Assembly (NCBI GenBank): GCA_027618475.1 | Contig: JAQCEJ010000050.1 | Coordinates: 1 to 37,307, forward strand | Direction of reading: 5' to 3' | Source of the DNA: Planctomycetota bacterium | GTDB lineage: Bacteria > Planctomycetota > Planctomycetia > Planctomycetales > Planctomycetaceae | DNA length: 37,307 nt | Shown here: positions 1-37,307 of the stretch, piece by piece | Position numbering within the stretch: position 1 is the first letter of the stretch | Layout of the letters: every line of letters begins with the position of its first letter | Notes under the pieces: model-generated | Seen by the model: the letters and a program-made list of their open reading frames with translations, nothing else | Told to the model about the DNA's origin: nothing | Databases searched by the model: none | Translations under genes and position numbers: made by a program

Positions 1-77
1 ATATTTTCCTGGGGTGGACTCAACTCGCCTGCCTATTCACTATTCTTAAGAGGTTTTGACGGAGCCTCAGTATCTCA

Positions 78-281
78 ATGATTTCTAAGTTCGGCATGAG
101 CAAGTTGAATTGGAACGGCATCGTCAAAATCGAAGAGACGGATAATCATTTTTTCATCGCCAGCCACGTGGTCGAAATATTCATTATCCCAAGACAGCAC
201 ATCCTCGAAGGAGACGCCGAAGCCTTTATGACCGAAGTCAAAAAGCGCTGGCACGCTGACACCGAACATGAAGCGTCGTAA
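78..281 (+). CDS. YcxB-like C-terminal region, probably 3' part of a frameshifted gene
   Basis: The 67-residue product has a pattern (LNWNGIVKIEETDNHFFI followed by IIPRQ) that resembles the core of the YcxB-like domain, a small domain usually placed after two membrane helices in proteins of unknown function. The frame is closed by TGA at 57-59, so this ATG gives only part of a domain. The neighbouring frame is open from base 1 to 81 and ends in GFDGASVSQ, which reads as the natural N-terminal continuation of the same domain. One single-base shift near 76-82 would join them. Either the gene is frameshifted (mutation or sequence error), or two reading frames overlap by ATGA. The nearest purine-rich stretch (GGAG at 61-64) is too far from the ATG to support a true start. 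Function unknown. Confidence 0.45.
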   Translation: MISKFGMSKLNWNGIVKIEETDNHFFIASHVVEIFIIPRQHILEGDAEAFMTEVKKRWHADTEHEAS

Positions 282-389
282 CAAGCCGTTACGACTTGAT
301 GAAGATCACCGGACAACAAATCAACAGCATCACACAGTAAACGAGCCGGACAGACAAGAGTATCTGCCTGTCTGTTGTGCATTCGGATG

Positions 390-2312
390 TTATCCCGCCA
401 ACCAGGCCTGAAACATAAGGATGTCCCACAAATAGTAATGCCAGCTTTCGTTGCCCGAGAGATGGCGTTGCCATTTCTCGCGAATCGGTTGCGGATGAAA
501 AAAACCTTCTCGCTTCAGTCGATCTTCCGAAAGCAGATCTTCGGCCCAGTCTCTTAAGGGACCGCGCAGCCATTCATCGATGGGAACGCCGAAACCGGTT
601 TTCGGACGATCGATCAACGCGCTCGGAACATATTTGTCGAGAACGCGACGGAAAATCCATTTCGTCTCTCCGTCGCGCAACTTGAGACCATGCGGCAATC
701 GCCAGAGATGTTCGACCACGCGATAATCGAGCAGCGGAACACGGGCTTCCAGTGAGACCGACATGCTCGCACGATCGACTTTCGTAAGAATATCATCGGG
801 GAGGTACGACAGAGCATCGGTCAACATCATCTCTTCGAGAAACAAATCGCAGCACACGCCGGGGTCAAAACCGCACAACGACGGCAAGGTCGGAACAACC
901 AACGTCTGATCGCCTGAAACAACAATATGTTCGGGGTGTTTCCAATGCGTGTTCAGCCGATCGTACATGGTGGCACGATCATTCAGCGCGAGATAATCGG
1001 CAAGTGTATTGGCCTTTCGTCGGACGACGCCCGGTCTGTTTCGCGGAAAAACAGATCGCAGAGTCGCAGCGGTCAGCCGTCGTACAGGCCTCGGAATCCA
1101 GCCGAACCGATTCCATAATTGCGACATGTAAGCATAGCGCTCATACCCGCCGCCGAGTTCGTCGCCACCGTCTCCCGAGAGGCTGACCGTGACCGACTTT
1201 CTCGCGAGTTGCGAAACGAGCCATGTCGGAATCTGCGACGAATCGCCGAACGGTTCATCGAACATCGTAGGGAGCTTCGGAATCACCTCGCGTGCCTCGT
1301 TCGGCGTGACGATCCATTCGGTATGATCGGTCCCCAGGTGTTTTGCGACGGCGCGGGCGGCATCGGCTTCGTTGTACTTCGCCTCCTGATATCCAATGGA
1401 AAATGTCTTCACCGGTTGACTACTGATCGATTGCATTATTCCGACGACGAGCGACGAATCGATTCCTCCCGAAAGAAATGCCCCCAACGGCACGTCGGCA
1501 ATCATCCTTCGCCGAACGGTATCGTTGAGTAAGGAATCGAGTTTGTCGATTTCTTCACGATCATCGAACGCAGACGTCAGGCGGTTCACCCGTTGTTCGC
1601 GAACGATGGCCGCCAGATCCCAATACTTTTTCGGGGCAGGAAGGTTGTTCAGCTGATCGGCAGAGATGGTCATCATCGAGCCAGGGGGGAGCTTGTTGAC
1701 ATGCCGATAAATCGATCGCGGGGCCGGAATATCGTTGTGTTTGAGGTACAAGCACAACGACGAGCGATCGATTTCACCTGTGAAATGCGGGTGAGCCTTC
1801 AGTGCCTTGAGTTCTGAACCGAACAGCAGCGTGCCGCCGCAGACTCCGTAATAGAGTGGCTTGATACCGACGCGGTCGCGGACGAGCGTCAATTTTTTCT
1901 CGCGACGATCCCAGACGGCAAACGCGAACATGCCGTTCGATCGCCTCACGGCCTCTTCGACACCCCATGTCGCAATTGCTTCGAGCAGAATTTCGGTATC
2001 CGAATGCCCGCGAAACGCGACGCCTCGTGCTTCCAACTCGGCCCGCATTTCAGGATGCGAATAAATCTCACCGTTGTAAACCAACACAAACCGTTCGTCG
2101 TGCGAAACCATCGGCTGATGTCCGCTCGGCGAAAGATCGACGATCGACAATCGCGTCTGTCCGAGTGCCATCCCGGCGGTGGCGTCAACCCACGTCCCCC
2201 GATCATCGGGCCCGCGATGATGCAACGTTGTCGCCATGCGCAGCGCGATCGCGTGGAGTTCCTCTTGCGAGAAACACGAACCCGAGGTCAGAAATCCGGC
2301 GATACCGCACAT
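390..2312 (-). CDS. asnB: asparagine synthase (glutamine-hydrolysing), AsnB type
   Basis: This 640-residue protein transfers ammonia from glutamine to aspartate, or to an aspartate-like substrate, with ATP. It begins MCGIAGF, so the start is fixed by the catalytic Cys2 that becomes N-terminal after Met removal. The class II glutamine amidotransferase domain follows (about 1-200), with HHRGPDDRG (31-39), RLSIVDLSPSGHQPM (54-68), YNGEIYSH (79-86) and SDTE (104-107). The synthetase domain carries the ATP-pyrophosphatase P-loop SGGIDSS (281-287) and SLSGDGGDELGGGYERY. Length fits the AsnB/TIGR01536 family. Bacterial members of this length are often found in surface-polysaccharide clusters, but no such genes are adjacent here. 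It is divergent from the next gene with a 215-base spacer. The family assignment is firm; whether the product is free asparagine or a modified surface sugar or peptide cannot be told from sequence. Confidence 0.93.
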   Translation of the reverse strand: MCGIAGFLTSGSCFSQEELHAIALRMATTLHHRGPDDRGTWVDATAGMALGQTRLSIVDLSPSGHQPMVSHDERFVLVYNGEIYSHPEMRAELEARGVAFRGHSDTEILLEAIATWGVEEAVRRSNGMFAFAVWDRREKKLTLVRDRVGIKPLYYGVCGGTLLFGSELKALKAHPHFTGEIDRSSLCLYLKHNDIPAPRSIYRHVNKLPPGSMMTISADQLNNLPAPKKYWDLAAIVREQRVNRLTSAFDDREEIDKLDSLLNDTVRRRMIADVPLGAFLSGGIDSSLVVGIMQSISSQPVKTFSIGYQEAKYNEADAARAVAKHLGTDHTEWIVTPNEAREVIPKLPTMFDEPFGDSSQIPTWLVSQLARKSVTVSLSGDGGDELGGGYERYAYMSQLWNRFGWIPRPVRRLTAATLRSVFPRNRPGVVRRKANTLADYLALNDRATMYDRLNTHWKHPEHIVVSGDQTLVVPTLPSLCGFDPGVCCDLFLEEMMLTDALSYLPDDILTKVDRASMSVSLEARVPLLDYRVVEHLWRLPHGLKLRDGETKWIFRRVLDKYVPSALIDRPKTGFGVPIDEWLRGPLRDWAEDLLSEDRLKREGFFHPQPIREKWQRHLSGNESWHYYLWDILMFQAWLAG

Positions 2313-2527
2313 GGAGATGGATCGTCAAGAGTCGGAAGCCAGGAGTCAAGGGCCAGACCGGTCCGGGAAGAAGAGTCGGTTCATCAAAAGCAAAGACAGG
2401 CGTTCGATACGACCTGCACAATCCGACAAAAATTGCTCTCGCCCCGTTTTTGATAACTTGATATGGTTCCGCCCCCCCTCGAAGGGTGAACCAGCGAACG
2501 GATTCGAACTCTCCCCTCTGAAATACC

Positions 2528-3526
2528 ATGCCGCGCAAATCTTCTCGCCAGGCCGAAAAACGCGTTCGAAAACTGCTATCGGTGATCTTCTGTCTGATCG
2601 CCGGACTCATCTTATCGTTTTACGGATTCGATCAGAAACTTCAGTTGCCGATGCCCCCGGTCGCCGACGACCCGGCGTTTTCGTCCGCATCGATCGATCT
2701 TCCCGTCATCGAAGATCGCATTCGCATTGCGTCGTTCAACATTCAGGTCTTCGGTCAATCGAAACTCAATAAAGCCCGCGTCATGCGCGTGTTGGCACGC
2801 CTGGTTCAACAGTTTGACGTCGTCGCGGTCCAGGAGATCCGCTCGGAAGCACAAGACGTGATCCCCCGCTTTCTGAAGATCGTAAACCACGACGGTGCAA
2901 ATTACGATTATGTGATCAGCGAACGTCTGGGTCGGACGGTCAGCAAAGAGCAGTATGCGTTCTTATTCAACGCCGATCGCATCGCCGTCGACCGCCGTTC
3001 GGCAACGACGCTGCATCAGTTTCAAAGCCGGTTGCATCGACCGCCGTTTGTGGCGAAGTTTCGTACCCTTGTCAGTACATCGAATGCCCCATTTACATTT
3101 ACGCTGGTCAATTTACACACCGACCCCGATGAAACCCGTAAAGAACTCAACGCCCTCGATGACGTCATCGACTATGTTCGCGAGGCCGATCCGCATGAAG
3201 ACGACGTGTTACTGCTCGGCGACTTGAACGTCGACCGCAAACATTTCGGCGAACTGGGACAGATACCTCATTTGAAGAGCGTTCCTGAAAACCAGACGAC
3301 GAATATGCGGCGGACAGAACAGTATGATCACATCACCTTCGATGCCTTGTCGACAACCGAATTCACCGGGCGAGCCGAGGTCTATGACCTTCCCCGGCGA
3401 TTCGGTATGACGCTCGAAGAAGCGATCGAAGTCAGCGATCATTTGCCGATCTGGGCAGAGTTCGATGTCGACGAACACCAGTTCAACAAATCGATCGCCC
3501 GGCCCGATGATCCGCTGAAGCTGTAA
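2528..3526 (+). CDS. endonuclease/exonuclease/phosphatase family protein, membrane-anchored or secreted
   Basis: The 332-residue protein has a basic N-terminus and one hydrophobic segment (about 16-33), a signal peptide or membrane anchor, so the enzyme probably acts outside the cytoplasm. The DNase I-like fold is shown by IASFNIQVFG (Asn71), AVQEIRS (Glu103, metal ligand), LLLGDLNVDR (catalytic Asp and Asn) and the C-terminal SDHLPIW (Asp-His). These are the standard active-site motifs of Mg-dependent phosphodiesterases and nucleases. The substrate may be DNA, a phospholipid or an inositol phosphate; motifs alone do not separate these. It converges on the metallophosphoesterase gene with only 13 bases between stops, too short for a separate terminator. 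Confidence 0.85.
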   Translation: MPRKSSRQAEKRVRKLLSVIFCLIAGLILSFYGFDQKLQLPMPPVADDPAFSSASIDLPVIEDRIRIASFNIQVFGQSKLNKARVMRVLARLVQQFDVVAVQEIRSEAQDVIPRFLKIVNHDGANYDYVISERLGRTVSKEQYAFLFNADRIAVDRRSATTLHQFQSRLHRPPFVAKFRTLVSTSNAPFTFTLVNLHTDPDETRKELNALDDVIDYVREADPHEDDVLLLGDLNVDRKHFGELGQIPHLKSVPENQTTNMRRTEQYDHITFDALSTTEFTGRAEVYDLPRRFGMTLEEAIEVSDHLPIWAEFDVDEHQFNKSIARPDDPLKL

Positions 3527-3539
3527 CTGCACCGTCAGA

Positions 3540-4727
3540 TTATCGCATTTTCTCGGAATGCAGAACCAGTTTCGTCACTTCCGGACGACAACGCCAGCGC
3601 AGCGGATATCGACCCGAAAGACCGCGTGACACGTGCAACAACGTCGGCGCGACGTCAAACACACCACCGGCGTAGCGCACGCCGTGCAGGCTCGGTGAGT
3701 AGACCGGTCCGATGAGCGGTAACACCACCTGCCCGCCATGATTATGTCCCGCGAGCATCAGGTCGATGCGATGCTGACGGGCCCACGCAAGATTATCGGG
3801 TGTATGACTGAGCAGCAGGCGAAAAGGGGCGGGGTTCTCGTCGCCAAATTCAGGATGGTCTCCCATCCACGGTCTTTCGGTCCCGCCGACAAGCAGTTCT
3901 TTTTCGCGGTAAACGATTGTTTGCGTACGGCCGGCAATGTCGTTCCAACCGAGTTGATTCATCGCTGCACGGATGGGAGAGACGTCGAGATTCCAGTCGT
4001 GATTGCCGAGAATGTACCAGCAACCGAGCGGAGCTTTAAGCCGGCCTAATGTTGACGGTAACCAGGTCGTCAACTCGGGGTTGTCGAGAAGATCGCCGGT
4101 GAAGACGAACATGTCGGGCTGCAACTCCTGCGCCAACTCGCAAACGGTTTCGAAGTAACCTTGCTCGATCGTTCCGATGAAATGCATATCGCTCAGGTGC
4201 ACGATCGACAGCCCGGCCCATTCGTGCGGCAGCCGTCGCAAATGAAAATGCTTTTCAGCGACTTCCACCTGAAAAATTTCGTTGAACGGAAACCTTGTCA
4301 TCCAATGATACGGCCCCGTCGCAATTGGCACATCTCCCCGCTTCTCGGAGACATCGACGGTGGTACGATGATGAAGCACTTGTGTTGCGGGGACGCTGCA
4401 AAAATGATAACGCCAGCTTGAAACGATTAAGCCCATGAAACCGGTGAGACCAAAGCCAGTAATCCACCCCTGCAAACCGGTAAAGTTCAATACCCACCAG
4501 GTCGATCGGGGATCGTCTTCAGATAACAGCGCGGTCATGAGTTCTTGACTGTGGATGAGCAATCCCAGAAAGACCAGCCAGGGGACGATGATCACGCCAA
4601 GTTCGAGCAGATGCCGCACATGCTTGAGACTTCGTTCTCGAACCGGCAATCCATGAATGCGGTTGGTGAGCGTCACCATCCATTCGGAACACCCCGCAGC
4701 CAGAATAAACCACCAGACCCACTGCAA
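3540..4727 (-). CDS. membrane-bound metallophosphoesterase (YkuE/YaeI-like)
   Basis: The 395-residue protein starts with TTG, preceded by AAGGGGG about 9 bases upstream. Hydrophobic segments lie near 5-20, 41-60 and 83-104, so the N-terminal third is in the membrane. The calcineurin-like phosphoesterase domain follows, with HLSDMHF (Asp180, His182), GDLLDN (Asp212), GNHDW (Asn242, His243) and AGHNHGGQ (about 331-338), which are the ligands of a two-metal centre. This layout resembles bacterial membrane-associated phosphoesterases of the YkuE/YaeI kind, some of which act on lipid precursors such as UDP-diacylglucosamine. The true substrate is not visible. It is divergent from the UbiD-family gene. 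Confidence 0.85.
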   Translation of the reverse strand: MQWVWWFILAAGCSEWMVTLTNRIHGLPVRERSLKHVRHLLELGVIIVPWLVFLGLLIHSQELMTALLSEDDPRSTWWVLNFTGLQGWITGFGLTGFMGLIVSSWRYHFCSVPATQVLHHRTTVDVSEKRGDVPIATGPYHWMTRFPFNEIFQVEVAEKHFHLRRLPHEWAGLSIVHLSDMHFIGTIEQGYFETVCELAQELQPDMFVFTGDLLDNPELTTWLPSTLGRLKAPLGCWYILGNHDWNLDVSPIRAAMNQLGWNDIAGRTQTIVYREKELLVGGTERPWMGDHPEFGDENPAPFRLLLSHTPDNLAWARQHRIDLMLAGHNHGGQVVLPLIGPVYSPSLHGVRYAGGVFDVAPTLLHVSRGLSGRYPLRWRCRPEVTKLVLHSEKMR

Positions 4728-4871
4728 GACAATTTCCCCCTTGCTCGTTATACTGCGCCGACAACATGTCCGGTCGACAACGCGCTGTACTATACAATTC
4801 TGTGACCAGACAGTTATCGTGTGCCCCCACGTACGTTACAAGCCTCAACCCAATAATTGCCGTGCCATAAC

Positions 4872-6716
4872 ATGGGTTACCGCAATCTGCAGGAATGTGT
4901 TCGCGATCTCGAACGAACGGGGCAACTCCGCCGCGTCGATGTCGAAATTGATGCGCACCTCGAAGCCGCCGCCATTCAGCGGTTGGCTTATCAGCGCGGT
5001 GGCCCGGCGATTCTGTTCACGCGCGTGAAGAACTGCCGGTTTCCGTTACTGTGCAATCTGTTCGGCACCCGCGAGCGGGCAAACTTCATCTTTCGCGATG
5101 CGATCGAAGCGGTACGGCATCTGATCGAACTCAAGGTTGATCCCGGTGAATTCGCCAGGCACTTCTGGCGATATCGCGGTGTCCCCCGTTCGTTATGGAC
5201 CATGCGGCCGAAATTCGTCACACACGGACCAATTCTCGATGCCGAAACAACGCTCGACCAGCTCCCGCCGCTACAAAGCTGGCCGAACGACGGCGGAGCA
5301 TTCATCACGCTGCCGCAGGTTTACAGCGAAGACCCCGACCGCCCCGGATGGCGTTATTCGAACCTGGGCATGTATCGCATTCAATTTACAGGAAACGACT
5401 ATCAACCCAACCGGCAGGTCGGGTTGCATTATCAGATTCATCGGACCATCGGCGTGCATCACGCTGCGGCCATTCGTCGCGGCGAACGAATGAGAGTCAA
5501 TGTCTTCATCGGCGGGCCTCCCGCGATGACGCTTGCGGCCGTCATGCCGCTCCCCGAAAACCTCACCGAGCTGATGTTCGCCGGAGCCCTCAGTCGCCGT
5601 CGGGTCGCGATGGTCCGCCGCGGCAACGAACTGCCGATCGCCGCCGAAGCCGACTTCTGTCTCTCGGGGACAATCGATCCCGATCTCGTCCTCCCCGAAG
5701 GACCATTCGGCGACCATCTTGGCTACTATAGCCTGCGGCACGACTTCCCGGTCATGCAGGTCGACAAGGTCTATCATCGCCGCGATGCGATCTGGCTCTT
5801 CACATCGGTCGGTCGCCCGCCGCAAGAAGACACCGTCTTCGGCGAGCTGATCCACGACCTTACCGGCCCGGCGATCCCGACGGTCTTGCCGGGAATCAAA
5901 GCGGTTCACGCCGTCGATGCTGCCGGAGTCCATCCCCTGTTACTGGCCATTGGAAGCGAACGCTACGTTCCCTATGCGCAGGAGCGTCAACCGCAGGAAT
6001 TGTTGACGCAAGCCAACGCCATCTTCGGTCAGGGACAATTATCCCTCGCAAAATATCTGCTGATCGCCGCGCAAGAGGACGACCCGTCGCTCGATCTGCA
6101 CGACATCGGCCGTTTCTTGCAACACCTTCTCGAACGAATCGACTGGACCCGCGATCTGCACATTCAGACCCGCACAACAATCGACACGCTCGATTATTCG
6201 GGAACCGGCTTCAATGAAGGTTCGAAAGTCGTCTTCGCCGCCGCCGGTTCAAAACGCCGCGATCTGCCGACGGAAATTCCCAGCGACATCACCTTACCCG
6301 ACGGTTTTCGCAACCCGGCGATTTGCCTTCCGGGTGTGTTGGCGATATCCGCCCCAAAATGGTCGGGACAAATCACGGGGGACGTCGAAACGGCGGTCGC
6401 GACATTCACTCGCGAGATCACGGCAGCGCATCCGCTTAATCGCTTTCCGCTGATTCTATTCGTCGACGACAGCCGCTTTACCGCCGAGACGCTCAACAAT
6501 TTTCTCTGGGTGACATTCACACGATCCAACCCCGCCGCCGACCTTCACGGCATTGGTGCATTTACCGAACAGAAACATTGGGGTTGCCGCGGCTCGCTGA
6601 TCATCGACGCCCGCATCAAACCCCACCACGCCCCGCCGCTCGAAGACGACCCGTCGGTGCTCAGGAAAGTCAAATCGATGGCTATAACGGGGGGGGCACT
6701 GGAAGGATTGATCTAA
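4872..6716 (+). CDS. UbiD-family (prenylated-FMN) decarboxylase
   Basis: The 614-residue product belongs to the UbiD family of reversible decarboxylases that use prenylated FMN, in ubiquinone or menaquinone synthesis or in aromatic-acid metabolism. Visible marks are the N-terminal YRNLQECVRDLERTGQLRRV, HYQIHRTIGVHHA (Arg near 191, cofactor/substrate region), GGPPAMTLAAVMPLPEN and EGPFGDHLGYYS (about 276-287, containing the catalytic Glu and Asp). The reading frame also opens at a TTG at 4857, but the ATG at 4872 (MGYRNLQE) matches the usual family start. At 614 residues it is longer than E. coli UbiD (about 497) and closer to the long menaquinone-type decarboxylases. No ubiX-like flavin prenyltransferase is in the window. 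The exact substrate is inferred at best. Confidence 0.88.
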   Translation: MGYRNLQECVRDLERTGQLRRVDVEIDAHLEAAAIQRLAYQRGGPAILFTRVKNCRFPLLCNLFGTRERANFIFRDAIEAVRHLIELKVDPGEFARHFWRYRGVPRSLWTMRPKFVTHGPILDAETTLDQLPPLQSWPNDGGAFITLPQVYSEDPDRPGWRYSNLGMYRIQFTGNDYQPNRQVGLHYQIHRTIGVHHAAAIRRGERMRVNVFIGGPPAMTLAAVMPLPENLTELMFAGALSRRRVAMVRRGNELPIAAEADFCLSGTIDPDLVLPEGPFGDHLGYYSLRHDFPVMQVDKVYHRRDAIWLFTSVGRPPQEDTVFGELIHDLTGPAIPTVLPGIKAVHAVDAAGVHPLLLAIGSERYVPYAQERQPQELLTQANAIFGQGQLSLAKYLLIAAQEDDPSLDLHDIGRFLQHLLERIDWTRDLHIQTRTTIDTLDYSGTGFNEGSKVVFAAAGSKRRDLPTEIPSDITLPDGFRNPAICLPGVLAISAPKWSGQITGDVETAVATFTREITAAHPLNRFPLILFVDDSRFTAETLNNFLWVTFTRSNPAADLHGIGAFTEQKHWGCRGSLIIDARIKPHHAPPLEDDPSVLRKVKSMAITGGALEGLI

Positions 6717-6726
6717 GGTAGATTTT

Positions 6727-6868
6727 GTCCGCAGATTTTCGCAGAATGATGCAGATGAAAATGTAAATTCAACATTGAATTCTACATATACGTGGCATCA
6801 TGGCCTTCGATTTTCAATCTTTATTATTCTCCTTGTAAATCTGCGTCCCTCTGCGAAAATCTGCGGAC
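6727..6868. repeat. 142-base element with 19-base perfect terminal inverted repeats
   Basis: GTCCGCAGATTTTCGCAGA at 6727-6745 is exactly inverted at 6850-6868. A second shorter pair (GCAGAT near 6751, ATCTGC at 6839) is nested inside. The element fills most of the spacer between the UbiD-family gene and the nitrilase gene and can fold into a long cruciform. It has no coding capacity and looks like a MITE- or REP-type intergenic repeat. It lies between two genes on the same strand, so it may influence read-through or RNA stability. Confidence 0.75.
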
Positions 6869-6909
6869 AGTTCCTTCTCACTGCGGACATCAGAAAGAGA
6901 CACCCCGCC

Positions 6910-7800
6910 ATGCAAACCCTCCGCATTGCCGCCGTCAGTATGAATAGCCCGCTGGGGCAGCGTGAACAGACGTTGGCAAAGATGGCCAATTATTGCCGTG
7001 ACGCCGCCGAGGCGGGGGCCGAGTTGATTCTCTTTCCCGAACTTGTCATCCACGGCCATTGCACGCCTAATACCTGGGAAGTCGCCGAGCCGGTGCCGGA
7101 CGGGCCGAGCGTTCAGCGCATCTGTGATATGGCCCGTGAGTTTCGTCTGTTCATTTCGTGCGGCATGAGTGAGAAAGAACGCGAGATCGTGTTCAATACT
7201 CAAATACTCGTTGGACCTGACGGATACATCGGCAAACAACGAAAAATTCATTGCTCTCGCGACGAGAATTTTTATTACAAGGGAGGCAAAGAACTTCCCG
7301 TTTTCGACATCGGCAAATGCAAAGTTGGCATGATTATCTGTTACGACAATCAATTCCCCGAACTGGCCCGCATACTTACGCTGCGCGGGGCAGAGGTGAT
7401 CCTGATGCCGCACGCGGCACGCGAAGGGATGTGGCACGACGCCGAATCTGAAAAACTCGCGAGGCGAAAAGTATTCAATTACTTCAGCAGTTATGCGATG
7501 CGGGCGCGCGAGAATGCGACGTTCTGCATTTACGCCGACCAAGCGGGCAAAGCGGGGATCGTCCCGATGTATCCTGCCGATCATTTCAATCAGCCGAACC
7601 ATCCTGGCGGTGCGATCATCTTCTCCCCTACCGGCGACATTCTAAAGCATACCAGCCTCGATCGCATCGAAGACGAAATGCTGATCGCCGATCTCGATGC
7701 CGAATCACTCATCGCCGCTCGCAGTCATCCGAACTTCACAATACGGAACCGCCGGTCTGAACTATTCGGCGAGTTGGTGAAGGATCAGGTGACCTGGTGA
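6910..7800 (+). CDS. nitrilase-superfamily carbon-nitrogen hydrolase
   Basis: The 296-residue protein hydrolyses a non-peptide C-N bond (amide, N-carbamoyl or nitrile). The Glu-Lys-Cys triad is complete: Glu44 in LILFPELVIHGH, Lys112 in KQRKIHC, and Cys144 in MIICYDNQFPE. The start at 6910 (MQTLRIAAVS) is chosen because it begins the first beta strand of the fold; the frame stays open upstream to 6775, but that extension runs through the inverted-repeat element and is not protein-like. The stop overlaps the GTG of the next gene by 4 bases (GTGA), implying translational coupling. The amidohydrolase substrate is unknown. Coupling to a CopZ-N-like Fe-S protein is unusual for this family. Confidence 0.88.
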   Translation: MQTLRIAAVSMNSPLGQREQTLAKMANYCRDAAEAGAELILFPELVIHGHCTPNTWEVAEPVPDGPSVQRICDMAREFRLFISCGMSEKEREIVFNTQILVGPDGYIGKQRKIHCSRDENFYYKGGKELPVFDIGKCKVGMIICYDNQFPELARILTLRGAEVILMPHAAREGMWHDAESEKLARRKVFNYFSSYAMRARENATFCIYADQAGKAGIVPMYPADHFNQPNHPGGAIIFSPTGDILKHTSLDRIEDEMLIADLDAESLIAARSHPNFTIRNRRSELFGELVKDQVTW

Positions 7801-8234
7801 ATAAAGCGTTTACGAAAGAACCGGATGCCGTCGACACCCGTTGCCCGCGCTGCGGCACGGTGGGGCAAGGAGTCGGACAAGCGACGTTGCAAACGCATGT
7901 CACTCCAAACGCACTGGCCAACATTGCAGAGTCGGCCTGGTTCTGTCCCACGCCGCGCTGCACCGTTGCCTATTACGATCAATTCGAGCGAGTTGTCGAG
8001 ACTTCGGCGCTGCTGAGTCCGGTTTATCCGAAAGATCCCGCCGCACCGATGTGTGCCTGCTTCAGTCTGACCGAGGCCGACATCGACGCCGATATCGAAG
8101 TAGGGGTCGTCACCCGGACCAAAGCCGCCGTCGAGCAAGCCAAGTCGGAACAGACCCAATGCACGACGAAAGCCGCGAACGGCCAGTCCTGCATCGCGCT
8201 GGTACAGGGGTATTATATGAAAAATCGACGATGA
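7797..8234 (+). CDS. CopZ-N-like zinc / [2Fe-2S] protein (BFD-like)
   Basis: The 145-residue protein starts at a GTG inside the nitrilase stop (GTGA overlap). It carries CPRCG near 17-21, WFCPTPRC near 48-55, the CAC of PMCACFSLTE near 84-86, and later single cysteines near 122 and 131. This spacing and the aromatic stretch AYYDQF match the N-terminal domain of archaeal CopZ, which binds one zinc and one [2Fe-2S] cluster and may reduce Cu(II). The C-terminal half also resembles BFD-type [2Fe-2S] domains. The heavy-metal-associated (MxCxxC) domain of full CopZ is absent. It may hand electrons or metal to a partner, but no copper pump is nearby. Family match is by recall of the motif order; the function is inference. 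Confidence 0.7.
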   Translation: MNKAFTKEPDAVDTRCPRCGTVGQGVGQATLQTHVTPNALANIAESAWFCPTPRCTVAYYDQFERVVETSALLSPVYPKDPAAPMCACFSLTEADIDADIEVGVVTRTKAAVEQAKSEQTQCTTKAANGQSCIALVQGYYMKNRR

Positions 8235-8533
8235 TATCTGGAATGGATCGACGACACTCTCACCTTGATGATAGAGCCAACAGTTGTTAAGTTCAGCTCA
8301 ACTTCACAAATCTTTCGACCCAGATCGATCTTGAGCCCCTCGGTCTGAGATATCACCGCTCACAGCATGCCGTCAACGACTTTTGACGCGACAACCCCCC
8401 TCCCCTTCCGCATTCGCGGCCCTCCGAAAATATTCTGCGCTCATTCTCTGTCTCACTTTTGAAATCAAGTCTTCCGAAACTCAACCTCCGCCGACCATGA
8501 GCCAATCGGCGGTGTACGAAATCGGCTCGATGC
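8235..8533. other. 299-base spacer without a recognised gene
   Basis: This stretch separates the CopZ-N-like gene from the small zinc-ribbon gene. Open frames here are short and show no domain pattern or ribosome binding site. I see no strong terminator after the CopZ-N-like gene, so the small downstream gene could be co-transcribed. Confidence 0.4.
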
Positions 8534-8770
8534 ATGTATCGATGCGAAATGTGTGGCGTGCTCGTTCCGCCGCGGACTGCTGTCAATCGTCTGGTGATTG
8601 AAACACGAGAGAAAGTTTACCCGTACCGGTCGAAAGCGAACCGTGTGGCGTATCTCGATGAAAAAGGCAAACACAAAGTCGCCTTCATCGACGACCCTGG
8701 CGGAACCGGGTTGGAGATTGTGAAAGAGATTAACGTCTGCCCGACGTGTGCAACGTCGGCACTTGGCTAA
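8534..8770 (+). CDS. small double-CxxC (zinc-ribbon-like) protein
   Basis: The 78-residue protein has YRCEMCGVLVPP at the N-terminus and NVCPTCATSALG at the C-terminus. Two CxxC pairs this far apart are the pattern of a single zinc ribbon or rubredoxin-like knuckle closing over a small beta domain. No catalytic motif is visible, and I do not recognise a named family. It is followed 12 bases later by a strong intrinsic terminator, which supports it as the last gene of a plus-strand transcript. Confidence 0.65.
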   Translation: MYRCEMCGVLVPPRTAVNRLVIETREKVYPYRSKANRVAYLDEKGKHKVAFIDDPGGTGLEIVKEINVCPTCATSALG

Positions 8771-8781
8771 CCGATCGTGTG

Positions 8782-8814
8782 ACACTGCTGACGGTTTCCG
8801 TCAGCAGTGTTTTT
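8782..8814 (+). terminator. strong rho-independent terminator
   Basis: A perfect 13-base stem (ACACTGCTGACGG and its complement) closes a TTT loop and is followed by a T run at 8810-8814. It ends the transcript of the small CxxC gene and separates it from the oppositely oriented ribBA. Confidence 0.9.
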
Positions 8815-8863
8815 CGCGACGCACGGTCGAATCGCACCACCGGAGGGGAAAACACAACCAAAA

Positions 8864-10156
8864 TCACCGTGTCTCGCTGCCGTTTGCCGGTAGCTGGTGC
8901 CCCATCTTATCCCGTTTGGTGGCCATGTAATTTTCGCGAGTCTTTTCGTGCGGGGCGATAATCGGAACCTGCTCGACGACCGTCAGATCGAACGATTTCT
9001 CGAACGGTTCGGTTTTCTTGGGGTTGTTCGTCAGCAGGCGGATTTTCTTCAGGCCCAGATCTTTGAGAATCTGCAGTCCGATGCCGTAGTCGCGTTGATC
9101 GACGCGGAAACCGAGTTCGGTGTTGGCATCGACGGTGTCGAGCCCGGCATCCTGCAATTGATACGCCTTGAGTTTCGCAACCAGACCGATGCCGCGTCCC
9201 TCCTGCGGCAGGTACACGACCGCGCCGGTACCGTTCTGTCGAATCATCGACATCGCCATGTGCAACTGGTCGCCGCAGTCGCAGCGCAGCGACCCGAGCA
9301 GATCGCCGGTGAAGCACGACGAATGCATGCGGATGAGCGGCGCTTCGACGCTGTCCAGATCGCCCCAGACCAGAGCAAGCGGTTCCTGATGCTCATGATC
9401 GACCTTGTAAGCGATGACCCGCACGCTGCCGTACTGTGCGGTTGGAATGTCGACTTCGACTTCACGACGAACCAGTCGCTCGCGCTGCATACGATACCGA
9501 ATCAGATCGGTCGTGCTGATGATCGGCAACGAATACGTCTGTGACAATTCGGCCAGTTCGCGGTAATCCGCCATGCCGTCGCCCGTCGCGCTGCAAATTT
9601 CGATGAGCGCCCCGACCGGCGTAAGCCCGGCAAGTTTCAACAGATCGATCGTCGCTTCGGTATGACCGGCCCGGCGAAGAACTCCCCCTTCTTTTGCCGA
9701 AAGTGGCATGATATGTCCGGGGCGGACGAAATCGGTGGAATGGACTTCGGAATCGGCCAGAGATTTCAGAGTTAACGCCCGTGCCGATGAACTCACCCCC
9801 GAACCCGAATCGCGATGATCGACCGGCGTGAGAAAATGCGTGCGGTTTGGTGCATTGTTGTTTTCACTGCTGACGATCGGCACGAGCCCGAGCCGATCGG
9901 CGATCTCTTTGGTCATCGGTGCACAGAGCACCCCCCTGCCGTTGCGTAGCATGAAATGCACCATTTCGGGAGTGATCGACTCGGCGGCGCAGATGAAATC
10001 CCCTTCGTTCTCGCGGTCGGCTTCATCGACGACGATGATCATTTTCCCTTGTCTGAGCGCATCGAGCGCCTCATCAATCGAGTGATATTCGATACCCGGT
10101 GAAGGGTCCGGGGAATTCATCAGCGAGCGTTCGATCACGTTGGGTTCTCTTTTCAT
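8864..10156 (-). CDS. ribBA: bifunctional 3,4-dihydroxy-2-butanone-4-phosphate synthase / GTP cyclohydrolase II
   Basis: The 430-residue protein supplies both starting blocks of riboflavin synthesis: it converts ribulose 5-phosphate to dihydroxybutanone phosphate plus formate, and opens GTP to the diaminopyrimidine. The N-terminal RibB domain (about 20-225) has DEADRENEGDF and RRAGHTEATIDL. The C-terminal RibA domain has SSCFTGDLLGSLRCDCGDQ, whose three cysteines bind zinc, and EGRGIGL. The chosen start gives MKREPNVIERS; a second Met at 10120 (MNSPDPSP) is also possible. Length is standard for RibBA. No FMN riboswitch is evident upstream; the spacer holds a palindromic repeat instead. Confidence 0.95.
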   Translation of the reverse strand: MKREPNVIERSLMNSPDPSPGIEYHSIDEALDALRQGKMIIVVDEADRENEGDFICAAESITPEMVHFMLRNGRGVLCAPMTKEIADRLGLVPIVSSENNNAPNRTHFLTPVDHRDSGSGVSSSARALTLKSLADSEVHSTDFVRPGHIMPLSAKEGGVLRRAGHTEATIDLLKLAGLTPVGALIEICSATGDGMADYRELAELSQTYSLPIISTTDLIRYRMQRERLVRREVEVDIPTAQYGSVRVIAYKVDHEHQEPLALVWGDLDSVEAPLIRMHSSCFTGDLLGSLRCDCGDQLHMAMSMIRQNGTGAVVYLPQEGRGIGLVAKLKAYQLQDAGLDTVDANTELGFRVDQRDYGIGLQILKDLGLKKIRLLTNNPKKTEPFEKSFDLTVVEQVPIIAPHEKTRENYMATKRDKMGHQLPANGSETR

Positions 10157-10231
10157 GCAGATTCGAGGGAGACAGTTGTCTTACCGTTCTCATTGTATGA
10201 CGAGACGTGGCGTGAAAGAAGAGCGCGGCGT

Positions 10232-10337
10232 CATGAATGGCAAATGTCGAAGCCCGAATGTCGAATGTGGACTCATCTCGACGTTTTGTCATTCGAGCTT
10301 TGTCATTGATTCGTCATTCGGATTTCGACATTCACAT
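10232..10337. repeat. palindromic intergenic repeat, family A copy 1
   Basis: AATGTCGAAGCCCGAATG at 10243-10260 is mirrored by the inverted arm at 10315-10332 with 16 of 18 bases matching. The element abuts the stop codon of the SPFH gene at 10338-10340 and lies upstream of ribBA. It shares the words AATGTCGAA, CATTCGGATTTCGACATT and GTCATT with the copies near 27881 and 34342. Confidence 0.7.
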
Positions 10338-12011
10338 TTACCGCGATGTACCCGTTGGCTTGACCGGCGGGGAATAATCACGGTTTTGTTCGTCCTGTTT
10401 CACCTGACGGCCGAGCATGACGTCGGTAAAGCCTTTGAGGTCGGTCCAGAAGGTTCCCTGTCCGGCGTAGAGCAGATTGAGCTTGATATCGTCGGGGAGT
10501 CCCTCGGCGAACACCCATTGGTTGTAGGCTTCGCCACTGCCGAAAGCGTCGACGGCGAGCTGGAATTTCTGCGACTTTGCTTCCTGCATCAGCTTCTCGG
10601 CGTCAGCGCTGGCACGTCCTAACAGCACGACGGCCTGGGCGTCGAGTTCGGCCGTTTCTTTGGCGATCGACGCCACTTTCTGCTGCGTTTCGGCTTTGGT
10701 CTGCTCGGCGGTTTTGTTTCCTTCAGCGATGGCCTCGGCAACTAATTTTGTGGTCTCGAGTTCTGTGCGCTGCGTTTCGAGTTCGACCTTTTGTTCTTCT
10801 TCTCGCAAGTTCGCTTCGGTCTTGGCGGTCAGCTGTTCCTGATCGCGGGTCAGTTTCAGTTCGTTGGCGATGTTCGAGAGTTGTATCGGCACGCGGACTT
10901 CGCGGGGAATGTACATATGCCGTACCAGTCCATACAACAACGACAGATCCTTCTCTTCGAGAACCGATTTGAACGCTTCGGTCGTTTCGTCTTGAAAACT
11001 TTGCCGTGTCTCGCCGACGAGCAGGTCGACCGCGCCGACTTTCGACCCCATATTGCGACAGATACTTTCGATCTGCGGTCCAATGACTTTCGATTCGACA
11101 GCTTCGACGTTGCCGAATTTACGAATGACTTCGGGTGCTTGTTCGGGCAAAATACCCCAGATGGCCGTGAAGTCCATCTGAATTTTGAATCCGTCTTTCG
11201 AAGGGAAGGTGATGCCGCTATCGACGTCGTCGATCATCGGTTCACCGCTTTCGTCGAACTGCAAATCACCGTTCTGATTCGTTTTCAAATTGGCCGTAAG
11301 TGACAGTTCGCGATACCCGATGTTGACGAGATCGACTTTCTGTTCTGCCGGATTGATGGCATAAAGCCCCGGCGGCAGCGTTTGATCTTGAATGCCCTTT
11401 TTGGCACCGGTTTCTGTATCGCCCGTCAAATTGGTAACGACGCCGATATGCCCGGCGGGAATTTCCAGCCAGCCGTTGTGTTGGTTGGTGGTAGTTGCCT
11501 TACCTTCCGGGCTTTTGATGACGTCAAATTTATAGGCGTAATCGTTAATCCGATAGCGTCCGGGACCAAAGACCCGGCGGACGATCCCTTTATGTTTGGT
11601 GGCCCCCAAATCCCCTTCGACGAGAAATTCACCAACAGGTAAATCGGCTCCCATCTTGCTGCTGGCGATGCCGATTTCACCCGGCTTGACTACGAAGTCT
11701 TCTACCAGCTTGCATTCCCACCAGAACGGACTATAAAAATGACGCCCGGGGCCGACCATATTCTCCAGCACACCCACTTCGAGCGGATGGCCGTTGTCGT
11801 CGACTTTGGCAAATGTCCCCGCGGTCGCAGAGACTTTATTGCCCGGCAGGAATGGCAACGGCGGCCCTTTGTATCGCAGTCGCATGCTCATGCCGACCGG
11901 AACATAATGGTAATTGATGGTCCAGTTGATCACTTCGCTTCCCGCCGCCAATCCGGCGACGATCAAGAGTGCAACGATGACCCAGATTTTGTTAAGTTTT
12001 TCGCGGAACAT
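10338..12011 (-). CDS. SPFH/band-7 membrane protein with three N-terminal beta-type repeats
   Basis: The 557-residue protein has one N-terminal membrane helix (about 8-25). Three related units follow (roughly 38-103, 108-165 and 185-232), each with a GxxxP-G-R/L-Y-x-I-N style core (VGPGRHFYSP, FGPGRYRINDY, LPPGLYAINP) and a GVVTNL/GIASSK strand. An SPFH/stomatin-type domain comes next (about 250-400, FPSKDGFKIQMDFTAIWG), then a long Glu/Lys/Ala-rich coiled coil (about 400-490) and a short C-terminal globular end. SPFH proteins oligomerise into membrane scaffolds. The adjacent gene encodes a paralogue of the same design, so a hetero-oligomer is likely. The repeat-SPFH-coiled coil order recalls major vault protein, though that protein lacks a membrane helix. 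Confidence 0.82.
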   Translation of the reverse strand: MFREKLNKIWVIVALLIVAGLAAGSEVINWTINYHYVPVGMSMRLRYKGPPLPFLPGNKVSATAGTFAKVDDNGHPLEVGVLENMVGPGRHFYSPFWWECKLVEDFVVKPGEIGIASSKMGADLPVGEFLVEGDLGATKHKGIVRRVFGPGRYRINDYAYKFDVIKSPEGKATTTNQHNGWLEIPAGHIGVVTNLTGDTETGAKKGIQDQTLPPGLYAINPAEQKVDLVNIGYRELSLTANLKTNQNGDLQFDESGEPMIDDVDSGITFPSKDGFKIQMDFTAIWGILPEQAPEVIRKFGNVEAVESKVIGPQIESICRNMGSKVGAVDLLVGETRQSFQDETTEAFKSVLEEKDLSLLYGLVRHMYIPREVRVPIQLSNIANELKLTRDQEQLTAKTEANLREEEQKVELETQRTELETTKLVAEAIAEGNKTAEQTKAETQQKVASIAKETAELDAQAVVLLGRASADAEKLMQEAKSQKFQLAVDAFGSGEAYNQWVFAEGLPDDIKLNLLYAGQGTFWTDLKGFTDVMLGRQVKQDEQNRDYSPPVKPTGTSR

Positions 12012-12082
12012 GTGTGTTCCTCACATTCTAGATGGAAGTACGATGAGGGATAAAGCATGAGTCAGTGGGGACTCATCGCCCA

Positions 12083-13693
12083 TCAGTCATTCACGCTGCC
12101 GGCGGTTTTCACGTCTGCCCCGCTGACGGGAGCGGTTCCCTTGGCGTCTTCACCGATCTGATCGGGTGAAAACTGATCGAAGATTTTCATGATCGGGCTA
12201 TCGGCGGTATTGACCATAATGTTTTGATACGCCGACGCCAGTTTTTGATATAGCACATATTGCGAGTATTGCCGGCCGTTCCCCGAGAACGCGGCGACGG
12301 CGGCTTTCCAGCCGGCAGCCTCGGCTTCGTTCTGAAATTCGATGACTTCTGCTTCGGCTTTTCCCTTGGCCATGATCGCCGAGGCTTCGTCGGCAGCGGC
12401 GTCGAGCCTGAATTGAGCGACTAATTTCTTCTCGTCGGCTTTAGTAATCGCCACTTCTTGTTCCTGTCTGGCCTTGGTCGTCACCTTGATGACCTCCTGC
12501 TCGGCGCTCACGAGTGCCTGCTTTTGCAGGACGAGTGCTTGTTCGATGGCGAGTTTTTGTTCGGACTCCTGCTGAAGAATCTGCTGCTGAAACTGTTTTT
12601 CAAGCTGCTTGGCGATTTCGCGCTCACGCACCGGCTTGAGAATCTGCTCGGGGGGACTGATCCGCGTGACGAGCGCTTGAACAATTTCTATTCCCTGCGG
12701 CTGACATTCTTCACGCAGTTGATTTTGGAACGATTCTTGAAATTTGCTGCGGTCCCCCATGAATTCGCGACCGAGAATGTTCGAGCCTTGCAAACGGCAG
12801 AAACTTCGCGCGTTCGGCAAAATCACCTTGCTGATGATTTCCTGATCGATATCTTCGCCGTTGTCCATCTCGTTATAGATCACGTACACTTCAGAGGCTT
12901 TTTCAGGCATCACATGAAATTCGATCACGCCGTCGAGGCTGACCCAGAAGCCGTCTTTGGACGGAAAGCCCATATCTTTGTTTTCGGCGAGGTTGAATCG
13001 CTGACTGCGGCAATCGACTAGATTGATCTGCATCACATACGGGTTGACGTAATAGGTTCCCGGATCGAGTGCTTCCTTTTGCACGCCTCGTTCGTCTGGT
13101 TCGGCGAGCATCGAATTCGGCTTCGTCGGCAATTTGCCCGCCAGATTGGTGACCACTCCTTTGAAACCGGCGGGAACCGTCTTCGGCTCGTGAATCTCAA
13201 TCTCGAACAGATACGGATTGATCGGATATCGCCCGGGATTCAGTACCTGGGGAATGATCCCCTTAGTTGTGACGAGGTCGGGGTTCTCGAGGATGTTCTT
13301 ATTCGACTCTTTCAAATGCGCCAGAAATTCACCGTGCGGCAGATCGTCGCCGCAGAGGCTGATCAGTACGCCGAGCTTTCCATTCTCGATCGTTTGTTGT
13401 TCGACGATTTCCCAATCCCAATATAACGGATTGTAAAAGTACCGGCCTTCCGTCAGAACTTTCCGCTGGACTCCCTTGTATTCCGGCGCGGAGATGTCCC
13501 CTGGAGCGATCTCCATGTCGTTGGTTTGATCGTGTCCCGCTTTATAAATCAGCACGGCCAATTGCCCCGTGCCGACATCGATGCGAAACATCGAATAAAA
13601 CATGTAACTGCCGGCGACTAACACCGCGATTCCAAACGTGATGGGAACCCACGACTTGTTGCGGCCCCGTTCCATGAAAATTGTGTGAGACAT
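12083..13693 (-). CDS. SPFH/band-7 membrane protein, paralogue of the downstream gene
   Basis: The 536-residue protein has one membrane helix (about 17-34). Three tandem units lie at about 43-100, 101-170 and 172-230, with matching cores LTEGRYFYNPLYW, LNPGRYPINPYLF and LDPGTYYVNPYVM, alternating with LAVLIY, LGVLIS and GVVTNL strands. The SPFH domain follows (about 235-390, FPSKDGFWVSLDGVIEF), then a Gln/Glu-rich coiled coil (about 375-460, QLEKQFQQQILQQESEQKL) ending in a segment like the flotillin EA-rich tail. It is upstream of its paralogue with a 71-base gap, so the two probably form one operon transcribed from the spacer shared with sthA. No NfeD-type partner gene is present. Confidence 0.82.
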   Translation of the reverse strand: MSHTIFMERGRNKSWVPITFGIAVLVAGSYMFYSMFRIDVGTGQLAVLIYKAGHDQTNDMEIAPGDISAPEYKGVQRKVLTEGRYFYNPLYWDWEIVEQQTIENGKLGVLISLCGDDLPHGEFLAHLKESNKNILENPDLVTTKGIIPQVLNPGRYPINPYLFEIEIHEPKTVPAGFKGVVTNLAGKLPTKPNSMLAEPDERGVQKEALDPGTYYVNPYVMQINLVDCRSQRFNLAENKDMGFPSKDGFWVSLDGVIEFHVMPEKASEVYVIYNEMDNGEDIDQEIISKVILPNARSFCRLQGSNILGREFMGDRSKFQESFQNQLREECQPQGIEIVQALVTRISPPEQILKPVREREIAKQLEKQFQQQILQQESEQKLAIEQALVLQKQALVSAEQEVIKVTTKARQEQEVAITKADEKKLVAQFRLDAAADEASAIMAKGKAEAEVIEFQNEAEAAGWKAAVAAFSGNGRQYSQYVLYQKLASAYQNIMVNTADSPIMKIFDQFSPDQIGEDAKGTAPVSGADVKTAGSVND

Positions 13694-14191
13694 GTGATTT
13701 TCTCTCGGTTAACTGGGAGAGAACTCCGCGGCAGATGTCCGCCTGACTCGGATGTTCGTTTCAATGACGTTCGCTTCTGAGGCATAGAACGCAAGAGTCC
13801 GCCGCGCGGTTCACAAAAATCCGCGGCAGGGTTGGCCTCGACGGAAAAGCTTACGTCAATTCTTCATTCAACGCATTCATCGGACAAAAGATTGTCCGCA
13901 AGCTCTTCGAAGTCTCGTGATTTTTACTGACTAGAAGAGTCGCCAGTCCACTTGACGGATTGTAACGATCGCAACGGCATATTTACACCGTCAAAACGCT
14001 ACAACCGTCATTCTTCACGAAGTCTCAGCACTCTTACTACAAATCATTATCTTTTCATCTTCGCCAGTTCAACATTTGTTCGATGTAAGTCCTACAAACA
14101 AGAACTCCCATGCACAAACGGCTGGTCGCCTGCAAATTTGATCCGACTCGTCCGTTTCTCTTTTCCTTCATCGTTTGATTCAGGTGCACAG
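13694..14191. other. 498-base divergent promoter region between the SPFH pair and sthA
   Basis: The spacer must hold both outward promoters. It contains a short hairpin word, GGACA and TGTCC, around 13881-13897. The sthA frame is open back to 13952, but that part is rich in Ser/Thr/Arg, has no fold and is not credible protein. A TTGACG near 13965 has no well-spaced -10 partner, so no promoter is called. Nothing else is recognised. Confidence 0.4.
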
Positions 14192-15790
14192 ATGACATAC
14201 GACTTGATCGTGATCGGCAGCGGGCCCGCAGGACAAAAGGCAGCGATTGCCGCCACAAAACTCGGCAAGAAAGTGGCGATCATCGAACGTCAGAAATCGC
14301 TGATGGGGGGCGTCTGCCTGCACACCGGCACCATCCCCTCAAAAACGATGCGTGAAGCCATTCTGCATCTCACCGGTTACCGCCAGCGCGACGTCTACGC
14401 CGAACAATACCGCCGCAAGCGCTCGATCACCATGAACGACCTCCGCCGTAAACTCGCGCATGTCACGCAGCTCGAACTCGAAGTCATTCACGACCAACTC
14501 GAACGCAATGGCGTCGATTTCTTCTCGGGACAAGCCCGTCTTGCCAGCCCGCATCATGTCGAAGTCCATTCGTCTGAGGGCGGCACGCAAGTCCTTACCG
14601 GCGATTACCTGATGCTCTGCTGCGGCACAAAACCTGCCCGGCCCGATCACATCCCCTTTGACGGAAAGTGCGTTTTTGATTCAGACGAAATCCTGAACAT
14701 CGAACGAATTCCCCGCTCGATGATTGTCGTCGGTGGTGGGGTGATCGGCATCGAATATGCCATCATGTTCGCCACGCTCGGCGTGCAAGTAACTGTCGTC
14801 GACGGCCGCGAACGACTGCTTGAATTCTGCGATCGCGAAATCGTCGATACGCTGCTGCATCATGCCCGTTCGTTAAATATGACGTTCCGCCTCGGCGAAG
14901 AAGTGGTCGGCATGGAACTCCGCGGCGAACAGCTCGCTGCCGTGCATCTCGAAAGCGGAAAACGCCTGATTGCCGAGACTGTGCTCTACAGCATTGGACG
15001 AGTGGGTGACACCGACGACCTGAATCTCGCCGCCGCCGGCCTCGAACCCGATGAACGAGGCCGGTTGTGGTGCAACGAGTTTCACCAGACCTGGGTGTCG
15101 CACATCTACGGTGCGGGCGACGTCGTCGGCTTCCCCGCCCTAGCCAGCGTCTCGCAGGAACAAGGTCGCCGCGCCATCTGTCACGCCTTCGGGACCAAAT
15201 TCGAAGCCTGCGAACACATGCCGTACGGTCTGTTCACGATTCCTGAAATCTCGATGGTCGGCAAAACCGAGCAACAACTCACCGCCGACAAAATCCCCTA
15301 CGAAGTCGGGATTGCCCGTTACCGCGAAATCGCCCGCGGCACGATCGCCGGCGATCAGCACGGCATGTTGAAACTCTTGTTCCATCGCGAAACCCGCAAG
15401 CTGCTCGGCATTCACTGCATCGGTGAAATGGCGACCGAAATCATTCACATCGGACAGGCCGTGCTCGCGCTGGGCGGCACGATCGACTACTTCCGCGATA
15501 CCGTCTTCAATTATCCGACGATGGCCGAGTGCTACAAAGTCGCAGCGTTCGACGGCTTGAAGAAGTTGAGCTACGACTGCGAACCGTGTGGTGCGATTAC
15601 GAGTGTCGATGCCGATATCAACGACTACGTCGCCGTCTCGTCGCGAAAAGCATCTGGGGACAACACAACCTTCACCGTTCGCCGCGAAGTGAAACGCGAA
15701 TTGATCGTCACCGGCGAAACGACCGAATCGCTCGAAACAGTGCCGCAGTCGGTCGATAGTGGAGCAGAGGCCGACGAAGTAGTCGTCTAA
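14192..15790 (+). CDS. sthA: SthA-like soluble pyridine nucleotide transhydrogenase with C-terminal extension
   Basis: The 532-residue FAD protein would move hydride between NADPH and NAD+. The start MTYDLIVIGSGPAGQKAA begins the FAD-binding Rossmann motif and has CAGGTG upstream. The active-site segment reads GGVCLHTGTIPSKTMREA: Cys42 is kept, but the second redox cysteine of lipoamide dehydrogenases is Thr47, as in SthA. The NAD(P) fold (VVGGGVIGIEYA) and dimer domain (IHCIGEMATEIIHIGQ, NYPTMAECYKVAAFDG) follow. The core ends near residue 470; about 60 extra residues, acidic and Ser/Thr-rich, are beyond the usual 466-residue length. A less specific flavoprotein disulphide reductase is the alternative. 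Its stop touches the stop of the opposite gene. Confidence 0.85.
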   Translation: MTYDLIVIGSGPAGQKAAIAATKLGKKVAIIERQKSLMGGVCLHTGTIPSKTMREAILHLTGYRQRDVYAEQYRRKRSITMNDLRRKLAHVTQLELEVIHDQLERNGVDFFSGQARLASPHHVEVHSSEGGTQVLTGDYLMLCCGTKPARPDHIPFDGKCVFDSDEILNIERIPRSMIVVGGGVIGIEYAIMFATLGVQVTVVDGRERLLEFCDREIVDTLLHHARSLNMTFRLGEEVVGMELRGEQLAAVHLESGKRLIAETVLYSIGRVGDTDDLNLAAAGLEPDERGRLWCNEFHQTWVSHIYGAGDVVGFPALASVSQEQGRRAICHAFGTKFEACEHMPYGLFTIPEISMVGKTEQQLTADKIPYEVGIARYREIARGTIAGDQHGMLKLLFHRETRKLLGIHCIGEMATEIIHIGQAVLALGGTIDYFRDTVFNYPTMAECYKVAAFDGLKKLSYDCEPCGAITSVDADINDYVAVSSRKASGDNTTFTVRREVKRELIVTGETTESLETVPQSVDSGAEADEVVV

Positions 15791-17113
15791 TTAAGGAAAC
15801 GTCAGTTTGCGTAACTGTCGCTTTCCGTCGCGAATGAGTGCGATCTCGACCACCTTTCTCGAACGATAATTCCGAACAGCATAGGCCAGGAGATCGGTTT
15901 CTCGGTTCAAGTCGTCCTTGCCGTCGAATGCGACAATGACGTCTTCCTTCTGAAAACCTGCAAGGTGGGCCACATTGTGCGGCGGGTAGAGACCCAAATG
16001 TTCGACGCGCAGCGCCATGGCATCCGCTGGAAGCTTTAGAGACTGTCGTTGCTCCGCTGTCACGGGTTTAACGATCATCCCGCCCGCCACGAAACGTCGT
16101 AACTCCCAACTCGAAACACGCCACGCAATGTCATCTTTCTCGCGCCAACCATCGGTAAGTTCGAGGACCAGCGAGATACGCTCGCCATCGTGTTCCACAA
16201 CCGCATCGATTTTCTCTCCCTCTGGGGAGGAGTGATGAAGTACCCATTGCACATCGGCGATCGATAGCAACGGCTGTCCTTTCAGCGAAATGAGTCGGTC
16301 CTCCCCGCGAAAGCCCGATCGAGCTGCAGGGGAGTCATCAATGACGCGTTGCACGGTCGCCTTCGCATCAGGATCGAGAATCAACCCAACGGCTTTCGGA
16401 TGCGGGTAGGAAAACAGTAACTGATCGGGAATCATCTCTCCCCGATCGAGATACGACAGCCGACGTGAATCGCCGATTTGATGGCAATGAATGCAACTCG
16501 CGACGACGTCTCCTTCGTAGTTAAGCGTCGCCTTGTATTTCTCCTTCAGCGTCGGAAACTTTTCGGGTGAAGGATAGTCGGGTTTCGGTCCGCGTTTGGC
16601 CGCAAGCATCTTCTTGTTTCGCGGATAATCCCTATGCAGTTCGAGCGCCCCAGCGAGCGCCTGACCCAAACCCTTAAACGAAACGTCTTCCTGCCATTCC
16701 GTCCGATGCGACCGCGTACCGAACCGTCCGTAAATGGTACCGTCGGCATTGAGGAAGAACATCACGAACGATTGGTCGGTATCAAACTGAAATGTTGACA
16801 GGTCGAGCCCGTTGGTCGAGACGATTCTCACGCGGACGAACTGGTCAAGCAGATTGCGCAACGTTTCATCGTTATGAATCAACTCTTCGTCGAGCTTTAC
16901 GCACTGTTCACAGGGAAGACAACGCAACGTCACGACGAGCGGCCTGCCGGTTTTTTTGGCCTCGGCCTTCCCCTTGGCGAAATCGCCGTAGATCCAATAC
17001 CCCTCGGCTTCGACCTTCACTTTGTCGTCGCGGACTTTGCTTTCGCGATCGGCACCACCGACATTCGCCCCAAACAACATCACCAGAAACACAAAAATTG
17101 TGGATATTCGCAT
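15791..17113 (-). CDS. secreted thioredoxin-fold / CXXCH / PDZ protein
   Basis: The 440-residue protein has a signal peptide (about 1-21). A thioredoxin-like domain (about 38-165) carries [12 protein letters not shown] (Cys65, Cys68, Cys71) where the active-site CXXC is expected. [11 protein letters not shown] (Cys207, Cys210, His211) follows, a c-type haem attachment motif, though the rest of a cytochrome c domain is not evident. Two PDZ-like domains come next (about 245-330 and 360-440: [18 protein letters not shown] and [20 protein letters not shown]). It probably works in the periplasm in redox handling or protein quality control. The stop lies directly against that of sthA with no spacer. 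I know of no characterised protein with this combination. The haem is inferred from the motif. Confidence 0.78.
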
Positions 17114-17338
17114 CGTCGGGGACTCCGGATTTTGTGGCGACCAAGCCGTTGTTCAAAGCGAATCTGTCCTTCTTCAGCGATCGTATCCATCTATTATGTT
17201 TCCTGTCCAGCAGGCACGATTTTTTCAGTCAGAGTTCTCCAATTTTGATAACGCGTCGAGAAGCACTGGCGTACCTTCCATCGGCTCGCCATTCAGCCGA
17301 TGGATCAACGTCTCAGATGGTTGCAGATTGCGACTTGC

Positions 17339-17362
17339 ATTCTACACATTTATATGTAGAAT
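17339..17362 (+). promoter_or_regulatory. dyad over the Rrf2-gene promoter, probable autoregulatory operator
   Basis: ATTCTACA at 17339-17346 is exactly inverted as TGTAGAAT at 17355-17362, with an 8-base AT-rich centre. TTGCAT (17335-17340) and TAGAAT (17357-17362) stand 16 bases apart and could be the -35 and -10, so a protein on the dyad would block RNA polymerase. The dyad ends 28 bases before the Rrf2 start. Rrf2 regulators often bind such dyads in their own promoters; binding here is inference. Confidence 0.6.
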
Positions 17363-17390
17363 TCGGGAAGTCGTTCAAGAGGAGATGCCC

Positions 17391-17819
17391 ATGTTGTCGA
17401 AAACTGCTGAATACGCTCTTCGCCTCGCGGCCTTCCTGGCTCGCGATATCGAGCACCCTGAATCTGCGGATCGCATCGCCGAGGTCACAATAGTCCCTCG
17501 GCGCTATTTGCATACGGTCTTGCAAGACCTCGTCAAGGCGGACCTGGTCCATTCTCGGTCCGGCCCCGGTGGCGGTTATTCGCTGACGCGGACCCCCGAC
17601 ACCATCACGATTCTCGACATCGTTAACGCCGTCTCTCCTCTCGAACGCATCCGACACTGCCCACTCGGCCTGCCGTCGCATACGCGGTTGTGCCCGCTGC
17701 ACCAGGAACTCGATCGGGCCTACGCCGCGACCGAAGAAGCATTCTCGCGCGTGACGATCGGCCAGATTCTCGACTCGACCAGCGACATCATTCCCTTATG
17801 TGACATCGGCTGTGCGTGA
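17391..17819 (+). CDS. Rrf2-family transcriptional regulator
   Basis: The 142-residue protein has the Rrf2 winged helix: [16 protein letters not shown], then [33 protein letters not shown]. The start is set by AGAGGAG at 17378-17384, which sits 6 bases before this ATG and directly against an in-frame ATG at 17385. Cysteines are at 90, 101, 137 and 141. Cys90 and Cys101 occupy the loop that holds the Fe-S ligands in NsrR, IscR and RsrR, but the usual three-cysteine spacing is not present; Cys137/Cys141 at the C-terminus may complete the set. It precedes two haem-protein genes and may sense NO or redox state. It is not clearly NsrR or IscR. Confidence 0.85.
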
Positions 17820-17947
17820 TCCCGACAAGCAAGACGTTTATTGCCTCCTTCCGTAAACAACATGTTCCCCAACCGAATCACACGATTCTTACCACCACAC
17901 GCCTACAGCACTCTCCTACCTCCCCCCACTGCAACAGGAGCTCTCCT

Positions 17948-18571
17948 ATGACGTACCTACATCCACGCCGACTGAGAATCGCCAGTGGCATCATCGCATT
18001 CCTCTATGTGGCTTGTCATTATTTCGGAGCAACCGCCCAAGAAGAAACGCCCAATCAAAAACCGAAAAAAAAACGTCCGGCAGCTCTCAAAATCGAGGCA
18101 AACGACCGTGTCTCGGTCGACGTGGCCCGTGACCGGGCCAGAACTATGCACAAGGTCTTTGCCACGACTCTCGAGACCATGCATCGGCATTATTTTCACG
18201 GCGACAAAGCCGCTGTTCCGGCGCGGGCAATGGAAGATTCCTTTTACTCGATTCGCTACGAGTTAAAGATCGACGCGCGATGGATCGCCGTCAACGCGCG
18301 GGCCATGAGCATCGATCACGAAGCCGAAACAGATTTTGAAAAGGATGCTGTCCGCGTCCTCTCTTCCGGAAAATCGGCGTATGAACGAGTTGAAGACGGT
18401 TACTATCGACGGGCCGAGACAATTCCGCTTCACGGCGGTTGCATTCGTTGTCATAGCAATGCGTTCGGAGAACCTCCCAAGGTCGCGAAGTTCGCCGGGC
18501 TCGTGCTCAGTGTGCCGATCCACCTCGATGACGCCCCCATCGAAGCGGTCAAACCGACGACCGACAATTGA
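17948..18571 (+). CDS. secreted c-type haem protein, DUF3365/Tll0287-like (first of a pair)
   Basis: The 207-residue protein has a signal peptide (about 9-30) and a Lys/Pro-rich linker. The single-domain haem fold follows: VDVARDRARTMHKVFATTLETMH, WIAVNARAMSIDHEAETDFEK, YYRRAETIPL and the haem motif CIRCHS. This order is the DUF3365 (c-type haem family, Tll0287-like) pattern, a PAS-like fold thought to act as a redox or gas sensor. ACAGGAG at 17933-17939 supports the ATG at 17948. The upstream regulator and the paralogue downstream suggest one Rrf2-controlled transcript. The function is not known beyond this. Confidence 0.8.
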   Translation: MTYLHPRRLRIASGIIAFLYVACHYFGATAQEETPNQKPKKKRPAALKIEANDRVSVDVARDRARTMHKVFATTLETMHRHYFHGDKAAVPARAMEDSFYSIRYELKIDARWIAVNARAMSIDHEAETDFEKDAVRVLSSGKSAYERVEDGYYRRAETIPLHGGCIRCHSNAFGEPPKVAKFAGLVLSVPIHLDDAPIEAVKPTTDN

Positions 18572-18657
18572 TCTTCCCCTCTCTGCACAACGGTCGTGCC
18601 CGAACACAATCATTGCAACTTTCGAAGCCGCTCCCTGTTCTGTTCATGAGATCCCCG

Positions 18658-19176
18658 ATGACCAAACACACCACATACGTTGCCGCGATTGCGGTCTGCT
18701 TACTCTTCTTAACGTTTGGCCTGGCCGATGATGAATTGTCGGAAGCAATCGATCGTGCCACGGTAACGGAGGCCCGTCGGCAAGCTGAAATTCTGCACGT
18801 TGCGATGCACCATGCGTTACATGCCGTGCATCACGCATTTTATCGCGAGGACCAGGGTCTGCCGATCCCTGCAGAAGTCTTGAAAGATGTGTTCAAGGAA
18901 CTGGAAGATGAGCAGCACGTCACCCTTCGCTGGCTCGCCGTCGAAGGACAGGCGATGAACACCGACCACAAACCGCGCAACGACTTCGAGCGGGCTGCCG
19001 CCAAAGCGTTGGCGTCCGGGGAATCGTCGTATGAGGGAATCGACGACGGAATCTACCGCCGTGCAGGACCGATCACGCTGACGAACCATTGCCTAAAATG
19101 CCACGTCCCCGACCGCAAGAGCACGGAAGACCGCACCGCCGGGTTAATCATTTCTATGGAAATCGACGCTGACTGA
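18658..19176 (+). CDS. secreted c-type haem protein, DUF3365/Tll0287-like (second of a pair)
   Basis: The 172-residue protein starts MTKHTTYVAAIAVCLLFLTFGLA (split here only by eye: signal helix about 6-22). Its body parallels its upstream neighbour: WLAVEGQAMNTDHKPRNDFE, SGESSYEGIDDGIYRRAG and haem motif CLKCHV. The pair therefore arose by tandem duplication. An in-frame Met at 18646 and a TTG at 18568 lie upstream; the ATG at 18658 gives a normal signal peptide. An 86-base gap follows the first copy, with no terminator between them. A hairpin at 19211-19242 lies just beyond the stop. Confidence 0.78.
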   Translation: MTKHTTYVAAIAVCLLFLTFGLADDELSEAIDRATVTEARRQAEILHVAMHHALHAVHHAFYREDQGLPIPAEVLKDVFKELEDEQHVTLRWLAVEGQAMNTDHKPRNDFERAAAKALASGESSYEGIDDGIYRRAGPITLTNHCLKCHVPDRKSTEDRTAGLIISMEIDAD

Positions 19177-19210
19177 CTCGCCTGATTTGAAACCAAATTC
19201 ACACAAAAAA

Positions 19211-19242
19211 GGCTGCTGAACCGCAATATCGGTTCAGCAACC
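19211..19242 (-). terminator. terminator hairpin, best for the minus strand
   Basis: A 13-base stem (GGCTGCTGAACCG against its near-complement at 19230-19242, one mismatch) is flanked by A6 at 19205-19210, which is a T run when read on the minus strand. It ends the secreted hypothetical gene and may also weakly end the haem-protein transcript from the other side. Confidence 0.85.
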
Positions 19243-19269
19243 TTAATTCGTTAAAAATCAGCCCGGCGA

Positions 19270-19872
19270 TTAGCGGCGCGGAAACCCCGGCGGACGATTG
19301 CCGATGGGAGAACCATTCCTCTTCGGACCGCGAGCGTGGTCATGATCGCTGCCGGTATGTCGGGACTTTACTCCGTAATCATCCATCAGATGATGCAGCG
19401 TCTGTTCGCACTCGGCAATTTCGATGTGCAGTGCAGTACGGGGGATGTAGTAAGAATCGGGCCGCCAGTTTCGCACGTCGGCCTTGAAGTCATGAAACTG
19501 TTGATCGAGTACGTACAGTTCATGAGCAATGCGATCGTCGATTCGAGGATGAACACTGCGATGGCCGCGCACCAGGAAATCGAGTTTTTTTGCGGTCTCT
19601 TTAATGGTGTAGATGTCACGATAGACCGACGTGAAACCTCGGTTGTCACGGTAGTGCCGGTGCATTTCCCAGCAAATATCGTTCGATTCGCGATACAACT
19701 GCGCTGCGAGTTGATCGACGTGCGAGCGAGAGCCGAATTGGTTGTTGAGACGCCCGTCCTGAACGGGTGACCGAGAACCTTGAGGTCGCGGTTGAAACTG
19801 AGCCTCTGCCTTGCCGGCACCCAACACCGAGGCGGTGATCAGCAACAGACAGGTGAAAGCAAAGCGTACCAT
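19270..19872 (-). CDS. secreted hypothetical protein
   Basis: The 200-residue protein has a clear signal peptide (about 1-24, cleavage after AEA). The body is Arg/His/Asp-rich and mostly helical (HVDQLAAQLYRESNDICWEM, IDDRIAHELYVLDQQFHDF), ending in a basic, Pro/Gly-rich tail. I recognise no catalytic motif or named family. The start is well fixed by AAGGAGG seven bases before the ATG, one of the best ribosome binding sites in the window. It stands alone between two plus-strand transcripts and has its own terminator. Confidence 0.75.
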   Translation of the reverse strand: MVRFAFTCLLLITASVLGAGKAEAQFQPRPQGSRSPVQDGRLNNQFGSRSHVDQLAAQLYRESNDICWEMHRHYRDNRGFTSVYRDIYTIKETAKKLDFLVRGHRSVHPRIDDRIAHELYVLDQQFHDFKADVRNWRPDSYYIPRTALHIEIAECEQTLHHLMDDYGVKSRHTGSDHDHARGPKRNGSPIGNRPPGFPRR

Positions 19873-20368
19873 GGGTCATCCTCCTTGAGTTGAAATCGAA
19901 ACAATTTCCACGGATTCTTCCTGGAAGCGCCGGGATCGTATCTGTGACCCTATTTTCCGTCAACGCGGGTATTTTTCGTCCATTGATGTGTGACGAGACA
20001 AGTCATAGCCGCTCGAGAAACCTTCATGAAAACGATCACAAAAATGTAATGACAACCACGAAAATGATGGCTGTCAATATCCCCACTTTGGGAGCCGGTG
20101 CTCCGACAGGCGAAGAGCTATTGGCCGCCCCTCCCCCCTCGATTGAACAGCGGGAGTGCCTCTTGCCGGAATGTGCCAAATTGACTAGAATCAAAAGGTT
20201 GCGTGTTACGGCGACGTTGAGACTCGTAACCGCTTGCAGACTTTCACGCAGATCCAATCATTCGCGACACCTCGCGATGGGATATTGAGCTTTTCGCGGA
20301 ATTTCACAAGAGGTCCGGAGATCGGGTTCTCTTATCAACAGTCCTGTTTCTCACTTCGGGGATGGATT
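19873..20368. other. 496-base spacer between the secreted hypothetical gene and the S41 protease
   Basis: The two flanking genes are divergent, so both promoters should lie here. The protease frame is open back to a TTG at 20234, but the extra 45 residues lack any protein pattern and would bury the signal peptide. No repeat, RNA gene or clear promoter was recognised. Confidence 0.4.
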
Positions 20369-22417
20369 ATGAAGTGTCGGGTAACATCTCGGACCGTTCG
20401 TTCGTTGACCCTGGGCCTGCTGTTTGTCGCGGCCTCAACTATCACGGCTCAACAGCTTTCGTCGGCAAAAAACGACGACGATGCGACGGCCAAGCTGGTC
20501 TGTGAAATGATGTCGCGCTTTCACATTCACCAGGTCAAGATCGACGATAAGATATCGTCCGAATTTCTCGATACGTTTCTCAAACAACTCGATCCTCAGA
20601 AACAGTATTTCATGAAATCTGACATCGAGATGTACGAAAAGTATCGGAACGAACTCGACGACATGCTGAAAATGGGGCACGTCAAATTCTGTTACGACGT
20701 CTGGGATCGATTTCTACATCGGTTGGAAGAACGAATCGAACTGGCACAACAGTTAATCGATCAACCTCAGGATTTTACGAAAGACGAAAACCTCGTCATC
20801 GACGCCAAAGAACTCGACTGGCCCGCCACTGCGGAAGAAGTGCGAGAACGCTGGCGATTGCGAATCAAATATGACCTGCTGAACCTCAAACTCGAAAAAA
20901 CGTCCGATGAAGAAGCGCGCGAACGGCTGCATCGCCGGTATCGCATGCTCTCGCAGACGATGAAACAGACTGAGGATTTCGAGAAACTCGAAATGTATCT
21001 GAATGCGATGGCCCACTGTTTTGACCCGCATTCGAGTTACATGTCCCCTCAAACTCTGGAAGATTTCAAGATTTCGATGAACCTGCAACTCGATGGTATC
21101 GGTGCGGCGCTTCGATCGGAAGATGGCATGACAATCGTCGCCGACATCGTCCCCGGCGGTGCGGCCGCTGAGGATGGACGCCTGCAGGTCGGTGACAAGA
21201 TCGTCGCTGTTGGCCAGGCCGAAGGAGAAATGGTCGACATTATCGAAATGAAACTGAGTAAAGTGGTCCGTTACATCCGCGGCGAACGAGGGACGAAAGT
21301 TCGCTTGCAGGTCAAAAAAGCCGACGACAGCGAGGTCGTTAATTACGAACTGACACGACAGAAAATCGAACTCAAATCGTCCGAAGTGAAAGGAGAAGTG
21401 ATCGAAACCTCTGAGCGGATCACAGGCTCGCAAGCTCGCATCGGCGTGATTCATATTCCGTCGTTCTACCGCGACTTCGACGGCGCACAGCAGGGACTCG
21501 ACGATTTCAAGAGCACGGCTCGTGACGTACAGAAGGTTCTCGATGACTTCAACACGCAGGATATCGATGCCGTTGTCGTCGATTTGCGAACGAACGGCGG
21601 AGGCGCACTCAGCGAGGCGATTGAAGTTTCGGGGTTGTTCCTTGAGGATGGTCCGATTGTGCAGGTCAAGGAACAAACCGGAAAGATTAAATCGCACGAC
21701 GACGTCGATCCCAGCGTTTCCTACAAGGGACCGTTGATTGTGCTCTGCAATCGATTATCAGCATCGGCTTCCGAGATTTTTGCCGGAGCAATCAAGGACT
21801 ACGACCGCGGTATCATCGTGGGAGATCAGACAACCCATGGCAAAGGAACCGTTCAAAACGTGATGCCGGTCACGAAATCGTTTCAGTTTCTCAGTTCCCC
21901 CGATCGTGGTGCGCTGAAACTGACGATCAATCAGTTCTACCGTGTCAATGGCGACAGCACACAGAACCTGGGAGTGAAGTCCGACATCGTGCTTCCGTCG
22001 CTGATCGATCATATGGACCTCGGTGAATCGTTTCTCGACAATGCATTAGCCTTCGACCGAATTGCACCGGCCAAACATGATCAGTTGAAATTGCGGTCAG
22101 GAGAACTGGTCGCAAAGCTCGCCACCGAAAGCCAGAAGCGAGTGGCGAACAACGAGGAATTTCAGAAGTTGCAGAAAGACATCGACAAATATCTCAGCCG
22201 CAAAAATCGCAAATCGATTTCGTTAAACGAAGCAGTACTGCGACAGGAGCGAAATTCCGACAAGTCCGATGACGAGACGAAAACCCTCGAAGAGGAAGAA
22301 GAAAAGCTGACCAAAGACGGCCCGATCTTCCCGAAGGGATATTACAACGACGAAGTCCTGCATATCGCCGTCGATTATATTTCGCTGCTGAAAGGTTTGG
22401 ACACGGCTGCGAAATAG
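20369..22417 (+). CDS. tail-specific carboxy-terminal protease (S41, Prc/Tsp type)
   Basis: The 682-residue exported protease cuts proteins from a C-terminal recognition tail. A signal peptide (about 9-27) is followed by a long helical Tsp-type N-terminal domain (about 35-230). A PDZ domain follows (about 240-320, LDGIGAALRSEDGMTIVADI), then the S41 core: RIGVIHIPSFYRDF, VVDLRTNGGGALSEAI and LSASASEIFAGAIKD with the catalytic Ser, and the general-base Lys in THGKGTVQ. A C-terminal helical domain (about 560-650, charged) matches the Prc/Tsp extension. Length is close to E. coli Prc (682). The ATG at 20369 is chosen for the signal peptide. No partner such as NlpI is nearby. Confidence 0.9.
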   Translation: MKCRVTSRTVRSLTLGLLFVAASTITAQQLSSAKNDDDATAKLVCEMMSRFHIHQVKIDDKISSEFLDTFLKQLDPQKQYFMKSDIEMYEKYRNELDDMLKMGHVKFCYDVWDRFLHRLEERIELAQQLIDQPQDFTKDENLVIDAKELDWPATAEEVRERWRLRIKYDLLNLKLEKTSDEEARERLHRRYRMLSQTMKQTEDFEKLEMYLNAMAHCFDPHSSYMSPQTLEDFKISMNLQLDGIGAALRSEDGMTIVADIVPGGAAAEDGRLQVGDKIVAVGQAEGEMVDIIEMKLSKVVRYIRGERGTKVRLQVKKADDSEVVNYELTRQKIELKSSEVKGEVIETSERITGSQARIGVIHIPSFYRDFDGAQQGLDDFKSTARDVQKVLDDFNTQDIDAVVVDLRTNGGGALSEAIEVSGLFLEDGPIVQVKEQTGKIKSHDDVDPSVSYKGPLIVLCNRLSASASEIFAGAIKDYDRGIIVGDQTTHGKGTVQNVMPVTKSFQFLSSPDRGALKLTINQFYRVNGDSTQNLGVKSDIVLPSLIDHMDLGESFLDNALAFDRIAPAKHDQLKLRSGELVAKLATESQKRVANNEEFQKLQKDIDKYLSRKNRKSISLNEAVLRQERNSDKSDDETKTLEEEEEKLTKDGPIFPKGYYNDEVLHIAVDYISLLKGLDTAAK

Positions 22418-22503
22418 ATCGAAACGGGAAGAAATCGATTCGGTGCTCGACATACGCCATGATCGCGTCCGTCGCCGTCCCTCTTGTCATATAACGACAT
22501 TGT

Positions 22504-22797
22504 TTACCGCTCTTGCCAAAACCCCGGTTTGCGCTTGGCGTGTGCGACGGCGACGATCTGAATCTGATCGAGCATCGAACGATACACCATGCGAAACGGA
22601 AACCGTTTCAGAAGGCACTCTTGGTGCCATTCATCGACAAATGCAAAGCCTGCCGGATCAATGAGAATACGAGCAATAGCGGCATCGACGGCTGAAGAAA
22701 ACCGCTCTGCGGCTTCAGGACTTCGACGAGCATACCAATCGAACGACTCGTCGAAATCGACCCGCGCCGCGGGAAGAAAACGCACGGGAGGCGTCAT
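22504..22797 (-). CDS. RelE/ParE-superfamily toxin
   Basis: The 97-residue protein has the compact ParE/RelE order: a helical hairpin with FDESFDWYARRSPEAAERF, then IDPAGFAFVDEWHQECLLKRFPFRMVYR and a last strand with VAVAHAKRKPGFW. The KRFPFRMVYR strand and the Arg/His-rich end are typical of ParE-type toxins. ParE members inhibit gyrase and RelE members cut mRNA; this one looks ParE-like. It overlaps its antitoxin gene by 4 bases (ATGA), with the antitoxin first. This is a normal type II arrangement. Confidence 0.87.
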   Translation of the reverse strand: MTPPVRFLPAARVDFDESFDWYARRSPEAAERFSSAVDAAIARILIDPAGFAFVDEWHQECLLKRFPFRMVYRSMLDQIQIVAVAHAKRKPGFWQER

Positions 22798-23033
22798 CTA
22801 TCGCCTCGGTCGAGACGAGATCGGGCGTCGCGTTTAATATCTTCCCATGCGATGGTGCTTGCCTTGCCGGCGTCGTATTCAGCCGATCGACGGGTGATTT
22901 CAGCTCGCCATTCATCAGAAAGTGGTGGCCGATCGGATTCGGGGAGCGTCTCCCACAACGCTTCAATGAGGTCGAGCCTCTGTTCGGCGGGCAACTGCGC
23001 GGCATCGGCGAGAATGGTTTCGACGGTCGACAT
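22794..23033 (-). CDS. antitoxin, addiction-module component (TIGR02574-like)
   Basis: The 79-residue protein starts MSTVETILADAAQLPAEQRL and continues LIEALWETLPESDRPPLSDEW, a pattern shared by the small 'addiction module component' antitoxins that accompany ParE/RelE toxins. The frame opens further upstream, to 23114, but the ATG at 23033 with GGGG about 8 bases before it gives the family start. The C-terminal EITRRSAEYDAGKASTIAWE is the toxin-wrapping segment. It sits upstream of the toxin and overlaps it. Antitoxin-toxin complexes commonly repress their own promoter. Confidence 0.85.
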   Translation of the reverse strand: MSTVETILADAAQLPAEQRLDLIEALWETLPESDRPPLSDEWRAEITRRSAEYDAGKASTIAWEDIKRDARSRLDRGDR

Positions 23034-23066
23034 AATTGAACCCCAATCGTTGGTTGGAACACTCCT

Positions 23067-23095
23067 ATTCTCGCGCGTGCAATAAGGCATGTCAA
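23067..23095 (-). promoter_or_regulatory. sigma-70-type promoter of the toxin-antitoxin pair
   Basis: Read on the minus strand, TTGACA (23095-23090) and GAGAAT (23072-23067) are 17 bases apart, 34 bases or more before the antitoxin start. The -35 is perfect and the -10 matches four of six. A small CCAA/TTGG dyad at 23044-23054 lies downstream of it and could be an operator. Confidence 0.5.
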
Positions 23096-23118
23096 CGGGA
23101 GACGTCCGATACACGCAC

Positions 23119-26046
23119 TCACTCCCACGTCAACGGCTTCTGCCACGCGGTTTTGAGGTCATCGATTGCCTGATCGATAATGATCTGCTCATTCAAGCCA
23201 AGAACAGTTAATCGTGGCTTGTCGCTCACGACGCCGATGGCGGCGTGCGGAATGTTCGACAGCATCTCATCGACCCGCTGTGGATCCTCCGGCTTGATTT
23301 CGAGAATCAGGCGAGAGTTGCTTTCCGAAAACAAGCGCGAAATGTCGTCGAGGTCTCCTTCGGTGGGAACGGTGCCGAGGTCGCAGGTGGCTCCGTAGCC
23401 GCCGGCGAAGGCGGATTCGGCCAGAGAGACGGCCAGGCCTCCTTCGCTGAGGTCGTGGCAACTGCGGACGAGACCGGCTTTGATCAGTTCGTGGATTTGC
23501 CGATACAGCAGCATCGCTGACTCGGGCCGAACGCGCGGCACGGTTCCGCCGATAACGCCTTGAATATCGGCCCAGTGGCTGCCGCCGAGTTCATCGTATG
23601 TCGTGCCGACGAGATAGATCAGGTTGCCCGGCTCTTTGAAATCCATCGTCACAGCCGAGGCAACATTTTCAATTTGTCCGAGCGCGCTGATGAGTAACGA
23701 TGCCGGGATGGCAACAGTTTGCTTTTTCCCCTCTGCGTCGATGTAAGTAAATTCGTTATTGAGACTGTCTTTGCCGCTGATGAACGGCGTACGATAAGCA
23801 ACGGCAAAATCGCGGCAAGCGAGCGCGGCGCGAACGAGCGAACCAAGCGTCTCGGGACGATCGGTGTTCCCCCAGCAGAAGTTGTCGAGGATGGCGATGC
23901 ACTGGGGATCGGCACCGACGGCGACGCAGTTGCGAATCGCTTCATCGATCGCCGACGCCGCCATCCAATAGGGGTCGAGATCCCCAAACTTGGGATTCAT
24001 GCCGTTCGAAATCACCAGACCGCGCTTCGAATTGAGTAACGGCTGCACAACCGCCGCGTCGGAGGGTCCATCGTCGTTGACTCCCACCAGCGGTTTGACG
24101 ACGCTCCCCGCCTGCACTTCGTGATCGTACTGGCGGATGACCCATTCCTTGCTGCAAACGTTTCCCGACCCGAGAATTTTTTTCAGGTCGCTTTCGTAGC
24201 TGCCGATCTTTGACGTCGGCTTCGTCAGCGGCCGTTCGGCAGGAATGCGATACACGGCGTCGCGGACGGTCTTTGGACGTCCGTCGTGCAAAAACGCCAT
24301 CGAAACATCGCCAACCTGATGTGAATCGTACTTGAGCACGAGCCGTTTCGTATCGGTGAATTGGCCGATGATGGTCGCTTCGACCCCTTCGTCGGCACAA
24401 ACCTGATGCAGCTTGTCCCATTGATGCGGCGGGACGGCGAGAATCATTCTCTCTTGGGCTTCTGAAATCCAGATTTCGGTGTACGACAATCCGTCGTATT
24501 TCAAAGGGGCTTTTTCGAGCCAGACTTCGGCCCCGGTTTCTTCTCCCATTTCGCCGACCGCGCTGCTGAACCCCCCTGCTCCGCAGTCGGTGATGGCCGA
24601 GTACAATCCCAGATCGCGAGCCGTAAGCACGGCATCGAGTACCATTTTTTCGGTGATGGCGTTACCGATCTGTACCGATCCCCCCGAGATTTCTTCGCTC
24701 TCGTGCGTCAGTTCGATGGAGGAGAAGGTTGCTCCGTGAATGCCGTCGCGTCCGGTGCGACCGCCGACCGACACGATGTAATCCCCGGGGTTGGCCTGTT
24801 TTTGTGATTTGCCGACGGGAATCATCGCCACGTTGCCGCAATAAACGAGCGGGTTGCCGAGATACCGTTCGTCGAAGAAAATCGAGCCATTGACGGTGGG
24901 GATGCCCATGCGATTGCCGTAATCCCGCACACCGGCGACGACCCCCGAAAGGACCGCTTTAGGATGGAGCACACCGGGAGGAAGTTCATTGGCAGACATC
25001 GTCGGCGGTGCGAAGCAAAAGACGTCGGTGTTGCAGACGGGCTTCGCTCCGAGTCCCGTCCCCAGCGGATCGCGAATCACGCCCCCGAGACCGGTGTTGG
25101 CACCGCCGTACGGTTCGATGGCCGAGGGGTGATTGTGTGTCTCGACTTTCATACAGACGTCGAAGTCGTCGTTGAATTTCACGACGCCGGCGTTGTCGCG
25201 GAAGACGCTCACGCACCAGTCGTCGGCACCGGCCTGTTCGCGCAATGTCATCGTTGCGGCGAACACGGTTTCCTTCAGCATATTGGTAAAGAGCGTTTCG
25301 CGGTCGTCCTCACGGTAACGAATGCGGCCGGCAAGCGTTTTGTGCGAGCAATGTTCGCTCCAGGTTTGAGCGATTGTTTCGAGTTCAATGTCGGTCGGTT
25401 CTCTGCCCTGTTCGCGAAAATAGGCTTGAATCGCGAGCATTTCGTCTTTCTGCAAGGCGAGTTGCCCCTCGCGACTGAGTTTGACCAACTCGTCAGTATT
25501 CATCGACAAAAGTGGGATCGTATTCAGAACGAAGGCATACGGGTGCCCAATCGACAACGAATCGAGATGCAGCGGACCTTCCACGATCAGCTCGATCGCC
25601 GCATTTGATAATACTTTTTCACCGAAGCGTCGAAGTTCGTCAGGATTGGCATCTGCATTGAACCAATATCGTCGGCACGTGGCGACGCGATCGGCATGTA
25701 AATCGTGCCCCTGAAGCGCCTGCAATGTCGATTGAGCGACATTGTCCGTGACTCCGGGTTTGAAGAGAATATGTATGAGTTTGTTTCCACCCTTGTCGGA
25801 GGTCACTTGCGTGGTGTTTCCGTTGAGAGCATGCGTGGAAAACACTTCGACGACCTGGTCGACCAGCAACGTTCGGGCTGCGCGTTCGATCTCAGCCGCG
25901 TCGAGGTCTCCTTCAACCAGAAACGACTTCGCCGTGCGGATGTCTCGGAGAGAGTTTAACCCCAGCGACTGGGCCTCACCCAACAGTCGACGGCCTTCCC
26001 GATCGGGTTGATGAGGGGCCGGTTTGATTTCGATATCCCAAAGCAT
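23119..26046 (-). CDS. purL: phosphoribosylformylglycinamidine synthase, PurS-like region fused to PurL, no glutaminase domain
   Basis: The 975-residue protein performs the ATP-dependent FGAR amidotransfer of purine synthesis. Residues 1-75 ([19 protein letters not shown]) and 88-165 ([21 protein letters not shown]) look like two PurS-like units. The PurL core follows, with [35 protein letters not shown] and [10 protein letters not shown]. The C-terminal glutaminase domain of the 1300-residue enzyme is absent, so a separate PurQ must supply ammonia. At 975 residues it falls between the small (about 740) and large (about 1300) types. The ATG at 26046 (MLWDIEI) is chosen; the frame runs on to 26115, but those residues are not conserved-looking. 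No other pur gene is adjacent. Confidence 0.93.
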
Positions 26047-26151
26047 GATCGGTCGATCCCATGTGGGGCGAGTGTGCAGTGTCAAAATTCGGGCCGATGA
26101 GGCCGCGCTCCACAATTTAACGGGTACGCTGACGGCCTGCCATCCCCGCCC

Positions 26152-26478
26152 TCATTTTTGCGTGGGGGGTGAGCCGGAAACCGGCGACGGTGCCTTGGCG
26201 ATCTTCCCCGACTGTAGATCTTTGACGACTTCCGCGAGAATTTCGGGTTTTGCACTGGAAATCACGTGATCGATTCGCGAATCGGGAACGCCAAGCCTCT
26301 TCATCATCTCGCCGGCATTAGCCCACAGTTTTTTCTTTTTCGCCTCGCTCGCCAGATATAAATCGGCGACAAGTTCGCTCAGTCGTTGCTCATCGAGCTG
26401 GTCGCGATTGTTGTAAAATCGCTTGATGATTTTCTGCTGATGGGGAGAATAATTTCGCGGTGAGTTTTGGTCCGCCAT
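26152..26478 (-). CDS. small hypothetical cytoplasmic protein
   Basis: The 108-residue protein starts MADQNSPRNYSPHQQKIIKR and is helical and Lys-rich (YLASEAKKKKLWANAGEMMKRL), with a Pro/Ser-rich tail. No signal peptide or metal motif is seen and I do not recognise a family. The ATG at 26478 is preceded by a weak CAGGAAC; the frame is open to 26559, but that part has no protein-like pattern. It lies 105 bases upstream of purL on the same strand, so it may share its transcript. Confidence 0.6.
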   Translation of the reverse strand: MADQNSPRNYSPHQQKIIKRFYNNRDQLDEQRLSELVADLYLASEAKKKKLWANAGEMMKRLGVPDSRIDHVISSAKPEILAEVVKDLQSGKIAKAPSPVSGSPPTQK

Positions 26479-26595
26479 AATTTCTGTTCCTGAATAGTGT
26501 AGGGGTAGAGGTTTCAGCCCGCTCATCTCCCCTGGCGTTTGTGTGACGAGCAGCCTCACCCGAATGATTCGTCATACTTGTTCGAAGCACACGTT

Positions 26596-26687
26596 TTGAA
26601 ATGGCAATATTTTTCACCCGCATCCCTCGGAAGAGGTGGTCTCAAACCCTCTCCCGCCGGGAGAGGGTTTGAACAGCGCCATTTCAA
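26596..26687. repeat. nested palindrome, intergenic repeat
   Basis: An inner hairpin at 26642-26672 has 14-base perfect arms (TCAAACCCTCTCCC) around a GCC loop. An outer pair, TTGAAATGGC at 26596-26605 and GCCATTTCAA at 26678-26687, encloses it. There is no T run on either side, so it is not an ordinary terminator. It lies downstream of gcvT, in the spacer before the small hypothetical gene, and resembles a REP- or MITE-type element. Confidence 0.75.
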
Positions 26688-26756
26688 GACTTGCGATTGG
26701 TGCTGGTATGAGGTCACGAAAGTTTATGCTGAAGGCTGTACTCCCGCTTTATAAAC

Positions 26757-27830
26757 TCAACCGCGCTTGTAAAACGGCAATTTGACGATTTTCGCATCAA
26801 CACCGGTTCCACGAATGTCGACTTGCAGATCGTTCCCGATCGTGGCCAATTCGACGCCGACGTAGGCCATAGCGATTGTCTTTTCGAGCGTCGGAGAAAA
26901 AGTACCCGACGTTACTTCGCCGACGTCTGCACCATCCTTGAGTACGGCGGCGTGCTCGCGAGCGATTCGTTTTCCGGAAAGTTCGAGCCCCACACGACGC
27001 ACGTTTGGACCTTGTTGCTTGACGTTGCCGAGTATTTTTGAGCCGGGAAAATGCCGATTGTCGAGCTTGACGGCGAAACCGAGACCGGCCGAAAGCGGAT
27101 CGATCGATTCGTTCAATTCGTGGCCGTATAGCGGCATGCCTGCTTCCAGCCGTAATGTATCGCGGCAACCCAGCCCTGCTGCGTGTGCTCCCGACGCAAT
27201 AAGCGCCTCCCACAACACAAGCGCCTTGTTCGCAGGCAGAATAACTTCAAAACCGTCTTCTCCCGTGTACCCGGTGCGGCTGACCAGTGCGGGTGAGAAA
27301 TCGATCGATGTCTTGATCCCGGTGTAATACTTCAATGATGCGATTGGATCGGCCACCAGAGGAGCGAGAAGCGAAACCGAGTTCGGCCCCTGCACCGCGA
27401 TCATGGCTCGTTCGAACGTCATGTCGGTGACCACAACGTCAAATCCCGATTGATGCCGGGCAAGCCAGTCGATGATTTTCTCACGATTCGACGCATTCAC
27501 GACCATCATAAAGTCGTCTTCGAAGCGGTAAACCAGAATATCGTCCAGAACACCGCCGAGGGTGTTCGTCATCAGCGAGTAACGAATTTCGCCTGGCTTC
27601 AAACCTGTGATGTCGTTCGTGATGAGTGAATCGATGAACTGCGAGTCGTCGGGTCCGGCGATCTTCAGCCGTGCCATGTGCGAAACGTCGAACAAACCGC
27701 AGTTGTTGCGAACGGCGTGATGTTCGTCGGTGATCGATGTGTACTGCACCGGCATATCCCAGCCGGCGAAATCGACCATCCTTCCCCCATGTTCTACGTG
27801 CCAGTCATAACAGGGGGTTCGCAATGCCAT
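26757..27830 (-). CDS. gcvT: glycine cleavage system T protein (aminomethyltransferase)
   Basis: The 357-residue protein takes the aminomethyl group from lipoylated GcvH and passes it to tetrahydrofolate, releasing ammonia. It has the N-terminal GGRMVDFAGWDMPVQYTSI, GLFDVSHMARLKI, the folate-binding GYTGEDGFEVILP and LRLEAGMPLYGHELNESIDP, and the C-terminal barrel FSPTLEKTIAMAYV. Length matches the family. The gcvH and gcvP genes are not adjacent. No glycine riboswitch was seen upstream; that spacer holds a family A repeat. Confidence 0.95.
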   Translation of the reverse strand: MALRTPCYDWHVEHGGRMVDFAGWDMPVQYTSITDEHHAVRNNCGLFDVSHMARLKIAGPDDSQFIDSLITNDITGLKPGEIRYSLMTNTLGGVLDDILVYRFEDDFMMVVNASNREKIIDWLARHQSGFDVVVTDMTFERAMIAVQGPNSVSLLAPLVADPIASLKYYTGIKTSIDFSPALVSRTGYTGEDGFEVILPANKALVLWEALIASGAHAAGLGCRDTLRLEAGMPLYGHELNESIDPLSAGLGFAVKLDNRHFPGSKILGNVKQQGPNVRRVGLELSGKRIAREHAAVLKDGADVGEVTSGTFSPTLEKTIAMAYVGVELATIGNDLQVDIRGTGVDAKIVKLPFYKRG

Positions 27831-27880
27831 GGATACCTCGCTCGCGGTTTCTGTTAACAGTTAATCACAGTGACACAGGA

Positions 27881-27979
27881 AATGACGAATGTCGAAGTTC
27901 CAATGTCGAATCAAATCCGAATTTCGAAGCACGAAACCAGTTTTGGTCATTCGACATTCGGATTTCGACATTCGTCATT
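27881..27979. repeat. palindromic intergenic repeat, family A copy 2
   Basis: AATGACGAATGTCGAA at 27881-27896 is exactly inverted at 27964-27979. A second pair, AATGTCGAAT at 27902-27911 and ATTCGACATT at 27949-27958, is nested inside. It is the best preserved of three copies in the window and lies between sdhB and gcvT. Confidence 0.85.
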
Positions 27980-28032
27980 CATCCGTTCGTTGTGTCTCGG
28001 TGGTAAAAAATCTTCTTGCTATTGTTCCAACA

Positions 28033-28797
28033 TCAAACCGGATCCGAGACCAGCATGGCTTTAAAGTATTCGCGATTGAGCCGCGCAATATTCGTGACGG
28101 AAATCGCCGCCGGACAGGCGGCTTCGCATTCGTAGGTGTTCGTGCACGAGCCGAAGTTTTCTTCGTCCATGCGGGCGACCATCTTCAGCACGCGCTCGGC
28201 CCGTTCGGGTTTGCCTTGCGGAAGAATCGCCAGCTGCGAGACTTTCGCCGAAACAAACAACATCGCCGACGCGTTCTTGCACGCGGCAACGCAGGCACCG
28301 CAACCAATACAGGCGGCGGCATCCATGGCCTTTTCCTGATCGCGCCCCGGAACAAGAACCGCATTGGCATCGGGGGCATTGCCGGTGTTGACCGAGACAT
28401 ACCCCCCGGCCTGCATAATACGATCGAACGCCGAACGATCGACGACGAGGTCTTTCACCACGGGAAACGACGATGCTCGCCACGGTTCGATGACAATCGT
28501 GTCACCGTTCTTGAAACGCCGCATGTGCAACTGGCACGTGGTGGTTTTCGTATCCGGTCCGTGCGGCTGGCCGTTGATCACAACGCCGCATGTTCCGCAA
28601 ATTCCTTCTCGACAGTCATGATCGAAGGCGACCGGTTCTTCACCGCGGTTGATCAAGTGTTCGTTCAGCACGTCGAGCATTTCCAGAAACGACATATCGA
28701 TGGAAATGCCGCTGAGCTGGTACGTGCGGAACGCGCCTTGTGCATCGTGTGATGCCTGACGCCAGACTTTGAGGGTCAGGTCGAGTGACTCGCTCAT
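28033..28797 (-). CDS. sdhB: succinate dehydrogenase iron-sulphur subunit
   Basis: The 254-residue protein carries electrons from the flavin of SdhA to the quinone site. The [2Fe-2S] ligands are in [16 protein letters not shown] (Cys62, Cys67, Cys70) with TTTCQL (Cys88). [15 protein letters not shown] supplies most of the [4Fe-4S] ligands, and [12 protein letters not shown] the [3Fe-4S]/shared ligands. The spacing is that of the single-cytochrome (B. subtilis-like) complex II or fumarate reductase type. It is the last gene of sdhCAB: its ATG follows directly on the sdhA stop (TAA then ATG). Confidence 0.95.
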
Positions 28798-30726
28798 TTA
28801 TTTATAGCTCCTCGTCGTCAGATGAACTTCTTCAAACGTGAGAGGTTCTTTGTGCAACTGCGGAGCCTGATCGACTCCGTTGAATTCCCACGCGGCGGCG
28901 TAACAGTAATTTTCGTCGTCGCGCAAGGCTTCGTTTTCGGCCTGATATTCTGCGCGGAAATGTCCGCCACACGATTCGTTGCGGTTGAGCGCATCGTTGG
29001 TCAACAGCTCAGCAAATTCGAGGAAATCGGCCAGACGGCCGGCGTGTTCGAGATTCTGGTTGAACTCCTCCCCCGAACCCATCACTTTGACATTTTTCCA
29101 GAACTCGTGACGCAAGCGACGAATCTGGTCGATCGTCGCCGTCAGCCCTTCGGCGGTCCGCGACATTCCGACGTTTTCCCACATCAAAGAGCCGAGTTCG
29201 CGATGGATGCTGTCGACCGACCGACTGCCATTGACCGCCATTATCTGTTCAGCACGACCAACAGCGTCGGCCATTGTTGCCGCGAATGCAGGATGTTCGG
29301 TCGTGATCTTGCCGGGCGACGTCGACGCCAGATGATCGCCGACGGTGTACGGAATGATGAAGTAACCGTCGGCCAATCCCTGCATGAGAGCACTGGCTCC
29401 CAGACGGTTGGCACCATGATCCGAAAAATTCGCTTCGCCGAGTACGAACAGCCCAGGGACCGTGCTTTGCAGGTGATAGTCGACCCACAACCCACCCATC
29501 GTGTAGTGAACCGCAGGGTAGATTCGCATCGGAACTTTATAGGGATTATCGTCGGTAATTTTTTGGTACATGTCGAACAGGTTGCCGTACCGTGCCCGCA
29601 CGGTCTCTTCACCAAGCCGCCCAATGGCATCCTGGAAGTCAAGATATACGGCCATCTTGGTCGTTCCGACGCCGAAACCGGCATCGCAGCGTTCTTTCGC
29701 TGCACGAGAGGCGACGTCGCGAGGAACGAGATTACCGAACGCCGGGTATCGCCGTTCGAGAAAATAGTCCCGTTCTTCATGAGGAATCTGATCGGGCGAA
29801 CGAGGGTCGTTCTGCTGTTTCGGCACCCACACGCGCCCGTCGTTACGCAAACTTTCGCTCATGAGCGTCAGTTTTGACTGATAATGGCCCGACGTCGGAA
29901 TGCAGGTGGGGTGAATCTGCGTGAAACAGGGATTGGCGAAATAGGCACCGCGTTTGTAACAGCGCCACGCTGCCGTCACGTTGCAGTTCTTGGCGTTCGT
30001 CGAAAGATAATAAACGTTGCCGTAACCCCCGGTGCAGAGCAGAACGGCGTCGGCGGCAAACGATTCGTACTTGCCGGTGACAAGGTCGCGGGTCACAATG
30101 CCGCGGGCTACACCGTCGACGACGACAAGGTCCATCATTTCTTTACGGGGGAACAGTTTGACGCGCCCCGCTTCGACCTGCCGCATCATCGAACTATATG
30201 CGCCGAGCAACAGCTGCTGGCCGGTTTGTCCGCGGGCATAAAATGTTCGCGAAACCTGTGCCCCGCCGAACGAACGATTGGCAAGCGTGCCGCCGTATTC
30301 TCGGGCGAACGGAACCCCCTGTGCAGCACATTGGTCGATGATCAAATTGCTGAGATACGCCAGCCGATAGACGTTTGATTCGCGGGCGCGGAAATCGCCC
30401 CCTTTGACGGTGTCGTAGAATAAACGCCAGACGCTGTCGCCGTCGTTTGGATAGTTCTTGGCGGCGTTGATTCCCCCCTGAGCCGCGATGCTGTGCGCCC
30501 GGCGGGGGCTGTCCTGCAGGCAAAACGACTTCACGTTGTAACCGAGTTCGGCGAGCGACGAGGCAGCCGAGGCCCCTGCCAGGCCGGTTCCGACGATGAT
30601 GATGTTGTACTTACGCTTGTTCGCCGGGTTGACGAGCTTGAGTTCCTGTTTGCGATTTTCCCAACGCTGGTCCATCGGACCGGAAGGAACTCGCGAATTC
30701 AGTGTCGTCGTGGACACCGTGCTCAT
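28798..30726 (-). CDS. sdhA: succinate dehydrogenase / fumarate reductase flavoprotein subunit
   Basis: The 642-residue protein oxidises succinate to fumarate with covalently bound FAD. It has the dinucleotide motif [34 protein letters not shown] with the FAD-linking His, [10 protein letters not shown] in the substrate region, and [19 protein letters not shown]. The ATG at 30726 (MSTVSTTT) is preferred over the GTG at 30735, because CAGGAG at 30736-30741 stands 9 bases before the ATG and touches the GTG. Length is that of the long, B. subtilis-like/epsilonproteobacterial form. It is the middle gene of sdhCAB. Confidence 0.95.
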
Positions 30727-30846
30727 GCTGACCACTCCTGAAGATCGATGGGCAACTCAAAATGTTCTGATTTGCACATGAGATGTTGCATTGAATTATT
30801 CGAAGATTCTGTATTCGTGTCGATCAGTTTTGCGACATGTCGCTGC

Positions 30847-31509
30847 TCACTGAATCATAGCCCAGACAACGAAGGAGCCGAACCCGATCCCGATTGCACC
30901 TGCGAAAATGATGCCGATCCACTCGATGGTGCATTTAATCTTGGGATGCAGCAACCCGAGCGATTGAAAGGCACTGGAAAACCCATGCGTCAAGTGGACC
31001 CAGAGGGCGATACTTCCCGCCAGATACAGCCCCATTGTCACCGGGTTTTTGAGAATCATCACCGCTTTGTCGAACGGTTCTTTTCCCTCGTAATCGAAGC
31101 TTCGCGCTTCGAACTTGAAATCGGCCAGGTGTAAGATGAGGAATCCCAGCACGACAAATCCCGTCGCCATCATCCAATTACTGATGCGTCGAGTCGGCCC
31201 CGGAACCTCTATTTTTGTTTCCCTCCGGGCATACGATACGTTTCGAGCCTGTTGGTTATCTCGCGTGAGAGAAAAAGCCAGGTATATGTGAAAGATAAAC
31301 AGCGCGAACAGCCCCACCTCGGCCACCATTAGCAACTGCTCCTGGCTGTGCAGCTTGTGAGCATACTCGTTGTACGCCTCGGGGCTTACGTACAGCAAGA
31401 AGTTGCCCGCCAAATGCACGACCAGAAAACCGCATAACAGCAGTCCGGTAATAGCCATCACAAACTTCTTCCCCACGGAAGAAGAGAGAGCTCGCACAAG
31501 CCAGTTCAA
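30847..31509 (-). CDS. sdhC: succinate dehydrogenase cytochrome b subunit
   Basis: The 220-residue protein anchors complex II in the membrane and binds haem and quinone. Five hydrophobic helices are visible (about 14-38, 58-82, 106-128, 150-172 and 190-216), with His residues in VVHLAG, FIFHIYL, ILHLAD and WVHLTHG that can be the haem ligands. This is the single-subunit, five-helix type found with long SdhA. The start is a TTG, supported by AAGGAG six bases upstream. It is the first gene of the operon; the gap to sdhA is 120 bases. Confidence 0.92.
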   Translation of the reverse strand: MNWLVRALSSSVGKKFVMAITGLLLCGFLVVHLAGNFLLYVSPEAYNEYAHKLHSQEQLLMVAEVGLFALFIFHIYLAFSLTRDNQQARNVSYARRETKIEVPGPTRRISNWMMATGFVVLGFLILHLADFKFEARSFDYEGKEPFDKAVMILKNPVTMGLYLAGSIALWVHLTHGFSSAFQSLGLLHPKIKCTIEWIGIIFAGAIGIGFGSFVVWAMIQ

Positions 31510-31810
31510 GATCGGCTCCTTTCACATCCTGCCGCGTGCGCGGAGTGTGAACGCAACGAAGTCATTGCCACCATCAAAAAGACCTTCACATTTCAGAATC
31601 TACCGGATTATAGGGGAATGACCCCGAACTGCAATCGTCCGGCATCACGTTTCTCGGTGAGTAGCAGGGAAGGAGCCGGAATTCCACGAAGCGACATGAA
31701 ATGATGCTGGAAGTGCGTATAAGGGGGGAAAGTACGTGGTCGATTTTCGTTGGGCGCAACCTCGATCGAGGCCTCTTACTCTTTCCGAAAGGGGGCAGAC
31801 AAGACAGTCA
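31510..31810. other. 301-base spacer upstream of sdhC
   Basis: It should hold the sdhCAB promoter, as sdhC is the first gene. I see no clear terminator for the peptidase-like gene upstream and no convincing -35/-10 pair. No gene or repeat is recognised. Confidence 0.4.
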
Positions 31811-33154
31811 TTAATCGTTCGATTCTTCTTCGGTTATCGACGAAACCGATTTCCCCCCTTTCGCCTCGTTGTCGGCGAGTTTAATTTTCACTGCGAGTGT
31901 TCCCTTATTGTCGGCAATCTCTCCCCAGCCGTCGCGACAGCGAACGTACAACTGTCCCGATTGAGGAACCGTGAAGGTAACTTCGGCCCCAAGCTCGAAT
32001 TCGTCGGAAAGTTTATAGTCGTCCATCACGACGCCGATGAGTCGACCTGATCCGGCGTCATTTCCGTCGGCTGTCAACATGGCCCCTTCGGCGTCGACCG
32101 ACCATTCCCCGGCCGCTTCACAGGCGTAAGTCGATTCTTCATCGACCAATACCCGCGTCGGCTGCCAGCCTTTCGCGGCAGAGACTTTGACATTCTGTCC
32201 CCGAGTTCCTCGCAGTACACGGAACTTCGGCTTCCAGTCCCAGGCACACAAATCGACACGATAACCCGCTTCAAGATGATTAAGAAAAAACAGGTACTCG
32301 AACGAAATCTCGTCCGCCATCGAACCGTACACCTGCTCGAATGACACTTTCTGCTTCGTGAGGAACCCCAGTCCCAACGGGCGAAATCGTTCGCGGTAAT
32401 TCGGATTGTGCTCGAGCAAATGACACAATGCCCATCGCCATGCATAATTCTGCCAACTGTCGCCGGTCCGTTCGTTCGAGTTGACGATTTCGTTTAGACT
32501 TTTGGGCTCCGATTCGCGGATATAACGGATGACAATCTCTGCCGCATTCACCGAATGATCGTTTTCATTCCAGTAGTTGCCCATCTCGGCCATTCCTTCG
32601 CTGTACCAGGTCGGTCCGGTCGTGCCGAACGACTGGCCGCAGTAGGCATGAACGGCCTCGTGCTGGGGAGTCCCACGATCGGCCACAGCGTAAACCGTCG
32701 CTTTCGCCTGAAAATCGTTGCCGTTGGTCACGACCGTCGTCATCGTCAGCCCCCCTCCCGATTCCAGACTGTCGAGGGCGGCTGCGGGAAAGGCGTCTTT
32801 CGGCCAGTTTTCCAAATCTTTGACGACGTAACATTCAATCGTCTGCCGACACGGACGACCCCAGTAACCCGAAACCAGCTTGATCATCGTTTCGAGTCGC
32901 TTCAGCAGGTCTTCCGCTTCCTCGGCAGACAGATCGGTGTGCACAAGAAAATGCGGCGAGAAATAATCACGGAGCGTCCCTTCGGCCTCGGTCCTGTCGT
33001 TTTTTTTCTTCGTTGACGGTTTCTTCTGGGCCGCGCTCGCGGTCGACGCCCATTGTGATTTTCCAAACGGACTCGGTAAGTGAAGCGGAATCAGCAACAG
33101 GGCAAGTGAAATGGAAATCGTCGTCCATCTCCACCGGGGATACCAGTTCGACAT
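31811..33154 (-). CDS. secreted HExxH (DUF1570-like) protein with a lectin-like C-terminal domain
   Basis: The 447-residue protein has a signal peptide or membrane helix (about 11-30). The middle domain carries HEAVHAY (His165, Glu166, His169) and, 17 residues on, WYSEGMAEM with Glu186 as third zinc ligand, the gluzincin metallopeptidase layout seen in DUF1570. The C-terminal part (about 340-430) has a beta-sandwich pattern with IGVVMDDYKLSDEFELGAEV and GQLYVRCRDGWGEIADNKGT, like LecA/PA-IL-type galactose-binding domains. It is probably an exported peptidase with a sugar-binding tail. The ATG at 33154 has AAGGGGG eleven bases before it and is preferred to 33187. Confidence 0.75.
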   Translation of the reverse strand: MSNWYPRWRWTTISISLALLLIPLHLPSPFGKSQWASTASAAQKKPSTKKKNDRTEAEGTLRDYFSPHFLVHTDLSAEEAEDLLKRLETMIKLVSGYWGRPCRQTIECYVVKDLENWPKDAFPAAALDSLESGGGLTMTTVVTNGNDFQAKATVYAVADRGTPQHEAVHAYCGQSFGTTGPTWYSEGMAEMGNYWNENDHSVNAAEIVIRYIRESEPKSLNEIVNSNERTGDSWQNYAWRWALCHLLEHNPNYRERFRPLGLGFLTKQKVSFEQVYGSMADEISFEYLFFLNHLEAGYRVDLCAWDWKPKFRVLRGTRGQNVKVSAAKGWQPTRVLVDEESTYACEAAGEWSVDAEGAMLTADGNDAGSGRLIGVVMDDYKLSDEFELGAEVTFTVPQSGQLYVRCRDGWGEIADNKGTLAVKIKLADNEAKGGKSVSSITEEESND

Positions 33155-33522
33155 TCTATTCCCCCTTCTTGTACGTCTCGCCGTCATGGTCTTTTATGAA
33201 GAAGTCAACGAAAGGAAGTCCATCGACAGGCCCGACGAAAACGATTCGCGCGAACGCAAGAACGCCCTCAAGTATACGCATCTCATCGCCACTTTTCGAC
33301 AGCGAAATGAGAAGGGGATTTCGTGTGGGTTTTCGACCCAACGGTTCCAGGGCACACTGGAAATCGCCGCCCGTTTATCAACACGTTTTGCACGCCTCTT
33401 CATCCCGTGAGTGACGAAAAACGCGAAAATCGCCTGGACATCTTCTATTTTTGGAAAAATTGAAAAAATGAGGCGAATTCATTTGAGATTCTGTAACGAT
33501 TGCGGTAATCTTCCCGTCAGCT
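33155..33522. other. spacer between the HExxH gene and the mraZ regulatory region
   Basis: The stretch is divergent and AT-rich near 33440-33480 (GGAAAAATTGAAAAAATGAG). The HExxH frame stays open to 33187. Two plus-strand frames run to about 33414, but they overlap it and have no ribosome binding site. No gene is called. Confidence 0.35.
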
Positions 33523-33582
33523 GTGGGGAATCAACCCATAACGACTTTCAAAGTGGACTAACAGTGGGTATTTAACCCACTG
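33523..33582 (+). promoter_or_regulatory. MraZ-box-like operator with direct and inverted GTGGG words
   Basis: GTGGG stands at 33523-33527, GTGGA at 33553-33557 and GTGGG at 33563-33567, the last two exactly 10 bases apart. MraZ of other bacteria binds GTGGG/TGGGA-type direct repeats with 10-base period in its own promoter. CAGTGGGT at 33562-33569 is also perfectly inverted as ACCCACTG at 33575-33582, which is not usual for a direct-repeat box. The sites end 71 bases before mraZ. Autoregulation is inference. Confidence 0.6.
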
Positions 33583-33653
33583 CCAAGGAAGGCCAGGAGC
33601 AGACCTCAAGGATGAGTTTTCTACGATTGGCAACATGATCGGCTGAGAACAAT

Positions 33654-34136
33654 ATGACGCAGGACGTTTACATCGTGGGCGAACATCGACGGACCGTCGA
33701 TGAGCGTTATCGGGTGACGCTTCCTCCGGATATGGCCGAGATGATTTCGAATAACGACGGCGATTTGATGCTGGTCAAAGAACGCTACGGTTGTTTAAGC
33801 CTCTGGCGTGGCGAAGACTGGCAGAAACGGCTCGATGAAGGGGTGGCCCTCATCAAGCAGAAGATGCAACTCGGACGGATGGAACAGCGTTGGAACGACG
33901 TGCAACGCTGGGGGCGACTGCTCTCAACGCGGCACAAACAAGTCAACCTGGCCAATCGTTCGCGGTTGTTGATTCCGGAAGGCTTTCGAGAATTCCTGGG
34001 AGTTCCCACGAACTCCGACGTCATGATTATCGGGGCCGTGATTTGCGTGGAGATCTGGAACCCGCAGGCATGGCTTGACGTCTTGCGAGACGATATGCCC
34101 GAATTCGGGGAAATGTTCAAACAGCTTTCGAATTGA
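33654..34136 (+). CDS. mraZ: MraZ-type transcriptional regulator, outside a dcw cluster
   Basis: The 160-residue protein has the two MraZ repeats, each a SpoVT-AbrB-like loop: [16 protein letters not shown] and [16 protein letters not shown], corresponding to the usual DxKGRxxxP signature, here modified (DERYRV, NRSRLL). The gene normally heads the division and cell-wall cluster and represses it. Here no rsmH, ftsL, ftsI or mur gene follows, in line with the reported loss or scattering of that cluster in planctomycetes. Two very short upstream open frames (8 and 3 codons, at 33612 and 33635) precede it and end just before it. Its own ribosome binding site is weak. Confidence 0.85.
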
Positions 34137-34341
34137 TGTGGCAGTGAATTCAGACCGACATTCGTCGAATAAAAGTCCGACCATTTCGATACACAGTGCC
34201 CGGCCTCAGAGTAGAGGAGCGCTTCTCTCACTCACTACGATCCCGTATCCGAATACACCTGCAACCATACGAAACCCAAGGATGGCTTGTTTGGCACGGA
34301 TGCCGCTTCTCTCTCAGGCCGGGCACGTGGTTTATACTCGA

Positions 34342-34444
34342 AATGACGAATGACTAAATCCGAATGACTAAGGAATGACTAAGGAATGACGAAACCCGAA
34401 TGTCCAAATGGTGACATTTTCAAGCCCTTTGTATATTCGTCATT
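34342..34444. repeat. palindromic intergenic repeat, family A copy 3 (degenerate)
   Basis: AATGACGAAT at 34342-34351 is inverted as ATTCGTCATT at 34435-34444. Between them AATGACTAAGG occurs twice in tandem, then AATGACGAA. It lies in a 593-base spacer downstream of mraZ that otherwise holds only the inverted pair at 34498-34719. Confidence 0.65.
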
Positions 34445-34497
34445 GAATCGCACCTTCTCGATCGGAACAAGACGCACAAAAGTCCTCGCCTGCGTTT

Positions 34498-34719
34498 GGG
34501 TGGCACCGATGAAATCGGTGGGGCGTAGCCATAAGAGGCCGTGGATCAATCGATCCTATCGATGGGGACTCCCGCACGCCGTCAGTTCTTATCTCACACC
34601 ATCTCGACGAACTCTCCGTCCATTCCGTCGCCCACTGAAGAAGTCTTATACACCAGTCGTCAGCCGATGAGTAGCCTCGAACGGCTGCGCCACCCCGATT
34701 GCATCGGAGCTACCCCGCG
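34498..34719. repeat. inverted pair of about 45-base repeats
   Basis: GGTGGCACCGATGAAATCGG in the copy at 34498-34543 matches, inverted and with changes, the sequence at 34669-34719 (read on the minus strand as GGTAGCTCCGATGCAATCGG). The likeness goes on through GTAGCC/GCAGCC and GAGGC words, at roughly three quarters identity by eye. Each copy also has an internal hairpin around CCGAT/ATCGG. The enclosed bases 34544-34668 code for nothing recognisable. Confidence 0.6.
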
Positions 34720-34729
34720 TCCTAAGGGG

Positions 34730-35764
34730 CTATTCGTCAAGCGTCCAGAGCCTCACCGACCCATCCCAAGACGTGGTGGCAAGCCTTTTTCCATCATGAG
34801 AATAGGCAACGGATATAACCGGCTTGGTATGATGATCCAGTCTACGCAAACACCGACCGGTCTTGACATCCAGAACACGAACTGAACACATACGACTATA
34901 GTCGTTGCTGTCTAGATCTTTGAAGTCACCGCCCCCCACGGCAAGCGACAAACCATCGGGTGAGAAGGCAATTGCTTGCGGAGAATAAACGGGCACATCA
35001 AGTTCATGTTTACGTGCCCCACTCGCCACATCCCAGAATCCAGTCTTGTAGCCACTTGAGCAAATGAGGGTCTTTCCATCTTGTGAGAAAAAGATTGCCG
35101 CGACAAGGCTATCAGAATGGTTCAGAGTCTTCACTTTCTGTCCAGTCGCCACGTCCCAGAGCGAAACCTGTCCCTCTTTCTTATCTGGAATCGCTAATAT
35201 CTTCGCATCTGGAGAGAAGGCTACCATATACACTCCATCTTCCTGTCCCGCCAAACTCGCTCTGAGTTGACCATTCACCAAATCCCAAAGATGAACCATG
35301 CCGTCCGTCGTCCCGATAGCGAGACAATTACCATCCAAGGCGAACGCCAGCGAAGTAATATCGCTGTCTTGAAAATTTAAGATGCTACGCTCCTTTCCGG
35401 TTTTTCGGTCCCAGAGCACGATTGCTCCGGCATTTCCGCTAGCGATGGTTTTACCATCCGGAGAAAAAGCCATCGCTCCAAATACATGGGTATAGGGATG
35501 GCTGGCGGTCGGCCTGAGAGTCTTGACTGCTTTGCCAGTGCGCACGTCCCATATCAACACTGTGCCGTCCAAATCAACGCAAGCAACATCGTCTCGATCC
35601 GGAGAAAACGTGATCGACGAGAACGCGGCTTCTTCTGATTGCTCTCTTAAGGTAACGCCGGGAGTCGTCTTGTTGTCCACTGGTTCCGACAACGAAAATT
35701 TCGGCATTGATAAGACGGTTGAAATCAGAATCAGCAAAAAAACATTGGTCTGTTGTACTCGCAT
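34730..35764 (-). CDS. secreted WD40 seven-blade beta-propeller protein
   Basis: The 344-residue protein has a signal peptide (about 1-26) and seven WD40 units ending LIWDV, VLWDR, HLWDL, SLWDV, GFWDV, VRVLDV and RLWTL, each with an FSPDG-type turn. Seven blades make one closed propeller, a protein-binding platform. No catalytic motif is present. AAAGGA nine bases upstream supports the ATG at 35764; a second ATG at 35773 is in frame but touches the ribosome binding site. It follows the RHS-tip gene by 13 bases on the same strand, so the two are probably co-transcribed. Confidence 0.85.
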   Translation of the reverse strand: MRVQQTNVFLLILISTVLSMPKFSLSEPVDNKTTPGVTLREQSEEAAFSSITFSPDRDDVACVDLDGTVLIWDVRTGKAVKTLRPTASHPYTHVFGAMAFSPDGKTIASGNAGAIVLWDRKTGKERSILNFQDSDITSLAFALDGNCLAIGTTDGMVHLWDLVNGQLRASLAGQEDGVYMVAFSPDAKILAIPDKKEGQVSLWDVATGQKVKTLNHSDSLVAAIFFSQDGKTLICSSGYKTGFWDVASGARKHELDVPVYSPQAIAFSPDGLSLAVGGGDFKDLDSNDYSRMCSVRVLDVKTGRCLRRLDHHTKPVISVAYSHDGKRLATTSWDGSVRLWTLDE

Positions 35765-35777
35765 GGAATCCATTCCT

Positions 35778-36515
35778 TTATGAGAAGTCGTTTAATACGC
35801 CTATCGCTTTTCCGTTCGAAATGACCGCTGCGACGAACGCATCATCTACATGACCTTTGCATCCACGAACTGCTTGACCAACAAATGAGTTTGAATTCCT
35901 CTTGGTAACGTCGTACTTCACTTTGCCGTCGGCCGCCGCTGCAATTTTTTTTGCCTCGTCGATTAAACACTCCGCCAACTCGCACTGCTGTTTCTGGTCT
36001 CCAAGTCCTTGACCCGGATTGGCGGGATCCTTTAACACAACGATTGTGCCTTGTGTTTTTCCTCGGCAATGTGCCCCTTTATACACAAAAATTCCCCATG
36101 CTTTCTTGGCACCGGCGGGGAAAAATCTTCCGTCTGACAAAATAGGTCCAAATCCACCTGGGCCAAGCCCAACTCGTTCCGCAACAGGAGCGAGCACCTT
36201 TCCCGTCAAATCTCTTCCCGTATAATGCAAAAGCTCAAGTGTGTACGTTGTTTTGCCCTCCAATTTTTCGTCACATCCAACAGTACAAGTTTCCCATGAG
36301 TCTGCTTCAATACACAAGTGCCGCCAATATGTTTTGAAAGCCGATGCTGCAAAGACGCGTGCTGTTAGAGTTAAAAATCCCGAGGGGTCAATTTGATTGA
36401 CGGGATTGCTGTTTACATAGGAATATGCATGTTCCGGTATCTCACCCAGCAGAACTGACTCGTTCTGTGGCAACGGATCCCTCGCCGTAAATCTCGCCAA
36501 AACGGGCATGTACAT
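35778..36515 (-). CDS. stand-alone RHS-core tip protein with unknown C-terminal domain
   Basis: The 245-residue protein begins MYMPVLARFTARDPLP and continues YSYVNSNPVNQIDPSG, the conserved last segment of the RHS-repeat core, at residues 1-45. The long YD-repeat shell is absent. The remaining 200 residues form the variable tip: Cys-rich (HLCIEADSWETCTVGC, CELAECLIDEAKK) and with TKRNSNSFVGQAVRGC, which recalls NSNTF-type segments in other RHS tips. An AAGGAG seven bases before the ATG shows that it is translated from its own start, and the in-frame codon upstream is TGA. It could be a toxin-like tip, a displaced cassette or a housekeeping truncation. No named toxin domain is recognised. Confidence 0.72.
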   Translation of the reverse strand: MYMPVLARFTARDPLPQNESVLLGEIPEHAYSYVNSNPVNQIDPSGFLTLTARVFAASAFKTYWRHLCIEADSWETCTVGCDEKLEGKTTYTLELLHYTGRDLTGKVLAPVAERVGLGPGGFGPILSDGRFFPAGAKKAWGIFVYKGAHCRGKTQGTIVVLKDPANPGQGLGDQKQQCELAECLIDEAKKIAAAADGKVKYDVTKRNSNSFVGQAVRGCKGHVDDAFVAAVISNGKAIGVLNDFS

Positions 36516-36739
36516 GGAAATTCTCCTTGATGATTGAGTTATCGTTCCGGTAACCCAAACCGTTGCGGTTCAGATAGCGGCGTCGGCTGGGGCACGTGAG
36601 GTGCCGGGAATCGAACCGCAGGTTGACCGAATGTCGCGACTTGAGGACGTTGCGGCTGCATCCGACGTTGCAGGCAACCGGTACACTGGCAAATTGGCGT
36701 ATGTCCCGGCATTCCCTGTGGCTGGGACGCCGCTTCACA

Positions 36740-36954
36740 CTACATAATCCGGCAAAGCGTTGTGATAGCGTTGTCGAGGTCTGAGTCGCATCCGGCACCA
36801 GAGGATGCCAATCGCTCCTGGCACCCTAGTAGACAACGTATCGTTGCCTCGCGCTGTTCACGAGTTAATGTATTCCACGCAGCCTCCCTCGTTGACGCGG
36901 ACAAGACGTAATCAAGCAAATCGCGGTCGGGAACATCTGCACTTTCGAGAGCGT
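36740..36954 (-). pseudogene. out-of-frame continuation of the upstream hypothetical gene
   Basis: Read in the next frame, from the end of the upstream open frame, this stretch encodes LNALESADVPDRDLLDYVLS, a helical, protein-like segment, and then REQREATIRCLLGCQERLAS up to TAG at 36740-36742. It has no ATG, GTG or TTG of its own. A single-base insertion near 36957-36961 would join it to FPFLFGY of the upstream frame and give one protein of about 150 residues. The likely explanation is a frameshift; a programmed slip is not excluded. Confidence 0.5.
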
Positions 36955-37197
36955 TCAGTATCCAAACAGAAATGGAAATAGCTCGTAGTCAATGAACGAC
37001 ACGGCGCTTCTGTTCCAGATTATCTCCGCGACAGAGATGCCAACGCCCTTCTGTAGACGATCAAGCACCGATCGAATCCAGTCGAAAGTTTCCGCAGTTT
37101 CGCCATCTCGTGCCTTGGGTGCGATCTTGTTGCAAATCGCGGCCGCAGCGCTTGCACCACAGAACCTTTTGTTGTCGTACACCAGCGGCTCGATCAT
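36955..37197 (-). CDS. hypothetical protein, probably the 5' part of a frameshifted gene
   Basis: The 80-residue reading frame (MIEPLVYDNKRFCGASAAAA to FPFLFGY) has AAAGGG about six bases before its ATG. The end, SAVSFIDYELFPFLFGY, followed in the next frame by LNALESADV, is reminiscent of the DUF6714 pattern (..LSFL..YYLPA.L..AL..), from memory. The whole gene would then be about 150 residues. It lies upstream of the RHS-tip gene on the same strand. An immunity role for a neighbour of an RHS tip would be a guess. Beyond 37197 the window ends without another recognisable gene. Confidence 0.5.
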   Translation of the reverse strand: MIEPLVYDNKRFCGASAAAAICNKIAPKARDGETAETFDWIRSVLDRLQKGVGISVAEIIWNRSAVSFIDYELFPFLFGY

Positions 37198-37307
37198 AGT
37201 TGCCCTTTACAATTGCAATCCTTCCAATTCTTAGGACTAGTAGTAGTCCATCTAACGTTAAATGTCGTTTAATGGATACAGAGCTTTGAGTTTGATTCGG
37301 GCGTCTG

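What the first reader, a model, noticed from the sequence alone, without database searches (positions are those of the whole stretch)
10338..13693. Tandem SPFH proteins with a vault-like domain order
Seen: both proteins have three internal units with a G-R/T/L-Y-x-x-N core before the SPFH domain, then a long coiled coil and a short tail. Known: major vault protein has N-terminal beta repeats, an SPFH-like shoulder and a long cap helix. Inference: the pair may form a membrane-tethered, barrel-like or ring-like hetero-oligomer, of interest in planctomycetes with their complex membranes. The N-terminal helix differs from vault protein and no NfeD partner is present.
Basis: partly seen in the sequence, partly recalled or inferred. 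Interest (0 to 1): 0.6.

Follow-up and report, generated by a model that had tools for sequence, protein, structure and literature searches.

The report
Membrane-anchored vault-like SPFH protein pair
Two neighbouring planctomycete genes encode a conserved pair of membrane-anchored scaffold proteins whose predicted shape matches the wall-and-cap part of the eukaryotic vault particle, which suggests that vault-style walls also exist in ordinary membrane-bound bacterial scaffold proteins.

Summary
A (12083-13693, 536 aa) and B (10338-12011, 557 aa) each have an N-terminal TM helix, three homologous ~60-residue beta units, an SPFH2 domain and a ~120-residue helix. Correction: the third unit is the ordinary first half (SPFH1) of the Band_7 domain, so each protein carries two extra SPFH1 copies between membrane and SPFH domain. 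AlphaFold models (pLDDT 80-82) show three five-strand units. Aligned to solved MVP, model A residues 34-385 match MVP 323-683 (268 residues, 4.6 A, Z 11.6); prohibitins score higher (Z 15) but cover only unit 3 onward. By sequence they are not MVP: no Vault or MVP_shoulder match, while genuine planctomycete MVPs do match. A lies directly upstream of B in 75 of 75 loci with room; both form ancient separate clades; no NfeD neighbour. Single-gene relatives carry 3-5 units. Strong HflK and the A/B pair rarely co-occur (2 seen, 9.5 expected). Best reading: a membrane-anchored, probably periplasm-facing, heteromeric SPFH half-cage raised on a vault-like beta wall, with an HflK/C-type role. Assembly and function are inferred. 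New variant of a known kind; [quoted passage not shown]

The parts
12083..13693 (-). gene A, 536 aa, tandem-SPFH1 SPFH protein (upstream gene of the pair)
   Evidence: ORF; Band_7 8.1e-30 at residues 172-377; model pLDDT 80.1
13586..13651 (-). A: transmembrane helix, residues 15-36
   Evidence: helix in model; hydrophobic segment in 60 of 65 relatives and N-side positive charge excess in 55 of 65
13400..13585 (-). A: extra SPFH1-like beta unit 1, residues 37-98
13190..13396 (-). A: extra SPFH1-like beta unit 2, residues 100-168
13013..13183 (-). A: unit 3, residues 171-227, the canonical SPFH1 half of Band_7
   Evidence: Pfam Band_7 starts at 172
12650..13012 (-). A: SPFH2 alpha/beta domain, residues 228-348
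   Evidence: stomatin, prohibitin and MVP shoulder alignments
12290..12649 (-). A: long helix, residues 349-468 (cap-helix/CC1-like; its second half has low pLDDT)
12083..12289 (-). A: C-terminal tail with conserved NTADSPIMKIF motif
   Evidence: alignment A3
12012..12082 (-). 71-nt A-B intergenic gap with GAGG-type ribosome site before B
   Evidence: sequence
10338..12011 (-). gene B, 557 aa, paralogous tandem-SPFH1 SPFH protein
   Evidence: ORF; Band_7 8.7e-22 at 183-400; 29% identical to A, E 5e-48; model pLDDT 82.5
11919..12008 (-). B: transmembrane helix, residues 2-31
11700..11912 (-). B: extra beta unit 1, residues 34-104 (diverged core GRHFYS)
11514..11696 (-). B: extra beta unit 2, residues 106-166
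11322..11474 (-). B: unit 3, residues 180-230, the canonical SPFH1 half of Band_7
10911..11318 (-). B: SPFH2 domain, residues 232-367
10542..10904 (-). B: long helix, residues 370-490 (second half low pLDDT)
10338..10541 (-). B: C-terminal tail with conserved GTFWTDLKGF motif
   Evidence: alignment A4

Best explanation
A and B are the two obligate subunits of a membrane-anchored SPFH scaffold. Each subunit runs: cytoplasmic N-terminus, TM helix, two extra SPFH1-type beta modules, SPFH1, SPFH2, long coiled-coil helix, C-terminal closing motif. As in other SPFH complexes, A and B most likely alternate in a large ring that forms a domed half-cage on the inner membrane, facing the periplasm like HflK/C. 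The two extra modules stack like the last MVP repeats into a beta wall that lifts the dome away from the bilayer and enlarges the enclosed chamber. Its job is probably to corral a patch of membrane and membrane proteins, with gating of a protease such as FtsH, and to stand in for HflK/C in lineages that lack it. Shown: genes, unit homology, TM, predicted fold, conserved pairing, ancient duplication, structural match to MVP. Inferred: oligomer, alternation, orientation, wall height, HflK/C-like role.
For: Unit homology above shuffled controls. Models with three five-strand units, SPFH2 and a long helix. MVP aligned across A 34-385 with 268 residues at 4.6 A, Z 11.6; SPFH2 plus the helix part supply at most about 150 of these, so at least about 115 lie in the unit region. 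B 34-434 aligns with 309 residues at 7.4 A, Z 10.3. Prohibitins align only from unit 3 onward, Z 15. A directly upstream of B in 75 of 75 loci with room, gaps mostly under 110 nt, many -4 overlaps. A and B clades are separate, and six deep pairs each place one member in each clade. No other conserved neighbour except a divergent sthA in 16 of 80 loci. N-side positive charge. Two FtsH genes in the genome. A/B and strong HflK co-occur in 2 genomes against 9.5 expected, P 0.0013; genus level P 0.008; within the own family 1 against 4.05, P 0.023.
Against: No oligomer was predicted. The second half of the long helix and the tail are low-confidence. Avoidance of HflK could be a lineage effect, since genomes are not independent, and two genomes carry both. 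The genome has other SPFH genes that could fill the HflK/C role. MVP Z values (10-12) are below prohibitin Z values, and MVP rmsd is large in most rows once the flexible helix is included.
Confidence: 0.6

Rival explanations
1. Ordinary HflK/HflC- or prohibitin-type pair; the extra N-terminal units are a decorative spacer with no vault relation, and the MVP match only reflects the shared SPFH fold.
For: Prohibitin gives the best Z (15) and the best PDB profile hit (A: 8e-4); pairing, topology and HflK avoidance fit an HflK/C replacement.
Against: Units 1-2 are homologous copies of SPFH1, not an unrelated spacer; only MVP aligns over them together with SPFH2; no HflK or HflC NCBIfam hit.
Confidence: 0.25
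2. Evolutionary cousin of the vault: MVP repeats and these units descend from the same SPFH1 amplification, so the pair is a membrane-bound relative of the vault ancestor.
For: Structural correspondence of the three units to MVP from residue 323 up to its shoulder; a copy-number series of 1, 3, 4 and 5 units in bacterial SPFH proteins; true MVPs occur in Planctomycetota, and 5 of 6 such genomes also carry the pair.
Against: No sequence or profile similarity between the units and planctomycete MVP repeats; independent amplification of SPFH1 would give the same picture; co-occurrence is clustered in few lineages.
Confidence: 0.3
3. Cytoplasm-facing flotillin-like microdomain scaffold acting alone, unrelated to proteolysis.
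For: Many bacterial SPFH proteins are flotillin-like; no conserved protease neighbour.
Against: N-in/C-out charge bias; no NfeD partner of the kind flotillin and stomatin operons have; structural match to flotillin weaker than to prohibitin.
Confidence: 0.15

Closest known systems
Prohibitin PHB1/PHB2 and Erlin1/2 complexes
   Same: Paired paralogues, N-terminal TM, SPFH1-SPFH2-long helix; prohibitin gives the best structural Z (15), from unit 3 to the helix
   Different: One SPFH1 only, no two extra units; weak sequence similarity (8e-4 for A; B only one weak prohibitin match, 0.27)
HflK/HflC (SPFH3a/b)
   Same: Adjacent paralogous gene pair, N-terminal TM, periplasmic-type charge pattern; genomes tend to have one or the other
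   Different: No HflK/HflC family hit; HflK/C have one SPFH1; standalone HflK genes found here are mostly about 330-400 aa
Major vault protein
   Same: Several beta modules, then SPFH/shoulder, then long helix; A 34-385 on MVP 323-683 at 4.6 A over 268 residues
   Different: Nine repeats, no TM, single gene, Pfam Vault/MVP_shoulder sequence families; vaults are closed double cages
Single-gene multi-unit SPFH proteins of Planctomycetota (L171, L172, L173, L174, L030-L032)
   Same: Hydrophobic N-terminus, 3-5 SPFH1-type units, SPFH2, long helix
   Different: Not members of the A/B pair; form a separate clade from A/B; up to 794 aa
SPFH11a/b of the 2009 prokaryotic survey (PMC2636767)
   Same: Always-adjacent pair, found in 1 of 3 planctomycetes then examined
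   Different: SPFH11b was reported to lack the coiled coil; I saw no repeat region reported; sequences not compared here

Membership tests
SPFH / Band_7 superfamily | Pfam Band_7 domain above the gathering score | tested here: met
   A 104.6 bits, B 78.4 bits, cut-off 23.6
SPFH / Band_7 superfamily | SPFH1-SPFH2 followed by a long helix | tested here: met
   models and alignments to stomatin and prohibitin
SPFH / Band_7 superfamily | Assembly into ring or half-cage | not testable with these tools
   no multimer prediction available
HflK/HflC | Match to the curated HflK/HflC models | tested here: not met
   no HflK or HflC hit at E up to 5
HflK/HflC | Adjacent paralogous pair with N-terminal TM | tested here: met
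   75 of 75 loci; TM
HflK/HflC | FtsH binding | not testable with these tools
   FtsH genes present in the genome; binding untested
Major vault protein | Pfam MVP_shoulder and Vault repeat sequence models | tested here: not met
   no hit at E up to 5; positive control: three planctomycete MVPs hit PF11978 at 1e-19 to 1e-29
Major vault protein | Beta repeats, SPFH/shoulder and long cap helix in this order | tested here: met
Major vault protein | Nine repeats and no membrane anchor | tested here: not met
   three units and a TM helix
Flotillin/stomatin with NfeD operon | NfeD partner gene in the operon | tested here: not met
   no conserved neighbour besides the pair itself

The most novel reading that the evidence does not exclude
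Bacterial membrane-anchored half-vaults: SPFH1 modules were amplified (3, 4, 5 copies) to build beta walls on membrane SPFH cages, and the eukaryotic vault is the soluble, fully extended end of the same series. MVP repeats would then be SPFH1 domains by descent.
Probability: 0.3. Interest if true: 0.85.

Novelty: new variant of a known kind. Interest (0 to 1): 0.6.

Why it matters
[quoted passage not shown] This pair, and relatives with up to five units, appear to carry both: a membrane anchor and vault-type stacked beta modules. That gives a concrete, testable model for how vault walls could arise and offers small, expressible bacterial proteins for studying them. It also names a possible HflK/C substitute in a phylum known for unusual membranes.

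Tried and rejected
MVP by sequence: hhalign of units and whole profiles against six planctomycete MVPs found nothing convincing (best: B profile 6.6e-4, probability 27%, in the SPFH2-helix-tail part). Solved-structure sequence search gave only weak prohibitin and HflC hits for A and none significant for B. Neighbourhood function: no conserved gene other than the pair, so ribBA and sthA were rejected as partners. Plasmid collection: only three weak SPFH hits. Disulphide idea: A C228, C299 and C330 and B C318 are near-invariant but no pairing was inferred. Literature searches found no report of multi-unit SPFH1 proteins; the library holds open-licence papers only. An apparent 500-residue N-terminal extension of B homologues in L166/L167 has no credible start and looks like read-through of an overlapping frame (the sequence is low-complexity R/P/A-rich, and a normal TM start follows it), so it was not counted as a domain.

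Full report
The two genes and their products. A (12083-13693, minus strand, 536 aa) lies 71 nt upstream of B (10338-12011, 557 aa). Both match Pfam Band_7 (A 8.1e-30, B 8.7e-22) and no Vault model at E up to 5. NCBIfam gives nothing credible. They are paralogues, 29% identical over 464 columns, E 5e-48.

The repeat units. Sliced family alignments show that the three units in each protein are homologous by profile-profile comparison: A1-A2 1.5e-14, A1-A3 2e-10, A2-A3 1e-9, B2-B3 2.5e-8, B1-B2 1.2e-6, A2-B2 1e-18. The within-protein pairs other than B1-B3 scored 35-70 against at most 18 in 60 column shuffles each. B1-B3 is linked only through B2. Pfam Band_7 starts at the third unit (A172, B183), so unit 3 is the normal SPFH1, and units 1 and 2 are extra copies placed between the TM helix and SPFH1.

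Structure. AlphaFold2 models built on 65 and 72 homologues have mean pLDDT 80.1 (A) and 82.5 (B), mostly above 90 through the TM helix, the three units and SPFH2; the distal helix and tail are low. Each unit has about five short strands. Foldseek ranks human MVP first for A (5e-12) and second for B (6e-11), next to prohibitins. VIA-align gives prohibitin Z 15.3-15.7, but only from about residue 165 onward. MVP gives Z 10-12 with alignments that in many rows begin at residue 34-37 of the models and 322-323 of MVP. The clearest is A 34-385 on MVP 323-683, 268 residues at 4.6 A (9mxv_A); for B, 34-434 on MVP 323-713, 309 residues at 7.4 A (6bp7). SPFH2 plus the helix part can supply at most about 150 of the 268 residues, so the beta units contribute over 110 of them. 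That these MVP residues are the last three repeats, the shoulder and the start of the cap helix follows from domain boundaries as I know them, not from a tool.

Membership. Six genuine MVPs were found in 294 Planctomycetota genomes; the three scanned match MVP_shoulder and Vault_3. A and B do not. Profile comparison of the units with these MVPs gives nothing, and whole-profile comparison is not convincing. So the pair is shaped like the wall-shoulder-cap part of a vault, but is not an MVP by sequence; common descent of the repeats remains open.

Distribution and pairing. A genome scan gave 80 loci, nearly all labelled planctomycete (a few records carry other labels, for example L110, Lentisphaeria). 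A lies directly upstream of B in every one of the 75 loci with room; in the other five B is at a contig edge. Nothing else is conserved nearby apart from a divergent sthA in 16. In a 392-genome phylum sample, 49 genomes match the B profile at E 1e-50 or better. A maximum-likelihood tree puts A and B in separate clades (support 94/86 and 100/97), and six deeply diverged pairs each contribute one member to each clade. Single-gene multi-unit SPFH proteins form the other side of the midpoint-rooted tree. A unit HMM finds 3 units in L173 and L174, 4 in L172 and 5 in L171 (two of the L171 hits weak), and about 4 partial ones in the 770-790 aa proteins L031 and L032. Units in A and B match this HMM by construction; those relatives do not.

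Function. The N-terminal side of the TM carries more positive charge in 55 of 65 A and 52 of 72 B sequences, which suggests an exoplasmic ectodomain as in HflK/C. The genome has two FtsH genes and no HflK above the curated cut-off. Across 392 genomes, strong HflK (76) and the A/B pair (49) overlap in 2 against 9.5 expected (Fisher P 0.0013; genus level 0.008; within the own family 1 against 4.05, P 0.023). This is not corrected for phylogeny. Taken with the obligate pairing, it makes an HflK/C-like, FtsH-linked membrane quality-control or scaffold role the leading guess.

Literature. The 2009 prokaryotic survey (PMC2636767) lists no HflK/C in three planctomycetes and an always-adjacent SPFH11a/b pair in one; whether A/B equals SPFH11 was not tested. 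PMC13100048 calls MVP domains unique to the vault. I found no paper describing tandem SPFH1 units.

Verdict. The vault-like inference is supported at the level of predicted structure, not sequence; assembly and function are unproven.

Noticed in passing
own genome contig C190, about 53988-57310 (loci L036-L038): An ORF of about 1148 aa fuses a heavy-metal P-type ATPase (CPC, DKTGT, GDGINDAP motifs) to an HflK-like SPFH domain, followed by two more HflK/C-like genes; ORFs of similar size with HflK-like matches recur in many relatives.
   Followed up: partly
L159-L164: Genuine MVP homologues with MVP_shoulder occur in 6 of 294 Planctomycetota genomes; 5 of these 6 also carry an A/B-type match (Fisher P 0.0005, not corrected for phylogeny).
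   Followed up: partly
L171, L172, L030-L032: Single-gene SPFH proteins with about four or five SPFH1-type units in tandem.
   Followed up: partly
window 13952-15790: sthA-like pyridine nucleotide-disulphide oxidoreductase divergent from the pair; also next to it in 16 of 80 loci.
   Followed up: no
window 15791-17113: Thioredoxin-like protein with a PDZ domain (Pfam Thioredoxin_7 and PDZ_2).
   Followed up: no
L175: A B-type homologue with an insertion of about 250 residues inside its third unit (unit HMM match split between residues 307 and 557).
   Followed up: no
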